A stretch of DNA of 64,000 nt from Fructilactobacillus sanfranciscensis DSM 20451 (GTDB lineage Bacteria; Bacillota; Bacilli; Lactobacillales; Lactobacillaceae), in contig NZ_AYYM01000002.1 in assembly GCF_001436035.1 (NCBI RefSeq), positions 1 to 64,000 on the forward strand, given 5' to 3'. Made by a program: the position numbers and the translations under genes. Of the stretch, positions 1 through 64,000 are shown piece by piece. Positions within the stretch are counted from its first letter, which is position 1. Each line of letters starts with the position of its first letter. The notes below the pieces were generated by a model. That model had not been told where the DNA came from, searched no databases, and saw nothing but the letters and a program-made list of their open reading frames with translations.

Positions 1-72
1 CAATTATCAGTATAGAAGCAGATGGGTATATTAATATATTTGTAGTACAATTAAAATTGTAGGTAGTAAATA

Positions 73-91
73 AAGTGACAAATTGTCACTT
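73..91. promoter_or_regulatory. Perfect palindrome upstream of ndh (candidate operator)
   Basis: The 19-bp sequence AAGTGACAAATTGTCACTT is a perfect inverted repeat around base 82. It ends 22 bases before the chosen ndh start and just ahead of its ribosome-binding site. No T-run follows, so it is not a terminator. Its position suits a repressor site for the ndh-cydABCD unit. It loosely resembles TGACA/TGTCA operators of TetR-type regulators such as the lactococcal heme sensor HrtR, but that likeness is from memory. The regulator is unknown. Confidence 0.45.
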
Positions 92-113
92 AAAAATTAG
101 GAGGCGAATGTGT

Positions 114-1289
114 ATGACTGATGTACTTGTATTAGGTGCCGGTTATGCTGGTATGCGTGCATGTAAAGTTTTAGCTAAAAGTAAGTTGGATTTAAACGTT
201 ACTTTAGTTAATAAGAACTCATACCATTATGATGCAACTGCTTTACACACAATTGCCGCAGGAACTAATGTTCCAGAAAATATCGAAATGGATATTCGTG
301 ATGCTGTGAGTGACAAAATTAAGTTTGTTCAAGATACAGTTGTTGATATTAATAGAGAAAAAAATGAAGTTGATTTAGCTGAAAATGGCTCTCTTCACTT
401 TGATTATCTATTTAATGCTTTAGGGTTTGAACCAGAAACTTTTGGTACTCCTGGAGCGGATGATATTGCACTAAAAATTAGTAATGTTGATAATGCTTTA
501 GAAGATTACCACACAATATTGGCTGCTTTAGAAAAGTATCAAGAAACTAAAGATAAATCATTATTATCGATTGCAGTTGTTGGTGGTGGTTTTACTAGTA
601 TTGAATTACTTGGTGAATTAGCTTATCAAATTCCAAAGTGGGCTAAAAAATATGGGTTTGCTAAAGATGATATGAAAATCACTTGTATTGCTCCAGGATT
701 TTTACCAATGTTTGATAAAAAATACGCTGATTATGCTCAAAAATATCTTGAAAGTAAAGGAATCACATTTATCATGGGGGGGACAGTTTCTGAAGTGAAA
801 ACTGATGGTGTGATTTATGGCGATGATAAAATTTTCCTCCCTGCTAACATTACTTTTTGGACTGCTGGTGTACGAGGTAATAAAATCATGGCTAAAGCCG
901 GATATGATCAACATCGTGATCGGGTTGCAGTTAATGACGATATGAGTTTAAGTGATTTCCCTAATGAATACATTATTGGTGATGTTTCTGCTGTTAAAGA
1001 TCCAGAAAGTGGAAGAATGTACCCTACTACTGGGCAAATTTCGATTGTTGAAGCTACTAATGCAGTTAAAAATTTAGAAGCTAAACTTCAAAATAAGCAA
1101 CCAGTTAAGTTTGTGTATAATTCATTAGGAACTGTTTGTTCACTTGGACCTTATTCTGGAATTGCTGATATTAATTTATTAGGTGTTCACCTTAAACTCA
1201 AGGGAATTATTGTACCACCTTTGAAACATGCAATCTTTAAACGTTCAGCTTTTGAATTATCTGGTCTTAAGGCCGCACTTCAAAGCTAA
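114..1289 (+). CDS. ndh: Type II NADH dehydrogenase (NDH-2)
   Basis: A single-subunit, non-proton-pumping FAD enzyme that passes electrons from NADH to membrane quinone. The protein of about 391 residues opens with a dinucleotide-binding fold (GAGYAG near residues 8-13), has a second one (VVGGGF near 155) for NADH, and a GDVSAV motif near 287 typical of the FAD site. The ATG at 114 was chosen because AGGAGG lies nine bases upstream; the in-frame ATG at 108 is too close to it. cydA follows after 25 bases, so NADH oxidation and quinol oxidation are probably co-transcribed. NDH-2 is the usual partner of cytochrome bd in lactobacilli lacking complex I. Confidence 0.93.
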   Translation: MTDVLVLGAGYAGMRACKVLAKSKLDLNVTLVNKNSYHYDATALHTIAAGTNVPENIEMDIRDAVSDKIKFVQDTVVDINREKNEVDLAENGSLHFDYLFNALGFEPETFGTPGADDIALKISNVDNALEDYHTILAALEKYQETKDKSLLSIAVVGGGFTSIELLGELAYQIPKWAKKYGFAKDDMKITCIAPGFLPMFDKKYADYAQKYLESKGITFIMGGTVSEVKTDGVIYGDDKIFLPANITFWTAGVRGNKIMAKAGYDQHRDRVAVNDDMSLSDFPNEYIIGDVSAVKDPESGRMYPTTGQISIVEATNAVKNLEAKLQNKQPVKFVYNSLGTVCSLGPYSGIADINLLGVHLKLKGIIVPPLKHAIFKRSAFELSGLKAALQS

Positions 1290-1314
1290 TTGTTAATTAA
1301 GGAGAATAGAGATA

Positions 1315-2754
1315 ATGTTAAATTTAGGACTTAGTGTTTTACCACTAGCTCGTTTCCAATTTGAAATGACAACTATTTTTCACTTTTTCTTTGTGCCAAT
1401 GTCAATTGGACTTGTCTTAGTTGTCGCAATTATGGAGACATTATATGTGATTAAAAAAGATCCTATGTACAAAACCATGACTAAGTTTTGGGGAAGAATT
1501 TTCCTACTTAGTTTTGCCGTTGGTGTTGTTACTGGGTTGATTCAAGAATTTCAATTTGGAATGAACTGGTCAGAATATTCAAGATTCATGGGAGATATTT
1601 TTGGAGCTCCCCTTGCAATTGAAGCTTTACTTGCTTTCTTCATGGAATCTACTTTCATTGGAGTTTGGATGTTTACTTGGGATAAATTAAAACCAGCTTG
1701 GCATGCATTGACGATTTGGTTAGTATTCTTGGGATCATCAATTTCGGCTCTTTGGATTTTAGCTGCTAATAGTTTTATGCAGCATCCAGTTGGTTATAAA
1801 ATTAATGCTGCAACTGGACATGTACAAATGACCAGTTTTTCTGCATTACTTAAGAATCAACAATTATGGTATGAATTTTCCCATGTAATTTTTGGAGCAT
1901 TCATTACAGGAGCATTCATTGTTGCTGGTTTGTCGGCAATTATGCTTTTCAGAAATAAATCACCTAAGTTTTTTAGAAAATCAATGAGAATTGGTTTAAT
2001 TATTGGATTATTTGCTTGTGTTGGCAGTTTCTTATCTGGTGATATGCAAACTCAATACCTAATTAAAGAACAACCAATGAAATTTGCTGCAACTGAAGGT
2101 ATTTACAAAAATACCGACAATCCTGCACCCTGGACGGTCTTCCAAATTACTAATGAAAAAGATCATAAGGGAGAATTTAAAATTGAAGTTCCTTACATGT
2201 TAAGTGTTCTTTCTTATCATAAACTTTCAGGTTCCGTTACTGGAATGGATCAAACTAACAAAGCTCTTCATAAAAAATACAATAAAAAATTTGGCAAAAA
2301 TATGAATTATAATTTACCTGTTAACACCCTATTTTTTGCGTTTAGAATTATGAGTGCTGGCTTTGGAGCTTTAGCTGGTTTAGCAATTTTAGGACTATGG
2401 TTCTCTCGAAAGAAAAAAGATACTATTTTAAAGCAAAAATGGCTAACATTACTTCTTGGAATTGCAACTTTTGGACCATTTATCATTAACTCATGTGGAT
2501 GGCTAGTTACGGAACTTGGACGTGATCCTTGGGTTGTTTATGGATTACTTCCAATTGCAGCTGCAGTTTCACCTTCAACTTCTGCTACCTCAGTATTGTT
2601 TACAAATATTGTTTACTTCTTATTATTTACCACTCTTGGTTTCTTCATGATTATGTATGCAAAACACTTCTTATTTGAAGGACCTGAAGGTTTAGGTGAT
2701 AAAACTAATTATGATCTTGAAGATCCATTTTCTAAGGAGGCATTTGAAAAATGA
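1315..2754 (+). CDS. cydA: Cytochrome bd quinol oxidase subunit I
   Basis: Subunit I of the bd-type terminal oxidase binds the three hemes and oxidises quinol, reducing oxygen to water at the membrane. The 479-residue protein has about nine hydrophobic segments. His23 in TIFHFFF matches the N-terminal heme ligand (His19 of E. coli). The FMQHPVGY motif and the GWLVTELGRDPW motif are family hallmarks. The Q-loop is of the short Firmicutes type. AAGGAG lies about 10 bases before the ATG. The cydB start overlaps the stop by four bases (ATGA). Lactobacilli generally do not make heme, so activity probably depends on heme taken up from outside. Confidence 0.96.
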   Translation: MLNLGLSVLPLARFQFEMTTIFHFFFVPMSIGLVLVVAIMETLYVIKKDPMYKTMTKFWGRIFLLSFAVGVVTGLIQEFQFGMNWSEYSRFMGDIFGAPLAIEALLAFFMESTFIGVWMFTWDKLKPAWHALTIWLVFLGSSISALWILAANSFMQHPVGYKINAATGHVQMTSFSALLKNQQLWYEFSHVIFGAFITGAFIVAGLSAIMLFRNKSPKFFRKSMRIGLIIGLFACVGSFLSGDMQTQYLIKEQPMKFAATEGIYKNTDNPAPWTVFQITNEKDHKGEFKIEVPYMLSVLSYHKLSGSVTGMDQTNKALHKKYNKKFGKNMNYNLPVNTLFFAFRIMSAGFGALAGLAILGLWFSRKKKDTILKQKWLTLLLGIATFGPFIINSCGWLVTELGRDPWVVYGLLPIAAAVSPSTSATSVLFTNIVYFLLFTTLGFFMIMYAKHFLFEGPEGLGDKTNYDLEDPFSKEAFEK

Positions 2755-3785
2755 GTTTCTTACAATTATTATGGTATGCCGTAATTGGTTTACTTTTCAT
2801 AATCTTCTTAGTACTTGATGGTGCTGATTTTGGAGTTGGGATGGCTACAAGATTTTTAGCATCTAATTATACTGAACGGAAATTATTGCTTAGAACAATT
2901 GGACCTCACTGGGATGGTAATGAAGTTTTCTTAGTTACCGCTGGTGGAGCAATGTTTGCTTCTCTACCTGGATGGTATGCAAGTTTATTTTCTGGATTCT
3001 ACCTCCTCTTATTCTTTGTATTAATTGCTTTGATTTTTAGAGGAGTTTCTTTTGAATTTTCTGATGCAGCGTTAACTGAAAAAGGAAAACGTGGCTGGTT
3101 ATGGGTTAACTTTATCTCATGTTTGTTCATTCCATTTTTATTAGGAATGTTGTTTACTGATATGATCCAACCCCTTCCAATTGATGCCGGTGGAAATATC
3201 TTCGTAAGTTTTTATAACGTTGTTAACCCACTTTCAATTCTTGGTGGACTTTGTATTACTGCAGTTTCACTTTATCAAGGATTAAATTACATTGCCCTTC
3301 GTACTGAAGGATTAATTCGTTATCATGCTTCTCGTTTAGCTGATAATTTATATTGGATTGCTTATCCAGTTGAAGTATTAATTGTAATTGCATTATATTT
3401 CCAAACTAATTTCTACGAACGTCACCTTGTAGCAACATTAGTATTCTTAGTATTAATTGTTGCTGTGACAGTTTGGGGACAAATTGCAGCAGCAACTGAT
3501 AAAGAAATTCAAGCAATTATTGCTAGTTCATCATTATTTGCAGTAATCGTAATGTTAATCTTTACTGGATTATTCCCTTATGTTTTAATTGCAAATAATC
3601 CTGCTCATAGCTTGTTGATTAAGGAAGTTTCATCTTCACCATACACATTGGTAATAATGACAATTGTGTTAGTAATTCTCTTGCCAATTATGCTTGCATA
3701 CTTCATCTGGAGTTATGTATCACAATGGCATCGAATTTCACTTGAAGAATTCAAAAAAGATTTGGATAATGGTGAAACATATTAA
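2751..3785 (+). CDS. cydB: Cytochrome bd quinol oxidase subunit II
   Basis: The second integral subunit of cytochrome bd; it stabilises the heme-bearing subunit I. The protein has 344 residues with eight or nine predicted membrane segments and the family signature DGADFGVG at residues 23-30, followed by GPHWDGNEV near 50. Its ATG overlaps the cydA stop (ATGA), so the two subunits are probably translationally coupled. cydC follows after 19 bases. Length and motifs are normal. Confidence 0.96.
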   Translation: MSFLQLLWYAVIGLLFIIFLVLDGADFGVGMATRFLASNYTERKLLLRTIGPHWDGNEVFLVTAGGAMFASLPGWYASLFSGFYLLLFFVLIALIFRGVSFEFSDAALTEKGKRGWLWVNFISCLFIPFLLGMLFTDMIQPLPIDAGGNIFVSFYNVVNPLSILGGLCITAVSLYQGLNYIALRTEGLIRYHASRLADNLYWIAYPVEVLIVIALYFQTNFYERHLVATLVFLVLIVAVTVWGQIAAATDKEIQAIIASSSLFAVIVMLIFTGLFPYVLIANNPAHSLLIKEVSSSPYTLVIMTIVLVILLPIMLAYFIWSYVSQWHRISLEEFKKDLDNGETY

Positions 3786-3804
3786 TTAAGATTGGAGAAT
3801 CTAT

Positions 3805-5547
3805 ATGTTTGATAAACAACTCATGTCTATTCCCGGTGTCAAAAAGTTAATTGCTAAACTTAGTTGTTTAGCAACTATCCAATCTTTAGCAATTATATTA
3901 GAGGCTTACTTCTTATCAGTAGCAGTCGTTAATACATGGAGCTTAAAAAAAATTACAGCATTGCTCTTGCCAATGCTGTATTTTTTTATAGCCTTTGTTG
4001 TTCGTTATTCTATCACAAGAATTGAAAGTCAAATAACTGATCGATTTGCAACGAAAGCTACTGGTGAAATTAAAACTCAATTACTTACTAAAGAATTTGA
4101 ACTTGGACCTCGGATGATTAGTCAAATCGGATCAGGTCATTTAATTACTTTGGCACTTGAAGGAACAGATAAAATTGAAAATTATTTTAATTTAATTATT
4201 CTAAAAACTGTTAATATGGCAATTATTCCTGTAATTTTACTAATTGCAATTTTTTTAATTAACTTTATCTCAGGAATAACCCTCTTTTTAGTTTTCCCAA
4301 TCATTATTATTTTTATGATTATTTTAGGTTTAGCCGCACAAGCAAAATCTGCACGTCAATATAAAGGTTTTACGGATATGTCAAATAATTTTATTGATAC
4401 GATGCGTGGACTAAAAACATTAAAACTTTTTGGGCTTAGTGATAAGTATGCTGATAACCTTTATCGAGTTAGTGAAAATTATCGTAAAAGTACGATGAGC
4501 GTGTTGAAAGTTGCCCTTCTTTCAACATTTGCACTCGATTTTTTTACAACAATTTCAATTGCAATTGTGGCTGTCTTCTTAGGGGTTGCCTTAATTGATG
4601 GTAAAATTTTATTATTACCAGCTTTAACCATTTTAGTACTTGCCCCAGATTACTTTTTGCCAGTTAGAGATTATGGCGATGATTACCATGCTACTTTGGA
4701 TGGAAAAAATGCTTTAACTAATATTTTTGAAATTTTAAAAATCAAATCCCCAACTAGTAAAATTAAATTAAGTGATTTTACTGGTTGGAATAATACTAGT
4801 GAACTAAAAATTAGTGACTTGAATTTCTCTTACGATAAAACAAGTCAAGCTCTACAAAATATCAATTTTAATGTTAAAGGATACAAAAAAATTGGAATTG
4901 TGGGACGCTCTGGTTCTGGTAAATCAACCTTTTTAAACATGCTAGGTGGTTGGCTTGAACCATCGAATGCAGATCAATTACCGTTTGATGTGAATGGCAA
5001 AAAAGTTGGTAGTTTATCTCAAATAGAATGGCAAAAACACATTAGTTATATTCCTCAAGATCCATATATTTTTGCCGGTACAATTACTGAAAACATTGCT
5101 TTTTATCAACCAAACGCCACTAAACAACAAATTAAAGTTGTTGCTGAAAAAGCAGGATTAATGGATTTTGTTAATGATTTACAAGCTGGATTAGATACAA
5201 AAATTGGAGAAAGTGGTCGTGGAATTAGTGGTGGTCAAGCACAACGAATTGCGCTCGCAAGAACATTATTAGATGATAATCGTGAAATTTTATTGCTGGA
5301 TGAACCCACGGCTCATTTAGATATTGAAACTGAATATGAGCTTAAGCAAACAATGCTTCCTATTTTCAGAAATCATCTTGTTATTTTTGCTACTCATCGA
5401 CTTCATTGGATGCAAAATATGGATTATATTTTAGTCATGGATGAGGGTAAATTAGTAGAACAAGGAACACCTGTTGAATTGGTAAATAGAAATGGGATTT
5501 ATAAAGAATTAATAGACGAGATTCGAGGTGCAGATCAAAATGCATAA
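3805..5547 (+). CDS. cydC: ABC transporter for cytochrome bd assembly, first subunit
   Basis: One half of the heterodimeric CydCD exporter needed to assemble cytochrome bd; proposed substrates are thiols or heme. The N-terminal half (about residues 1-310) is a membrane domain with about six helices. The C-terminal ATPase has Walker A GRSGSGKS (near 370), signature SGGQAQRIALAR and Walker B ILLLDEPT. The name follows Bacillus order cydABCD; by E. coli naming this subunit is closer to CydD. GGAGA precedes the ATG. The last eight bases overlap the next gene. Confidence 0.9.
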   Translation: MFDKQLMSIPGVKKLIAKLSCLATIQSLAIILEAYFLSVAVVNTWSLKKITALLLPMLYFFIAFVVRYSITRIESQITDRFATKATGEIKTQLLTKEFELGPRMISQIGSGHLITLALEGTDKIENYFNLIILKTVNMAIIPVILLIAIFLINFISGITLFLVFPIIIIFMIILGLAAQAKSARQYKGFTDMSNNFIDTMRGLKTLKLFGLSDKYADNLYRVSENYRKSTMSVLKVALLSTFALDFFTTISIAIVAVFLGVALIDGKILLLPALTILVLAPDYFLPVRDYGDDYHATLDGKNALTNIFEILKIKSPTSKIKLSDFTGWNNTSELKISDLNFSYDKTSQALQNINFNVKGYKKIGIVGRSGSGKSTFLNMLGGWLEPSNADQLPFDVNGKKVGSLSQIEWQKHISYIPQDPYIFAGTITENIAFYQPNATKQQIKVVAEKAGLMDFVNDLQAGLDTKIGESGRGISGGQAQRIALARTLLDDNREILLLDEPTAHLDIETEYELKQTMLPIFRNHLVIFATHRLHWMQNMDYILVMDEGKLVEQGTPVELVNRNGIYKELIDEIRGADQNA

Positions 5548-7285
5548 AATATTTAAAAATGATACTTGGATTAAACCTTATCTAGCTAGATATAAAAAAC
5601 TATTAGTTTTGGTATTTTTCTTAGGCGTTTTAACGTTTTTCTGTGCCATCGGTTTAATGTTTGTTGCTGGTTATTTAATTAGTCGCTCAGCTACTCATCC
5701 CTATAATATTTTAGTGGTTTATGTTCCAGTTCTTTTAACTCGTGCTTTTGGGATAGGAAGACCCTTATTTAAGTACTTAGAACGGATCAATAGTCATAAC
5801 TGGGTGCTAAAGGTTACCTCATTATTAAGAAAGCGCTTGTATACCACACTTGAGACTAGTGCCATGTTTTTAACTAGTAAGTTTCAAACCGGAGATTTAC
5901 TTAGCATTTTAGCTGAAGATATTGATCATTTGGAAAATTTATATTTGAGAACGATTTTTCCTACGGTAGTTGCTTACATTACAGGAATTATCGTAATCCT
6001 TTGTCTTGGAGTTATCAGCTGGCTATATGCCATATTCATGCTAATATCATTTGCAATCATCTTATTATTTATTCCCCTTGCTTCAGTTGCGATGCGGGGT
6101 GCTGCAAAGGAGTATGAACGATCATTGGTTCATGAATCGTATAGTGAATTAACCGATGCAACCTTTGGAATTGGTGACTGGATGATTTCAGGGAGAAAAA
6201 ATGGATTTTTAAAGCGAGTTACGAAAAACGATAGTAAATTAGATGCATCAAATTTTAGAACTCGTAAATATGAATGGAATCGTGATCTACTAGTTAAAGT
6301 TATGTTTGCAATTATTTTAATTGGTACTTTAATTTGGTCAAATTGGTTTTTTAACTCATCGCAAGCGCTGGCTAATTATGCTGCGGCTTTTGTCTTAGGA
6401 GTTTTTCCCTTGATGGATACTTTTATTCCAGTTAGTCAAGCAATGGAAGAATGGCCAATGTATAAGGATTCGGTGCTTAGATTAAATAAGCTTTCAAATG
6501 ATGAAATTAAACCTAATCCTGATCAATCAGCTGCTAATCCTGATACTTTTAAAGAAATCAAAATGAATGATGTAACGTTTAATTATCCTGGCGAGTCAGT
6601 TAGTTTAATTAAAAACGTTTCTTTAGAAGTTAAAAGAGGCCAAAAATTAGCAATTATTGGACCCAGTGGTGTTGGTAAAACTACTCTACTTCAATTATTA
6701 TTAGGATCATTAATTCCAACTAAAGGATCTGTAACGATTGATGGAATTAATGTGACAAGATTACAGAACAATCAGGCTAAATGGTTTAGTGTTTTAGACC
6801 AACACCCTTTTCTATTCAACACTTCTGTTTTGAATAATGTTCGAATTGGAAACGAAAATTCTAGTAATGAAGATGTTAAACAAGCAATAAAAGATGTAGG
6901 ATTGGAAGATTATATTAAATCATTACCAGATGGCTACAATACTAATGTTCACGAAAGTGGTGTTCGTTTTTCTGGTGGTCAACGCCAACGATTAGCATTA
7001 GCAAGAATTTTACTACAAAATAATCCGATTGTTTTGCTGGATGAACCAACGGTTGGGCTTGATCCAATTACAGAAAATGATTTAATTAAGACATTAGATA
7101 GAGTACTTAAAGGAAAAACAGTTATTTGGGTAACCCATCATCTTCAAGGTTTATCAAACATGAATCAAGTTATTTTCCTAGAAAATGGTTCAATTAAGAT
7201 GGAAGGTACCCCATCAGAACTATATAAAAACAACCCCCGTTACCGTAAGCTATATGCTATGGATCAAGGGATTGTTCAAGATTAA
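5540..7285 (+). CDS. cydD: ABC transporter for cytochrome bd assembly, second subunit
   Basis: The partner half-transporter of the CydCD exporter. It has a six-helix membrane domain, then an ATPase with Walker A GPSGVGKT, signature FSGGQRQRLALAR and Walker B PIVLLDEPT. I chose the ATG at 5540 because AGGTG lies nine bases upstream; a GTG at 5528 is in frame but lacks a good site. The start overlaps the end of cydC by eight bases. The stop codon abuts the stop of the convergent polyprenyl synthase gene with no base between them. Confidence 0.9.
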   Translation: MHKIFKNDTWIKPYLARYKKLLVLVFFLGVLTFFCAIGLMFVAGYLISRSATHPYNILVVYVPVLLTRAFGIGRPLFKYLERINSHNWVLKVTSLLRKRLYTTLETSAMFLTSKFQTGDLLSILAEDIDHLENLYLRTIFPTVVAYITGIIVILCLGVISWLYAIFMLISFAIILLFIPLASVAMRGAAKEYERSLVHESYSELTDATFGIGDWMISGRKNGFLKRVTKNDSKLDASNFRTRKYEWNRDLLVKVMFAIILIGTLIWSNWFFNSSQALANYAAAFVLGVFPLMDTFIPVSQAMEEWPMYKDSVLRLNKLSNDEIKPNPDQSAANPDTFKEIKMNDVTFNYPGESVSLIKNVSLEVKRGQKLAIIGPSGVGKTTLLQLLLGSLIPTKGSVTIDGINVTRLQNNQAKWFSVLDQHPFLFNTSVLNNVRIGNENSSNEDVKQAIKDVGLEDYIKSLPDGYNTNVHESGVRFSGGQRQRLALARILLQNNPIVLLDEPTVGLDPITENDLIKTLDRVLKGKTVIWVTHHLQGLSNMNQVIFLENGSIKMEGTPSELYKNNPRYRKLYAMDQGIVQD

Positions 7286-8251
7286 TTATTTGAATAATTT
7301 TTCAATAATCATGTTTAAAGTATTTTTGGAAATACCATCAGGTAATTTATCAATTAAGTGTTTACACTCTTTTAAGGTTTTTTCTAATTTTTGTTGAGCT
7401 TGTTTTAACCCACCACTCGTCTCGATTATAATTTGAATTTTTTGAAGATCAGCTGAATCCAGCTGATCTTTTTTTAGTATCTTTAGTAACTCTTCTTTAT
7501 AACTAGTTCGCAAGGCATAAATAATTGGAAGTGTATATATTCCTTCAGTTACATCTTCGAGTCTTGGTTTTCCAGTCTTATAGGTAGGATTAAAATCAAG
7601 TAAATCATCTCTAATTTGAAAAGCGTCTCCTAACTTGGAACCAATTTGTTCAGCCAATTTAACAGTTGTTTCATCAGCACCACCTAAAATAGCACCTTCT
7701 GCAGCACTATTTATAAATAAAGCAGATGTTTTTCCGTTAATGGCTTTGAAGTAATCAGTTTCAGATCTTTTTAGATTATCTTTCGAGAGACTTTGATGTA
7801 ATTCGCCATCCAAAATAGATTGGATTAGTTCAATATTAAAATTTAAATTATTTTTGTCAGGTGCGTATTCGATAAGTAATTTGAAATAACGAGTAAATAA
7901 ATAATCTCCTAAGTAAATTGCTTCGTGTTGACCAAATTTTTTATTGAGTGTTTTCGCAGCACGACGCAAATCAGATTCATCAATAACGTCATCATGAACT
8001 AAAGAAGCTAAATGAATAATCTCTATTGATGCTGCCGCCTTTTCGAAAATTAAATCATTATTATTAGGACCATACTCACTGAATAATAAAAGTAAGGCTG
8101 CCCGAATCATCTTACCATTGCCATTAATCAAATCATCAATTCCTTTTTTGAATTTGGAATTATCAATATTAATTTGATTAATCATGATTTTTTGAGTTTT
8201 TTTTAATTTATTTTCTAAATTTGGAAACTGTTCCCATAAACTATAGTCCAT
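7286..8251 (-). CDS. hepT: Polyprenyl (heptaprenyl-type) diphosphate synthase
   Basis: A trans-prenyltransferase that elongates an allylic diphosphate with IPP to make a long polyprenyl chain. The first aspartate-rich motif DDVIDESDLRR lies near residues 90-100 and the second, DDLLDF, near 214. The protein has 321 residues. It differs from the short-chain ispA enzyme at 51-52 kb in lacking the two-residue insertion in the first motif. Next to cydABCD it may supply the tail of menaquinone, but no menA or other men gene is in the window, so undecaprenyl-like or other roles remain possible. Its 3' end contains, on the opposite strand, the terminator of cydABCD. Confidence 0.85.
   Translation of the reverse strand: MDYSLWEQFPNLENKLKKTQKIMINQINIDNSKFKKGIDDLINGNGKMIRAALLLLFSEYGPNNNDLIFEKAAASIEIIHLASLVHDDVIDESDLRRAAKTLNKKFGQHEAIYLGDYLFTRYFKLLIEYAPDKNNLNFNIELIQSILDGELHQSLSKDNLKRSETDYFKAINGKTSALFINSAAEGAILGGADETTVKLAEQIGSKLGDAFQIRDDLLDFNPTYKTGKPRLEDVTEGIYTLPIIYALRTSYKEELLKILKKDQLDSADLQKIQIIIETSGGLKQAQQKLEKTLKECKHLIDKLPDGISKNTLNMIIEKLFK
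7445..7475 (+). terminator. Intrinsic terminator of ndh-cydABCD, inside the opposing gene
   Basis: An 11-bp perfect stem (AAGATCAGCTG / CAGCTGATCTT) with loop AATC is followed by five further Ts on the + strand. It lies 160 bases past the cydD stop, within the coding sequence of the minus-strand polyprenyl synthase gene, where it encodes a KDQLDSADL stretch. Confidence 0.8.
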
Positions 8252-8309
8252 GAATTTTATTTTTCCTTAATGTTTTTTTGTTAGTTATATTTTATCATAT
8301 TAAAACTGA

Positions 8310-8348
8310 TTAAAATAAAAAAGCACGAATGACTTTTAACCATTCGTG
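8310..8348 (-). terminator. Terminator after dnaD
   Basis: On the minus strand an 8-bp stem (CACGAATG / CATTCGTG) with a nine-base loop is followed by TTTTTTATTTT. It starts two bases after the dnaD stop and ends the dinG-ypmB-dnaD unit. Confidence 0.85.
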
Positions 8349-8350
8349 TA

Positions 8351-9058
8351 TTATTCCTTCTTTATTTTAAAGATTGGAATTTTAGGTAAATCTGTTGATT
8401 GATTATTAGAATTATTTTTTTGCTGTTCATAATTTTTACGTTGTTCTTCAACTTGTGCAACCGTTGTAATGTTTTGCTTTTTCCAAGAAATTAAAATTCT
8501 ATCAATGTATTTTAAACTGTAAACCTGCTTCAAAACTGCCTCACGAAGAGCTAATTTAACAATTTTGGTTGAATATTTATCAATTGTAAGCCAATCGTTA
8601 ATTGTTTCTAATTCAATTGGAGATAGTGGACGGCCAAATTCTTGTGTGAAATTATTGAATAATTCTTGGCGATTTGAGAGACTTTCTTCTTCAGTATCTT
8701 TAATAGAATCTGTTACCTCAATTTTAGAATCTGGATGTTGTTCTAATAATTGATTAATTTTTTGATTTAGTGGTGTAAAGCTATATTCATCTACATTTTC
8801 TTTTCCACTAGTAATTGCAACAAATCTTTTCTTTACTAATTGATGAATTGTATCAAAAACTAGTTTTGTATCAAATCCTGTCATGTCCACAATCATTTGT
8901 GGTTCAGGAAAGTTAATTCCCCTTGTTTTTAAATAGGAAAGTTCAATTAAAATTACTGATTCTGTTGCGGTTAAACCCAGATTATTGATGTTTGCTAAAA
9001 TAGCGCCTGAAATATTTACAGATCCATAATCTAAATATTTAATTAAATTATTGTCCAT
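8351..9058 (-). CDS. dnaD: DnaD-family replication initiation / primosome protein
   Basis: DnaD helps load the replicative helicase at the origin and at PriA-dependent restart sites. The 235-residue protein has an N-terminal winged-helix part (about 1-115) and a C-terminal DnaB_2/DnaD domain; the typical YSTKIVKLALREAV and YIDRILISWKKQNI motifs lie near 155-200. The last 35 residues are low-complexity and basic. It follows ypmB by 11 bases. In related genomes asnS often sits just before dnaD; it is absent here. PriA is encoded at 44-46 kb. Confidence 0.88.
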   Translation of the reverse strand: MDNNLIKYLDYGSVNISGAILANINNLGLTATESVILIELSYLKTRGINFPEPQMIVDMTGFDTKLVFDTIHQLVKKRFVAITSGKENVDEYSFTPLNQKINQLLEQHPDSKIEVTDSIKDTEEESLSNRQELFNNFTQEFGRPLSPIELETINDWLTIDKYSTKIVKLALREAVLKQVYSLKYIDRILISWKKQNITTVAQVEEQRKNYEQQKNNSNNQSTDLPKIPIFKIKKE

Positions 9059-9069
9059 CTAGACACTTC

Positions 9070-9567
9070 CTATACATTTAATGATTCAATTTTTTTGCCA
9101 TTTTTAAAGTTTATAGTGACATAATCGTATCCACCGTTATATTTTTTTAAAGAAATTAGCCAAGCAGGTTTGTTATTCACTAAAACCAAACCAGCGTTTA
9201 TAATTTTTTGATTGTTATTAGATTTTGCAATTATTTTAGCTTTTTCTTCACTAATTCCATCAGATTGTTTAAAAATTTTGATATGTTTCATATTTTTAGT
9301 AACAACCGCAAATGAAGGTATATTCTTCTTATTTTCACCAGCTACTGAATAGTATGTTGTTCCTAAATTATTTTCACTAAAATTTGATATATCATGGAAT
9401 TTTGCATATTTTTCAACTAAATCAATTGTGATTGTTTGCTTTTTTTGAAACGGTCTCTGAGCAATGTGAATTGCAATTAAACCAGATAAAATTATGACAA
9501 TTGCTAAAGCAAATATTATTTTTGAATAGCGTAATAATCTCATACGTAGTAATCTTTTTTCTCGCAT
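9070..9567 (-). CDS. ypmB: Membrane-anchored YpmB-like protein (DUF5590)
   Basis: A 165-residue protein with a basic N-terminus, one hydrophobic segment (about residues 14-33) and an extracellular part that matches the two-lobed PepSY-like YpmB/DUF5590 form (motif EEKAKIIAKSNN, then PAWLISL). Function is unknown in the family; it is thought to sit outside the membrane. It lies between dinG and dnaD, the same neighbourhood as B. subtilis ypmB. GAGG precedes the ATG by about six bases. Confidence 0.75.
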   Translation of the reverse strand: MREKRLLRMRLLRYSKIIFALAIVIILSGLIAIHIAQRPFQKKQTITIDLVEKYAKFHDISNFSENNLGTTYYSVAGENKKNIPSFAVVTKNMKHIKIFKQSDGISEEKAKIIAKSNNNQKIINAGLVLVNNKPAWLISLKKYNGGYDYVTINFKNGKKIESLNV

Positions 9568-9600
9568 AGGTATCCTCTTTTAAATTCACTAATAATTCAA

Positions 9601-12414
9601 TTATAGCAACTTATCATTTTCTTTTGAATTAAAAAATGTTTTATTTTCTTTTGTAATATTCTCTATATCCCCTGTAATAATTTTTAGGTCTGGATTAAAA
9701 GATCTAAGGATTTGTTCACCATATTTTCTAGTAACTAAACGATTATCCAAAATTGTAATTGTGCCATAATCATTTTCATGACGTAACAACCTTCCCATTC
9801 CTTGATTCAAATCCATAATCGCCTTTGGCAAGGTATAGCTAATAAAAGGATTTTTTTTCTCTTTTCGCAAATATGAAGATCTTGCTTTAGCAATTGGGTT
9901 GCTTGGTGCTGCAAATGGTAAGCGAGTAATAATGACTGATTTAAGATAATTATTTGGAAAATCAATTCCTTCCCAAAATCCATTCGCTCCTAAAATAACT
10001 GGATTTTTTGTTTCCTGAAATTTTCTAATTATTTTTTCTTGGCTTCCAGATATTCCAGAAGCAAAAATATGAGGAACTTTATTATTAATTAGAATATTGT
10101 GATAAACTGATTCGATTAATTGTAATGAATTGAATAATACAAGTGTTGGAACAGGATGACTATTGTATATATCAATAATAGAATCTGATAAGTATTTAAC
10201 ATAATCGTCATTATCAAAACTTTCGGGCATAGGAGTTTGGTTAGAAACCATTAATTTCATTTGATTTGCATAATCAAAATTTGATTTTAGCCTTTTCATT
10301 CTGGTATTATTTCTATTCAAATCAAGTTGATTATAAATAAATTGCGATTTTTTGGAGGTAAACAAGACAGCACCAGTAAAAATAGCAGGTTTGAAATATT
10401 TATAAATATCTTTACTTAAACTATTGGTTGAATCAAGTTGTAAACTCTCTAAAATTACATTGTTGGGATCATGATCCAATCCATATTTCATCAAAATAAC
10501 ATCTGCAAAGTTATTAGCTGCAAAGTTATCTATAAAAATATTTAATTGTTCAATAAATTTTATAATTTTAGTCACGTGTTCATTAAACTTTAAGAATATT
10601 TCGTAATCAGCTGGTGTCCAGCGTTTAGAATTTTGTGCTATTTCGAAATTTAAAGATTTTAATTGATTTTGTAGAATACTATTTAAACTAGTTAGTTTAG
10701 TAATTTGTTGTTGATTTAGTTCAATAAACTCTTTGAGCTTGTCCAATCGTAACCCAACTTCAGAACGATGTTGATTAAGTCGTTTCATAAAGAACTTAGC
10801 AAACTGACTAGCTAAATAAGTGTTAGTTTCCGATATTTGGTCAACTGCTTGAGCGATTCTTTCAGTTTTAGATAGCAAACTATTATTACTTTCAAAGATA
10901 TCGTTTAGATTTTCAGCATGAGTTTGAAAAATATCATTTCTTACTCGCCCACTATTTTTTTTAATAGTTCCAAGCCACAAATGTTTTTGTTGAGAATTAA
11001 ATGCTACATCTGATAGTGTAGATGCTTCGTCAACTACTAAGTATGGTTTTTGATTTAGAGTTTCATTGATTTTACGAGCATTTTGATAGAGATAATTATG
11101 ATTGGTAATTACAATATCTGTTGATTTAAGCATTTGCGTTTGACGGTTGATAAAATCATAATTTCCTAAATCTAGATTATCATCAGAAAAACCAGATTGA
11201 TAATTAATTTGATTAATAATAATTGCTTTTTTAGGCAAATTTAATTCATCTAGATCACCTGTATCAGTTTCAGTCAACCAAATTAAAATTTTAGCTTTGA
11301 TAAATTGTGATTGTTTGTTACCATCATCAATTAATAAGTTGAGCAAAAACCGATTTAAATCTAAATAATGATTTTTTCCTTTTAAAATTACTGAATTAAA
11401 TCCAAATCCAAATTCTTCGTTTAAAGTATGATTGATAGTTTTTTGTAATTGAGATTGTAATGCAATTGTAGCAGTACTAATGACAACTGGTCTTCCTTTT
11501 TGAACTAAATATGCCATCGTAATTAAGTATCCTAAAGTTTTTCCGCTACCAGTAGGCGCTTCGATTATTAAGTTAGTGGGCTTTTTTTTCGAATCTGTGT
11601 AATTATGATAAATAGCATTCATCATTTTACTTTGAGATTCTCGCCATTGATATCCTGGTTCAAGTAACTTTAACTTTTTACTTTTGGTTTTAGGGAATTT
11701 AGGAACTTTTAATTTTTCAATAAACTGTGGGGATTTTACCTTTTTTAAAATAATCCCCTCAACGTTTACTAAATTATTTGGCAATTCTAGTTTTTTGGAT
11801 TGTTTTTGTTGATAAATTGAGCTAATAAATGAAAGTGTATCTTGTGGTAATTCAAGGTTAATATCTAAAATGTTTTTTAAAGTTGTTTGCGGAATTGTTT
11901 TAATTTTATCTGTAATTTTAATTAATAAAACTGCTGTTGCAGCTGCATCACTAGCTGATGAGTGTGGGTGTTTATGAATAATATTAAAATGACTGCTAAG
12001 ATCACTTAATCGATAACTATTCAAAGTTGGAAAAAAAATTTGCGTTAGACTAACCGTATCAATTGCGGGAATATCTAATTCTGGAAAGCCAACTTTTTCT
12101 AAAAAGGCATTTAAAAAGGGGAAATCAAAGTTGACATTGTGAGCAACAAATACAGTATTCTTTAATTTTTTGTAGATGGTTGCTGCTACTTGATCAAAAG
12201 TTGGAGCATTTTTAATGGTCTCGCTTGTAATTCCGGTTAGATTTGAAATCTCTTCTGAAATCTCAACCCCATCATTTATGTAAGTCGAATATGAATCAAT
12301 GATTTGATTATTTTTAACAAAACTTACGCTAAATTGAATAATATGATCTCCGTGTTTGATACTCGTACCAGTAGTCTCCATATCAACAACGGTGTATGTT
12401 GTATTCTGATTCAT
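9601..12414 (-). CDS. dinG: DinG-type helicase with N-terminal exonuclease domain
   Basis: A 937-residue fusion typical of Firmicutes. Residues 1-170 form a DEDDh 3'-5' exonuclease (VDMETTGTS at the start, HNVNFDFPFL near 102). The rest is an XPD/DinG superfamily 2 helicase with Walker A EAPTGSGKT (near 288), Walker B VVDEAS, and motif VI QGMGRLLR near the C-terminus. The iron-sulfur cysteines of E. coli DinG are not apparent, as in other Gram-positive members, which act mainly as nucleases. First gene of a three-gene minus-strand unit, divergent from mvk with 141 bases between. Confidence 0.9.
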   Translation of the reverse strand: MNQNTTYTVVDMETTGTSIKHGDHIIQFSVSFVKNNQIIDSYSTYINDGVEISEEISNLTGITSETIKNAPTFDQVAATIYKKLKNTVFVAHNVNFDFPFLNAFLEKVGFPELDIPAIDTVSLTQIFFPTLNSYRLSDLSSHFNIIHKHPHSSASDAAATAVLLIKITDKIKTIPQTTLKNILDINLELPQDTLSFISSIYQQKQSKKLELPNNLVNVEGIILKKVKSPQFIEKLKVPKFPKTKSKKLKLLEPGYQWRESQSKMMNAIYHNYTDSKKKPTNLIIEAPTGSGKTLGYLITMAYLVQKGRPVVISTATIALQSQLQKTINHTLNEEFGFGFNSVILKGKNHYLDLNRFLLNLLIDDGNKQSQFIKAKILIWLTETDTGDLDELNLPKKAIIINQINYQSGFSDDNLDLGNYDFINRQTQMLKSTDIVITNHNYLYQNARKINETLNQKPYLVVDEASTLSDVAFNSQQKHLWLGTIKKNSGRVRNDIFQTHAENLNDIFESNNSLLSKTERIAQAVDQISETNTYLASQFAKFFMKRLNQHRSEVGLRLDKLKEFIELNQQQITKLTSLNSILQNQLKSLNFEIAQNSKRWTPADYEIFLKFNEHVTKIIKFIEQLNIFIDNFAANNFADVILMKYGLDHDPNNVILESLQLDSTNSLSKDIYKYFKPAIFTGAVLFTSKKSQFIYNQLDLNRNNTRMKRLKSNFDYANQMKLMVSNQTPMPESFDNDDYVKYLSDSIIDIYNSHPVPTLVLFNSLQLIESVYHNILINNKVPHIFASGISGSQEKIIRKFQETKNPVILGANGFWEGIDFPNNYLKSVIITRLPFAAPSNPIAKARSSYLRKEKKNPFISYTLPKAIMDLNQGMGRLLRHENDYGTITILDNRLVTRKYGEQILRSFNPDLKIITGDIENITKENKTFFNSKENDKLL

Positions 12415-12498
12415 TAACTTTCCTACTCTCGTTCTTATAAACTATTCTAATTCTACTACAAAACTAGTTAAATCGATAATATCAAATCGCTTGTATGA

Positions 12499-12526
12499 TT
12501 GGTTATTTCTTCAAATATGATAAAAT
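12499..12526 (+). promoter_or_regulatory. Putative promoter of the mevalonate operon
   Basis: TTGGTT at 12499-12504 and TAAAAT at 12521-12526 are separated by 16 bases and lie 30 bases before the mvk start, in the divergent gap to dinG. The -10 is plausible and the -35 is a partial match. Confidence 0.45.
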
Positions 12527-12555
12527 ATAACAGTTAAGAAAGTGAGCGATAGCTA

Positions 12556-13509
12556 ATGAATAAAGAAGCAATTGGAAAAAGTCATGCTAAGGTTATTTTT
12601 TTAGGAGAACATAGTGCGGTTTATCAAAAGCCTGCAATCGTCTTTCCACTTCCGCAAATTGAAGTCCAAGTTACAATTAAACCCATTCATTCTAATGAAT
12701 CAGAAATTGAGAGTAAATATTTCAATGGTCCTTTATCCGAATTACCCACTTCTATGACTGGTATTTCACAATTAATTGAACGATTAAATGAACTTTTAAA
12801 TCCTAAGCACATAAAATTTAGTATTCAAATTATCAGTGAAATTCCCTTAGGACGTGGGATGGGTTCTTCTGCAGCTACTTCAGCTGCCCTTACTCGTGCT
12901 TATTTTGCATATTTTGAAAAATCATTAGATAAACAAGAACTAGATAATCTAATTAATGTTGAAGAATCAATTACTCACGGAAATCCTAGTGGAATTGATG
13001 CCAAAACGGTGATTTCTGATCAACCAATTTTATTTGAAAATGGTCATTTTACCCCAATCTCTTTTAATACCACTGGGTTTATTATTATTGCAGATACTGG
13101 TATTTCTAGTAACACCAAAATTGCTGTTGATGAAGTTCATAACCGATTAAATTACCATCCAGAATTAGTGAAACAAGAAATTAATCAATTAGGAAATTTA
13201 ACAGAACAAGTCAAATTAACTTTGAACAACAATGATATTAAAAAAACAGGACAATTAATGAACGATGCCCAAATGATTCTTTCTAATTTGGGGGTTAGTT
13301 CTTTCAAACTTGATCATTTAATCTCAGTAGCAAAAGCCAATGATGCTTTAGGTGCAAAATTAACTGGTAGCGGAATGGGCGGATGCATTATTGCCCTTTG
13401 CGGTACGTTGGAAAAAGCACAACTAATTAAGAAACAATTATTGAATAATGGTGCTAAATCTGCCTGGATCCAATCATTAAATGAATTAACTAGTGAGGCA
13501 AAACAATGA
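12556..13509 (+). CDS. mvk: Mevalonate kinase
   Basis: Phosphorylates (R)-mevalonate with ATP, the first of the three ATP-using steps of the lower mevalonate pathway. It is a 317-residue GHMP kinase with the substrate-side motif GKSHAKVIFLGEH near the start, the ATP loop PLGRGMGSSAATSAA near 97-111 and the C-terminal motif LTGSGMGGCIIAL. First gene of a four-gene operon; its stop overlaps the mvaD start by four bases (ATGA). HMG-CoA synthase and reductase are not in the window. Confidence 0.95.
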   Translation: MNKEAIGKSHAKVIFLGEHSAVYQKPAIVFPLPQIEVQVTIKPIHSNESEIESKYFNGPLSELPTSMTGISQLIERLNELLNPKHIKFSIQIISEIPLGRGMGSSAATSAALTRAYFAYFEKSLDKQELDNLINVEESITHGNPSGIDAKTVISDQPILFENGHFTPISFNTTGFIIIADTGISSNTKIAVDEVHNRLNYHPELVKQEINQLGNLTEQVKLTLNNNDIKKTGQLMNDAQMILSNLGVSSFKLDHLISVAKANDALGAKLTGSGMGGCIIALCGTLEKAQLIKKQLLNNGAKSAWIQSLNELTSEAKQ

Positions 13510-14489
13510 CAATTTCTAAAAATAAAGTAACTGCTCGTGCATACACTAATATTGCTTTGATTAAATATTGGGGAAAAGTTGATCAGAAATTAAAAATACC
13601 TACAACCAGTAGCTTGTCGTTAACATTAAAAGATTTTTATACTGATACATCAGTTTTATTTAACGAAAAGCTTTTAGAAGACAAAATCACTTTTAACGGT
13701 CAACAATTATCAGAAAAAAAAGCTGAACGAATCGTTAATTTTCTCGATGTTGTTAGAGACCTAGCTCAACAAAACGTTTATGCAGAAGTTTCTACAATTA
13801 ACAAAGTCCCTACCTCTGCTGGATTAGCATCTTCAGCATCTGGTTTTGCAGCGCTTGCTGCTTCTGCTAGCAAAGCAATTGGATTAAATTTAAACAAAAA
13901 AGACCTTTCTCGACTAGCACGTCGAGGTTCTGGATCAGCTACTAGAAGTATTTATGGTGGTTTTGTGGAGTGGAAAAAAGGCTTTAGTGACGAAACTTCA
14001 TATGCTGTCCCCTTTGAAGAAGAAGTTGATTGGCCAATTAATGTAGTTGCTGTTATGGTTAATCAATCAGAAAAACAAATGAGCAGTTCTAAAGGAATGC
14101 AAATTTCAGTAAACACCTCCCCTTATTACTCAGCATGGGAAAAAGTTTCTAAAAAAGCTCTTAAAGAGATTAAAGTTGCAATTAAAAATCGTGATTTTGA
14201 TAGGATGGGTAAAATTGCAGAGGAAAATGCAATGCAAATGCATGCGTTAACTTTGAGTTCTTCACCCGATTACACTTATTTTGATGCTGACTCATTAAAA
14301 GTAATGAATCTCGTTCATAGTTTAAGAAGCAGTGGTCTAACGTGTTATTTTACAATGGATGCTGGTCCAAATGTTAAAATACTAGTAGAAAAACAAAATA
14401 CTTCTAAACTGGTTAGTGAGTTAGAAAAAGAATTTGGGTCTGATAAAGTAATTGTTACCTCAGCAGGACCTGGAATTGAGTACCAATAA
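13506..14489 (+). CDS. mvaD: Diphosphomevalonate decarboxylase
   Basis: Converts mevalonate diphosphate into isopentenyl diphosphate with loss of CO2 and use of ATP. The 327-residue GHMP protein has the family signature TNIALIKYWGK near residue 15, the phosphate-binding loop PTSAGLASSASGFAA near 101, and a YFTMDAGPNVKIL segment near the C-terminus that includes the catalytic Asp. It overlaps mvk and is followed after 27 bases by the phosphomevalonate kinase gene. Confidence 0.96.
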   Translation: MTISKNKVTARAYTNIALIKYWGKVDQKLKIPTTSSLSLTLKDFYTDTSVLFNEKLLEDKITFNGQQLSEKKAERIVNFLDVVRDLAQQNVYAEVSTINKVPTSAGLASSASGFAALAASASKAIGLNLNKKDLSRLARRGSGSATRSIYGGFVEWKKGFSDETSYAVPFEEEVDWPINVVAVMVNQSEKQMSSSKGMQISVNTSPYYSAWEKVSKKALKEIKVAIKNRDFDRMGKIAEENAMQMHALTLSSSPDYTYFDADSLKVMNLVHSLRSSGLTCYFTMDAGPNVKILVEKQNTSKLVSELEKEFGSDKVIVTSAGPGIEYQ

Positions 14490-14516
14490 AAATATTTTAC
14501 GAAAGAAGTTATTTTT

Positions 14517-15584
14517 TTGATTACTACAAAAGCGCCTGGAAAATTATATCTTGCTGGCGAATATGCTGTTGTCGAAACTGGACACCCTGCAATTATTGCT
14601 GCAGTTAATCGGTTTGTTACAGCAGAAATTGAAGAAGCAAAAAGTTATGGAACGATTACTTCCCAACAGTATGAAAAAACCATGTTACATTGGCAACGGA
14701 TTAATTCAGAAATCGTTTTAGATGACCGGGAAAATCCCTTTAAATACATCGTTTCTGCAATTAAAGTTGCTGAAGAATACATTAAGCCACTCAGACTCGA
14801 TTTAAAAACTTTTAACATTAATATTAATAGTGAGTTAGATAGTGGAGATGGAAAAAAATATGGACTAGGTTCCTCTGCGGCAGTGACGGTTGCTACAACA
14901 AAAGCCGTATGTAAGCTTTACCAGCTTAACCTAACAAAAATAGAGTTATTCAAGTTAGCTGCAATTGCACACTTTGAAGTTCAGGGAAATGGATCATTAG
15001 GAGATGTTGCATCCAGTGTTTTTGGTGGTTTAATTTCATACACCTCTTTTGATCGAACCTGGCTTTCAAGTTTTCGGAAAAGAGTACCACTTAATAAACT
15101 AATTAAATTAGAATGGCCGAGCTTGGAAATTATTCCATTAAAAGTTCCATCAACCTTAAAATTTTTAGTTGGTTGGTCTGGTGCACCTGCTTCGACCTCT
15201 CATTTAATTGATAAAGTCGAATTAAAAAAAGGGAAAAATAAAGTACGTTATCATCAATTTTTACATGATAGTAACAAATGTGTGCATGATATTACTAATG
15301 GATTTCATCAAGATAATATTAAAATCATTATGAATAACATTAAGAAAAATCGTTTGCTTCTACTAGAACTCGGAGAAATGGCTAATGTCGTGATTGAAAC
15401 TCCTAAACTGAAAGAATTAGTTGAAATTGCAGATTGCTTTGGAGGAGCTGCCAAAACATCTGGTGCAGGTGGTGGGGATTGTGGAATTGTCTTTATTAAG
15501 AATAGTGACGCAATTAATAAATTAGTTGAAGATTGGAAGCAACATGGAATTGATCGTTTAAATATCGAAATTTATAATTATTGA
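14517..15584 (+). CDS. pmk: Phosphomevalonate kinase
   Basis: Phosphorylates 5-phosphomevalonate to the diphosphate. The 355-residue GHMP kinase has APGKLYLAGEYAVVE at the N-terminus, KYGLGSSAAVTVATTKA near 118-135 and the C-terminal GGAAKTSGAGGGDCGI motif. The start is a TTG, preceded by GAAAGAAG at a slightly long distance. No in-frame ATG would retain the N-terminal motif. Third gene of the mevalonate operon. Confidence 0.94.
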   Translation: MITTKAPGKLYLAGEYAVVETGHPAIIAAVNRFVTAEIEEAKSYGTITSQQYEKTMLHWQRINSEIVLDDRENPFKYIVSAIKVAEEYIKPLRLDLKTFNININSELDSGDGKKYGLGSSAAVTVATTKAVCKLYQLNLTKIELFKLAAIAHFEVQGNGSLGDVASSVFGGLISYTSFDRTWLSSFRKRVPLNKLIKLEWPSLEIIPLKVPSTLKFLVGWSGAPASTSHLIDKVELKKGKNKVRYHQFLHDSNKCVHDITNGFHQDNIKIIMNNIKKNRLLLLELGEMANVVIETPKLKELVEIADCFGGAAKTSGAGGGDCGIVFIKNSDAINKLVEDWKQHGIDRLNIEIYNY

Positions 15585-15594
15585 GGACATCATA

Positions 15595-16626
15595 ATGGTA
15601 AGCATTCAATCGCATCGAAAAGATGAACATTTATCTTTAGCTAAAAAATTTCATAAAGAAAAATCAAATGCTGGATTTGATCAAATTCACTTCATCCCTA
15701 GTACAATTCCAGAGATTAGTTTTAATGATGTTAATATTTCCACTAAAGTTGGTTCATTAACGTTTGATATCCCCTTTTATATTGAGGCAATGACTGGTGG
15801 CAGTGAATATACTGGTAAAATTAACCGACAATTAAGTGAAATTGCACAAAAGTTAAATCTTGCGATGGCAGTTGGAAGTGAAAGCGTTGCCCTTCGTGAA
15901 CCACAACTTGAGGGTACTTTTTCAATTATTAAAAAGGTTAATCCTACTGGATTAAAAATTGCTAATTTAAGTGCTAATGCATCGATTGAAGAAGTTGAAA
16001 AAGCTATTACTTTAATTGGTGCAAGTGCAATTGAAATTCATGTTAATGTTGCTCAAGAGGTTGTGATGCCTGAAGGCGATAAAACTTTTAATTGGATTAA
16101 AAACATCAAAAAAATCGTTGAAGCCTTCCCCATTCCAGTTATCGTTAAGGAAGTTGGCTTTGGTATGGCTCATGAATCAATCGAAAAATTGAAAGCAGTT
16201 GGTGTTAAATATATTAATCTTGGTGGTAAAGGTGGTACAAATTTTGTGCAAATTGAGAATTTTCGTCGACCTTCTAAGGATATGAATTATCTTGAAGATT
16301 GGGGATTAACGACAGTTCAATCACTATTTGAAGCTCAAGTATTACCAGATTTGAATTATATTGCTGCTGGAGGAATAACTTCCCCGTTAGACGTTGTAAA
16401 AGCTCTGTATTTAGGCGCTGATGCCGTTGGGATTGCAAGTACAATATTATCCTCATTAATTGATAATGGTCCTGAAAAGACCGAAATGATGCTTTCAGAA
16501 TGGATTTATGGAATTAAAGCGATTTTTGTCATGCTTGGCGTAAAAAATATTACTGAATTAAGAAAAAGTAAGATCTTTACTAGTACAGACTTACAAAATT
16601 ATCTCCAGCAAAGAAAGCTAAAATAA
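15595..16626 (+). CDS. fni: Type 2 isopentenyl-diphosphate delta-isomerase
   Basis: An FMN- and NADPH-dependent enzyme that interconverts IPP and DMAPP, giving the allylic primer needed by the prenyl synthases encoded at 7.3 and 51 kb. The 343-residue TIM barrel has HIDGFDQIHF-like NAGFDQIHFIP near 20-30, the EAMTGGS flavin site near 63, NLGGKGGTNF near 207 and an AAGGITSPLDV phosphate-binding segment near 258. RBS GAGG sits nine bases before the ATG. Last gene of the operon; a bidirectional terminator follows. Confidence 0.95.
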   Translation: MVSIQSHRKDEHLSLAKKFHKEKSNAGFDQIHFIPSTIPEISFNDVNISTKVGSLTFDIPFYIEAMTGGSEYTGKINRQLSEIAQKLNLAMAVGSESVALREPQLEGTFSIIKKVNPTGLKIANLSANASIEEVEKAITLIGASAIEIHVNVAQEVVMPEGDKTFNWIKNIKKIVEAFPIPVIVKEVGFGMAHESIEKLKAVGVKYINLGGKGGTNFVQIENFRRPSKDMNYLEDWGLTTVQSLFEAQVLPDLNYIAAGGITSPLDVVKALYLGADAVGIASTILSSLIDNGPEKTEMMLSEWIYGIKAIFVMLGVKNITELRKSKIFTSTDLQNYLQQRKLK

Positions 16627-16652
16627 AAACGACTTCCTTAGAAGTCGTTTTT
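16625..16652. terminator. Bidirectional terminator between fni and rsmF
   Basis: A 12-bp stem (AAAAACGACTTC / GAAGTCGTTTTT) with loop CTTA carries a T-run in either direction. It begins at the fni stop and touches the convergent rsmF stop, so it can serve both units. Confidence 0.88.
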
Positions 16653-16653
16653 A

Positions 16654-17994
16654 TTATGCTTTAAATCGTAATCCTTTTGGAAAGAAATTTTTAATTGTCC
16701 CAGAAACTACTTTTCCAAATCCGATTGACATTCCATCACAAATTAATAAATACCATCCTTTTTCTAAATTAGAATCAGTAGGAATTGTATCCCCATGGAC
16801 GTATAATTTCCATTCGTCACGTGTAATATTTAATTTATTTTTTACGTGCTCTGGATTAATTTCCAATGCTAGCCCATATGCTGGTTCAATTCGATTTTTC
16901 TTAATTTGTCCAAGTGGTGTTCCTGGTCGCATAACTTTTAAACCATTTAAGTCAGGAATTTCAGGGTTGAATGAATACAAAGTTTCTCCAAATTTTAATA
17001 AAGGGTGTGGATCAAAATTAACGAAATTATCATAGTTAAACTTCTCCCAATCTTTTTTTAAATTTCCCGAAACATTAGAACGTTGATATTTTATTTTTCC
17101 AATTTTACCGTCGTCTAAACTTTGTAATTTAGCCACAAAATGTCCATCTCCCCTAAATAAATGAGGAAATAATCGAACCGTCTTACTTAGATCTGGATTT
17201 CCATTCGCCCACGCTGGTCGTCCACTACTCATGCCCTTGAATTTCTCAATTGGCAAAATTTTAAAATTATAATTATCAACTAGCCAGGCAATGATTTGCT
17301 CATCTTCTTCTGGTGCAAAAGTACAGGTCGAATAAATAATTTGGCCACCTGGTTTCAACATCTTAACTGCTTTTTTGATAATTTCACGTTGAAGCGTCGC
17401 ACATTCTTTTGGGTAATCTTCTGACCAATAGTTGGTAGCATCATGATTTTTGCGAAACATACCCTCCCCAGAACAAGGAGCATCAATTAAAATTTTATCA
17501 AAATATTTTTTGAAATGTTTTGATAAATTAGCTGGATCTTCATTTAAAATTAATGGGTTTTTAACTCCAAATCTTTCAATATTTTCCACTAGTATTTTAG
17601 CTCTTCCACGGTCAATTTCGTTAGAAACCAAGAGTCCTTGATTATTCATTAAACTAGCTAACTGTGTTGATTTTCCACCCGGAGCGGCACACAAATCTAG
17701 AATTTTTTCCCCAGGTTTAGGATCGGCTACTTGTGCAACAAACATTGCAGAAGGTTCTTGACTGTATATATACCCACTTTGATGTTCGGCCGATTTACCG
17801 TCAATTTTACCAATAAATCCATTATCGACATATTCGATTGGTTCTTTTGTATTAATTTGAAGATTAGCTTTCGGTTTTAAACGATTAATTCTAAATCCAT
17901 GATCTGCTTCTTCATCAAAACTTTTAATAAAATTTTCGTATTCTTCTCCTAAAAGTCGTTTATACTTTGATTTAAATTTTTCTGGTAATTCCAC
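16654..17994 (-). CDS. rsmF: RsmF-like rRNA (cytosine-C5) methyltransferase
   Basis: A SAM-dependent m5C methyltransferase of the RsmB/RsmF/NOP2 group. The 446-residue protein has DLCAAPGGKSTQLA (SAM site, near 100), the catalytic DAPCSGEGMFRK motif near 171 and STCTFAPEEDE near 222, followed by a C-terminal PUA-like RNA-binding region typical of YebU/RsmF. It is distinct from the RsmB gene at 42-43 kb. The start is GTG with AGGAGA eight bases upstream; the glpK stop lies immediately before it. The exact target nucleotide is inferred by family. Confidence 0.85.
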   Translation of the reverse strand: MELPEKFKSKYKRLLGEEYENFIKSFDEEADHGFRINRLKPKANLQINTKEPIEYVDNGFIGKIDGKSAEHQSGYIYSQEPSAMFVAQVADPKPGEKILDLCAAPGGKSTQLASLMNNQGLLVSNEIDRGRAKILVENIERFGVKNPLILNEDPANLSKHFKKYFDKILIDAPCSGEGMFRKNHDATNYWSEDYPKECATLQREIIKKAVKMLKPGGQIIYSTCTFAPEEDEQIIAWLVDNYNFKILPIEKFKGMSSGRPAWANGNPDLSKTVRLFPHLFRGDGHFVAKLQSLDDGKIGKIKYQRSNVSGNLKKDWEKFNYDNFVNFDPHPLLKFGETLYSFNPEIPDLNGLKVMRPGTPLGQIKKNRIEPAYGLALEINPEHVKNKLNITRDEWKLYVHGDTIPTDSNLEKGWYLLICDGMSIGFGKVVSGTIKNFFPKGLRFKA

Positions 17995-19497
17995 TTATTT
18001 CTTCTCCTCGAATGTTTCAGTAGTTCTAACTGCTAACTGCCAATTATGGTAAAGTCGTTTTCTTTCAATTTCAGACATTTGTGGTACAAATGTTTGTCCT
18101 GTTTGCTTAATTCCATCGATTTCATCAACGTCTTTCCAAAATCCAACTGCTAACCCAGCTAAAAATGCAGCCCCCAAAGCGGTTGATTCAGAAGTTGCTG
18201 ATCTTTCAATTGCTTGATTTAAGATATCTGCTTGGAATTTCATTAAGAAATCATTTTTTGAAACTCCCCCATCAATTACTAATGAATTTAATGGAACTTG
18301 TGTTTCTTCTGTCATGGTATTGATGACATCTTTAGTTTGAAAAGCTAATGATTCTAATGTGGCTTTTACAATTTCATTTATTCCAGTATGATTGGTAATT
18401 CCTAAAATAGATCCCCGCACACTTTCATTCCAATAAGGTGCACCTAGTCCTGTAAAAGCAGGAACAACAAATACTGGTTCGTCATTTGCGGTTTTAGCCA
18501 TATTAGCAGTTCCACTGATATTTTCAATCAATTTCAATTCATCTTTTAACCATTGAACGGCAGATCCTGCGATAAAGATACTACCTTCGAATGCATAATA
18601 AACTTTGCCACTAATTCCATAAGCAATGGTCGTTAATAAACCTAGTTTTGAAAACTTAGGTTTATCACCTAAATTCATCATAATAAAAGCACCGGTTCCA
18701 TATGTGTTTTTCGTCATCCCCGGTTTTAATGCTAATTGACCAAATAAAGAAGCTTGTTGATCACCAGCAATTCCAGAAATCGGAATTTGGACCCCCATGA
18801 AGGTAAAATTTTGCGTATATCCATAAACATGAGAAGATTCTTCAACCTTCGGAAGCATTTTCTTTGGGATATTAAAAACATCTAATAAATCCTGATCCCA
18901 CTCTAATTTGTTGATATTAAATAACATGGTACGACTGGCATTCGTTACATCAGTAGCATGTACTTTTCCAGCGGTTAATTTCCATAATAACCATGTATCA
19001 ATGGTTCCAAAAAGTAAATCGCCAGTTTCAGCTAAGGTTTGTGCCCCATCAACATGATCTAAAATCCAACGAATTTTAGTTGCTGAAAAGTATGAATCAA
19101 TGATTAGTCCAGTTTTTTGTTGAATCTCATCTGCTAAACCATGTTGTTTAATCTGTTTTGCAATGTCATTAGTTTGTTTTGACTGCCATACAATGGCGTT
19201 ATAAATTGGTTTTCCAGTTCTTTTATTCCAAATGACAGTAGTTTCTCTTTGATTACTAATTCCAATTGAACGAACCTTATAAGGTTGTGTTTCAGTTTTA
19301 AATAAGACATCAGAAATTACTGACTCAGTTTTATTCCAGATTTCATTTGGATCTTGTTCTACCCAACCTGGATGTGGAAAAACTTGTTTGATTTCTTTTT
19401 GTGAACGATCAATTTCTTTTCCTTGATGATTGAATAATATGGCACGAACGGATGTTGTTCCCTCGTCAATTGCCATTATATATTGTTCATTTTTCAT
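17995..19497 (-). CDS. glpK: Glycerol kinase
   Basis: Phosphorylates glycerol to sn-glycerol 3-phosphate with ATP. The 500-residue FGGY kinase has [14 protein letters not shown] at the N-terminus, GISNQRETT near 79, [14 protein letters not shown] near 241 and the C-terminal [18 protein letters not shown] signature. In many Firmicutes GlpK is activated by HPr phosphorylation of a histidine (His232 in Enterococcus, motif YHFYG). Here residue 232 is Thr (FTFMG), which argues against that control. No glpF or glpD/glpO is adjacent. The gene is followed directly by rsmF on the same strand. Confidence 0.95.
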
Positions 19498-19684
19498 AAT
19501 TAACTCCGTTTGTTCTTAATACTCTAATTATAACGCTTCTATGATTTTTAGTAATTTTTTTCAAGCAGTTATTCTACTATTTTTTATATAAATCCTATAA
19601 GTACATTTAATATTTTTCAAAAGTTAATGGTGCTATACTTATTTTGTTAAAATAACAGATTTATTAACAAGAGAGATTAGTATA

Positions 19685-20566
19685 ATGGAATTTAATAATG
19701 TTACAGTCATTGGTGGGGGAACTCTTGGTTCTTAAATTGCTTATATGTCAGCATTTCATGGTAAAAACGTTACTATTTGGGGACGAAAAGAAAGTTCATT
19801 AGACAGTGCTAAAGAACGAGTTAGTCGTTGGGCTCAAGCAGTTAAGGAAGATTTAGGTGCTACTGAAAAACAATTAAATGATGCACAAGACCATCTTACT
19901 TATACTACTGACTTGTCACAAGCACTCAAAGATGCTGATTTAGTAATTGAAGCACTTCCAGAAAATGTTGAAATTAAGAAAGACTTTTATGAAAAGTTTG
20001 CTAAATTAGCTGATCCTAAAACAATTGTTGCTACTAATACATCAACCCTTTTACCTTCACAATTTGCTGATTATACTGGTCGCCCAGATAAATTTTTAGC
20101 TTATCATTTTGCCAATGAAATTTGGAAAAATAATACTGCTGAAATTATGTCACAAAGTAAAACTAGTAAAGAACTTCCTAAAATGTTTGAAAAATATTCA
20201 AGAGAAATTGGAATGGTTCCTTTACTTGTTAATAAGGAACAACCTGGATATATTTTAAATTCATTATCAGTTCCTTTCTTAACAGCAGGCGTTCAATTAT
20301 GGGTTAAAGGAATTTCCGACCCTCAGACAATTGATAAAACTTGGATGATTGCTACAGGTTCACCTATGGGTCCTTTTGCTTTTATTGATATGATTGGATT
20401 ACGTACCGTTTATGAGATTAATAAAATGACAAAAGACTCAACCTCACAAAAAGCTGCTGAATTACTTAAAAAGATGATTGATAAAGGTGAAATCGGAGTT
20501 GAATCTGGAAAGGGATTCTATACTTATCCTCATCCTGATTTTAAAAAGGCTGAATTTTTAAAATAA
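19685..20566 (+). pseudogene. 3-hydroxyacyl-CoA dehydrogenase-like protein, interrupted by a stop
   Basis: The reading frame would give 293 residues of an NAD-dependent hydroxyacyl-CoA dehydrogenase (Hbd / L-gulonate 3-dehydrogenase type). After 16 codons (MEFNNVTVIGGGTLGS) a TAA at 19733-19735 interrupts it, then the same frame runs on intact from IAYMSAFHGK to the natural stop. A CAA-to-TAA change of the conserved Gln after GxGxxGS is the simplest cause. The lesion cuts the Rossmann loop; a restart at ATG 19745 would lack it. The rest keeps the family features (NTSTLLPSQF, HFANEIWKNN, GPFAFIDMIGL). An extended -10 (TGCTATACT, 19631-19639) and GAGAG before the ATG remain. The absence of further lesions says the event is recent. 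Confidence 0.85.
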
Positions 20567-20607
20567 AACGTTTAGATAAAAAATATATATTTAACTAAAT
20601 ATTGCTT

Positions 20608-20643
20608 AAGAGCTAATTTCCAATTTGAAATTAGCTCTTTTTT
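20608..20643 (+). terminator. Terminator after the dehydrogenase pseudogene
   Basis: A 13-bp stem (AAGAGCTAATTTC / GAAATTAGCTCTT) with loop CAATTT is followed by TTTTT, 40 bases after the pseudogene stop. Confidence 0.88.
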
Positions 20644-20731
20644 AATTTCAGAAAATTAAACTTTATAGGAGTCTATTTAATCGATGTTACAATTACTATG
20701 ATAGATAAAGTGTATTAAAGGAGCGGATTTT

Positions 20732-22156
20732 ATGAATAATTTTGAATTTTCTGCCTGTACGAGTATTCTAGTCGGTAAAAATGCAACTACTGATGGAAGT
20801 ACTCTAATTGGAAGAAATGAAGATTGTAAAGCAGCATGGCCAAAACGCTTTATAGTTAATGAACATCAAGTACTTGATAAACCCCAAAAGTTTGTTTCAA
20901 AAGACAACGGTTTTACTTTAGAGCTTCCTAAAGAACGAGGAAAATATACCTCAACTCCAGAATGGACTGATAAATATGGAGTTTTTGAAGAAGATGGAAT
21001 CAATGAATACGGTGTTGCCATTAGTGCTACTGAAAGTACTTATGCTAATAACAAAGTATTAGGATTTGATCCGCTAGTTTCTAATGGTATTGGTGAGGAA
21101 GCAATTGTAACTGTTATACTTCCCTACGTTAAGTCTGCAATTGAAGGGGTTAACCGACTTGGGGAAATCATCAACAAGTATGGTGCATCAGAAACTAACG
21201 GAATTTTAATTTCTGATTCTGAAAATGTTTGGTATTTTGAAATTGGATCTGGTCATCAGTGGGTCGCTCAACGAATTCCTGATGATAGTTATGCAGTAGT
21301 AGCTAATCAAATGGCCATTCAAGATGTTAATTTTGATGATTCGGATAATTTTAAATGGTCTACTGATATTCAAAAATTTGTGGCTGATAATTCATTAAAT
21401 CCTAATCGTCATGGATTTAATTTTAGAGAAATTTTTGGAACACAAAATCAATCAGATGCATACTACAGTACTCCTCGAGTTTGGTATGGTCAAAAAATGT
21501 TTAATCCAGAAATTGAACAAGATCCGGAATCACAAAATTTACCCTTCATTCGTAAGAGTAAACAATTAATTTCAGTGTTTGATGCCCAAGATTTTCTGAG
21601 TTCACATTTCCAAGAAACGGTCTATGATCCTATTGGAAACGGGACTGAAGCACAAAAACATATGTTTAGACCAATTAGCCTTGCTAAAACTCAAGAATCG
21701 CATGTTTTACAATTATCAGCTAAATATCCAAAGGAAATTGGTGACATCCATTGGCTTTTAATGGGAGTGGGATCACAAAGTACATTTGTCCCCTTCTTTG
21801 CTGGAATTACAGATACCCCTGAGGAATATAAATACAAAGTTGGACATGATTATGATCATGAATCAGCATATTGGACCTTTAAATTAGTAGGAATTTTAAT
21901 TGATCCACATTATCTTCAATTTAATGAGCAATTAAAAGACGTACAAAATCAATTGATTCAGCAATACATTGCTAATGTTAATGAAGCTCAAATTGCTTCA
22001 TTAAATGAAAAACAAAATTTAACTGAATTGGCCAATCACTATAGTTTCAAATCGGCTAATCTTGCGTTAACTGCTTATCGAAATCTGGCAGCTAAATTTA
22101 TTACAGCTTCGACCGATTTTTCACCTTTGAATTATCAACAAGATTTAAATTTATAA
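20732..22156 (+). CDS. pepD: C69-family dipeptidase (PepD type)
   Basis: An N-terminal-nucleophile dipeptidase of MEROPS family C69, cutting a broad range of dipeptides in the cytoplasm. The 474-residue protein has the nucleophile Cys9 in SACTSILVGKNATTDGST, then LIGRNEDC, the typical beginning of LAB PepD enzymes. The remainder (KYGVFEEDGINEYGVAIS, GASETNGILISD, SYAVVANQMAI) is full length and without lesions. AAAGGAG lies about nine bases upstream. It is flanked on both sides by pseudogenes; the damaged permease starts 16 bases later and was probably co-transcribed. Confidence 0.88.
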   Translation: MNNFEFSACTSILVGKNATTDGSTLIGRNEDCKAAWPKRFIVNEHQVLDKPQKFVSKDNGFTLELPKERGKYTSTPEWTDKYGVFEEDGINEYGVAISATESTYANNKVLGFDPLVSNGIGEEAIVTVILPYVKSAIEGVNRLGEIINKYGASETNGILISDSENVWYFEIGSGHQWVAQRIPDDSYAVVANQMAIQDVNFDDSDNFKWSTDIQKFVADNSLNPNRHGFNFREIFGTQNQSDAYYSTPRVWYGQKMFNPEIEQDPESQNLPFIRKSKQLISVFDAQDFLSSHFQETVYDPIGNGTEAQKHMFRPISLAKTQESHVLQLSAKYPKEIGDIHWLLMGVGSQSTFVPFFAGITDTPEEYKYKVGHDYDHESAYWTFKLVGILIDPHYLQFNEQLKDVQNQLIQQYIANVNEAQIASLNEKQNLTELANHYSFKSANLALTAYRNLAAKFITASTDFSPLNYQQDLNL

Positions 22157-22172
22157 ACTACTTATATAAGAA

Positions 22173-23467
22173 ATGCGTGTATTAATGGGAAAAAGTAATA
22201 GTAAAAAAATGAGTGCTAATAAATTAGCGCTTATGATATTATCGTCAATCTTTGGATTTGCTAATGTAACTGTTGCTTATGATCAAATGGGATATGCTAG
22301 TATCATTTGGTATATCTTTGCTGCTTTGGTATTCTTTTTACCAAGTGGTTTGATGTTTGCTGAATATGGATCAGCATTTAGTGAGCAAAAAGGTGGGATT
22401 TATTCATGGTTGAAAAACTCTATCGGCGATCGTTTAGCTTTCATTGGTACTTTTATTTGGTTAGCTGGTTGGGTTATTTGGATGATTTCTGTTGCCATTA
22501 AAGTTTGGATTCCGCTTTCAAATATCTTTTTTTGAACGGATAAAACTAATACTTGGCATTTACTAAGTTTTTTTAATTCCATGCAAACTATTGGAATTTT
22601 GGCAATTACTTGGGTAATTGTGGTTACCTTTTTTGCTGGTCAAGGTTTTAATCAATTGCTAAAGTATCTGGCATTGGGGGGTTCTCGATTATTTTACCAA
22701 TTGCTTTTGTGGCGGTATCGGTTGTTGTATTAATTGTTAATCATGGTCATTTGGCCCGGCCAATTACAGGAATTAACTCTTTCATAAAATCGCCTAACAT
22801 TCAATTTACTAATCCAATTGCCCTAATGTCTTTTATTGTTTATGCAATTTTTGCATATGGTGGAATGGAAACTACAGGTGGAATAGTTAATCAAGTTAAT
22901 AATCCAAAAAAGAATTATCCTCGAGGAATTATTATTGCAGCAATTATAATGACTTTGACATATTCTTTTTCAATCTTCTTTGTTGGTGTAACAACTAACT
23001 GGAATAAAGTCTTGGGGAATGAAAAAGTTAATCTTGGAAATATTACCTATGTATTAGTCAATAATTTAGGGTTTGTTACTGCTAAAACGTTTGGATTATC
23101 GAATGGAATTGCAATTTTATTTGGTGGTTCTGGAACTCAAAAATTTTATTTGATTTTAACTGATATGGGCAACATTTCAAGCGCAGTTTCTTACCTATTT
23201 TTAATCGGGGCATTTCCATTTTTTAAACGTCTTCAAGAAATTGATCGACCATTTGTTTTCTTTAAACCTGGTTGGAAAACTAACATAACTGTGATTATCA
23301 TGATGTTCATAATTACCTTAGGAATAGGTTTTACTGCTATTCAACCAATTATTTCTAAAGACTTTGAAACAGCTTTTTGGACGATTATTGGTCCTCTATT
23401 TTTTGGTTTGCTTGGTTGGTTATTATATGAAAACGGAATTAGAAATATTAAATTGCTAGAAAAATAA
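22173..23467 (+). pseudogene. yjeM: YjeM-type amino acid permease, multiply disrupted
   Basis: Remains of an APC-superfamily transporter. The first 120 codons (ANKLALMILSSIFGFANVTV, then GGIYSWLKNS) end at TGA 22533-22535, where YjeM proteins have Gly before the Asp/Thr-Asp segment. The frame continues after the stop through HLLSFFNSMQTIGIL to FNQ at about 22655. There one base is missing from CAA-ATT and the coding sense moves to another frame (IAKVSGIGG, then AVSVVVLIVNHGH) up to LLEK and the stop at 23465-23467. Compared with my memory of E. coli YjeM, about 65 residues are also absent in frame near 23.11-23.13 kb, between LSNGIAI and FGGSGTQ. Three separate lesions make function very unlikely. 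Confidence 0.88.
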
Positions 23468-23514
23468 GTATAAAAAAAGAACCTACAAATGTAAGTTCTT
23501 TTTTTATACTTATT
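23463..23514. terminator. Bidirectional terminator between yjeM remnant and rplS
   Basis: A perfect 20-bp stem, arms 23463-23482 and 23495-23514, with a 12-base loop. The arms contain AAAAAAAGAAC and GTTCTTTTTTT, so both strands end in a T-run. It overlaps the stop codons of both convergent genes. Confidence 0.92.
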
Positions 23515-23872
23515 AACGTTTTTTGAATGATTGCTTGATACGAGCAGCCTTTCCTTGACGATCGCGTAAGTAGTATAGTTTTGAACGACGAACTTTACCA
23601 CGACGAATAACTTCAAGCTTAGCAACACGTGGCGAGTTTAATGGGAAGATTCTTTCTACCCCAACACCATTACTGATCTTACGAACAGTATAAGTAGCTT
23701 GAATTCCGGCACCATGACGTTTAATAACGACACCAGTAAAGTTTTGGATACGTTCTGTATCACCTTCGACAACCTTAACAGATACGTTAACAGTATCTCC
23801 GGCACGAAAATCAGGCATGTCTGAACGTAATTGTTCAGCGTTGATTTTTTCAATCAATTTGTTTTGACGCAT
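23513..23872 (-). CDS. rplS: 50S ribosomal protein L19
   Basis: L19 lies at the 30S-50S interface. The 119-residue protein is full length with the signature [20 protein letters not shown] and [20 protein letters not shown]. It follows trmD by about 100 bases, with its own strong promoter and a structured leader between them, so it is probably expressed independently of rimM-trmD as well as with them. Confidence 0.97.
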
Positions 23873-23945
23873 AATAAATTCCCCTAACTAGCACTCTTAT
23901 CTTTCCGACAGCGGAATACTGTTGATTTTTTTGGTATAAATACCA
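23873..23945 (-). promoter_or_regulatory. Candidate L19 leader RNA (autoregulatory 5' UTR)
   Basis: The 5' UTR of rplS read on the minus strand starts with the palindrome TTTGGTATTTATACCAAA and continues with CCGCTGTCGGAAAG and GAGTGCTAGTTAGGGG before the ATG. Position and composition fit the L19 ribosomal-protein leader of low-GC Gram-positives (Rfam family). This is matched from memory only. Confidence 0.5.
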
Positions 23946-23951
23946 AATATT

Positions 23952-23979
23952 ATTATAACATATAATAATTCTAAATCAA
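23952..23979 (-). promoter_or_regulatory. Promoter of rplS
   Basis: On the minus strand TTGATT (23974-23979) and TATAAT (23952-23957) are spaced by 16 bases. The -35 overlaps the 3' end of trmD. The -10 is a perfect consensus. Confidence 0.65.
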
Positions 23980-24735
23980 ATTATTATTTTTTTCTTCCTC
24001 AATTCGCACTTCAGCTAGTAACCGTTTAGCATCTTTAGATAATTTGCTATGATCAATCATTTCTGGTCGCTTAAGATATGTTTTTCGTAAAGACTCTTTT
24101 AAACGCCAATCAGCTATTTTTTGATGATCTCCACTTAAGAGTATCTTAGGAACCTTTTGCCCCCTAAAATCGGCTGGACGTGTGTATTGTGGGTATTCCA
24201 ATAATCCATCAGAGAAAGAATCTCCAGGAGCAGATTGCGCGTTACCTAAAACACCAGGAATTAAACGTGAAACTGCATCAATCATTACTAAAGCTGGTAA
24301 TTCACCACCAGTTAAAACAAAATTGCCTATTGAATATTCATCAGTCACAATTGATTTAATTCTTTCATCAAAACCTTCATAATGACCACAAATAAAAGTA
24401 AGATGTTCTTCTTTAGCTAATTCTTCTGCTATGTGTTGATTAAACTGTTTACCAGCTGGGTCAGTTAAAATAACTCGTCCCTTAGGAATTCCATTTTTTT
24501 TAGCAATTTTTTGAGTTTGTTGAAATGCATCGACAATTGGCTGAGGCTGAAGTAACATTCCCGCTCCACCACCATAAATTGTATCATCAACATTATGATG
24601 TTTATCAGTAGAATAATCTCTGAAGTTTGTAATTGAAACGTCTAATAAGCCACGATCAATTGCCTTACCAATTATTGAATCACTCAAAGGTCCCTCCAAA
24701 ATACGAGGAAATAAACTTAAAATATCAACTTTCAT
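23971..24735 (-). CDS. trmD: tRNA (guanine-N1)-methyltransferase
   Basis: Methylates G37 of tRNAs with GG at positions 36-37, preventing frameshifting. The protein of 254 residues has the SPOUT trefoil-knot motifs [16 protein letters not shown] near 56, [11 protein letters not shown] near 112 and [20 protein letters not shown] near 132-150. I chose ATG 24735 ([10 protein letters not shown]) rather than an upstream TTG, since the family starts there. rimM ends two bases ahead, the standard Firmicutes rimM-trmD-rplS order. Confidence 0.96.
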
Positions 24736-24736
24736 A

Positions 24737-25252
24737 TTACTCAAGCCCTTCTAATACATCAACAATTATTTTATGATTTTTTAAATCAACATTTTTAATA
24801 ACATCATCAATTTTTGGCAACAATAAATCAGGCTGATTATTACGCTTAACAACCCATACATCATTTGGACCTAATTCCATAATATCTTTTACTGTTCCAA
24901 CTAACTCGCCATTTTCTTTAAAAACATCTAAACCAATAATTTCGTGATAAAAATAAGTATCAGGATCTAATTCTAAATTTTCTTGTTGTTCCCTAGTAAT
25001 TTTTAATATTGATGGTTTCAAGAATGTAACATCATTAATTGAGTCTAAACCCTTAAAATGTATAAGAACAAAGTTTTTGTGTTTACGTTTTCCGTCAACT
25101 TCTAATTCAACAGTTTTTCCATCCTTTAAAAAAGCGGTAACTTTTTCTCCTTTTTTAAAACGTTGATCAGGAAAATCAGTAATCGGTTGAACTCGTAATT
25201 CGCCTTTTAATCCCTGTGTATTCACGATTTTTCCTACATCAAAGTATTCCAT
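24737..25252 (-). CDS. rimM: Ribosome maturation factor RimM (intact copy)
   Basis: RimM binds S19 and assists assembly of the 30S head. The 171-residue protein has the N-terminal barrel ([20 protein letters not shown] onward) and a C-terminal PRC-like barrel ([33 protein letters not shown]). It is full length and is the last of four tandem copies of its own 5' end. The start has AGAGGTG six bases upstream. It is followed directly by trmD. Because the array separates it from khpA and rpsP, its expression may differ from that in relatives. Confidence 0.95.
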
Positions 25253-25280
25253 TATTCACCTCTAATTAAAAAAGAAACCC

Positions 25281-25475
25281 TTACATAAGAACAAAGTTTT
25301 TGTGTTTACGTTTTCCGTCAACTTCTAATTCAACAGTTTTTCCATCCTTTAAAAAAGCGGTAACTTTTTCTCCTTTTTTAAAACGTTGATCAGGAAAATC
25401 AGTAATCGGTTGAACTCGTAATTCGCCTTTTAATCCCTGTGTATTCACGATTTTTCCTACATCAAAGTATTCCAT
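25281..25475 (-). pseudogene. rimM: Truncated rimM copy (third in transcription order)
   Basis: 64 codons identical to the start of the intact gene, with the same RBS and ATG. The frame ends in KHKNFVLM and a TAA taken from the terminator sequence (ATGTAAGGG). The peptide would be an incomplete N-terminal barrel without the PRC domain. It lies 28 bases upstream of the intact rimM start. Confidence 0.93.
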
Positions 25476-25503
25476 TATTCACCTCTAATTAAAAAAGAAA
25501 CCC

Positions 25504-25698
25504 TTACATAAGAACAAAGTTTTTGTGTTTACGTTTTCCGTCAACTTCTAATTCAACAGTTTTTCCATCCTTTAAAAAAGCGGTAACTTTTTCTCCTTTT
25601 TTAAAACGTTGATCAGGAAAATCAGTAATCGGTTGAACTCGTAATTCGCCTTTTAATCCCTGTGTATTCACGATTTTTCCTACATCAAAGTATTCCAT
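25504..25698 (-). pseudogene. rimM: Truncated rimM copy (second in transcription order)
   Basis: Same 64-codon fragment as its neighbours, same RBS, same chimeric end (Met then TAA). No base differences seen relative to the other copies. It can be translated in principle, but no function is apparent for a half barrel. Confidence 0.93.
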
Positions 25699-25726
25699 TA
25701 TTCACCTCTAATTAAAAAAGAAACCC

Positions 25727-25921
25727 TTACATAAGAACAAAGTTTTTGTGTTTACGTTTTCCGTCAACTTCTAATTCAACAGTTTTTCCATCCTTTAAAA
25801 AAGCGGTAACTTTTTCTCCTTTTTTAAAACGTTGATCAGGAAAATCAGTAATCGGTTGAACTCGTAATTCGCCTTTTAATCCCTGTGTATTCACGATTTT
25901 TCCTACATCAAAGTATTCCAT
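25727..25921 (-). pseudogene. rimM: Truncated rimM copy (first in transcription order)
   Basis: The copy nearest khpA and directly downstream of the complete terminator hairpin at 25940-25985. Its upstream 18 bases are the original rimM 5' flank, so this copy occupies the ancestral start position. The body is identical to the other two fragments. Confidence 0.93.
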
Positions 25922-25936
25922 TATTCACCTCTAATT

Positions 25937-25985
25937 AAAAAAGAAACCCTTACATAAAAACAAAGTTTTATATAAGGGTTTCTTT
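25937..25985 (-). terminator. Terminator between khpA and the rimM array
   Basis: On the minus strand a 13-bp stem (AAAGAAACCCTTA / TAAGGGTTTCTTT) continues, after one mismatch, with six further pairs and a short loop, then TTTAATTAG. The 5' arm begins at the khpA stop codon. The T-tract is short, so some read-through into rimM-trmD is likely. One arm of this hairpin was copied into every repeat unit; the complete hairpin exists only here. Confidence 0.75.
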
Positions 25986-26230
25986 TATTTACCACCATCA
26001 ATAATAAGTTTAACCCTTTTATTGTCAGTAACATGTACACTATAAATAATAGTGCGAATTGTTTGCGCAACTCTGCCACGTTTACCAATCACTCGTCCAA
26101 CATCTTTTGGATTAGTTGATAAGATGTATTCGTGAAATTCAGAAGTCTCTTGATGATTGATTTTGACATCATCTGGGAACTTAACTAATGGTTTAATGAT
26201 TTTTTTTATTAAATTATCAAAATTAATCAT
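25985..26230 (-). CDS. khpA: KH-domain RNA-binding protein KhpA
   Basis: A small single-KH protein that in streptococci and lactobacilli pairs with KhpB/Jag and binds many RNAs, influencing cell division and elongation. The 81-residue protein has the GxxG loop as GKRG (near 51) within DVGRVIGKRGRVAQTIRTI. It follows rpsP by eight bases, as in most Firmicutes (ylqC position). Confidence 0.92.
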   Translation of the reverse strand: MINFDNLIKKIIKPLVKFPDDVKINHQETSEFHEYILSTNPKDVGRVIGKRGRVAQTIRTIIYSVHVTDNKRVKLIIDGGK

Positions 26231-26238
26231 AATTAAAT

Positions 26239-26517
26239 TTATTTTTTATCGGCTAACTTAATATCATGAAGTTTCTTCATGATACCAGCATCAGATAAAA
26301 TGTTTTTAACAGTATCAGATGGTTTAGCACCCTTCTTCAACCAATCAAGAACATTTTCTTCTTTAAGAGTTACTTGGTCAACTTGAACAAGTGGGTTATA
26401 AGTACCAACATTTTCAATATAACGACCATCACGAGGACTACGTGAATCAGCAACTACAATACGGTAAAATGGGTTTTTCTTTGAACCCATACGTTTCAAA
26501 CGGATTTTAACAGACAT
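26239..26517 (-). CDS. rpsP: 30S ribosomal protein S16
   Basis: A 30S body protein. The 92-residue protein begins with [20 protein letters not shown], with [16 protein letters not shown] near 29-44. GGAGG lies upstream of the ATG. It has a promoter just after ffh, and leads rpsP-khpA-(rimM-trmD). Confidence 0.97.
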
Positions 26518-26551
26518 AACTACACCTCCTATTGATTTCTTAACAATATAT

Positions 26552-26580
26552 AGTTTAACAATAAATTTTATAGATGTAAA
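26552..26580 (-). promoter_or_regulatory. Putative promoter of rpsP
   Basis: On the minus strand TTTACA (26575-26580) and TAAACT (26552-26557) are separated by 17 bases, about 35 bases ahead of the rpsP start. The -35 lies in the right arm of a weak GTAAAG/CTTTAC hairpin after ffh that lacks a T-run. Confidence 0.45.
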
Positions 26581-26601
26581 GAGTTTTTTCTTTACACCTA
26601 A

Positions 26602-28041
26602 TTACTTTCTTTTTTTCTTATTTTTTTTGCGTTTATTTTTTTTAATTTTTCGACTCATACGTTTCATAGCAAGACTAGATAACTTATTCATCCCTTTACC
26701 CATTCCTGTTTGTTGCATCATATTTTCCATTCCAGACATATTACCATTAGAAATTTGATTCATCATCTTCTTCATTTGATTGAATTGCTTAATCAAACGA
26801 TTAACACTTTGAATTGGTTGAGCTGAACCCTTTGCAATTCGGCGACGTCGTGATGGATTTAGAACATCTGGGTTTTCACGTTCTTCATTAGTCATTGAAT
26901 AAATAATTGCTTTAATTCGATCTAAATCTTTTGGATCCATATCTACGTTTTGTAAGGCAGGATTATTAGCCATCCCAGGAATCATAGCCATCAAATTTTT
27001 TAATGGTCCCATATTTTGAATTTGTTGAAGTTGATCAAGAAAATCATCAAAATTAAATGTATTTTCTTTCATTTTTTCGGCAAGTTCCATTGATTTTTTT
27101 TCATCAATGTTTTTTTTGGTCTTTTCGACTAATGATAAGACATCGCCCATTCCTAAAATTCTGGAAGCCATACGATCTGGATGGAAAACATCTAAATTAT
27201 CCATCTTTTCACCTTGACCAGTGAAAAGAATTGGTTTACCAGTTACAGCTTTAATTGATAAAGCTGCACCACCACGTGTATCTCCATCTAATTTAGTTAA
27301 AACTACTCCAGTAATATCTAAAGCTTCGTTGAATCCTTCAGCCATATTAACAGCATTTTGCCCAGTCATAGCATCAACAACTAAAAGAATGTCAGTTGGT
27401 TTAGCAACTTCTTTGATTTCTTTTAGTTCATTCATTAATTTTTCGTCAATTTGTAATCGACCAGCAGTATCAATAAATACGTAATCATTATGATTTTCTT
27501 TTGCAACTTTTAAACCATCTTCAACAATTTTAACTGGGTTAACTTCAGTTCCTTCTTCAAAGACAGGAACATCAATTTGTTTACCAATTTGTTGAAGTTG
27601 TTCAATTGCAGCTGGACGATAAACGTCGGCCGCAATCATTAAAGGACGAGCATTGTCATCTTCCTTTAACATTTTAGCTAATTTACCAACTGTTGTTGTT
27701 TTACCAGCACCTTGGAGCCCAGCCATCATAATAATTGTTGGGATTTTATTTGATTTTTTTAAGGTAGTTGTTTCTCCACCCATCATTTCAGTTAATTCAT
27801 CATCAACAATTTTAATGATTTGTTGTCCTGGGTTTAAACCTTCTAAGACATTTTCACCTTTAGCTTTAGCTTGTACTTTTTTTACAAAGTCACGAACTAC
27901 GGTGAAATTAACATCGGCATCAAGTAATGCAAGCCGAATTTCACGCATAGTAGATCGCAAATCAGCTTCGGTAATTTGTCCTTTACCACGTAGTTTTCTG
28001 AAAGCCTCTTGCAGTTTACTACTTAATCCTTCAAAAGCCAT
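26602..28041 (-). CDS. ffh: Signal recognition particle protein Ffh
   Basis: The GTPase of the SRP, which binds signal sequences and 4.5S RNA and docks on FtsY. The 479-residue protein has an N domain, a G domain (GLQGAGKTTTVGKLA near 107, DTAGR near 190, TKLDGDTRGGAALS near 247) and a C-terminal M domain rich in methionine (MMQQTGMGKGMNKL). The tail is a run of Lys and Arg. It lies 11 bases after ylxM; the unit is smc-ftsY-ylxM-ffh. Confidence 0.97.
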   Translation of the reverse strand: MAFEGLSSKLQEAFRKLRGKGQITEADLRSTMREIRLALLDADVNFTVVRDFVKKVQAKAKGENVLEGLNPGQQIIKIVDDELTEMMGGETTTLKKSNKIPTIIMMAGLQGAGKTTTVGKLAKMLKEDDNARPLMIAADVYRPAAIEQLQQIGKQIDVPVFEEGTEVNPVKIVEDGLKVAKENHNDYVFIDTAGRLQIDEKLMNELKEIKEVAKPTDILLVVDAMTGQNAVNMAEGFNEALDITGVVLTKLDGDTRGGAALSIKAVTGKPILFTGQGEKMDNLDVFHPDRMASRILGMGDVLSLVEKTKKNIDEKKSMELAEKMKENTFNFDDFLDQLQQIQNMGPLKNLMAMIPGMANNPALQNVDMDPKDLDRIKAIIYSMTNEERENPDVLNPSRRRRIAKGSAQPIQSVNRLIKQFNQMKKMMNQISNGNMSGMENMMQQTGMGKGMNKLSSLAMKRMSRKIKKNKRKKNKKKRK

Positions 28042-28052
28042 ATTTAAAACCT

Positions 28053-28412
28053 CTATTCTTCTTCAATTTCTTCTAATTTATCAATTAAACTATTTAGTGC
28101 TGAGTCTTTAGAATAAGAAACTTTAATCAAAGCTTCTAATTCGTCAACAACTTTATTTCGTTTAATAAATTTTTCATATAAGCCCATTTTTGATTCATAG
28201 TTTTCTAATGTTTTTTCAGTTCTTTTAATATTGTCGTAAACTGCTTGTCTGCTAACATTAAAATTCTCTGAAATCTCACCTAATGATAAATCATCTGCAT
28301 AATATTGCGAAATATAATCGGCTTGTTTTGTAGTTAATAAACAACCATAAAAGTCAAATAAAGCATTAATATAATTGTCACGAACTAGTTTAAGATCAAA
28401 ATTTTTATCCAT
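28053..28412 (-). CDS. ylxM: YlxM-like SRP-associated DNA-binding-type protein
   Basis: A small helix-turn-helix protein always found beside ffh. In streptococci it modulates SRP and FtsY GTPase activity. The 119-residue protein has a sigma-70 region 4-like helix-turn-helix (LSLGEISENFNVSRQAVYDNI near 50-70) followed by a coiled C-terminal part. Two bases separate it from ftsY upstream. Confidence 0.9.
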   Translation of the reverse strand: MDKNFDLKLVRDNYINALFDFYGCLLTTKQADYISQYYADDLSLGEISENFNVSRQAVYDNIKRTEKTLENYESKMGLYEKFIKRNKVVDELEALIKVSYSKDSALNSLIDKLEEIEEE

Positions 28413-28414
28413 AT

Positions 28415-29596
28415 TTATTCCTCAACTAATCCCTTAAACAAACCATAGACAAATTTTTCTGGATCAAATGTTTGCAAATCATCCACTGACTCACCTAAAC
28501 CTACATACTTAACAGGAATTCCAATTTCATTTTTAATGGCAATTACGATACCACCTTTAGCAGTACCATCAAGCTTTGTTAAAACAATTCCGGAAATGTC
28601 AGCTACTTCTTTGAAAGTTTTAGCCTGACTCATTGCGTTTTGACCAATCGTTGCATCAATTACCAACAAAACTTCTTGTGGGGCTCCAGGAATTTTATTA
28701 GTGATAATTTTATTCATTTTGGCTAATTCTTTCATTAAATTGACTTTGTTTTGCAAACGTCCAGCCGTATCAATAAATAAAATATCATAATCATCTGACT
28801 TAGCTTTTTCCACAGCATCATAAACAACTGAAGCAGGATCGCTACCTTCTGATTTCTTGACAATATCAACATGATCACGTTTAGCCCATTCATCTAATTG
28901 TTGGATTGCTCCGGCACGGAATGTATCAGCAGCAGCTAAAAGGACTTTTTTGCCTTGTTTTTGGTATTTATGAGCCATTTTTCCAATTGTAGTAGTTTTT
29001 CCTGCACCATTTACTCCGATAAATAAGATAACTGTAGGACCATCAGGATTTTCTTTTAATTTATTTTCATCATTAGAAGGAGAATCATAAATTTCTACTA
29101 ATTTTTGAATTACAAAATTTTGAACTTCTTTATGACCTTTTACATTATCTAGTTTAACAGCTTCCTTTAATTGATCACTAATTTGAGTTGCTGTTTGTAC
29201 ACCAACATCAGATTCGATAAGGGTATCTTCTAAATCATCAAAAAAATCTTCATCAACGTTTCTAAAATTTGCCAAAAGATGCTTTAACTTTTCTCCAAAA
29301 GAAAATCTAGTTTTTTCCAATCCTTCTTCATAGCTTGCTTGATTTTCATTTTTTTGAGATTCTATTTCATCTATTTTTTCGTTATTTTCAACGATAGGTG
29401 TTACATAATCATTTTCTTTTTCAGGTTGATTAAAATCACTGGGTTTAATTTCAGAATCAGCAGTTTCTTTTTTGCCCGATTCTGGTAATTCTTCATTATT
29501 TTCTTCATTTTCAGTTAATGTTTTTTGTTCATCCACTTTGTTTTCTTCATTTGATGTAGATTGGTTTTTATGTTTAAAAATATCAAATAATCCCAT
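28415..29596 (-). CDS. ftsY: Signal recognition particle receptor FtsY
   Basis: The SRP receptor GTPase at the membrane. The 393-residue protein starts with an acidic, low-complexity A domain of about 95 residues rich in Glu and Asn, followed by the N domain (FSFGEKLKHLLANFRNVDEDF) and the G domain with GVNGAGKTTTIGKMA near 197, DTAGRLQNK near 280 and TKLDGTAKGG near 339. It sits two bases after smc and two before ylxM. Confidence 0.96.
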   Translation of the reverse strand: MGLFDIFKHKNQSTSNEENKVDEQKTLTENEENNEELPESGKKETADSEIKPSDFNQPEKENDYVTPIVENNEKIDEIESQKNENQASYEEGLEKTRFSFGEKLKHLLANFRNVDEDFFDDLEDTLIESDVGVQTATQISDQLKEAVKLDNVKGHKEVQNFVIQKLVEIYDSPSNDENKLKENPDGPTVILFIGVNGAGKTTTIGKMAHKYQKQGKKVLLAAADTFRAGAIQQLDEWAKRDHVDIVKKSEGSDPASVVYDAVEKAKSDDYDILFIDTAGRLQNKVNLMKELAKMNKIITNKIPGAPQEVLLVIDATIGQNAMSQAKTFKEVADISGIVLTKLDGTAKGGIVIAIKNEIGIPVKYVGLGESVDDLQTFDPEKFVYGLFKGLVEE

Positions 29597-29598
29597 TA

Positions 29599-32500
29599 CT
29601 ATCTCCTATCTTTATGGTTAATCAAATCAACAGATACTAGTTTTGAAACCCCAGAATCTTGCATGGTAATTCCGAATAAATCATCTGCATAAATCATAGT
29701 TTCTTTTCTATGCGTAACAACAATAAATTGAGTTTCATTTTTTAGATTTTTGATGTACTTTGCAAAACGATCTACATTTGCTGGATCAAGTGCTGACTCT
29801 GCTTCATCTAAAATAACAAATGGAACTGGCTTAACTTCAATAATTGCGAATAATAAAGCTAATGCCGTTAACGCCTTTTCACCCCCAGATAGTAAAGTAA
29901 TATTACGGTAGCGTTTTCCAGGAGGCTTAACTAGAATGTCGATTCCCGTTGTAAGCAAATGATGCGGTTCACTTAATTCAAGTTTAGCTTCTCCACCACC
30001 AAAAATATTTCTAAACACTTGACTAAAAGATGCAGAAATTTTGTTATATGCTTGTTCAAATCGAACTTTAACGGTTTCATCCATTTTGTCCATGATTGTT
30101 AATAATTGATTCTTCGCTTCAAGCAAATCGTTCATTTGATGCTGCATAAATTCATGGCGTTCTTTAATTTCCTGATAAGCTTCAATTGATCCAAGATTAA
30201 CTGGTCCCAATTCAGAAATTTGTAATTGGATATTTTGAATCTCATTATTTAATTGATTTAAATTTAAATCTAATTTTTTGTAAATTTGATTACTATTATT
30301 TAGTTCATCAAATTTGGTCTTAATTCGACTTAAATTATGATCAACCACAGTTAATTGTGATTTAAACTGATTAAGATATTCATTATTCTCAATTAAATGA
30401 TTTTGTTCTTGTCCAATTTTAGCATCTAATTGTTGTAGTTCAGTTCTTTTTGTATCTAGAATTTCTTTAGTTTGATTAAAATTATTCTCAGTTTCATTAA
30501 TTTGGATTTGAATATCATGAGTATCGAAATGATTAACTTTACTAATTTCTGCTAACTTTTGTTTAATTTTTTTAATTAAATTTTTGGAATTAGTTTGATT
30601 AATTTCATTTTTGTCAATCTGCTGTTTTATATTTGAACAAATTTGATTAACGTTGCTAAGTCTTTCTTTTACAATTCCAATTTGTTGTTGTAAATCATTC
30701 TTAGAATTAAGTTCAACATTATAATCATGTTTTAAAAGTTCTAAATTAGAAGTCAAAGACTTATTGCGGGATTGGTTATCATCAATTTGTTCCTGTAATT
30801 TTGTAATTTGTTGTTTTAAGTCTTCTGGCTGTTCAAATTCATTATCCCTACGATTGCCTAGTTTTAAATTTAATGCCTTTATTTCTCGTTCTATTTTATT
30901 TTTTTCATTTTCTTGCAAGCTTAAATTGTTTTTTTCTAACATTAGTTTTGAACTTATTTCACTGGAATCTTGATAAACCATTCGTTTTTTTTCTTGATCA
31001 TCTTTTAGTTTAAATTGAATTTCTTTTAGGTTTTGTTCACCCGAATTCAACTTTTCTTGCATACGTTGAACTTGATTTTTTAAGTTAATTAAATTATTTT
31101 TTTGCGTTAAAAGACCATCATTTTGACGTTGGTTTTTCCCCCCAGTAATTGATCCACCAGCATTAACAACATCTCCATCTAATGAAACTACTTTTACTCT
31201 GTGATTACAAATATTACTAATCTGAGTTGCTGATTTTAAAGAATCAGCAATAATTATTCCACCAAGCAAATGTTGTTTTACTTGCTTATATTTATCATCA
31301 ATCTGGACTAAATCAGATGCAATCCCGATAAAACCATCAATTTGACGAACTTTTTGCAGAATCGTATCTGATACAAAACGATCAGTAATCCCATTAACTG
31401 GTAAAAGGGTTACACGCCCAAGTTTATTTTTATTTAAATATGCAATTGCTTTACGTGCGTCGCTAACATTTTCTACAATTATCTGTTGAATAGCCGCACC
31501 AAGAGCAGTTTCAATTGCCTTAATATATTGATTATTGACATTTAAATAATCTCCGACCGCGCCAATAATTCCAGACAAATGTTCTTTTTGTTTTAATAAA
31601 TTACGAGTTCCATGATACAAATTGTTATGATTTTCAAGTAAAGAAGCTAATCCATCTCGTTCAGTCTTTGCTTCTTGAAAAATTCTAAGAGCATCTAACC
31701 AATTAGCACGCATCGTTTCAACTCGATTTTCATCATTTTTTATTAGTGATTCGTATTTTTCGAGTTTCTTTGAAGCTTCAACCTCATTTTCTTTTAAAAG
31801 TTTAAGTTTAGAAATAATGTTATTAATCGATTCATTGATTGAATTTAATTGATCCTTTTTTTGTCTTAATTCTTGAAATAGCAATTTTGAGTTACTATCA
31901 GCTTGTTGACTTAGTTTTTCATTCATACGCAAGTCATTACGAGTATCTGAAATTTTTTGCATTAATTCGACATATTTGGATCGACCCTTATTAATTTCTT
32001 TTTCTGTAAATAAAACATCTTTTTCTAATTGTTCGATTTTTAAAGTTTTTAATTTATTTTCAAGATTAGTAAGTTGTTTTTTTAATGATTCTTGGTTATC
32101 GGACTCCTTAGCTAATTGACCAGCCAATTTATTTTTATTAGAAATTAAATCATCTAATTGTTGCTGTAAATCATTTTGCTTTTGCAAATCAAATTTTTTT
32201 CTTTGTTCATTAAGTTTTTTTTCACTACTCAAATTTTCAAGTAATTTATTCTTTTCTAATAATTCACTTTGCAAATTTTCTTTATCAATATCTAATTGAT
32301 TAATTTTTTGACTTAGTTTTTCTTTATTTAAGTTCAAATTATCAATTTCCTTAATCAATTGACCATGTTCAATTTGAACTTCTTTTAATTTGTTTTGAAT
32401 TTTACTTTTTTCTTCAGAATTATTTTTTAAAACAAATTCGAATTTATTAAACTTTAATTCATTCAAATATTTATTTTTAGACAAATAGAGCGAAGCGATT

Positions 32501-33129
32501 TCGCTTTGCTCTTTCAAAGGGTTCATTTGTTTTTCAATTTCCCTAATAATATCAGAAATTCTGTCTAAATTTAATTGCGTATCTTCTAATTTTTTTTCTG
32601 ATTCATTCTTTTGCTTTTTATAATGATAAACTCCCGCGGCCGTTTCGATAATTGTTCGTCTTTTTTGGACGTCATCATCTAAAATATCATCAACATTCCC
32701 TTGAGAAATAATTGACAATGAACCTTCTCCTAGACCTGTGTCCATAAATAGATTATGTATATCCCGTAGCAAACATTCATGATCATTAATTGAATAAATA
32801 CTTTCGCCACTTCGATAGTATTTTCTTGTCACTTTTACTTCACTATAATCTGATTCTAAGAAATGCGATGTATTATCAAAAATTAAACTAACTTCTGCAC
32901 GATTCAAAGGGTGTTGATCTTTTGAACCAGAAAAAATAACATCTTTCATTTTTTTACCACGAAGACTTTTAGCTGATTGTTCTCCTAATGCCCAACGTAC
33001 GGCTTCAATAACATTACTTTTTCCACTACCATTTGGACCAACAATTCCAGTAAAACCGTTTTGAAAATCAATGTTAGTTTTATTAGCAAATGATTTAAAA
33101 CCTGCTATTTGGATTGATTTTAATTTCAA
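29599..33129 (-). CDS. smc: Chromosome segregation protein SMC
   Basis: A condensin ATPase that organises and separates chromosomes with ScpA and ScpB (not in the window). The 1176-residue protein has the N-terminal Walker A GPNGSGKSNVIEA near 32, two long coiled coils (about 170-490 and 665-1000), a hinge (GIIGAVGDYL to GGSITGG, about 510-660) and the C-terminal LLSGGEKALTALALLFAI signature with Walker B VPFVILDEAESALD. Full length. It follows rnc by 18 bases. Confidence 0.96.
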   Translation of the reverse strand: MKLKSIQIAGFKSFANKTNIDFQNGFTGIVGPNGSGKSNVIEAVRWALGEQSAKSLRGKKMKDVIFSGSKDQHPLNRAEVSLIFDNTSHFLESDYSEVKVTRKYYRSGESIYSINDHECLLRDIHNLFMDTGLGEGSLSIISQGNVDDILDDDVQKRRTIIETAAGVYHYKKQKNESEKKLEDTQLNLDRISDIIREIEKQMNPLKEQSEIASLYLSKNKYLNELKFNKFEFVLKNNSEEKSKIQNKLKEVQIEHGQLIKEIDNLNLNKEKLSQKINQLDIDKENLQSELLEKNKLLENLSSEKKLNEQRKKFDLQKQNDLQQQLDDLISNKNKLAGQLAKESDNQESLKKQLTNLENKLKTLKIEQLEKDVLFTEKEINKGRSKYVELMQKISDTRNDLRMNEKLSQQADSNSKLLFQELRQKKDQLNSINESINNIISKLKLLKENEVEASKKLEKYESLIKNDENRVETMRANWLDALRIFQEAKTERDGLASLLENHNNLYHGTRNLLKQKEHLSGIIGAVGDYLNVNNQYIKAIETALGAAIQQIIVENVSDARKAIAYLNKNKLGRVTLLPVNGITDRFVSDTILQKVRQIDGFIGIASDLVQIDDKYKQVKQHLLGGIIIADSLKSATQISNICNHRVKVVSLDGDVVNAGGSITGGKNQRQNDGLLTQKNNLINLKNQVQRMQEKLNSGEQNLKEIQFKLKDDQEKKRMVYQDSSEISSKLMLEKNNLSLQENEKNKIEREIKALNLKLGNRRDNEFEQPEDLKQQITKLQEQIDDNQSRNKSLTSNLELLKHDYNVELNSKNDLQQQIGIVKERLSNVNQICSNIKQQIDKNEINQTNSKNLIKKIKQKLAEISKVNHFDTHDIQIQINETENNFNQTKEILDTKRTELQQLDAKIGQEQNHLIENNEYLNQFKSQLTVVDHNLSRIKTKFDELNNSNQIYKKLDLNLNQLNNEIQNIQLQISELGPVNLGSIEAYQEIKERHEFMQHQMNDLLEAKNQLLTIMDKMDETVKVRFEQAYNKISASFSQVFRNIFGGGEAKLELSEPHHLLTTGIDILVKPPGKRYRNITLLSGGEKALTALALLFAIIEVKPVPFVILDEAESALDPANVDRFAKYIKNLKNETQFIVVTHRKETMIYADDLFGITMQDSGVSKLVSVDLINHKDRR

Positions 33130-33147
33130 AACAGATTCCTCACTTTA

Positions 33148-33858
33148 TTATTGCAATTTTTGATCTTTAATTCCTAATTTGTCTAGAGCCATTTTAGAAG
33201 CTAGTTGTTCTGCGTTTTTCTTTGAATGACCTTCCCCTACTCCAAGCTCCTGATCATCAACAAATACAGCAACTTTAAACTGTCGATCATTATCAGGACC
33301 ATTTTCATCTAATAGCTTATACTCAATTTTAACTGGACCGTTTATTTGAATAGCTTCTTGCAATTCAGTTTTGTGATCAAAGAATTCATCGAACCAACCT
33401 TCATCAAGTTTAGGGAAAATGACTAAATTACAAAAATGTTTAACTGTTTCAATTCCTTGATCAAGATATACTGCCCCAATAAATGATTCAAAAATATCAC
33501 AAAGAAGTGAATCACGTTTTCTAGCTCCAGCTTTTTCCTCACCCTTACCTAAACGAATGTATTTATCAAAGTGACATTCACGAGCGAACCGACTAAAACT
33601 ATGACGATTAACCATTGCAGCTCTTAATTTTGTCAATCGACCTTGTGGCATTTCAGGATAACGTTTAAAGATGTAGTCAGACACTACAAGTTGATAGACA
33701 GCATCACCTAAAAATTCTAATCTTTCATAGAATTTTAAATCTTGATCTGGATGCTCATTTACATATGAAGCTTGTGTGAAAGCCTCATCTAATAGTTCTT
33801 CATTATTAAATTTTATGTTATATTTATCTGCTAATTTATTATCAAATTCTTTTTGCAC
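33148..33858 (-). CDS. rnc: Ribonuclease III
   Basis: A double-strand-specific endonuclease that processes rRNA precursors and sRNA duplexes. The 236-residue protein has the RNase III signature ERLEFLGDAVYQL (near 44) with catalytic acidic residues, DIFESFIGAVYLD near 120, and a C-terminal dsRNA-binding domain ending in GEGHSKKNAEQLASKMAL. In many lactobacilli acpP lies between plsX and rnc; here only an 84-base gap with a terminator does. Confidence 0.95.
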   Translation of the reverse strand: MQKEFDNKLADKYNIKFNNEELLDEAFTQASYVNEHPDQDLKFYERLEFLGDAVYQLVVSDYIFKRYPEMPQGRLTKLRAAMVNRHSFSRFARECHFDKYIRLGKGEEKAGARKRDSLLCDIFESFIGAVYLDQGIETVKHFCNLVIFPKLDEGWFDEFFDHKTELQEAIQINGPVKIEYKLLDENGPDNDRQFKVAVFVDDQELGVGEGHSKKNAEQLASKMALDKLGIKDQKLQ

Positions 33859-33902
33859 AGTATACTCCTCCGTAATTCCTAATCTAAGTATATCATTAAA
33901 CG

Positions 33903-33935
33903 AAAAACTCTATCTAATATTAGACAGAGCTTTAT
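33903..33935 (-). terminator. Terminator after plsX
   Basis: On the minus strand GCTCTGTCTAA pairs with TTAGATAGAG(T) with one G-U pair, followed by a run of Ts. It lies seven bases after the plsX stop, so rnc needs its own promoter. Confidence 0.75.
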
Positions 33936-33942
33936 TGATTTG

Positions 33943-34959
33943 TTATTTTGTTTCAGCAACTTTTGTAAAATGATTTTTTGCTGATTCTACATAACCAGAT
34001 TTTACAATTTCAGCGGCGTTAAATAAACAATTTTTAACTGTTTTAGCATCACTATTACCATGGCCCTTTACTACTGGATCTTTAATCCCTAATAAAACTG
34101 CACCACCATAACGTTTGTAATCCATTTTTTTAGCCATCTTTTTAAGACTATCTTTCATCAAGAAAGCACCTAATTTAGCTTTAAACCCACCATTTTTAAT
34201 TGATTCCTTTAACAAACCTAATCCAGACATTGCAGTACCTTCAATCGCCTTAAGAACTGCATTTCCAGTAAAACCATCTGTAACAACAACATCGGCAACT
34301 CCATTTAACAATTCACGAGACTCGATGTTCCCGATAAAATTAATTTCACCATTTGCGTTCATTGATTGAAGTGCATCGTGCATTTTACGATGAATCATGT
34401 CACCCTTATCAGCTTCGGTTCCGTTATTAATTAATCCAATTCGAGGATTATTAACATGTCCAACTAGTTCTGAGTAATATTTTCCTAATAAAGCGTATTG
34501 TTCAATGTTGGTAACTTTTGCATCGGCATTAGCCCCTGCATCAACCATGGTAAATCCTTTATCGTTATTCATAACAGGCATTGTCGCCGTAAAACCAGGA
34601 CGATCTATTCCTTTGATTCTACCAATAATTAACAAGGATGCAACTAATAATGCCCCTGTATTTCCAATGGAAACTAAGGCATCTGCTTTTCCGTCTTTGA
34701 CAGCTTTAGCAGCTAAAACCAGACTTGAATTTTTTTTACGTTTAACTGCTCGAACTGGTTCATCTTCCATAGTAATTACTTCGTCAGCATGAATGATTTT
34801 AATGTTCTTTTCGTCTTTTAAAAGCGGTTTGATTTGTTTTTCATCACCAAATAATAAAAACTCGATATCGTCTCGACTATTACGAGCTAGTTTAACCCCT
34901 TCAACTACTGATTGTGGTGCATAATCTCCACCCATGGCGTCTACTGCAAGTTTAATCAT
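33943..34959 (-). CDS. plsX: Phosphate acyltransferase PlsX
   Basis: Converts acyl-ACP into acyl-phosphate for PlsY, starting phospholipid synthesis. The 338-residue protein begins AVDAMGGDYAPQSVVEG, has SIGNTGALLVASL near 97, GLINNGTEADKG near 175 and VVTDGFTGNAVLKAIEG near 222. It follows recG by 15 bases. The fatty-acid kinase FakA two genes upstream feeds the same acyl-phosphate pool. Confidence 0.95.
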   Translation of the reverse strand: MIKLAVDAMGGDYAPQSVVEGVKLARNSRDDIEFLLFGDEKQIKPLLKDEKNIKIIHADEVITMEDEPVRAVKRKKNSSLVLAAKAVKDGKADALVSIGNTGALLVASLLIIGRIKGIDRPGFTATMPVMNNDKGFTMVDAGANADAKVTNIEQYALLGKYYSELVGHVNNPRIGLINNGTEADKGDMIHRKMHDALQSMNANGEINFIGNIESRELLNGVADVVVTDGFTGNAVLKAIEGTAMSGLGLLKESIKNGGFKAKLGAFLMKDSLKKMAKKMDYKRYGGAVLLGIKDPVVKGHGNSDAKTVKNCLFNAAEIVKSGYVESAKNHFTKVAETK

Positions 34960-34974
34960 ATCTATCTTACTCCT

Positions 34975-37005
34975 TCAATCAAAAGATGTGTTCTCATTTA
35001 AAGTGGTTAAATTTTTTAATAATTCTTGATTTTCATCAAGATCTTTCCAGTTTTCGTTATCTGTAACCTGTTTAGCTACATCTTGAGCAGCACTAAGAAT
35101 ATTTAAATCTGCAATTGGATCTCCAACTTGAAAAGAAGGAAGCCCTGATTGCTGCTTTCCCAGCAAATCGCCCGGTCCTCTTAATTCTAAATCTTTTTGT
35201 GAAATAAAGAAACCATCTGTCGATGAGCTCATAACATTCATTCTTTTAATTCCAATTTCAGTTTTTGGATCAGCAATCAAAACGCAATAAGATTGCTGTG
35301 ATCCGCGTCCAACTCTTCCACGTAATTGATGAAGTTGAGCCAGGCCAAAATGATCTGCATCAAAAATTACCATTACACTTGCATTTGAAACATCTACTCC
35401 AACTTCAACAACTGTTGTAGATACTAGAATTTGCGTTTTGTTATCTTTAAAATCCTGCATTACCGTATTTTTTTCGTTTTCATTTAATTTACCATGTAAA
35501 AGACCTACTTTGTATTTATTTCCAAAATATTGTTGGAATTTTTCAAAAGTCTCTGTTACGTTTCTCATATCCATTACTTCTGATTCTTCAATCAAGGGAA
35601 CAATTACATATGCTTGTTCGTTATTTTTAAGATGTTTTTGTAAAAAGTTAAGCATGGTTTTAATTTGTGAATTTTTAATCCAGGTTGTTTTAATTGGTTT
35701 TCGTCCACCTGGTAACTCATCTATAACAGACACATCCATTTCTCCATATGCAGTAATCGATAAAGTCCTAGGAATTGGTGTAGCAGTCATCGATAAAACA
35801 TTTGTTGCTTTGCCTTTTTCACGCATTTTTCGTCTTTGATTGACACCAAAACGATGTTGTTCATCAATTACTGCTAAACCTAAATCGTTATATTTAACTT
35901 TATCTTGAAATAAAGCATGTGTTCCAATAATTAAATTAATTTCTCCATTTTTAATTCTAGGAAGCATTTGTTTCCTAGCAGAAGCAGGTGTAGCTCCAGT
36001 TAATAATGCAATATTAACATTTGTCCCAGCAAATAGTTTAGCCAATCCATTAGCATGTTGTTCAGCCAAAATCTCAGTTGGAGCTAACATTACCGCCTGT
36101 TTTCCCGAGAGAATTGTAGATAAAATGGCAATTGCAGCAACGACTGTCTTTCCACTTCCAACGTCTCCTTGCAACAATCGATTCATAACATAAGGTCTAT
36201 GTAAATCAGCTAAAATTTCATTAACTACACAATCTTGTGCCCCCGTTAGATGATACGGTAATTTCTCAATAAAGGGCATTAAGGTTAATTTATCAGCCAT
36301 AATTCGGGCATCTTTATTTTTCTGGTGATTAGTCTTAATGGTCTGTAGTTGCATTTGAAATAAAAAAAATTCATTAAACTTAGCCGTTCTTAATGCTGCT
36401 TTAACATCATCATGGTTTTTCGGAAAATGTAGGTCATGAATAACCTTTTTAAAAGATTCGAGACGAAACTTATCAATAATCCATTTAGGGACAAAATCGT
36501 CAATTACATCATAATATTCTGTAAAAGCCTGTTGAATGATTTGCTGTAATGCTTTTTGAGTTATCTTGTTATTAACAGAATAAATAGCACTAAAATTATT
36601 TTTGCTATTTGATTTCATTAATTTGATTCCAGTCATCGATTTTGAAACAGCATTAAATTTACCATGAACTAAAACTTTCTGACCAATTTGTAATTGTTTT
36701 TTAAGCCATGCTTGATTAAAAAAGGTAACCGGAATAACATCATGATCTATTAATAAACGAACTGTTAAACGACTTTTTCGACGACCATAGAAACTAATAG
36801 TAGGTTCAGCAGCAATTTCGCCTTTTAAAGTTACTGTTTGCTGATCAACAATCTCTTGAATTTCTTTTGGTACAAAATCTTCATACCGAAAAGGAAAATA
36901 CGTTAATAAATCAAAAATAGTATGAATATCCAAATCAAATAAAGCCTCTTGTTTTTTAGGGCCTACACCATTTAAAGTTGAAACCGAATCATTAAGATTC
37001 TTCAT
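34975..37005 (-). CDS. recG: ATP-dependent DNA helicase RecG
   Basis: A branch-migration helicase that regresses stalled forks and processes Holliday junctions. The 676-residue protein has an N-terminal wedge/OB domain, Walker A LQGDVGSGKTVVA near 285, DEQHRFGVNQR (DExQ motif II) near 380, MTATPIPRTL near 409 and the motif VI region QLRGRVGRGSQQ near 563. The ATG at 37005 was chosen for its AAGGAGG site; an upstream in-frame ATG at 37038 lies in the terminator of fakA. Confidence 0.96.
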   Translation of the reverse strand: MKNLNDSVSTLNGVGPKKQEALFDLDIHTIFDLLTYFPFRYEDFVPKEIQEIVDQQTVTLKGEIAAEPTISFYGRRKSRLTVRLLIDHDVIPVTFFNQAWLKKQLQIGQKVLVHGKFNAVSKSMTGIKLMKSNSKNNFSAIYSVNNKITQKALQQIIQQAFTEYYDVIDDFVPKWIIDKFRLESFKKVIHDLHFPKNHDDVKAALRTAKFNEFFLFQMQLQTIKTNHQKNKDARIMADKLTLMPFIEKLPYHLTGAQDCVVNEILADLHRPYVMNRLLQGDVGSGKTVVAAIAILSTILSGKQAVMLAPTEILAEQHANGLAKLFAGTNVNIALLTGATPASARKQMLPRIKNGEINLIIGTHALFQDKVKYNDLGLAVIDEQHRFGVNQRRKMREKGKATNVLSMTATPIPRTLSITAYGEMDVSVIDELPGGRKPIKTTWIKNSQIKTMLNFLQKHLKNNEQAYVIVPLIEESEVMDMRNVTETFEKFQQYFGNKYKVGLLHGKLNENEKNTVMQDFKDNKTQILVSTTVVEVGVDVSNASVMVIFDADHFGLAQLHQLRGRVGRGSQQSYCVLIADPKTEIGIKRMNVMSSSTDGFFISQKDLELRGPGDLLGKQQSGLPSFQVGDPIADLNILSAAQDVAKQVTDNENWKDLDENQELLKNLTTLNENTSFD

Positions 37006-37021
37006 AGGTTTCCTCCTTATA

Positions 37022-37061
37022 GAAGAAAAAACTGCCAATCATAAATGATTGGCAGTTTTTG
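37022..37061 (-). terminator. Terminator between fakA and recG
   Basis: A 15-16-bp stem (ACTGCCAATCAT / ATGATTGGCAGT extended by A-T pairs) with a two-to-four-base loop ends in TTTTTT on the minus strand. It lies right before the recG ribosome-binding site, so read-through or a nearby start must supply recG. Confidence 0.85.
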
Positions 37062-37067
37062 ATGTTT

Positions 37068-38765
37068 TTATTCAACAGAGATAAGTAATGGATATACTGG
37101 TTGATCTCCTTCATGGATTTCAACTTCAAGTTCAGGATCAATTTCGATTGCTTTTGCCTCAATTTGATCTGCATCTGATTGAGTTGCACCCTCACCAAAA
37201 ATAATGGTTACATTTTCACTGTCTTCATCTAACATTTTTGTCAACATTGAAATTGTTGCATCATTTAAAGTATCTTCAATAATTTCAATTTTACCATCAA
37301 CAATTCCCATGTAACTGCCTTTTTTAATATCAAGACCATTAATCTTTGTATCACGAACTGCAGCTGTAACTTGACCACTTTTAACTGAATCTAGTGAATC
37401 ATCCATTTCATTCTGATTTTCTTCAATTGAAGCGGCTGGATTAAAAGAAAACATCGCCGTTAAACCTTGTTGAATGGTTTTAGTATGAATAACTTTCATT
37501 GGTATATCAGTTAAACTTTCAGCTTGTTCAGCAGCCAAAAAAATATTCTTATTGTTTGGTAAAACAATTGCTTTTTTTGCATTTGAATTGTTAACCGCAT
37601 TAACAATATCTTCAGTACTTGGATTCATGGTTTGACCACCACTAATAATGTTAGTTACCCCAAGGCTTTTAAATAATTCTTCAAGACCTTTACCAGCTAC
37701 CACAGAGATTACAGCTATCTCTTTTGGACTTTCTTTTTTATCAGTTATTGGTTGATGTTCAATTTCTTCATCATTTTCCATGATTTCTTCTTGCTGACTA
37801 CGCATGTTATCAATCTTGATGTTAATTAAATCACCAAATTTTTGTCCCCAAGTTAATACTTTACCTGGATGCTCAGTATGAATGTGAACTTTAGCAACTT
37901 CATCATCATTTATAACCAGCAATGAGTCACCAAGTGGAGCTAAGTAGTTATAAAAGGTATCATAGTCAAATTTTTTCTCAACTTCTTTACCTTTACCAAA
38001 TCTAACTGTCATTTGAGTACAATATCCATAGATAATGTCTTCAGGATTTAATTGTCCTTGAGCACTTTCATGATGGTCTTCATTGACCATTTGATCCATT
38101 TGATTTGCTTTAACATTGAATTTTTCATGAACATCAGTTGAAGCTTCCCGGTCATTTAAAATGTCAGCAAAAGCTTCAAACACAAATGTAAGACCTTGTC
38201 CACCAGAATCAACTACTCCTACTTGTTTAAGTACTGGAAGTAATTCAGGCGTCTTAGCCAGAGCCTCTTGGGCACCATTTTTAATTGCATCCATTACTCG
38301 GGCACAATCATCAGTTTCTTCTGCAGCATGATGACCAGCATTAGCTGCATATCTTACTACTGTCAGAATCGTTCCTTCAGTAGGTTTCATAACTGATTTA
38401 TAAGCAGTCTTAGCTCCCGCAGTAACAGCATTAGCAAGTTCATGCGCATTTAAAGTGGTCTTTCCTTCAACGTCTTTTGAAAATCCACGGAAAATTTGAG
38501 ATAAAATAACCCCAGAGTTTCCACGGGCTCCCATCAAAAGACCCTTAGCTAAAGCTGAAGCTTTTCCACCAACTGTGTTATCAGTAGATTTACTAACATA
38601 TTTAGCTCCACTTTCCATTGAAAGACTCATATTTGTACCGGTATCGCCATCGGGAACCGGGAAAACATTTAAAGAATTAATAAATTCTGCATTATTTTTT
38701 AGCACGACCGATGCAGCTTGAACCATTTGGTCGAACTCTTTAGTCGTAATCTTAGTTACTGGCAC
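37068..38765 (-). CDS. fakA: Fatty acid kinase FakA (DAK-like)
   Basis: Phosphorylates FakB-bound fatty acids for incorporation into phospholipid. The 565-residue protein has an N-terminal DhaL-type ATP domain (NVFPVPDGDTGTNMSLS near 31, ARGNSGVILSQIFRG near 79), a middle domain (YGYCTQMTVRFG) and a C-terminal DegV-like part. It follows yloU by 32 bases. FakB is not in the window. Confidence 0.93.
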   Translation of the reverse strand: MPVTKITTKEFDQMVQAASVVLKNNAEFINSLNVFPVPDGDTGTNMSLSMESGAKYVSKSTDNTVGGKASALAKGLLMGARGNSGVILSQIFRGFSKDVEGKTTLNAHELANAVTAGAKTAYKSVMKPTEGTILTVVRYAANAGHHAAEETDDCARVMDAIKNGAQEALAKTPELLPVLKQVGVVDSGGQGLTFVFEAFADILNDREASTDVHEKFNVKANQMDQMVNEDHHESAQGQLNPEDIIYGYCTQMTVRFGKGKEVEKKFDYDTFYNYLAPLGDSLLVINDDEVAKVHIHTEHPGKVLTWGQKFGDLINIKIDNMRSQQEEIMENDEEIEHQPITDKKESPKEIAVISVVAGKGLEELFKSLGVTNIISGGQTMNPSTEDIVNAVNNSNAKKAIVLPNNKNIFLAAEQAESLTDIPMKVIHTKTIQQGLTAMFSFNPAASIEENQNEMDDSLDSVKSGQVTAAVRDTKINGLDIKKGSYMGIVDGKIEIIEDTLNDATISMLTKMLDEDSENVTIIFGEGATQSDADQIEAKAIEIDPELEVEIHEGDQPVYPLLISVE

Positions 38766-38797
38766 TATTATCCAATCTCCCTTTTAATTCAAACTAA

Positions 38798-39160
38798 TTA
38801 ATCGTTAATTACTTTTACACCTTGGACAATTACATTTACTGCATCAGCAGTAACCCCAAGCATTGTTTCTAAATTATATTTAACTTTGTCTTGTACAGTA
38901 CGTGATACTTCAGAAATCTTTGTTCCGTAGCTCACGATGATATTGACATCTACTTCAATCTTGTCTTGTACTTGACGAACAACAACTCCACGTGAATATG
39001 CATCTCTACGTAAAATTTCGTTCATGTTGTCTTTTATTTGATTTTTACTTGCCATACCGACAACACCATAGTTATCAGTTGCTGCACCACCAACAACGGT
39101 TGCAATAACATCATTATCAATGTTGATGGAGCCGTATTGAGTATTCATCTTAACAGCCAT
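38798..39160 (-). CDS. yloU: Asp23/Gls24 family protein YloU
   Basis: A small alkaline-shock-type protein; relatives are membrane-associated and linked to envelope stress, but the function is unsettled. The 120-residue protein has NIDNDVIATVVGGAATDNYG and VDVNIIVSYGTKISEVSRTVQDKVKY, both typical. It precedes fakA, as in most Firmicutes. A second family member lies at 55.2-55.6 kb. Confidence 0.9.
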   Translation of the reverse strand: MAVKMNTQYGSINIDNDVIATVVGGAATDNYGVVGMASKNQIKDNMNEILRRDAYSRGVVVRQVQDKIEVDVNIIVSYGTKISEVSRTVQDKVKYNLETMLGVTADAVNVIVQGVKVIND

Positions 39161-39253
39161 CGTGTAAGCATCTCCTTATTTACAAGTTAATCTCGATACC
39201 CTATCTTAACATATTGATAATTAAAACCAAAATCATTTATTATTATTAGGGTG

Positions 39254-39308
39254 TCAAGTACAAATACTTGAAAGAAAGATTGCAATTAAAGTCCAAATAT
39301 GCTAAATT
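39254..39308 (+). promoter_or_regulatory. Putative rpmB promoter with an upstream inverted repeat
   Basis: TTGCAA (39280-39285) and TAAATT (39303-39308) are 17 bases apart, about 50 bases ahead of rpmB. A perfect 7-bp inverted repeat, TCAAGTA-CAAA-TACTTGA (39254-39271), lies just upstream of the -35 and could be a protein-binding site. No T-run follows it. Confidence 0.4.
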
Positions 39309-39360
39309 TAGACATGTAGTTTAATACGCTCTAATTTAAAATAAAAGGAGGGATATTTTC

Positions 39361-39546
39361 ATGGCTAAAGATGCATTAACAGGAAAAAGAACCCACTTTG
39401 GTAATCGTCGTTCACACGCTTTAAACTCTTCAAGAAGAAGTTGGAAGCCAAACCTTCAAAAGGTTCGTATTTTAGTAGATGGTAAACCAAAACGCGTTTG
39501 GTTGAGTGCTAGAACATTAAAATCTGGTAAATTCAAGCGTGTATAA
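39361..39546 (+). CDS. rpmB: 50S ribosomal protein L28
   Basis: A 61-residue ribosomal protein with [21 protein letters not shown]. The [10 protein letters not shown]-terminus lacks the CxxC zinc pair found in some relatives, so this is a zinc-free (C-minus) form. AAGGAGGG precedes the ATG. It stands alone, divergent from yloU and convergent with thiN. Confidence 0.96.
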
Positions 39547-39571
39547 TATCTATACGTTTAATTAATTAATT

Positions 39572-39616
39572 AAAACAAAAAAGAAGTAATCGAAATGATT
39601 ACTTCTTTTTTGTTTT
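39572..39616. terminator. Bidirectional terminator between rpmB and thiN
   Basis: A perfect 20-bp stem centred on loop GAAAT (39592-39596): the arms read AAAACAAAAAAGAAGTAATC and its complement. Both strands carry T-runs. Confidence 0.92.
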
Positions 39617-39624
39617 GGTTAATT

Positions 39625-40269
39625 TTAATCTTTACTTTGAATCACGGTCAATATACCTTTATCAAATTCAAAAGTTGCATGATTATGCATAAATTCATTA
39701 CTAGAAAAAGAAGTCGGTATTAAGACTAAATGGTCCTTCAAAGTATACATTTCATCAAATAAAGTTAAATGACAATTTTCAAAATTAACAAAATCTAGGT
39801 ATTTCATCCCATTTATTTTATCAATTTGATGTTTTCCTGGTTTGAAAAAACGCACACAGTTTTGTTGATCTAAAAGAGTTACTTTTTCAACGACCGAATT
39901 AAAGATCGGCTTTTGTAACATCAATAAATTGGTCATTAACTGATCAAGACGTCCTCCAGAAAATCCATAAATATCAATTTCAGATTCTGGGAAATGTTTC
40001 ATTACATATTTAATTGCAATTTCAGTATCAGTTTCGTCTTTAATTGGATTAGAGCGATGAATGGAACTAATCTGAGCTTCAATTAATTTCATCTCAGCAT
40101 GGTTGACTGAATCAAAGTCACCAACTGCAGCAAGCGGGGTAATCCCTAATTCAAGCAATTTTAACGCGCCACGGTCAACCCCAATAAATGGTCCTTTAAT
40201 TTTGCCATTTACTAATTCAGTTGGCCATTCTGTCTTAGGACCACCAACTAATAAATTAATTTTTTGCAT
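39625..40269 (-). CDS. thiN: Thiamine pyrophosphokinase
   Basis: Transfers pyrophosphate from ATP to thiamine, giving the cofactor TPP directly. The 214-residue protein has FIGVDRGALKLLELGI near 29, AVGDFDSV near 49, DETDTEIAIKYV near 78 and YGFSGGRLDQLMTNL near 99, all typical of ThiN. It closes the cluster after rpe (three bases). TPP would serve phosphoketolase in a heterofermenter, an inference. Confidence 0.93.
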   Translation of the reverse strand: MQKINLLVGGPKTEWPTELVNGKIKGPFIGVDRGALKLLELGITPLAAVGDFDSVNHAEMKLIEAQISSIHRSNPIKDETDTEIAIKYVMKHFPESEIDIYGFSGGRLDQLMTNLLMLQKPIFNSVVEKVTLLDQQNCVRFFKPGKHQIDKINGMKYLDFVNFENCHLTLFDEMYTLKDHLVLIPTSFSSNEFMHNHATFEFDKGILTVIQSKD

Positions 40270-40272
40270 AAT

Positions 40273-40932
40273 TTAGAAATCCGTTGCTTTTTTAATCGCG
40301 TTGATTCTTTCAGCAGGATCTGGTGCATCAAAAACATATGAACCTGCAACAGCGACATTAGCCCCAGCTTCGTAAGCTTTAACAACTGTTTTATCGTTAA
40401 CTCCACCATCAATTTCAATCTCAAAATTAAGGTTTTCTTTTTCGTTTCTAAGCTTGTTCAATTCTGCAATTTTTTCAATTGTTTCTGGAATGAATTTCTG
40501 TCCACCAAAACCTGGGTTAACAGTCATAACTAACACTTGGTCAACCATATATAAAATTGGTTCAATTAAGCTAACTGGAGTACCTGGATTAATTACTACT
40601 TCAGCTTTAACACCATGATTTTTAATCATTTGAAGGGCGCGATGGATATGTTGAGTTGCTTCAACATGAACTCCAATTAAATCTGCCCCATTTTTGGCAA
40701 AAACATCAATGTACCGTTCAGGATTTTCAATCATCAAATGACAATCTAATTCCATATTTGTAATGGGACGAATAGCTTTAACCCAGTTTGGTCCATAAGA
40801 AATTGAAGGAACAAACATTCCATCCATAATATCGATGTGTAAAACTTCAGCCCCAGCTTTATCTACTTCTTCAATTGATTTTTGAAGATTTACATAATCA
40901 GCACTTAAAATTGAAGGTGCAACTTTAATCAT
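40273..40932 (-). CDS. rpe: Ribulose-phosphate 3-epimerase
   Basis: Interconverts ribulose 5-phosphate and xylulose 5-phosphate, the phosphoketolase substrate. The 219-residue TIM barrel has APSILSADYVNL at the start, LHIDIMDGMFVPSISYGP near 35, VNPGFGGQKF near 139 and IDGGVNDKT near 174. It overlaps rsgA by eight bases, as in most Firmicutes. Confidence 0.96.
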   Translation of the reverse strand: MIKVAPSILSADYVNLQKSIEEVDKAGAEVLHIDIMDGMFVPSISYGPNWVKAIRPITNMELDCHLMIENPERYIDVFAKNGADLIGVHVEATQHIHRALQMIKNHGVKAEVVINPGTPVSLIEPILYMVDQVLVMTVNPGFGGQKFIPETIEKIAELNKLRNEKENLNFEIEIDGGVNDKTVVKAYEAGANVAVAGSYVFDAPDPAERINAIKKATDF

Positions 40933-41833
40933 TTTTATTTCCCCTTTTTCGTTTATAAATAATTTTTTGACTCTTAATTAAAGCATATTGTTTGAGATAG
41001 TCATCGTACCTACTCGTTAGAATTGTACCATTTTCTACGCCTTTTTTCACTGCGCAACCTGGTTCGCTAATATGCGAACATTCTCTGAATTTACATTCAT
41101 TGGCTACTCGGACAAACTCTGGGAAATAATTTTTTAATTCAGCTAATTTAATATCAGCTGCTTCAAATGAAGAAAATCCTGGCGTATCCGCAATAATCCC
41201 GTTGTTAATCGTCAAAAAAGAAACTTTACGAGTGGTATGTTTACCCCGACTTAATGCTTTAGAAACCTCACCAGTTTCTAAATTCAAACTAGGATCAAGA
41301 TGATTTAAAAGAGTTGATTTCCCTGCTCCAGTTTGTCCCATGATTACAGACTGTTTATTTTTCAAAAGATCACGTAATACTTGAAAATTTTTAGCTTGGT
41401 CTGGAGAATAGATTACTTGATAACCTACTTTGTTTTCATAATCACGAGCAATTTGAGAGAAATAATCAACTTGTTTTTCAGAAACTAAATCTAGCTTAGA
41501 AAAGTAAATAATCGGAGTAATATGTTCTTTTTCTAAAGCAACTAGTTCTTTATCTAATAAAATTTCAGAAAAATCAGGTTCAATTACTGAAACAACCACA
41601 ATTGCTTGATCAGTATTAGCAATTGGAGGTCTGACTAAAGAGTTTTTTCGGGGCATGATTTTTAAAATATAACCTTCAGTCCCATTTGTAACATCAAATT
41701 CGACTTCATCACCAACCAAAGGCTTAATTAAACGTTTACGAAAGTTTCCCCGAGCTCTGGTTCGATAAATTTGACCATCAGAATTAACATCATAAAAACC
41801 ACTTAATGATTGGTAAATCTTACCTGTTTTCAT
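40925..41833 (-). CDS. rsgA: Ribosome small subunit GTPase RsgA
   Basis: A circularly permuted GTPase that checks late 30S maturation. The 302-residue protein has an OB fold, then G4 YFSKLDL near 112, G1 GQTGAGKSTLLN near 166, G3 DTPGFSSF near 218 and the zinc site CKFRECSHISEPGC near 248-261. It follows rsmB by eight bases. The prpC and prkC genes normally between rsmB and rsgA are absent. Confidence 0.96.
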   Translation of the reverse strand: MKTGKIYQSLSGFYDVNSDGQIYRTRARGNFRKRLIKPLVGDEVEFDVTNGTEGYILKIMPRKNSLVRPPIANTDQAIVVVSVIEPDFSEILLDKELVALEKEHITPIIYFSKLDLVSEKQVDYFSQIARDYENKVGYQVIYSPDQAKNFQVLRDLLKNKQSVIMGQTGAGKSTLLNHLDPSLNLETGEVSKALSRGKHTTRKVSFLTINNGIIADTPGFSSFEAADIKLAELKNYFPEFVRVANECKFRECSHISEPGCAVKKGVENGTILTSRYDDYLKQYALIKSQKIIYKRKRGNKND

Positions 41834-41841
41834 AAATGCTC

Positions 41842-43179
41842 CTATCTCACTTTTTTAAATCCAGCAATGAAGAATCCATCAGAACCGTAATCATCTGGGA
41901 AAATCTTAAGATAGTCTTCACGTCGGTCCGCTTGAAGATTTAAATCAGTTTTAACTTTAATTTCTTCAAACTCTGGATGCTTTTCAAGAAAATCTTTTAC
42001 GTTCTTGGAATTTTCTTGGTTCAAAATAGTACAAGTACTGTAAACTATTTGTCCACCAACCTTTACTTTAGCAGCAACGGAATCCAAAATTCCTCCCTGA
42101 ACAACAGCCAATTCTTCAACATCTTCTAGTGATTTTTCGTATCTAATTTCTGGTTTTCTTCTAATTAGACCTAAACCAGAACAAGGGGCATCGACTAAGA
42201 TTTTATCGAAAACGTTATCTTCATAAATGTCACCAACTTTACGGGCATCACACGCATGAACTTCAACATTTTCACTGACACCCATCCGTTCAGCATTTTC
42301 CATAATTTTATGCAACTTGTTTTCATGTAAATCAAGAGCTACGACTAATCCAGTGGTTAAATGCTCAGCAATCTGGGTGGTTTTCCCCCCTGGTGCAGCA
42401 CAAGTATCAAGAATGTAGTCATCGCCATCAATGTCCATTGATTGAACGGGTAACATCGCACTTTCGTCTTGAATGGTGTAAAAACCTTCTTTAAACAACG
42501 CCGTATGAGCAGCAACTCCATCTTTAAGCACTAAAGCATCCGCCGCTACTTCACTATCACGAACTGTAAAACCGATCCGTTCTAGTTCTTTAACTAGAGC
42601 TTCCTTTTCGATTTTCTTAATATTAATGCGAATTGATTGATTAGCTGGTTGGTTAATACTCTTTAAAATTGATTCAGTCTTTGCTTTTCCAACTTGATTA
42701 TTTAATTGTTTAATAATCCAAACTGGGACACTTGCTTCAATTGACTGTTTTTCAATTGCATTCATTCCAGTGATTTGTGGTAGACCATCTCGATCAATTT
42801 TGTGTAATACACCCGTAACTAATCGTCTAATTCCATCATGTCCTCTAAATTTAGCAATTTTAATAGATTCATCAAAAATTGCTCGATTGGGTACTTTATC
42901 GAGATAAATCATTTGATAAATAGCAGTATATAGTAATTCTTTAACCCAGTTTTGTAATTTACCAGGATGCTTAACTAATTTACTAACATAATACTCAAAA
43001 GTAAGACGATGTTGAATTACCCCATAAACAATATTAGTAAATAGACGGGTATCTTTTTCTGACATCTTAGTTGAATCAATTACGTTATTAATTTGTAAAT
43101 TAGAATAGGCACCATCTGAAATTCGCTCTAAAGTTTTAACTGCCAAGTACCGTGGATTGTTGTTATTATCTTTCGTCAA
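41842..43179 (-). CDS. rsmB: 16S rRNA (cytosine-967-C5)-methyltransferase RsmB
   Basis: Methylates C967 of 16S rRNA. The 445-residue protein has an N-terminal NusB-like domain (about 1-135) and a C-terminal methyltransferase with DTCAAPGGKTTQIA near 257, catalytic DAPCSGLGLIRRKPEI near 328 and STCTILNQEN near 379. The start is TTG with AGGAG nine bases upstream, inside the end of fmt (14-base overlap). Confidence 0.94.
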   Translation of the reverse strand: MTKDNNNNPRYLAVKTLERISDGAYSNLQINNVIDSTKMSEKDTRLFTNIVYGVIQHRLTFEYYVSKLVKHPGKLQNWVKELLYTAIYQMIYLDKVPNRAIFDESIKIAKFRGHDGIRRLVTGVLHKIDRDGLPQITGMNAIEKQSIEASVPVWIIKQLNNQVGKAKTESILKSINQPANQSIRINIKKIEKEALVKELERIGFTVRDSEVAADALVLKDGVAAHTALFKEGFYTIQDESAMLPVQSMDIDGDDYILDTCAAPGGKTTQIAEHLTTGLVVALDLHENKLHKIMENAERMGVSENVEVHACDARKVGDIYEDNVFDKILVDAPCSGLGLIRRKPEIRYEKSLEDVEELAVVQGGILDSVAAKVKVGGQIVYSTCTILNQENSKNVKDFLEKHPEFEEIKVKTDLNLQADRREDYLKIFPDDYGSDGFFIAGFKKVR

Positions 43180-44110
43180 TGAATTGATCTCCTCTAGCTA
43201 ACTTTTGATTTCCGTTTAAGAAATCAGTAATAGTTTTTTTCGGTTTACCAGCTGTTTGAACTTCATTCAATTGTAGAATTGAACCATTTCCAGCAGCAAC
43301 TTGTAATGTATGTTTATCTCTGTACACGACTTGCCCTGGTTTTAAATCAGTCGTTTGGTCAATGACACTGGTATCCCAGATTTTAAAGCGTTTGCCACCA
43401 ACAAAAGTATAGGCAATTGGATCAGGTCTTAATGCTCTAACCTTACAATCAATTAAGCGCGCAGGCTGTTTAAAATCAAGGACTTCTTCTTCTCGTTTAA
43501 TATTTGGAGAAAAGATTACCTTACTTTCGTCTTGCTGAATGGGATTAATGTCTCCCTCAGCAATTTTAGGCAAAGTTTCTAATAACAAATCACGACCAAC
43601 CTTACTTAGTTTTTTAAACATACTGGCAGTATCGTCTTTATCTGTAATTTCAATTGCTTGTTGTGAAATTATATCACCAGCATCCATTGCTTTAACCATG
43701 TACATAATAGTAATTCCGGTTGCTTGATCGCCGTTCATAATTGCATATTGAACGGGCGCCCCGCCACGATACTTTGGTAACAATGATCCATGGACATTAA
43801 CCGCAGCAATCTTAACTGCTTCAAGTAATTTAGTTGGTAAAAACTGGCCATATGCGGCAGTTATAATGAAATCTGGTTGCAAAGCAATGATTTTTTGCAT
43901 AGCTTCACTACCACTTAGCTTTTCTGGTTGATAAACCGGTAAATTTAAATCCACTGCTACTTGTTTAACAGGAGTTGGAATTATCTTCCGTTTTCTTCCA
44001 ACTGGACGATCTGGTTGGGTAACTACTGCTTTAATATCATATTTTTCATTTAAGGCTTGTAAAATTGGAACACTAAATTCTGGTGTTCCCATAAAGACGA
44101 TTGACTTCAT
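43166..44110 (-). CDS. fmt: Methionyl-tRNA formyltransferase
   Basis: Formylates initiator Met-tRNA with 10-formyl-THF. The 314-residue protein begins MKSIVFMGTPEFSVPIL, with the catalytic NVHGSLLPKYRGGAPVQ segment near 106 and DAGDIISQQ near 143, and a C-terminal OB fold. I chose ATG 44110 since GGAGG is eight bases upstream; a start at 44125 is possible but has no site. Its cofactor links it to folD (53.8-54.6 kb) and to the broken fthC. Confidence 0.95.
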   Translation of the reverse strand: MKSIVFMGTPEFSVPILQALNEKYDIKAVVTQPDRPVGRKRKIIPTPVKQVAVDLNLPVYQPEKLSGSEAMQKIIALQPDFIITAAYGQFLPTKLLEAVKIAAVNVHGSLLPKYRGGAPVQYAIMNGDQATGITIMYMVKAMDAGDIISQQAIEITDKDDTASMFKKLSKVGRDLLLETLPKIAEGDINPIQQDESKVIFSPNIKREEEVLDFKQPARLIDCKVRALRPDPIAYTFVGGKRFKIWDTSVIDQTTDLKPGQVVYRDKHTLQVAAGNGSILQLNEVQTAGKPKKTITDFLNGNQKLARGDQFIDER

Positions 44111-44124
44111 ATTCGTTTCCTCCA

Positions 44125-46530
44125 TTACATAAAGTTAACTGGTTCAGAATCAATAGCAATTCGAAGACCTTTTCGCGCTTCTTGTTGTGAACTTTGTAAA
44201 ATTTGCTTTAAAGCAGGACTTAATTTTTTGTCAACTTTATACTTAATAATTATTTGATAATAATAACGATTTTTAATTCGCGCAATTGGACGAGGTGTTG
44301 GTCCTAAAATCATTGTCTTATGACTTAACTGCGTTTTAAGATACTTTAAGATTTCATAAGACTTCCCTGCAGCTTGTTGTTCTTTTGTCGAACTAACCGT
44401 TAATTTAACAGTAAAATAATATGGTGCATAGCCAGCTAAATGTCTCAATTTCATTTCCTTTTTATAAAAGGTCTCATAATCTTGTTTTTTAACTAGCTGA
44501 ATTGCATAATGCTCTGGATTAAAAGTTTGAATAATAACTTTACCTGCTTTATCCGCTCGTCCAGCTCGGCCTGCTACTTGAGTTAATAAATCAAATGTTC
44601 GTTCACTAGCTCTAAAATCCGGCAAATCTAAACCTGTATCAGCATTTAAGACTCCTACCAAAGTTACATTAGGAAAATCTAACCCTTTAGCGATCATCTG
44701 GGTTCCTAATAATATGTCTGCTTTTTGCTCGCCAAATTCATTTAAAATACGTTCATGGGCTCCTTTTCGTTTAGTCGTGTCAACGTCCATCCGTAAAATT
44801 CGTGCTTGAGGTAAGATTTTGGCAAGTTCTTGTTCAACTTTTTCCGTTCCAGTACCAAAATAACGAATGTTATGACTATGACATTTCGGACAAACATTTG
44901 GAATTGGCTCTTCAAAACCACAATAATGACATTTCATCGTATGACTATCTAAATGCATTGTAAGTGAAATATCACAATTAGGACACATCAAGACATAGCC
45001 ACAGTCACGACACATCATAAATGAAGAAAATCCACGCCGATTAAGCATTAAAACAACTTGTTCATGTTTAGTGAGTTTTTCATTGATAGCCTGAAGTAAT
45101 TCTTCAGAGAAGATATCGCCGCTTTTTGCGACTTCTTTAGTCATATCGACAATTTCAACTTCGGGAAGTTGTTGTTGATTAACTCGTTTTGTCAATCTAA
45201 TAAAGTGATAGACACCCTTTCCCGCTCTTGCACGAGATTCTAATGAAGGAGTCGCACTCCCTAAGACAACGGGACAATGATGGTATTTTGAACGCCAAAT
45301 TGCCACGTCACGAGTATGATAACGAGGGTTTTCATCTTGTTTATAACTAGTATCGTGTTCTTCGTCTAAAATAATAATTCCAATATTCTGTAAGGGAGCA
45401 AACACGGCAGAACGAGCCCCTACTACTACCTTAGCATTACCATCTCTAATTCTTCGCCATTCATCGTATCGTTCCCCATTGGATAGTCCACTATGAATAA
45501 TGGCAACTTGATTTCCAAACCGATTTTTAACCCGATTAACCATTTGTGGAGTTAGAGCAATTTCTGGGACTAACATTAACGCCTGTCGTCCATCGTTTAA
45601 AGCCGTTTGAATATTTTGTAGGTAGATTTCCGTTTTACCTGAACCAGTTACCCCCTCAATTAGGAAAGTTTCTGGCTTTTTCTTTTTGATTGCCTGATCA
45701 ATTTCTAAAACAGCTTTTTCCTGTTCTGGAGTTAAGCGTTTAGGATGATCTCGGACGAGTTTATGTTTATAGGGATTACGATATTTTTCAACTTGAGTTT
45801 TGTTTATCCATCCCTTATTAAAAAAAGCTTTAATCGCTGATGGCGAAATACCGTCTTTTTCAATGATTTTTTTTTGGACTAATTTTTCTTTTGGATGTTT
45901 TTCCAGAAAATCCAATAAGTGATGTTGCGCAGAGGCATTGGTTTTTAAATGCTTTCGAACTCCACTAAAATCATTAATTTGGTTTTGAATTGCTAATTCA
46001 ACTTTGGATTTAGCTTCGTTCTTCACCACGTATTCGATTTCAACATCACCTTTTTTTTGCATTAAAATCAATTGATTAAGTTCTTTTTCAGTGAAATGTT
46101 TATCATCGAAGGGTGTCATCAAATTATCAGAAACTTTTTGATTTAATGCTTGATTTGTTAGCGGATGATTTTTCTTAACGGCTTTAGCGTATTTGGCTTT
46201 CATCACATTAGGAAGCATCGTTAATAAACAACTGATTCGAAAAGCGTAGGTTTTATCAGCAAGCCATTTTGATAAATCTAATAATTCTTCATCTAAGACT
46301 GGCTCAAAATCCATAATTGAACTAATTTCTTTTAACTTCGCTGGGTCTTGATTAGTTAGTGGTTCAATTCCAACCACAAAACCTTCAATTTTTCGATTTC
46401 CTTTTCCAAAGGGTACAACTACACGCATTCCCTTACTTAGAGATGATTGTAAGTCCTTTGGAACTAAATATGAATATGGTGAGTTAGTTTGCATGGTAGG
46501 AACATCTACAATAATATTTGCAATTTGCAT
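44125..46530 (-). CDS. priA: Primosomal protein N' (PriA helicase)
   Basis: Recognises stalled forks and restarts replication, in Firmicutes with DnaB and DnaD. The 801-residue protein has the 3'-end-binding N-terminal domain, Walker A EGVTGSGKTEIYL near 293, DEEHD near 386 and the zinc region CRDCGYVLMCPNC ... CHYCGFEEP ... CPKC near 513-555. It begins within the last 25 bases of coaBC. Confidence 0.96.
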   Translation of the reverse strand: MQIANIIVDVPTMQTNSPYSYLVPKDLQSSLSKGMRVVVPFGKGNRKIEGFVVGIEPLTNQDPAKLKEISSIMDFEPVLDEELLDLSKWLADKTYAFRISCLLTMLPNVMKAKYAKAVKKNHPLTNQALNQKVSDNLMTPFDDKHFTEKELNQLILMQKKGDVEIEYVVKNEAKSKVELAIQNQINDFSGVRKHLKTNASAQHHLLDFLEKHPKEKLVQKKIIEKDGISPSAIKAFFNKGWINKTQVEKYRNPYKHKLVRDHPKRLTPEQEKAVLEIDQAIKKKKPETFLIEGVTGSGKTEIYLQNIQTALNDGRQALMLVPEIALTPQMVNRVKNRFGNQVAIIHSGLSNGERYDEWRRIRDGNAKVVVGARSAVFAPLQNIGIIILDEEHDTSYKQDENPRYHTRDVAIWRSKYHHCPVVLGSATPSLESRARAGKGVYHFIRLTKRVNQQQLPEVEIVDMTKEVAKSGDIFSEELLQAINEKLTKHEQVVLMLNRRGFSSFMMCRDCGYVLMCPNCDISLTMHLDSHTMKCHYCGFEEPIPNVCPKCHSHNIRYFGTGTEKVEQELAKILPQARILRMDVDTTKRKGAHERILNEFGEQKADILLGTQMIAKGLDFPNVTLVGVLNADTGLDLPDFRASERTFDLLTQVAGRAGRADKAGKVIIQTFNPEHYAIQLVKKQDYETFYKKEMKLRHLAGYAPYYFTVKLTVSSTKEQQAAGKSYEILKYLKTQLSHKTMILGPTPRPIARIKNRYYYQIIIKYKVDKKLSPALKQILQSSQQEARKGLRIAIDSEPVNFM

Positions 46531-47741
46531 CTATTCCCTCCTAAATAGTCCAATTGTTGTTTAATCACATTAATAATTGTTTTTGCAATTTTTTCTTTAC
46601 TTTCAATTCCAGTTTGTTTTAAAATTCCATTTTTATTCATGATCGTTACTTGGTTATCATCACTACCAAAACCGATTTTTTGATTTGATACGTCATTTAA
46701 AACAATCAAATCTAAATGTTTCTTTTCCAATTTTAACTTGGCATTTCGTTTAACATCATTGGTTTCCGCAGCAAAACCAATGATGACTTGGTTTGCTTTC
46801 TTCTGATCAGCAACTAACTTTAAGATGTCATCCGTTTTTTGTAAATGAAGAACAAGTTCATTACTGTCATCGCTTTTTTTTATTTTTTGTTTAGCAACGT
46901 GAACTGGCTTAAAGTCACTTACGGCCGCTGCCATAATTAAAACATCATTTTTAGGTAATTTGGTTAAAATCGAATTTTTTAATTCATCACTAGTTTTAAC
47001 CTTGATGAAGTTTATGTTTTCAGGAACTTGTAGATGACAATTTGCACTAATTAATGTAACATTAGCACCTTGTTTTACTGCAACATCAGCTAAAGCATAT
47101 CCCATTTTTCCAGTTGAGCGGTTAGAGATATAACGAACTGGATCAATGTCTTCAATTGTTCCCCCAGCAGTAATTAAAACATTTTTGCCGGACAATAGTT
47201 TAGGATTATCAGATGCATAAATTGTTTGTACAATTTCTTCTGGTTCAATCATACGTCCTTTCGCTTTATAACCCTCAGCTAATCTACCATATTCAGGATT
47301 TAGGATTTTAATTCCATTTTGCTCTAGAGTTTCAATGTTTTTTCGGGTAGCAAAATTATTCCACATTACATCATTCATTGCAGGAACTACATATTTTGAG
47401 GTATCAGTCGCTAATAAAGTGGTTAAAGCAAAATTATCGGCAATCCCATTTGCCATTTTTGCAATAAAATCTGCTGAAGCTGGTGCAACAACAGAAATAT
47501 CAGCCCACTTAGCTAATTCTATATGATCAATAGTTTCCCCATGATTAGTAAAATTGGATTCAGAATAGACAGGACATTTAGCTAATGAAGCAAAAGTTAA
47601 CTGCGAAACAAATTTTTCAGCAAAAGGCGTCATTACAACTTTAACGTCTGCCCCTTGTTTTTGGAAAAGACGCAACAAATACACCGCTTTATAAGCAGCG
47701 ATACTTCCTGTTACATATAAAACTATTTTTTTATTTTGCAT
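46506..47741 (-). CDS. coaBC: Phosphopantothenoylcysteine decarboxylase / synthase CoaBC
   Basis: A bifunctional enzyme for two steps of coenzyme A synthesis. The N-terminal flavoprotein CoaC (about 1-185) has GSIAAYKAVYLLR and VVPAMNDVMW with the active-site PAMNxxMW motif; the C-terminal CoaB has LITAGGTIEDIDPVRYISN near 188. The protein of 411 residues starts at ATG 47741, preceded by GGGGGA. A good promoter lies upstream and the rpoZ terminator precedes that. Confidence 0.95.
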   Translation of the reverse strand: MQNKKIVLYVTGSIAAYKAVYLLRLFQKQGADVKVVMTPFAEKFVSQLTFASLAKCPVYSESNFTNHGETIDHIELAKWADISVVAPASADFIAKMANGIADNFALTTLLATDTSKYVVPAMNDVMWNNFATRKNIETLEQNGIKILNPEYGRLAEGYKAKGRMIEPEEIVQTIYASDNPKLLSGKNVLITAGGTIEDIDPVRYISNRSTGKMGYALADVAVKQGANVTLISANCHLQVPENINFIKVKTSDELKNSILTKLPKNDVLIMAAAVSDFKPVHVAKQKIKKSDDSNELVLHLQKTDDILKLVADQKKANQVIIGFAAETNDVKRNAKLKLEKKHLDLIVLNDVSNQKIGFGSDDNQVTIMNKNGILKQTGIESKEKIAKTIINVIKQQLDYLGGNRCKLQILL

Positions 47742-47769
47742 TACGTCCCCCAGAGTTTTCAATATCTTA

Positions 47770-47797
47770 ATTATACAATAATTACTAATAAGATAAA
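47770..47797 (-). promoter_or_regulatory. Promoter of coaBC-priA-fmt-rsmB operon
   Basis: On the minus strand TTTATC (47792-47797) and TATAAT (47770-47775) are spaced 16 bases apart, in the 90-base gap between rpoZ and coaBC. The -10 is a perfect consensus. Confidence 0.55.
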
Positions 47798-47827
47798 TAA
47801 AAACCACTACGCGAACGTAATGGTTTA
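47798..47827 (-). terminator. Terminator after rpoZ
   Basis: On the minus strand AAACCATTACG and CGTAGTGGTTT pair (one G-U) around the stable tetraloop TTCG, followed by TTTATTT. It begins five bases after the rpoZ stop. Confidence 0.85.
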
Positions 47828-47831
47828 CTGG

Positions 47832-48035
47832 TTATTTATTATTTTCAGGTTCAATTTTTAAGACACCGGCAGCAATTTCTTCAAGTGCCATTCCAACTGA
47901 CTTAACATTTTCATAATGTGAAAGCATTGGGGTTGCACCTTGATCTAATTCTTCAGCACGTTTACTAGCAAGCATAATAAGTGAATAACGTGAATCTACA
48001 ATTTCTAATAATTTATCAATTGATGGGTATAACAT
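47832..48035 (-). CDS. rpoZ: RNA polymerase omega subunit
   Basis: A small RNA polymerase assembly subunit. The 67-residue protein has [27 protein letters not shown] at the start. Its ATG overlaps the gmk stop by one base (TAATG). gmk-rpoZ forms a two-gene unit closed by a terminator. Confidence 0.94.
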
Positions 48036-48652
48036 TAAATTTCATCTCCTAAACTATCAAGGTAATCTGGCATTACACGATTAACCTTTAATCTTTCACT
48101 TTTAACAATATCTTTAATTTGTTCAACAGCATTTTTAATTTTATCATTTACAATCGCATAATCATAGTTTTGCATCATTCGAATTTCTTTAGAAGCTTTT
48201 TGAATTCGTTTATTAATGACCTCTAAATCATCAGTTCCACGACCAACTAGACGGCTTCTTAGTTCTTTAATGTCTGGAGGAGTTAGGAAAATAAAGACTC
48301 CGTCTGGACAATTAGCACGAACTTGAAGTGCACCATTAACTTCAATCTCTAAAAAAACATCATGACCAGCATTTAACTGTTCGTTTACATAATTCAATGG
48401 TGTTCCATAGTAATTATCGACGTACTTTGCATATTCAAGCATTTCGCCATTTTTAATGTTTTCTTCAAATTGTTCTTTTGAAACAAAATAATAATCTACA
48501 CCATTTTTTTCGCCTTCTCTAGGGTTTCTGGTAGTCATAGAGATTGAGTAATTAAAATCAACTTCAGGGTCCTCAAATAGTGCTTTTCTAACTGTTCCTT
48601 TTCCAACACCAGACGGTCCTGAAAGAACAATTAACATTCCTCTTTTTGCCAT
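48035..48652 (-). CDS. gmk: Guanylate kinase
   Basis: Phosphorylates GMP to GDP. The 205-residue protein has [16 protein letters not shown] near 8-23, [19 protein letters not shown] near 38 and the lid VGRGTDD. ATG 48652 is chosen for AAGGAG at good distance; a longer frame upstream has no site. The Gmk product feeds (p)ppGpp and GTP pools. Confidence 0.95.
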
Positions 48653-48686
48653 TAAAACAGCTCCTTCAATTTTACTTAGTACGAAC

Positions 48687-48715
48687 ATTATCGCTTTTTT
48701 ACTAGTAATAATCAA
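48687..48715 (-). promoter_or_regulatory. Promoter of gmk-rpoZ
   Basis: On the minus strand TTGATT (48710-48715) and GATAAT (48687-48692) are separated by the optimal 17 bases, about 35 bases before the gmk start. Confidence 0.55.
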
Positions 48716-48739
48716 GATATTTTAGATTAAAAATTAATT

Positions 48740-50437
48740 TTATTTGTGTTTTTCAGCATCAGCTAGTTTTAAAAGCTCTTCAGCATGATCAATTGCTAAC
48801 TTCGTGACGGTTGCCCCAGCAAGCATTCTTGCTAATTCTTTAACGCGTGATTTACCACTAAGCAACTCAATACTAGTTTCAGTACGGTTATTAGCATCAA
48901 CGTGTTTAGCAATATAATATTGATGATCAGCCATCGCCGCAACTTGAGGGAGATGGGTAATACACAATGCCTGTGATTTCATACTAATATGATGAATCTT
49001 TTCAGCAATTGCTTGTGCCACTCTACCAGAAACTCCAGTATCTACTTCATCAAAAATAATTGATGTAACCCCTTGAAGTTTAGAGAAAATAGTTTTTAAA
49101 GCTAACATAATTCGTGAAAGTTCCCCACCAGATGCAACTTTATTAAGTGGCTGCATAGCCTCTCCAGGATTGGTTTGAATATAAAATTCAACAGTTTCAA
49201 CCCCTTTAGAAGAAAAAGTATCCTTAGGTAATTGTTTAAAGTGAACTTCAAATTCGGTCTTATCCATATATAAGTCTGACAACTGTTGTTGGATCTTATT
49301 TTTAAGTTTTTTAGCCCCTTGATGTCTAATTTCAGTAAGTTGACCACCAAGTTCATTTAAATCAGAAATACATTTTCTTAGTTGGATTTCTAAATCACTA
49401 CCACTATTTTCTTCTGACTGCATTTCTTGTAATTCAGCTGAAATTTTTTCGTAGTATGCCAAAATTTGCCGAATTGAATCTCCATATTTGTGTTTCAATT
49501 CATAAATTGTGCTTAGACGAGCTTCAACTTCTTCCAAACGATTGGAATCAAACTCCAAAGTATCCATTTGATTAGAAATTTCTTTACTGGCATCTTGTAA
49601 CATATAAAAAGCACTTTTAATGTTTTCTGAAATTGAAGTAAATGAATTATCTAATTCCTCAATATCTTCAATAGAACTCATTGCATCACCAATCATATCT
49701 AAGGGACTTATATTATCGTCGCCTTCGATGTTTGTTAATGCTTGATTTAAGTTTTGGTTAATAGTTTGAAAATTATTTAAACTATTTTTTTCTGCAACTA
49801 ATTTTTCTTCCTCACCATCAATTAGATCCGCGTTCTCAATTTCATTGACCTGATATTGTAGCATGTCTAATCTTTGGGCCCATTCTTTTTCGTTTTGGTT
49901 CTTATTAGCAAGTTGTTTTTTTAATTTAAGATACAAATGGTACTGTAATTGATATTTTTCTAATACATCTTTTAATTTTGAACCAATAAATTCATCTAAC
50001 AACAAAATATGTTTATCGCTTTGCATCAAAGTTTGATGTTCATTTTGTCCATAAATATCGACTAAAGTTTCTCCAATTTTTTTCAACGTATTTGTATTAA
50101 CAAGCATGCCATTAACCCGACAGATATTTCGGCCATTTTTAAACAATTCACGTTGTAAGATTACACTATCATCATCGTGGTCAATTCCAAACTCATCTAA
50201 TTTTGCTGCCGTAGTCTCATCGTGAGAAATATCAAATAGTCCTTGTAAAATTGACTTATTCGCACCAGTTCTAATGAAATGTTGCGAACCTCTTCCGCCA
50301 GCCAGTAAACCGACTGCATCAATAATAATTGATTTTCCAGCACCAGTTTCACCAGTTAGAGCTGTCATACCAGATTCGAAATTGATTGATAAATTGTCAA
50401 TGATTGCAAAATCTTTAATTGAAATCTCTTTTAACAA
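48740..50437 (-). CDS. recN: DNA repair protein RecN
   Basis: An SMC-like ATPase acting at double-strand breaks. The 565-residue protein has Walker A GETGAGKSIIIDAV near 29, a central coiled coil, the signature VASGGELSRIMLALK near 434 and Walker B IFDEVDTGVSG near 464. The tlyA stop is 14 bases upstream. In most lactobacilli argR/ahrC lies between tlyA and recN; it is absent here. Confidence 0.95.
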   Translation of the reverse strand: MLKEISIKDFAIIDNLSINFESGMTALTGETGAGKSIIIDAVGLLAGGRGSQHFIRTGANKSILQGLFDISHDETTAAKLDEFGIDHDDDSVILQRELFKNGRNICRVNGMLVNTNTLKKIGETLVDIYGQNEHQTLMQSDKHILLLDEFIGSKLKDVLEKYQLQYHLYLKLKKQLANKNQNEKEWAQRLDMLQYQVNEIENADLIDGEEEKLVAEKNSLNNFQTINQNLNQALTNIEGDDNISPLDMIGDAMSSIEDIEELDNSFTSISENIKSAFYMLQDASKEISNQMDTLEFDSNRLEEVEARLSTIYELKHKYGDSIRQILAYYEKISAELQEMQSEENSGSDLEIQLRKCISDLNELGGQLTEIRHQGAKKLKNKIQQQLSDLYMDKTEFEVHFKQLPKDTFSSKGVETVEFYIQTNPGEAMQPLNKVASGGELSRIMLALKTIFSKLQGVTSIIFDEVDTGVSGRVAQAIAEKIHHISMKSQALCITHLPQVAAMADHQYYIAKHVDANNRTETSIELLSGKSRVKELARMLAGATVTKLAIDHAEELLKLADAEKHK

Positions 50438-50451
50438 AACGGTGCCTCCAA

Positions 50452-51270
50452 TTAATTATTTAGGTTCTTATAGGCTCGATCTTGAACCTCTTTAACAGAA
50501 ACATTCGGATTAATACTAGGTTTTTCGGTTGATTTTAGGTGAATCAAAAATTCAACATTACCTTCTCCACCTTTGATTGGCGAAAAGTCTAAACCTAAAA
50601 CGGAAAAACCAGAATCAATTGCAAAGCCAATTACTTTATTTATAACTTCATTGTGAACTTTAGAATCACGAACAATTCCATGTTTACCAACATTTTCTTT
50701 TCCAGCTTCAAATTGCGGCTTGATTAAAGCCACTACTTCACCTTCAGGTTTTAAAATATTTTTCAATGGTGGCAAAATCAAATGTAATGAGATAAATGAA
50801 ACATCAATTGAGGCAAAATCTGGAAGCCCATCGGAAAAATCTTCAGGTTTACTATAACGAAAATTAGTATTTTCCATTACATGTACTCTCGGATCTGTTC
50901 GAAGTTTCCAAACCAGTTGATTGGTTCCAACATCAAGGGCGTAACTCATCTTAGCGCCATTTTGAAGCATAACATCCGTAAATCCACCAGTCGAAGATCC
51001 AATATCTAAAACTGTTTTTGAAGCGACTGAAATACCAAAGCTCTTTAAAGCTTTAGCTAATTTAAGACCGCCTCGACTAACATAAGGCATAACATTACCT
51101 TTTAAGTGAAGTTTAGTATCAACAGGGATTTTAACTCCCGGTTTATCCAACCGTTCTTCATTTTTTCCTAGAACATCACCAGCCATAACAGCTCTTTTGG
51201 CTTGTTCACGACTGTCAAACAAACCTTGTTTGACTAATAAAACATCAATTCTTTCTTTTTCGATTGCCAT
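50452..51270 (-). CDS. tlyA: TlyA-family rRNA 2'-O-methyltransferase
   Basis: A SAM-dependent methyltransferase of the TlyA/hemolysin A family, with an N-terminal S4 RNA-binding domain (ERIDVLLVKQGLFDSREQAK) and a FtsJ-like domain (VLDIGSSTGGFTDVMLQNGA near 88, IDVSFISLHLILP near 150). The 272-residue form starts at ATG 51270, overlapping nothing but directly after the ispA stop. Targets in the family are 16S C1409 and 23S C1920; which applies here is unknown. Confidence 0.88.
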   Translation of the reverse strand: MAIEKERIDVLLVKQGLFDSREQAKRAVMAGDVLGKNEERLDKPGVKIPVDTKLHLKGNVMPYVSRGGLKLAKALKSFGISVASKTVLDIGSSTGGFTDVMLQNGAKMSYALDVGTNQLVWKLRTDPRVHVMENTNFRYSKPEDFSDGLPDFASIDVSFISLHLILPPLKNILKPEGEVVALIKPQFEAGKENVGKHGIVRDSKVHNEVINKVIGFAIDSGFSVLGLDFSPIKGGEGNVEFLIHLKSTEKPSINPNVSVKEVQDRAYKNLNN

Positions 51271-51271
51271 A

Positions 51272-52147
51272 TTATCCTTTTCCAAATTGAAAATACGATA
51301 AAAATGATTTTAACAAATCAATTGACTGCGCATTTTCTAATTTTTCTAATTCTTTTATACAATTTTCCACAGTTTCACTAAGTTTTGTTTTTGCACCTTG
51401 CATTCCTAAAAAATTGACATAAGTATTCTTGTCAATATCTTCCTGAGTTTCATCAGTAGGAGCATCTAAAATATCATCATAAATTTGAAAAGCAATTCCA
51501 AAATTCCAAGCAAATTCCAATAAAGATTGTTGGTCTGCTTCATCTACTTTTGCCAAGACGGATCCAGCTAAAATACAGTAATGAAATAATTCACCCGTTT
51601 TTTTACGATCTAAAGTTTGTAAACCAACCAAATCCAAAGTCTTTTCTGCTGAAGTAACGTCAATAACTTGACCTTCTACCATTCCCTTTGGGCCAGCAGC
51701 ATTTGATAACAATGAGACTAGCTTAATTCTTTGAGAAGCAGGTAAAGAATTATCCGATAACCAGGAAAAAGCTAAAGTCAATAACCCATCACCAGCTAAA
51801 ACGGCAATATCATCACCAAATTTTTTATGGTTTGCAAGTTTGCCACGGCGATAATCACTATTATCCATCTCAGGCAAATCATCATGAATTAAAGAGTAGG
51901 TATGCAACAACTCAACTGCACAACTAATTTTAATCAATTCATCGGTGATTTTGACTCCGTACGATTCCAATACTGCTAAAACAAGTAATGGACGTAATCT
52001 TTTACCCCCAGCCATTAATGAATATTGCATCGAGTTTACTAATAGATTTTCATTTGATGAATTTTTAATTTCTTTACTTAAAACTGCATCAATTTTAGGA
52101 ATATATTCAGTTTGAAATCGATTTAATTTTTCCTGATTAAATTTCAT
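51272..52147 (-). CDS. ispA: Short-chain prenyl (farnesyl/geranyl) diphosphate synthase
   Basis: Condenses DMAPP with IPP to make farnesyl diphosphate, the precursor for undecaprenyl and polyprenyl chains. The 291-residue protein has the first aspartate-rich motif DDLPEMDNSDYRRG (with the two-residue insert of bacterial short-chain enzymes) near 82 and the second DDILD near 220. GGKRLRPLL near 46 binds IPP. It overlaps xseB by one base and links to the mevalonate operon at 12.5-16.6 kb. Confidence 0.93.
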   Translation of the reverse strand: MKFNQEKLNRFQTEYIPKIDAVLSKEIKNSSNENLLVNSMQYSLMAGGKRLRPLLVLAVLESYGVKITDELIKISCAVELLHTYSLIHDDLPEMDNSDYRRGKLANHKKFGDDIAVLAGDGLLTLAFSWLSDNSLPASQRIKLVSLLSNAAGPKGMVEGQVIDVTSAEKTLDLVGLQTLDRKKTGELFHYCILAGSVLAKVDEADQQSLLEFAWNFGIAFQIYDDILDAPTDETQEDIDKNTYVNFLGMQGAKTKLSETVENCIKELEKLENAQSIDLLKSFLSYFQFGKG

Positions 52148-52425
52148 TAAAATGGTAAATCTCCACTTTCATTTGCTTTTGCTGGTTCTTGTGTTTCATA
52201 ACCCTTATCACGTTTAAAAGGAACTTCTTCCCCATCTGGATTAACCATTTTAGTTAAAGTATTTTCGGCATTCTCCAAGGTCTTTTGCATTTCTTGACTT
52301 AACTTAACTCCAGCTTGAAATTCAGTTAAAGCTTTTTCTAAAGGAACATCGCCACTTTGTAATTCATTTACAATTTGTTCTAACTTAGTCATGTTTTCTT
52401 CAAATGAAACTTTTTTTTCTGCCAT
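52147..52425 (-). CDS. xseB: Exodeoxyribonuclease VII small subunit
   Basis: Small subunit of the ssDNA exonuclease XseAB. The 92-residue protein has VSFEENMTKLEQIVNELQSG and VPLEKALTEFQAGVKL, the family signature. The start overlaps the xseA stop by one base and its stop overlaps ispA by one base. Confidence 0.94.
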   Translation of the reverse strand: MAEKKVSFEENMTKLEQIVNELQSGDVPLEKALTEFQAGVKLSQEMQKTLENAENTLTKMVNPDGEEVPFKRDKGYETQEPAKANESGDLPF

Positions 52426-53771
52426 TATTTTCCACTCTCCTGGTTTATCTTGGAAACATCTGCTTCAATATTTCCGTCGCTTAAATCAACGGTAATTGTT
52501 TCTCCAATTTTAACATCGGTTACTTTTTTAATAATATGATTTTCGGAATCTTTTACCATCCCATATCCACGTGCCATGATCTTCAAAGGACTCAAATGAT
52601 CTAATGCATCGACCTTATTCCGCAACTGGTCCTTTTTTGAAGAATAAATTGCTTTTATATTTTGTTTTAGATTGGCATCTAAGTACTTTAACTGATTTTG
52701 TTTATCAATTAGTAGATTATGAGGTGACGAACCAGCTAGTTTACTTCGTATAAGTACTAATTTATTTTCTTTTTGCTTTAGTTGCTCTTTGAATGCGCTC
52801 AATAATTTATCCGTTAATAAATCAGCTTGTTGACTATATGACTCGTATAAACGGCTTGGATCTTGAAAAACATAACTTTGTTGTAGGTGATTTAATCTTT
52901 GTTGGTCAATTTTGATAAGATTTCGCATTGAATTTTCTAAACTATTTTGTAAATTACGGATGTTTGAAATCACATCAGTTAACTCTGGCGATGCGATGAC
53001 CCCAGCTTGAGTCGGAGTCGAAGCCCTTTGATCAGCAACTAAGTCAGCAATAGTATTATCTGTTTGGTGTCCAACGGATGAAATGATGGGAATTTTACTA
53101 TCATAAATTGCTCTAGCAACAATTTCTTCGTTAAATGGCCATAAATCTTCAATTGATCCACCACCACGTCCGATGATTAAAGTATCAAAATTACCGTTTT
53201 GATTAACATTTTCGATTTGCTTAGCAATTTCTTGAGCAGCACCTTCTCCTTGTACAGCTGCGGGATAAAGGACAACTTGTATGTGTGGATCACGTTTACG
53301 AACTGCATCAATGATATCTCGAATTACGGCTCCACTTTGTGATGTCACAACGGCAATTCGTTTAGGATATTTAGGAATAATTTGCTTATGGTTTTCGTCA
53401 AATAAACCTTCAGCATAAAGCTTTTTCTTTAGTTGTTCGTAGGCTAAGTATAAATTACCAATTCCATCAGGTTCCATTGATTCAACATAAATTTGATATT
53501 GCCCACTCTTGGCAAACGAGGTAACTCGACCTGTAATGAGAACTTTCATTCCCTCTTCCGGTTCAAACTTAACTTTGGCAAAAGAACTTTTCCACATCAC
53601 TGCACTGATTACGGAATGATCATCTTTAATAACAAAGTATTGATGTCCAGGACGTTTTCTCCAATTTGATAGTTCACCAGTTACGTAAACTTTACTCAAA
53701 TATGGATCATTTTCAAATTTTTTATGAATATATTGATTTAAAGCAGTAACCGTTAAATAATCATGATTCAT
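52425..53771 (-). CDS. xseA: Exodeoxyribonuclease VII large subunit
   Basis: Catalytic subunit of exonuclease VII. The 448-residue protein has an N-terminal OB fold (VYVTGELSNWRKRPGHQYFVIKD split by the core), IAVVTSQSGAVIRDI near 138, IIGRGGGSIEDLWPFN near 202 and SVGHQTDNTIADLVAD near 232, then a long coiled coil and GYGMVKD at the end. ATG 53771 is preferred (NHDYLTVTAL); GGGGA is upstream within the end of folD. Confidence 0.95.
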   Translation of the reverse strand: MNHDYLTVTALNQYIHKKFENDPYLSKVYVTGELSNWRKRPGHQYFVIKDDHSVISAVMWKSSFAKVKFEPEEGMKVLITGRVTSFAKSGQYQIYVESMEPDGIGNLYLAYEQLKKKLYAEGLFDENHKQIIPKYPKRIAVVTSQSGAVIRDIIDAVRKRDPHIQVVLYPAAVQGEGAAQEIAKQIENVNQNGNFDTLIIGRGGGSIEDLWPFNEEIVARAIYDSKIPIISSVGHQTDNTIADLVADQRASTPTQAGVIASPELTDVISNIRNLQNSLENSMRNLIKIDQQRLNHLQQSYVFQDPSRLYESYSQQADLLTDKLLSAFKEQLKQKENKLVLIRSKLAGSSPHNLLIDKQNQLKYLDANLKQNIKAIYSSKKDQLRNKVDALDHLSPLKIMARGYGMVKDSENHIIKKVTDVKIGETITVDLSDGNIEADVSKINQESGK

Positions 53772-53773
53772 TA

Positions 53774-54625
53774 TTAAAGTCCCCATTCACACATTTCGAC
53801 AGTTTGTTGCATTAACGTGGCAATCGTCATTGGACCAACTCCCCCAGGAACAGGCGTTATATAGCCAATTTTACTTGTTTTAGGGTCGTAATTAACATCA
53901 CCGACTAATTTACCATTTGAATCTAAATTTTGCCCTACATCGATTACATAGGCGCCTGGTTTAAAATCTTTATCTTCAAGAGTCTTATATTTTCCAACTG
54001 AAGAAATAACAATATCAGCAGCTTGGGTATAAGCTTTCAAGTTTTTAGTATGACTATGTACTACTGTAATTGTTGCATTTGCATTCAACATCAAAGCCAA
54101 CATTGGCTTCCCTACAATTGAACTACGACCAACAATTACCACCTTTGCACCATCTAGATTTACTTGGTATTTTTCTAGTAACGTCATTATTCCTTTGGGT
54201 GTACAAGCAACTGGATATTTTTCATCCAAATTTAAGAATAAATTTCCAATATTAATAGGATTAAAGCCATCAACATCTTTTTCGGGTGAAATTGTATTAA
54301 TTACTTTTTGTTCATTAATATGTTTTGGTAAAGGTGATTGAACTAGAATTCCATTAACCTTGGGATTACTATTCAATTTATTAATTGTATCAATTACTAC
54401 TTTCTCACTAACATCTTCCGAAAAAGTCTTCATAATTGAATTAATCCCTAATTCATTTGCTTTCTTTTCCTTCATATGAGCATATCTTCTACTAGCATCG
54501 TTATTTCCAACTAAAATAACTGCTATACCGGGGGTTACACCCTTTTTTGCTAGTTCACGAACTTTTTGTTTCGTAGACTCATTTAATTGTTTTGCGACTT
54601 TTCGACCATCAATTATTTTTACCAT
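53774..54625 (-). CDS. folD: Methylene-THF dehydrogenase / cyclohydrolase FolD
   Basis: A bifunctional folate enzyme producing 10-formyl-THF for Fmt and purine synthesis. The 283-residue protein has the catalytic YAHMKEKKANELGI (Lys) near 50, GILVQSPLPKHI near 93, VIVGRSSIVGKPM near 158 and TPVPGGVGPMTIATLM near 258. ATG 54625 has GGGGAT upstream. First gene of folD-xseA-xseB-ispA-tlyA-recN. Confidence 0.95.
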   Translation of the reverse strand: MVKIIDGRKVAKQLNESTKQKVRELAKKGVTPGIAVILVGNNDASRRYAHMKEKKANELGINSIMKTFSEDVSEKVVIDTINKLNSNPKVNGILVQSPLPKHINEQKVINTISPEKDVDGFNPINIGNLFLNLDEKYPVACTPKGIMTLLEKYQVNLDGAKVVIVGRSSIVGKPMLALMLNANATITVVHSHTKNLKAYTQAADIVISSVGKYKTLEDKDFKPGAYVIDVGQNLDSNGKLVGDVNYDPKTSKIGYITPVPGGVGPMTIATLMQQTVEMCEWGL

Positions 54626-54706
54626 GTTGAATCCCCGCACTTCATTTTTAACTTAATTTTAGCATATTCCAAAATTAAACACCTTGATTAAACAAAATAT
54701 AATTAT

Positions 54707-54763
54707 AAAAAAACAAGAATCCTACGATAGTAGCTTTTGAGCTGTTATCGTAGGATTCTTGTG
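54707..54763 (-). terminator. Terminator after nusB
   Basis: A 17-bp stem (arms 54713-54729 and 54746-54762) with an inner AGC-TTTTGA-GCT hairpin is followed on the minus strand by a seven-base T-run. It starts about 12 bases after the nusB stop. Confidence 0.9.
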
Positions 54764-54774
54764 GCGTTTGAGAA

Positions 54775-55185
54775 TTATTTTTCAGTATCGTTCATAATTT
54801 TATCTAAGATAGCATTAATAAAGTTAATTGACTTGTCATCACTAAAATTCTTTGATAATTCAAGTGCTTCATTAATAGCAACTTTTGCTGGAACATTTTC
54901 TACAAATTTCATTTCGTAGATTGCAATTTCAAGAATGATTAAATCTGACTTATTAAGACGATTAAGCGTCCATTTTGAGTCTAAATATGATTCAATAATT
55001 TTGTCGATTTTTTCTTTATTATCTTCAACACCATTAACTAATTCTTTATAGTAATCTGGTGCAACTGCTTCATCATTGTCAGTTAGATATTTAAAAAAAT
55101 AATCTAAATTTAATTCATCATTACTTTGCATTGCAAATAAAGTTTGAAATACATATTCTCTGATTTGATGTCTGTTAATTTTCAC
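54775..55185 (-). CDS. nusB: Transcription antitermination factor NusB
   Basis: Binds boxA with S10 and supports rRNA antitermination. The 136-residue all-helical protein has REYVFQTLFAMQSN near 8 and VPAKVAINEALELSKNFSDDKSINFINAILDKI, the C-terminal signature. I place the start at GTG 55185, as TGGAG lies seven bases upstream. ATGs at 55200 and 55197 are in frame but have no ribosome-binding site. The start overlaps the end of yqhY by 11 bases. Confidence 0.92.
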   Translation of the reverse strand: MKINRHQIREYVFQTLFAMQSNDELNLDYFFKYLTDNDEAVAPDYYKELVNGVEDNKEKIDKIIESYLDSKWTLNRLNKSDLIILEIAIYEMKFVENVPAKVAINEALELSKNFSDDKSINFINAILDKIMNDTEK

Positions 55186-55612
55186 TTTTTTCTCCATCAT
55201 TGTCGAACAAGCTATCAGTATCAACTTTTGTAGCCTTTTCAGGAACTACACCTTCAACATGAACATTGACAGAACCAACCTGTAAATCAGTCATGAAAAG
55301 TAATTGTTGCTTAACTTGATCTTGAATTTGAAGTGCTACTTTAGGAACTGAAACTCCATAATCAAGGTAAACAAATACATCAACATCCAAGTTATCATCA
55401 TCATTAAACACTAGCTTAACTCCGTGACTACGTTCTTTTCTACCAAATAATCCTTGAACACTTGAAGAAAAGTTGCCTCGCATTTTGTTAACACCATCAA
55501 CATCAGTTGTTGCAATACTGGTAATCACTTCAATAACATTGGGTGCCACTTTAATTTTACCTAAATCACTTTTTTTATTATCTAAAGTAATAAATTGTTC
55601 TTCTGCTGCCAT
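55175..55612 (-). CDS. yqhY: Asp23/Gls24 family protein YqhY
   Basis: The second Asp23-type protein of the window, usually found beside nusB and, in Bacillus, near acetyl-CoA carboxylase genes; its loss there disturbs fatty-acid control. The 145-residue protein has IEVITSIATTDVDGVNKMRG near 25, VDVFVYLDYGVSVPKVALQI near 68. ATG 55612 is chosen for GGAGG eight bases upstream; another ATG two codons earlier is too close. The C-terminal tail is acidic. Confidence 0.88.
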   Translation of the reverse strand: MAAEEQFITLDNKKSDLGKIKVAPNVIEVITSIATTDVDGVNKMRGNFSSSVQGLFGRKERSHGVKLVFNDDDNLDVDVFVYLDYGVSVPKVALQIQDQVKQQLLFMTDLQVGSVNVHVEGVVPEKATKVDTDSLFDNDGEKSEN

Positions 55613-55645
55613 TTTCATAGCCTCCAATTCAAGAATAATTATTTT

Positions 55646-56218
55646 TTATTTACTTTCTTTGTCACGTGAAATGTAAGAACCATCAGTAGTATTGATAATT
55701 AATTTATCACCTTGGTTAACGAAGAAAGGAACTTGTAACGTAACACCAGTACTCATAGTAGCTGATTTTGAACCACCAGATGCAGTATCACCTTTGATTC
55801 CTGGTTCAGTAGCAGCAACTTCAAGGCTAACAGTCTTTGGTAATTCAATTCCAAGAGTTTCACCCTTGTATTGCATGATTTGAACTTCCATGTTGGGTTG
55901 TAAGTATTTCATTGCTTCCTTACAATCTTCACGTGGAATTGTAATTTGATCAAAAGTGTCATTGTCCATAAATACTAAACCAGTACCATCATCATAAAGA
56001 TATTGCATCTTCATAGTATTGATTTCTGCTTTTTCCATTTTAGCACCAGAACGGAAAGTTTTTTCTTGAACAGCACCAGTTCTTAAGTTCTTAAGTTTAG
56101 TACGAACAAAAGCTCCACCCTTACCAGGTTTAACGTGTTGGAATTCTAAAATCTTCCAGATTGCATTATCAACTTCGATAGTCAATCCGTTTTTAAATTT
56201 TGCAGTTGAAATAGCCAT
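55646..56218 (-). CDS. efp: Elongation factor P
   Basis: Relieves ribosome stalling at polyproline. The 190-residue protein has three barrels; domain I carries [20 protein letters not shown] near 26-45 with Lys in the loop, and domain III ends in [22 protein letters not shown] precedes ATG 56218. It lies alone between the rplU unit and yqhY. Length and motifs are normal. Confidence 0.96.
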
Positions 56219-56291
56219 AATAAAGCCCCCTATATTTACTTTCAATCATATCAATTGTAACTAGTCTAAATCAAGTGAATTAGCTAATTGC

Positions 56292-56324
56292 ATAAAAAAA
56301 GACTCACGATTAAGCGAGTCTCAA
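56292..56324 (-). terminator. Terminator after rpmA
   Basis: On the minus strand GACTCGC pairs with GTGAGTC (one G-U) around a six-base loop, followed by TTTTTTT. It lies nine bases past the rpmA stop. Confidence 0.8.
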
Positions 56325-56332
56325 ATTTTTAT

Positions 56333-56629
56333 TTACTTATTTGCAGTTTCAGCTTCTGGATAAACAGAAACTTGACGTTTGTCTCTTCCTAAACGTTCGA
56401 AACGAACGACACCATCAGCAAGTGCGAATAAAGTATCATCTGAACCACGTTTAACGTTAACACCTGGATAGATGTGAGTTCCACGTTGTCTGTAAATGAT
56501 TGAACCAGTTGTAACAGTTGAACCATCAGCAGCCTTAGTACCTAAACGACGACCAGCTGAGTCACGACCGTTAGATGATGAACCACCGGTTTTATGGTGA
56601 GAGAAGAATTGTAAATTCATTTTAAGCAT
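56333..56629 (-). CDS. rpmA: 50S ribosomal protein L27, precursor form
   Basis: L27 reaches into the peptidyl-transferase centre. The 98-residue protein begins [18 protein letters not shown]; the LQFF motif followed by the mature His-His start marks the N-terminal extension that Prp removes in Firmicutes. [14 protein letters not shown] and [15 protein letters not shown] are typical. prp lies immediately upstream, so substrate and protease genes are co-transcribed. Confidence 0.97.
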
Positions 56630-56654
56630 GTGCGATACACCTCCATATTAAAAT

Positions 56655-56975
56655 TTATTGAACTTTAATGTATTGATCATATTGTTTTGCAATATCACTA
56701 ATACCATTTTTAAAGCATAATAATAATGCTTGTACTCGAATGTTATCTAAATCTATATCTTTAATTGTTACAGCTAGATAACCGCCATTTTTTTCATCTT
56801 GATCAACCATTGGTTTAATACCAGCGACCTGGCTTAGACCATTAACCGTTGAAATTGATAGAACAGAAACAGCAGCACAAACAATATCATGCCCATACTC
56901 GCCAGAATCTGCATGACCAGATAATGTAAATCCAGTAATTAGATTCTTTTGAGAATTAAACTTTGCTTTAATCAT
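56655..56975 (-). CDS. prp: Cysteine protease Prp (L27 N-terminal processing)
   Basis: The protease that removes the N-terminal extension of L27, essential in S. aureus. The 106-residue protein has the conserved SGHADSGEYGHDIVCAAVSVL segment in two parts: His in SGHAD near 20 and Cys in DIVCAAVS near 33. It lies between rplU and rpmA, the usual arrangement. Five bases separate it from rplU. Confidence 0.92.
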   Translation of the reverse strand: MIKAKFNSQKNLITGFTLSGHADSGEYGHDIVCAAVSVLSISTVNGLSQVAGIKPMVDQDEKNGGYLAVTIKDIDLDNIRVQALLLCFKNGISDIAKQYDQYIKVQ

Positions 56976-56980
56976 AATAA

Positions 56981-57289
56981 TTAAGCGTTAATTTTTTCAA
57001 TCTTAACTTTAGTGTAAGGTTGACGATGACCTTTTTTAGAAGTAGAACCCTTCTTAGGTTTGTAACGGAAGATAGTAATCTTCTTTTGTTTACCTTGTTT
57101 TTCAACAGATCCTTCAACTGAAGCACCGTCTACTAATGGAGTTCCAACTTTAGCATTGTCTCCACCAACAAATACAACTTGGTCAAAAGTTACTTTGTCA
57201 CCTGCAGCTGCATCTAATTTTTCAACGAAAATTGATTCACCTTCAGAAACTTTGTATTGTTTTCCACCTGTAACGATAATTGCGTACAT
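56981..57289 (-). CDS. rplU: 50S ribosomal protein L21
   Basis: A 23S-binding protein. The 102-residue form begins [18 protein letters not shown] and has [24 protein letters not shown] near the end. ATG 57289 is chosen because GGAGG is nine bases upstream; the ATG at 57295 is too near. First gene of rplU-prp-rpmA with a promoter and L21 leader upstream. Confidence 0.96.
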
Positions 57290-57297
57290 GTACATGC

Positions 57298-57400
57298 ACC
57301 TCCTTAAAATAATATGCTTAGACTCGCCATAGCTGAGCGCCGAAAACGGACTTAATACTCAGAATGTGCGGTTGTAGCTGTGAGAGTTCACAAGTACAAC
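57298..57400 (-). promoter_or_regulatory. L21 leader RNA upstream of rplU
   Basis: The leader read on the minus strand includes AGCTACAACCGCACATTCTG, GTATTAAGTCCG, then GCGCTCAGCTATGGCGAG before the RBS. Position and conserved blocks fit the L21 ribosomal-protein leader of Firmicutes, probably bound by L21 for feedback. Identified from memory and context. Confidence 0.7.
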
Positions 57401-57406
57401 ATAGTT

Positions 57407-57436
57407 ATTATATAATAAATAAACTAAAAAAGTCAA
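57407..57436 (-). promoter_or_regulatory. Promoter of rplU-prp-rpmA
   Basis: On the minus strand TTGACT (57431-57436) and TATAAT (57407-57412) are 18 bases apart. The -35 lies right after the tRNA terminator T-run. Confidence 0.7.
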
Positions 57437-57468
57437 TAAAAAAAGAAATGCATTAAGCATTTCTTTTA
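57434..57468 (-). terminator. Terminator after tRNA-Arg
   Basis: On the minus strand AAAGAAATGC and GCATTTCTTT pair around loop TTAAT, then TTTTATTG. It lies a few bases after the tRNA and next to the rplU promoter. Confidence 0.88.
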
Positions 57469-57472
57469 AAAA

Positions 57473-57546
57473 TGTCGCAGGAGCGACTCGAACGCTCGAC
57501 CTACGGTTTAGAAGACCGTTGCTCTATCCAACTGGGCTACTGCGAC
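57473..57546 (-). tRNA. tRNA-Arg (anticodon UCU)
   Basis: Acceptor arm GTCGCAG / CTGCGAC with discriminator A; D arm AGCCCAGTTGGATAGAGC; anticodon stem ACGGT / ACCGT with loop CTTCTAA, giving anticodon TCT for AGA/AGG; T arm GAGCG-TTCGAGT-CGCTC. CCA is not encoded. The AGA-rich, low-GC genome would use this tRNA heavily. Confidence 0.96.
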
Positions 57547-57609
57547 ATATTGTTCTTTAACAGAACAATAATAATTATATGAATTTTATAACCTTAAGTC
57601 AATAGGAAA

Positions 57610-58128
57610 TTAAATAAGTTTCAAATCTTTTTCTATTTTTTTCTGAAATGCAACTTGAATTTCATTCTCAGTAAAATTCAAATCTGTTTTACCCCATTTA
57701 AGAAATAAAATCCATGCATGACGAAAAGCAATTACATCTTTCTCATAAAAAGATTTTAGCAACATATTCTCAATTGATAAATAAAGGATGTTCAACTGGT
57801 TTTTATCATCCTTGGGTAAAATGGTTAATCGCTTAGTTTCCTTTTCGCTTATAGATAGTTTATCTGTCCAATTACAAATAGTTGAAAGTAAAATAAAATC
57901 TTGCATCACTACAACCAGTTTTTCTAACCGTAATTCTTTAGATGAATCTGTAATCCCATCAATTTTAGTATAGTCTAGGCCGCAAACTTCCGCTAACTGT
58001 CCTAAATGAATATTCAAAGAAACTAAAATAGAAGATAAATGTTCAGTGTCTTTCCAAATAAATTGACGTTTAGCATCATACTGACGATATAAATTAACTG
58101 TTTGTTTACACATTGTTTCGATATTCAA
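57610..58128 (-). CDS. Unknown protein, weak likeness to all-alpha dUTPase/MazG-type NTPases
   Basis: A 172-residue, mostly helical protein without signal or membrane segment. I do not recognise it with certainty. The layout HLSSILVSLNIHLGQLAEV, then KELRLEKLVVVMQDFILLS recalls the two-helix metal sites of dimeric dUTPase_2 proteins (ExxE then ExxD), but the acidic residues are only partly present (QLAE; EKLVVVMQD). If related, it may be inactive. It lies four bases after miaA and is probably co-transcribed with it. Codon use matches the neighbours. Confidence 0.6.
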   Translation of the reverse strand: MNIETMCKQTVNLYRQYDAKRQFIWKDTEHLSSILVSLNIHLGQLAEVCGLDYTKIDGITDSSKELRLEKLVVVMQDFILLSTICNWTDKLSISEKETKRLTILPKDDKNQLNILYLSIENMLLKSFYEKDVIAFRHAWILFLKWGKTDLNFTENEIQVAFQKKIEKDLKLI

Positions 58129-58132
58129 AGGA

Positions 58133-59050
58133 TCATCTCCACTTTCTGATTAATAAATCAATATCATTTATTTCATTTGGATGTTCAACTAAATTAAACC
58201 AATTAGTATTTAATTTATTTCTAAACCACGTTAGCTGTCTTTTAGCGTAGTGACGTGAATCAAGTTTAATTGCATCTATTGTAGCAGATAAACTTTGATG
58301 ATTGTTAAAGTATGCATTGAACTCACGATAACCAATTCCTTTACATGCAGGATTATTTACCCCACCATTTGCATATAACCATTCGTTTTCTTGAAGCAAT
58401 CCACTTTTCATCATCAAATCAACTCTCTGATTAATTCTTTGATAAAGTAACGCTCGATTACAATTTAATCCAATAATTAAGGCATCGTATTGTTTCTTCT
58501 GATTTTGCTGATCTGAGAATTTTTTACCGGTGGCTTTATAAACCTCTAAAGCTCTAATGATTTTACGAGAATTAGTTTTTGGAATTTTTATGGCTGCATC
58601 GGGATCAATTTCTTTTAGTTGACTCCACATATGTTCACTATTAGTCGAGGCTAATTCTTTTTCTAAATCGGCTTTTATTTTTTTATCAGAACTATTTTCT
58701 CCACCTAAAGCTAAACCATTAATCAAAGCTTGAATATAATAGCCTGTTCCCCCTGCAATAATTGGTAACTTTCCAGTACTAGAGATTTGATTAATTAGTT
58801 TCCCTGCATCATGAACAAAATCAACCACACTATTTTCCTCATCAATTTCTTTTGTATCAATTAAATAATGTTTAATTCCATCTTGGTCTTTTGTTTGGAC
58901 TTTTGCAGTCCCAATATCTAATTTACGATAAATTTGTAACGAATCACCAGAAATGATTTCACCATTAAACTTTTTGGCTAATTTAATTGCTAAATCGCTT
59001 TTACCAACTGCCGTTGGTCCCACAATAATTAATATTTTTTTCATAATCAT
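58133..59050 (-). CDS. miaA: tRNA dimethylallyltransferase MiaA
   Basis: Adds a dimethylallyl group from DMAPP to A37 of tRNAs reading UNN codons, tying tRNA modification to the mevalonate pathway. The 305-residue protein has the P-loop VGPTAVGKSDLAI near 10, SGDSLQIYRKLDIGTAK near 35, GGTGYYIQALINGL near 100 and RQLTWFRNK near 274. GAGG is six bases ahead of ATG 59050; an ATG two codons later is also possible. Confidence 0.95.
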   Translation of the reverse strand: MIMKKILIIVGPTAVGKSDLAIKLAKKFNGEIISGDSLQIYRKLDIGTAKVQTKDQDGIKHYLIDTKEIDEENSVVDFVHDAGKLINQISSTGKLPIIAGGTGYYIQALINGLALGGENSSDKKIKADLEKELASTNSEHMWSQLKEIDPDAAIKIPKTNSRKIIRALEVYKATGKKFSDQQNQKKQYDALIIGLNCNRALLYQRINQRVDLMMKSGLLQENEWLYANGGVNNPACKGIGYREFNAYFNNHQSLSATIDAIKLDSRHYAKRQLTWFRNKLNTNWFNLVEHPNEINDIDLLIRKWR

Positions 59051-59135
59051 CTTTTACCTCATAGCTGATACTGGATATATTACATTAAATAACGCATAAT
59101 AAACATGGAAATAATAATATGGAGGTTAGTTTATT

Positions 59136-59312
59136 ATGCATAAATTTGGAAAAGGTTTTGCTACTGGTGTAGCTACTATGATTGGTCTTACCGCCGGAGT
59201 TCTATTCTCATTTAAAAAAGCAGTAGTTGAACCAATTGAATCACAAGAACAAAAAGCTGAAGAAAACCGTAAAAAATCATTAAGAAAATCTGGCTCTTCA
59301 CACCTAGGTTAA
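59136..59312 (+). CDS. DUF3042 family small protein
   Basis: A 58-residue protein beginning MHKFGKGFATGVATMIGLTA with a short hydrophobic segment (about 8-26) and a charged C-terminal helix (EPIESQEQKAEENRKKSLRK). It matches the lactobacillar DUF3042 proteins that lie beside miaA. GGAGG lies ten bases before the ATG. The function is unknown; a membrane-associated location is likely. It is divergent from miaA. Confidence 0.85.
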   Translation: MHKFGKGFATGVATMIGLTAGVLFSFKKAVVEPIESQEQKAEENRKKSLRKSGSSHLG

Positions 59313-59315
59313 CAA

Positions 59316-59367
59316 AATAAAAAACCTTATCACAATCGTAATGACGGTTATGATAAGGTTTTTATTT
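59316..59367. terminator. Bidirectional terminator after the DUF3042 gene
   Basis: A stem AAAACCTTATCA / TGATAAGGTTTT (arms 59321-59332 and 59351-59362) with an 18-base partly paired loop and flanking T-runs on both strands separates the convergent DUF3042 and rhodanese-like genes. Confidence 0.88.
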
Positions 59368-59383
59368 TACTCAAGAATCAATT

Positions 59384-59797
59384 TTAACCCTTTTTAACTT
59401 TTCCATCCCATTTTTGGTAACCTTCATCCAAGATGGAAATGTTTTTAAAACCTTTTTTATTTAAAAATTTAGCTGCTCTCATACTGAGTGTTTTAGTTTG
59501 ATCATACAAAAACACTGGCAAATCAGGACGAAGATCAGTGTAAAAATTTTTAAAGGTTGAGTAAGGAATATTACGAGCACCCATAATATGACCATTAGAA
59601 AAGGCATTAGCTTCTCTTAAATCAATTACTTGAGCCTTTCTAATTCCTTGTCGAAACTCATCTTCTGAAAGAAATTTAGCATAGCGCTTAGTCCGAAATA
59701 CATTAAAATAATGTACCGCTGACCAAAGTGCAATAATAACAACAATTGCCACTAAAAACATGGTAATTGAGTTCAAAAAACTGGCGAAACCAGACAT
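59384..59797 (-). CDS. yqhL: Membrane-anchored rhodanese-like protein lacking the catalytic Cys
   Basis: A 137-residue protein with one N-terminal membrane segment (about 11-30) and a single rhodanese domain (FRQGIRKAQVIDLREANAF, then GHIMGARNIPY near 70). At the active-site loop, where active enzymes have Cys, the sequence is YDQTKTLSMRAA, without cysteine; the protein contains none at all. So it is not a classical sulfurtransferase and may act in binding. It follows glcK by 28 bases in the glcK cluster, where YqhL-type proteins are common. Confidence 0.85.
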   Translation of the reverse strand: MSGFASFLNSITMFLVAIVVIIALWSAVHYFNVFRTKRYAKFLSEDEFRQGIRKAQVIDLREANAFSNGHIMGARNIPYSTFKNFYTDLRPDLPVFLYDQTKTLSMRAAKFLNKKGFKNISILDEGYQKWDGKVKKG

Positions 59798-59825
59798 TTA
59801 AATCTACCCCATTCTTTAGTAGTTT

Positions 59826-60791
59826 TTATCTAAACTGTAATGCCATTGATGCAGCACCAATTACTCCAGCATCATTTCCAAGTTTAGCTAATTTAATCTT
59901 AGTTGAGTCTCTAACTGATGGAAACGCATTTTGTTGGAAGTATTTAGTAGTAGGTTGTAATAGAGTATTACCCGCATTAGAAACTCCACCACCGATAATA
60001 ATACTTGCTGGGTTTAATGTATTACCAATCATTGAAAGAGCTAATCCAAGATAGAAACAAATCCGATCAACGACTTGATTAGCTAAAATATCTCCATTAT
60101 CTGCAAGATAAAACACAAGTTTTGAGGTAATCTTTTCATCACCATCATCAATAAGTTCCTTCAAACGTGATGTTCCATTGAATTCTTTAGCCATATCATC
60201 AGCTACTCTAACAATTCCAGTTGCAGATGCATAAGTTTCTAGACATCCCCTTTTACCACAAGTACATAAATAACCATTTGATTGAACAGTAATATGACCT
60301 ATTTCACCTGCTCCACCGTTTACTCCATGAAGCAATTTACCGTTGGCAATAACTCCACCACCAACACCAGTTCCAAGAGTAGCGAAAACAATATCATCTT
60401 CGTTACTACCAGCACCTTTCCAATATTCACCAAGTGAAGCAACGTTTGCATCGTTATCTAAATCAAAAGGTAAACCTAGACCTGCTTGAATATCTTTACG
60501 AATTGGTTGGGTAGTTTTCCAGTTTAAATTAAAAGCTTCTGACACAGTTCCATTTTCACGATTAACAGCACCAGGAGTTCCCATTCCAATTCCAATAAAA
60601 TCATCAGTTGTTTTACCTGAATCTTCAATATGTTTTGAAATTGATTTAATAATATTAGGAACGATATGACTTCCATTATCACTAATATCAGTCAAAATTC
60701 TCCATTTTTCTAAAACTTCACCATCTTCATTGAGAAAGGCCATTTTTGTAGTTGTACCACCTAAATCAATACCAATTAAACCTTTTGACAT
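59826..60791 (-). CDS. glcK: ROK-family glucokinase
   Basis: Phosphorylates glucose with ATP in the cytoplasm; important where sugars enter without PTS. The 321-residue protein has IGIDLGGTTTKMAFL at the start, GTPGAVNRENG near 72, DNDANVASLGE near 112 and the zinc site CTCGKRGCLE near 180. It follows yqgQ by two bases, as in Bacillus. Confidence 0.95.
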   Translation of the reverse strand: MSKGLIGIDLGGTTTKMAFLNEDGEVLEKWRILTDISDNGSHIVPNIIKSISKHIEDSGKTTDDFIGIGMGTPGAVNRENGTVSEAFNLNWKTTQPIRKDIQAGLGLPFDLDNDANVASLGEYWKGAGSNEDDIVFATLGTGVGGGVIANGKLLHGVNGGAGEIGHITVQSNGYLCTCGKRGCLETYASATGIVRVADDMAKEFNGTSRLKELIDDGDEKITSKLVFYLADNGDILANQVVDRICFYLGLALSMIGNTLNPASIIIGGGVSNAGNTLLQPTTKYFQQNAFPSVRDSTKIKLAKLGNDAGVIGAASMALQFR

Positions 60792-60793
60792 AA

Positions 60794-61021
60794 CTATAAA
60801 CCTCCACCGTTATTTAATTTTTTTATTTTAAGTTCTTCAATCTTATGCTCATGAGTTAAAACTAATTTTGCTGAGACAAATTCTTTATTAGAAATAATCT
60901 TTGCCTTGTATAAATGATCAAGTTCCAAAGCCATCACTTCAATGTCCCAAATTCGTTTACCTACATAAACATAAATGCCAAACTTTTTCAAAAGTTGCTG
61001 CACATCATATAAAGTTTTCAT
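60794..61021 (-). CDS. yqgQ: YqgQ family protein (DUF910)
   Basis: A 75-residue helical protein with TLYDVQQLLKKFGIYVYVG then RIWDIEVMALELDHLY, diagnostic of YqgQ. Relatives have a three-helix fold and a suggested nucleic-acid role; function is not established. It sits between the rhomboid gene and glcK, as in Bacillus. Confidence 0.9.
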   Translation of the reverse strand: MKTLYDVQQLLKKFGIYVYVGKRIWDIEVMALELDHLYKAKIISNKEFVSAKLVLTHEHKIEELKIKKLNNGGGL

Positions 61022-61047
61022 ACATAGCTATCATCCTAAATAATATC

Positions 61048-61722
61048 TTATTTGTGTAAATGATATAAACCAATATAGTACAATACCATTATAACAATAA
61101 TTAAAGCGTTTGCATAAAATATTATACATTTTTTATTTAAAGTTTTAAATCCCTTTATTCCTAAAACTAAACTAATCAAAATGCCACCAATTAATCCACC
61201 TAAATGACCGATTATGCTAATCGATGGAATAAATAAATCAAAAATAAAATTTAAAATTATAAAAATTAAAAATGTTTTTGCATTATTTTGAATAAATGTA
61301 TTATTTTTCAAATTTAAATATAAAACAAAATAAGCACCAAACAATCCAAAAATAGAGGTACTACTACCCGCTGAAATTCCATTTTCAAAAGCAAAACTAA
61401 ATAAATTACCTACGATTCCCGAAACTAAAAAAATAATCAAATAACGAAAATGCCCATAAAATTTTTCTATTATACTGCCTAAAAAGTATAAAACAATCAT
61501 ATTTAAAATTAAATGTTGATATCCAATATGGATAAAGATTGGTGTTATTAATCTCAATATCTGACCTGCTTTGATTAGAGGATTGTATTCAGCACCAAAT
61601 TCAATTAAAACGTTATTATTACTGGTACCACCAGCAAATGTCATAAATATAAAATAAATGACCATTATTCCAATTAAAAAATATGTAATAATGGGTTTCT
61701 TAGCCAAACTATTTTTTATCAT
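61048..61722 (-). CDS. gluP: Rhomboid-family intramembrane serine protease
   Basis: A six- or seven-helix membrane protein of 224 residues. Motifs are HIGYQHLILNM (near 66-76), the active-site GSSTSIFGLFG (Ser, near 123; Thr replaces the usual Gly of GxSG) and the partner His in GHLGGLIGG near 176. It lacks the cytosolic N-terminal domain of B. subtilis GluP/YqgP. ATG 61722 is chosen for GAGG six bases upstream; the start lies inside the end of the fthC frame (14-base overlap). Confidence 0.88.
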   Translation of the reverse strand: MIKNSLAKKPIITYFLIGIMVIYFIFMTFAGGTSNNNVLIEFGAEYNPLIKAGQILRLITPIFIHIGYQHLILNMIVLYFLGSIIEKFYGHFRYLIIFLVSGIVGNLFSFAFENGISAGSSTSIFGLFGAYFVLYLNLKNNTFIQNNAKTFLIFIILNFIFDLFIPSISIIGHLGGLIGGILISLVLGIKGFKTLNKKCIIFYANALIIVIMVLYYIGLYHLHK

Positions 61723-62250
61723 TAATTTCCTCAACTATTAAATTTTGAACTGGTACATCAGTTAATTCTGGGATCCATTTTGAATCAACTAGTTGAATTT
61801 TTCTAACTAAACTAACTGTTTTACCTTGATAATTTTGTAGATAACGATCATAAAACCCACCACCGTAACCAATTCTCTGATTATTTATTTTTGAAAATGC
61901 AATTCCAGGGACAATTATTAAATCAATTTCATTTTTTTAATTGGTTCTTGTTCTCCATTAGGTTCTAAAATTCCAAATTTTGTTTTACATAAATCATTAA
62001 TCGAGGTGAATTCAAAAAATTCCATCTTACCTTTTGCAAAAGTTTTTGGAATTAGGATTTGTTTCTTTTCAGCTAACCCTCGTTCGATAATTGGCATTGT
62101 ATTTAGTTCATCATCAGTACTCATTGTCAAGGCCACTGTTTTTGCATCGTTCCATAAACTTGATTCAAACAATTTTTTATATAACGATTCTTCATTAATT
62201 GGAATTTTTTTCATTAAATTTAAAATGCTTTTTCTGATTTTTCTTTTCAT
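61709..62250 (-). pseudogene. fthC: 5-formyl-THF cyclo-ligase, frameshifted at a homopolymer
   Basis: Converts 5-formyl-THF to methenyl-THF in relatives. From ATG 62250 (MKRKIRKSILNLMKK) the frame runs to EPIKKMKLI and stops at 61918. A run of seven As on the coding strand (Ts at 61932-61938) precedes the stop. With eight As the frame continues as EPIKKNEIDLIIVPGIAF with the hallmark RIGYGGGFYDRYL and ends at TAG 61709-61711. A one-base loss in the A-run is therefore the only lesion. As read, the product lacks the substrate-binding C-terminal third. Transcript slippage at A7, phase switching, or a sequencing error could each restore it. Confidence 0.85.
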
Positions 62251-62267
62251 TTTTTCACCATAATAAA

Positions 62268-62300
62268 AAAGATTTTGAGCTCTAGGCTCAAAATCTTTAT
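62268..62300 (-). terminator. Terminator after rpmG
   Basis: On the minus strand AAAGATTTTGAGC and GCTCAAAATCTTT form a 13-bp perfect stem with a five-base loop, followed by TTTATT. It overlaps the rpmG stop and precedes fthC. Confidence 0.9.
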
Positions 62301-62446
62301 TTTGTTTCGCGATGTAAAGTTGCTTTTCTTTCACGAGGGCAGTACTTTGTTAATTCTAAACGATCGGGATTGTTACGACGATTTTTAGAAGTTAAGTAAT
62401 TGCGTTCGTGGCATTCAGTACATTCTAATGTAATGTGTACACGCAT
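62297..62446 (-). CDS. rpmG: 50S ribosomal protein L33
   Basis: A 49-residue protein, [17 protein letters not shown] then [20 protein letters not shown]. Cys9 and Cys12 are kept but the second pair is reduced to Cys36 (CPRE instead of CPRC), so this is not a full zinc ribbon. The same pattern is seen in the B. subtilis RpmGA type. TGGAGG precedes the ATG. It lies between the PBP gene and fthC, as in Bacillus. Confidence 0.95.
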
Positions 62447-62568
62447 GGTAAATACCTCCAAACAGATGCTTTTTTAATTTATCAATAGTAACATAATTAA
62501 TCATAACATTTTTTCAAAATAATTTCTAGCAATTATTCAAAATAATGTTAAGTAATTATACTTGACGC

Positions 62569-64000
62569 TTATTTTGGAGCATTTTCAACATCTTTCCAAT
62601 AAGCATTTAAAATATCAGTTGCTAATTGACCGTTATTTCTACCAGACTCAGCAGGCATATTTGGCATTGCTAATGCAACAACCACTTTCGGATTTTTCGC
62701 TGGTGCCATTGCAATTAAACTAAGCGTAGTCGTTTGGTTACCATCGTAAAATGTTTGCGCAGTACCAGTCTTAGCCGCAATCTCTGGTTTTACAGTATTA
62801 AGAAGTTCTCCAGTTCGATATGGACTGGTTCCATGAACAACTTTATACATTCCTTGGAGAATAACATTTCTTTGAGATTGTGTCATTGGAATTTGATTTA
62901 AAATTTTAGGTCTGATTGTATCTTTAATAGCACCTAACTTTTTATTTTCTTTATTAATTCCTCGAATATTTTGTACTAGTTGTGGTTTCAAACGATAGCC
63001 ACCATTAGCAATTGTCGCAACATATTGGGCCAATTGAATTGTAGTATAGCCATCATAGTTCCCATATGATTCATCAAGTGCTTTACCAATATTAGCAAAA
63101 CCTGTTGGTCCTTCAATTCCAGCTGATTCTCCTGGCAAATCGATTCCAGTTTTAACACCTAAACCAAATTGTTTAAAATTGTTTCTTAAGGTTTCAAAAA
63201 TTGAAGGATTCATATCTAAGTCTGCACCTGGTACATATTTAAAACCTGCTTCTTTCATTGCTAACTGCATCATATATGAGTTTGAAGAAACTTCCAAAGC
63301 ATCTTGGGCTGTTAATTGAATATTATGACTACCATTAGTGTTAAACCAAGATGATTTGACCCCGCCACCATTTTTGATTGGTTGATCAGTTTGCGTACTG
63401 TTTTCAGGGGTTATAATTCCTTTCATCAAAGCTCCAGATTCCATAGCCGGTTTTACCACTGATCCCATTGTAATGGGACGATTAATGACACCCACATCGT
63501 TTTGTGTAACTTTATTTGTTTTAGGATCACGATCTACACCAGCCATACCAATTACTCCGCCAGTGTAAGGATTCATTACGACAGCATAAGTACCAGTTGA
63601 ATATCCACCAGCTTGGTCTTTTCTAACAATTTTTTGTAAATCATTTTGAAATTTTGAATTAATCGTAAGTTGCAAATTATCTCCATTTTGACCTGGATAT
63701 TTAACAACCTGTGAAATAATTTGATTACTACTGTTAACTTTGAATTGAGTTTGCGATTTAGAACCTTTTAGAACTGGTTCATATTGTGATTCAAGATCAC
63801 TAATACCAACTGATTCATTTTGTGAATATCCCTGAGCCAATAAGCTATTAACACGATCCTCTGGAAGACCAGATTTATTTGATGAAACCGATCCAGTCAC
63901 AGTTCGAACTTCTTTTCCTTGAGGATAATTTCTCACCCAATTACTACCAACTTCAACTCCAGGCAAATCAGATTGATGTTCTCCAACTAACGACATTTCT
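62569..64000 (-). CDS. pbpA: Class B penicillin-binding protein (PbpA/PBP2-type), partial
   Basis: A transpeptidase that cross-links peptidoglycan outside the membrane. The C-terminal 475 or more residues are present; the start lies beyond the right edge of the window. Active-site motifs are MGSVVKPA (SxxK), VSSNSY (SxN) and AAKTGTAQTF (KTG). The N-terminal part seen here belongs to the dimerisation domain. The neighbourhood (rpmG, fthC, rhomboid, yqgQ, glcK) matches B. subtilis yqgF/pbpA, so an elongation PBP is likely. Confidence 0.9.
   Translation of the reverse strand, partial: EMSLVGEHQSDLPGVEVGSNWVRNYPQGKEVRTVTGSVSSNKSGLPEDRVNSLLAQGYSQNESVGISDLESQYEPVLKGSKSQTQFKVNSSNQIISQVVKYPGQNGDNLQLTINSKFQNDLQKIVRKDQAGGYSTGTYAVVMNPYTGGVIGMAGVDRDPKTNKVTQNDVGVINRPITMGSVVKPAMESGALMKGIITPENSTQTDQPIKNGGGVKSSWFNTNGSHNIQLTAQDALEVSSNSYMMQLAMKEAGFKYVPGADLDMNPSIFETLRNNFKQFGLGVKTGIDLPGESAGIEGPTGFANIGKALDESYGNYDGYTTIQLAQYVATIANGGYRLKPQLVQNIRGINKENKKLGAIKDTIRPKILNQIPMTQSQRNVILQGMYKVVHGTSPYRTGELLNTVKPEIAAKTGTAQTFYDGNQTTTLSLIAMAPAKNPKVVVALAMPNMPAESGRNNGQLATDILNAYWKDVENAPK

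Follow-up and report, generated by a model that had tools for sequence, protein, structure and literature searches.

The start of rimM in Fructilactobacillus sanfranciscensis DSM 20451 lies in an array of four identical 223-bp units, and this array is most likely a recent and harmless accident of DNA copying that involved two short, similar stretches, not a working device. In our judgment, a spontaneous tandem duplication and amplification without a selected function is the highly probable origin of the array, with its neutrality argued from anatomy. We analyzed the array within the first 64,000 positions of contig G000:C12, which we refer to as the window. The features of the region are as follows.

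23971-24744, minus strand: trmD, downstream neighbor (ORF and domain match)
24737-25252, minus strand: intact rimM, 171 aa (ORF; Pfam PF01782, PF05239, and PF24986; NCBIfam TIGR02273)
25062-25077, minus strand: short repeat, rimM copy, sense AAAACTTTGTTCTTAT, codons 59-64
25062-25953, minus strand: four-unit array (units 25062-25284, 25285-25507, 25508-25730, and 25731-25953)
25278-25304, no strand assigned: novel junction, with identical junctions at 25501-25527 and 25724-25750
25281-25475, minus strand: truncated rimM copy, most downstream and closest to intact rimM, 64 aa (ORF)
25504-25698, minus strand: truncated rimM copy, middle, 64 aa (ORF)
25727-25921, minus strand: truncated rimM copy, most upstream, 64 aa (ORF; Pfam RimM N-terminal domain, positions 2-58 of 84)
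25940-25985, minus strand: sole complete terminator-like hairpin between khpA and rimM, whose apex holds one short repeat
25954-25969, minus strand: short repeat, terminator copy, sense AAAACTTTGTTTTTAT
25985-26230, minus strand: khpA (ylqC), a KH-domain gene, upstream neighbor (ORF and domain match)

The initial annotation had described four identical 223-bp tandem units at 25062-25953, with three truncated rimM genes ahead of the intact one. Both descriptions were borne out, the first by Tandem Repeats Finder (TRF) and unit comparison and the second by ORF positions on the minus strand. TRF reported a 223-bp array at 25062-25969 in the window, with 4.1 copies, 99% matches, and 0% indels. The units were letter-for-letter identical to one another (one distinct 223-mer, four matches at 100%) and arranged head to tail, as in an amplification array. 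Across the assembly (1,231,754 bp in 68 contigs), the unit matched four times, each time within the array. Gene order on the minus strand is rpsP, khpA, the terminator-like hairpin, three 64-aa rimM starts, intact rimM, trmD, and rplS. In the sense direction, each unit runs from the 3′ arm of the terminator through a Shine-Dalgarno-like AGAGGTG and an ATG to rimM codon 64. The only known RNA elements detected in the window were a tRNA and an L21 leader at 57 kb, with none at the array.

A near-direct repeat of 16 nt, consisting of 11 exact positions, one mismatch, and 4 exact positions, is located at both ends of the array, which read on the plus strand ATAAGAACAAAGTTTT on the rimM side and ATAAAAACAAAGTTTT on the terminator side. 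As in a duplication, a direct repeat is present at both endpoints and is kept at the junction. The 27-base junction occurred three times in the window and 0 times in 100 shuffles, with up to 3 mismatches allowed. All three junctions carry the rimM base at the mismatch position followed by terminator sequence, indicating that the switch took place within the shared TTAT or that the mismatch was resolved in favor of the rimM base. In the window outside the array, 35 exact runs of at least 11 nt at spacings of 100-500 bp were counted among 24,994,330 position pairs. When the 110 nt upstream of rimM were compared with the first 300 nt of rimM, the best match score was 13, a value reached by 1 of 200 shuffles. 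None of nine congeners had a comparable near-repeat, with best scores of 7-10 versus 13 here.

We propose that the array arose in two steps. Slippage in replication or recombination between the short repeats would first have duplicated the 223-bp segment once, perhaps with help from the hairpin, and exchange between the new 223-bp repeats would then have expanded the array to about four units, with the short ORFs as by-products of duplication. Such an array would be tolerated because its downstream end retains one full rimM, ribosome-binding site included, and because the putative operon promoter is presumably upstream of the array. The locus offers a clean snapshot of the birth of a small tandem array in a housekeeping operon, and both the short parental repeats and the base at the junction can still be read in it.

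Both proposed steps have parallels in experimental reports. Confirmed spontaneous duplications in Salmonella have direct repeats at their endpoints, with a deduced repeat cut-off of 11 bp or more and five of eight tested duplications verified (PMC3411829). The rimM array resembles these short-homology duplications in its endpoint direct repeats of at least 11 bp, but differs in that the segment is only 223 bp, contains the 5′ end of one gene, and was assembled as four units. In E. coli, an existing 7-kb duplication expanded in a RecA-dependent manner under selection (PMC2656507). The likeness here is a duplication growing into an array of like units, whereas the rimM unit is 223 bp with no evident selection; the second step is therefore an extrapolation to 223 bp from a 7-kb unit under selection. 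Among the 8-15 best-ranked titles and abstract openings on each of tandem duplication, amplification, microhomology and palindromes, and partial gene duplication (out of 116, 573, 21, and 99 papers, respectively), none concerned a rimM array. We regard the array as a new case of tandem duplication through short homology, followed by amplification. Its place at the start of rimM is unusual, and its kind is ordinary.

Because the 68-contig assembly looks like a short-read product, it is uncertain that there are exactly four units. The junction could be real while the true number of units is fewer than four, or more than four and collapsed, a possibility that we consider to have an appreciable but minority chance of being correct. 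Besides the fragmentation of the assembly, several sampled contigs have common end sequences by eye, like short reads breaking at repeats, and a review cautions that reads shorter than a repeat can lead to a wrong count of its copies (PMC6868369). Arguing against such an error, the array is internal to a 148,852-bp contig, on which a near-perfect array of 33 bp × 14.6 was assembled too. An error of this kind is compatible with duplication and amplification in every respect except the number. A pure artefact, in which the genome has a single rimM and library chimeras produced the junction, is very unlikely: random chimeras would seldom enter a consensus, the 11 common bases should be too short for a k-mer misjoin, and the junction bears a short-homology signature. 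The genome probably does contain at least one duplication junction.

The initial annotation had called for a search of related genomes, and this search found a second rimM match in none of the 392 other genomes with a match. In the survey of the family (E of 0.001 or less, with the matches column read by eye), 393 of 397 genomes, including that of DSM 20451, had a rimM match, and the four without one are uninformative. DSM 20451 had four matches and the other 392 genomes had one each; the other genomes of the genus examined also had one match each (9/9). A widespread rimM array was rejected on the basis that no second match occurred elsewhere at E of 0.001 or less. This absence is not absolute because draft assemblies, which can collapse identical units, may hide identical arrays, and rimM fragments of distant relatives might score below detection. 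The zero divergence of the units and the single rimM in 9/9 and 392/392 genomes are consistent with the suggestion that the amplification is recent or that exchange is ongoing, but identity alone is not decisive and does not date the event, since recent origin, ongoing exchange, and assembler copying would each give identical units.

A search of 497,682 of the 1,231,754 bases of DSM 20451 gave no other array with a period above 50 bp, indicating that the rimM array is not part of a general pattern in this genome. One congener, sampled over 400,000 bases, does have arrays with a period above 50 bp, and these are diverged (70-90% matches).

The three truncated 64-aa ORFs are identical to one another. 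Each was described in the initial annotation as a 64-residue RimM fragment with its own start and a terminator-derived stop. The start and the stop, a TAA supplied by the 3′ arm of the terminator, were confirmed, but only 63 residues are native and residue 64 is a Met created at the junction (ATG in place of the ATA that encodes Ile64 in intact rimM). A truncated copy covers positions 2-58 of 84 in PF01782 and scored 54.6 bits against the Pfam cut-off of 23.5, yet it fell short of RimM membership, with 44.7 bits against the TIGR02273 cut-off of 66.2 and no PRC domain. Intact rimM passed the same cut-off with 154.2 bits and has both the N-terminal domain and the C-terminal PRC barrel. The array shows how annotation can acquire three spurious short genes.

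We considered whether the 64-residue fragments could serve as decoys in ribosome assembly or regulate it, which we regard as very improbable. Each fragment has its own start and Shine-Dalgarno-like sequence and scores above the Pfam threshold for the N-terminal domain of RimM, a domain that partly resembles the RNA-binding KH domain (PMC8073977), and by this analogy the fragment may bind RNA. In that study, it was the C-terminal domain of RimM from M. tuberculosis and T. thermophilus that bound S19, and an NMR titration showed no binding of S19 to the N-terminal domain (PMC8073977). The predicted structure of full-length RimM (mean pLDDT of 90.3) ends its N-terminal domain with a strand at residues 61-66, a helix at 72-78, and a strand at 81-86. 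The fragment stops within the first of these strands and is without the helix, the last strand, and the whole C-terminal domain. Because the domain that binds S19 is absent from the fragment, an S19 decoy is unlikely, and the decoy role suggested in the initial annotation is not supported for a fragment whose N-terminal domain also breaks off within a predicted strand.

The initial annotation had placed half of a terminator in every unit. All four units do carry the 3′ arm, but the most upstream unit alone adjoins a complete hairpin; only one complete hairpin exists because the 5′ arm adjoins that unit only, and the other three units carry only the 3′ arm. Several complete terminators within the array were thereby ruled out. 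The same scan found 8 terminator-like sites where 2.2 were expected. No promoter-like site was found on the sense strand inside the array, which is weak evidence because the scan gave no excess over shuffles (22 sites versus a mean of 22.9), and a promoter of another type may exist inside the unit. The nearest sense-strand promoter-like site in this chance-level scan is at 26028-26001, inside khpA and upstream of the hairpin.

A terminator-like hairpin between khpA and rimM was also present in 9/9 congeners examined. Its recurrence suggests possible attenuation inside the rpsP-rimM-trmD-rplS operon. With the hairpin in all nine congeners and the near-repeat in none, the hairpin is common and probably old, and the near-repeat is seen in this species only.

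An alternative with a selected function is that the array tunes rimM-trmD-rplS expression through leader length, extra ribosome loading, re-initiation, or release of a ribosome-binding site from the hairpin, which we regard as improbable. In folding calculations over three contexts, the stretch running from the binding site through the start codon had a higher mean probability of being unpaired in the intact gene than in the hairpin-adjacent copy (0.64/0.51, 0.63/0.59, and 0.63/0.55, respectively), and each fragment stop lies 28 nt ahead of the next start codon. However, this difference in openness is small, and the start codon alone was not less open in the hairpin-adjacent copy than in the intact gene in two of the three contexts (0.62/0.61 and 0.71/0.61). 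Moreover, unpaired values were equal for copies 2 and 3 and the intact gene, indicating that further units add nothing via hairpin release. The array also has no second complete terminator and no promoter-like site, the latter by a chance-level scan. Tuning of rimM-trmD output, as the initial annotation had envisaged, is not supported for an array that lies downstream of the sole complete hairpin and leaves the ribosome-binding site and frame of rimM unchanged. Still more doubtful is a leader of variable copy number, in which units would add a ribosome-loading site and a free half-terminator and cells would differ in RimM-TrmD-L19 output and growth rate.

Phase-variable contingency loci likewise contain identical tandem repeat units that could change in number. 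Unlike at such loci, a change in the number of units in the rimM array would not shift the functional gene into another reading frame: whatever that number, intact rimM has a start codon, ribosome-binding site, and frame of its own. In-frame fusion of units was rejected, as units are unable to fuse in frame because 223 is not a multiple of three (3 × 74 + 1). If the unit number is variable, the array would be convenient for tracking the rate of recombination in a lactobacillus with a small genome.

Other features of the contig and genome were observed apart from the array. The near-perfect 33-bp × 14.6 array on the same contig, at about 120295-120777, lies inside a 397-aa ORF and encodes the 11-residue repeat ETAQPAAPVQK; by eye, we recognized a signal-like start, an NlpC/P60-like stretch, and an LPxTG-like end in this ORF. 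The GC content of DSM 20451 was about 32% in the window and 34-35% in the sampled rest of the genome, and that of one genome placed in the same genus was 44% (400 kb sampled). The sign of the GC skew turns negative near 24 kb, after positive values, and remains so as far as the contig end, where the gene strand switches too. A dif-like pattern had 0 matches in the window with 3 mismatches allowed. Finally, a gene for a YjeM-type amino-acid transporter at 22173-23467 on the plus strand appears broken into separate reading frames. The ORF at 22173-22535 matches positions 3-116 of NF011775, a 500-position NCBIfam model, and the ORF at 22709-23467 matches positions 178-313 (the best stretch of two), both below the 400-bit cut-off.
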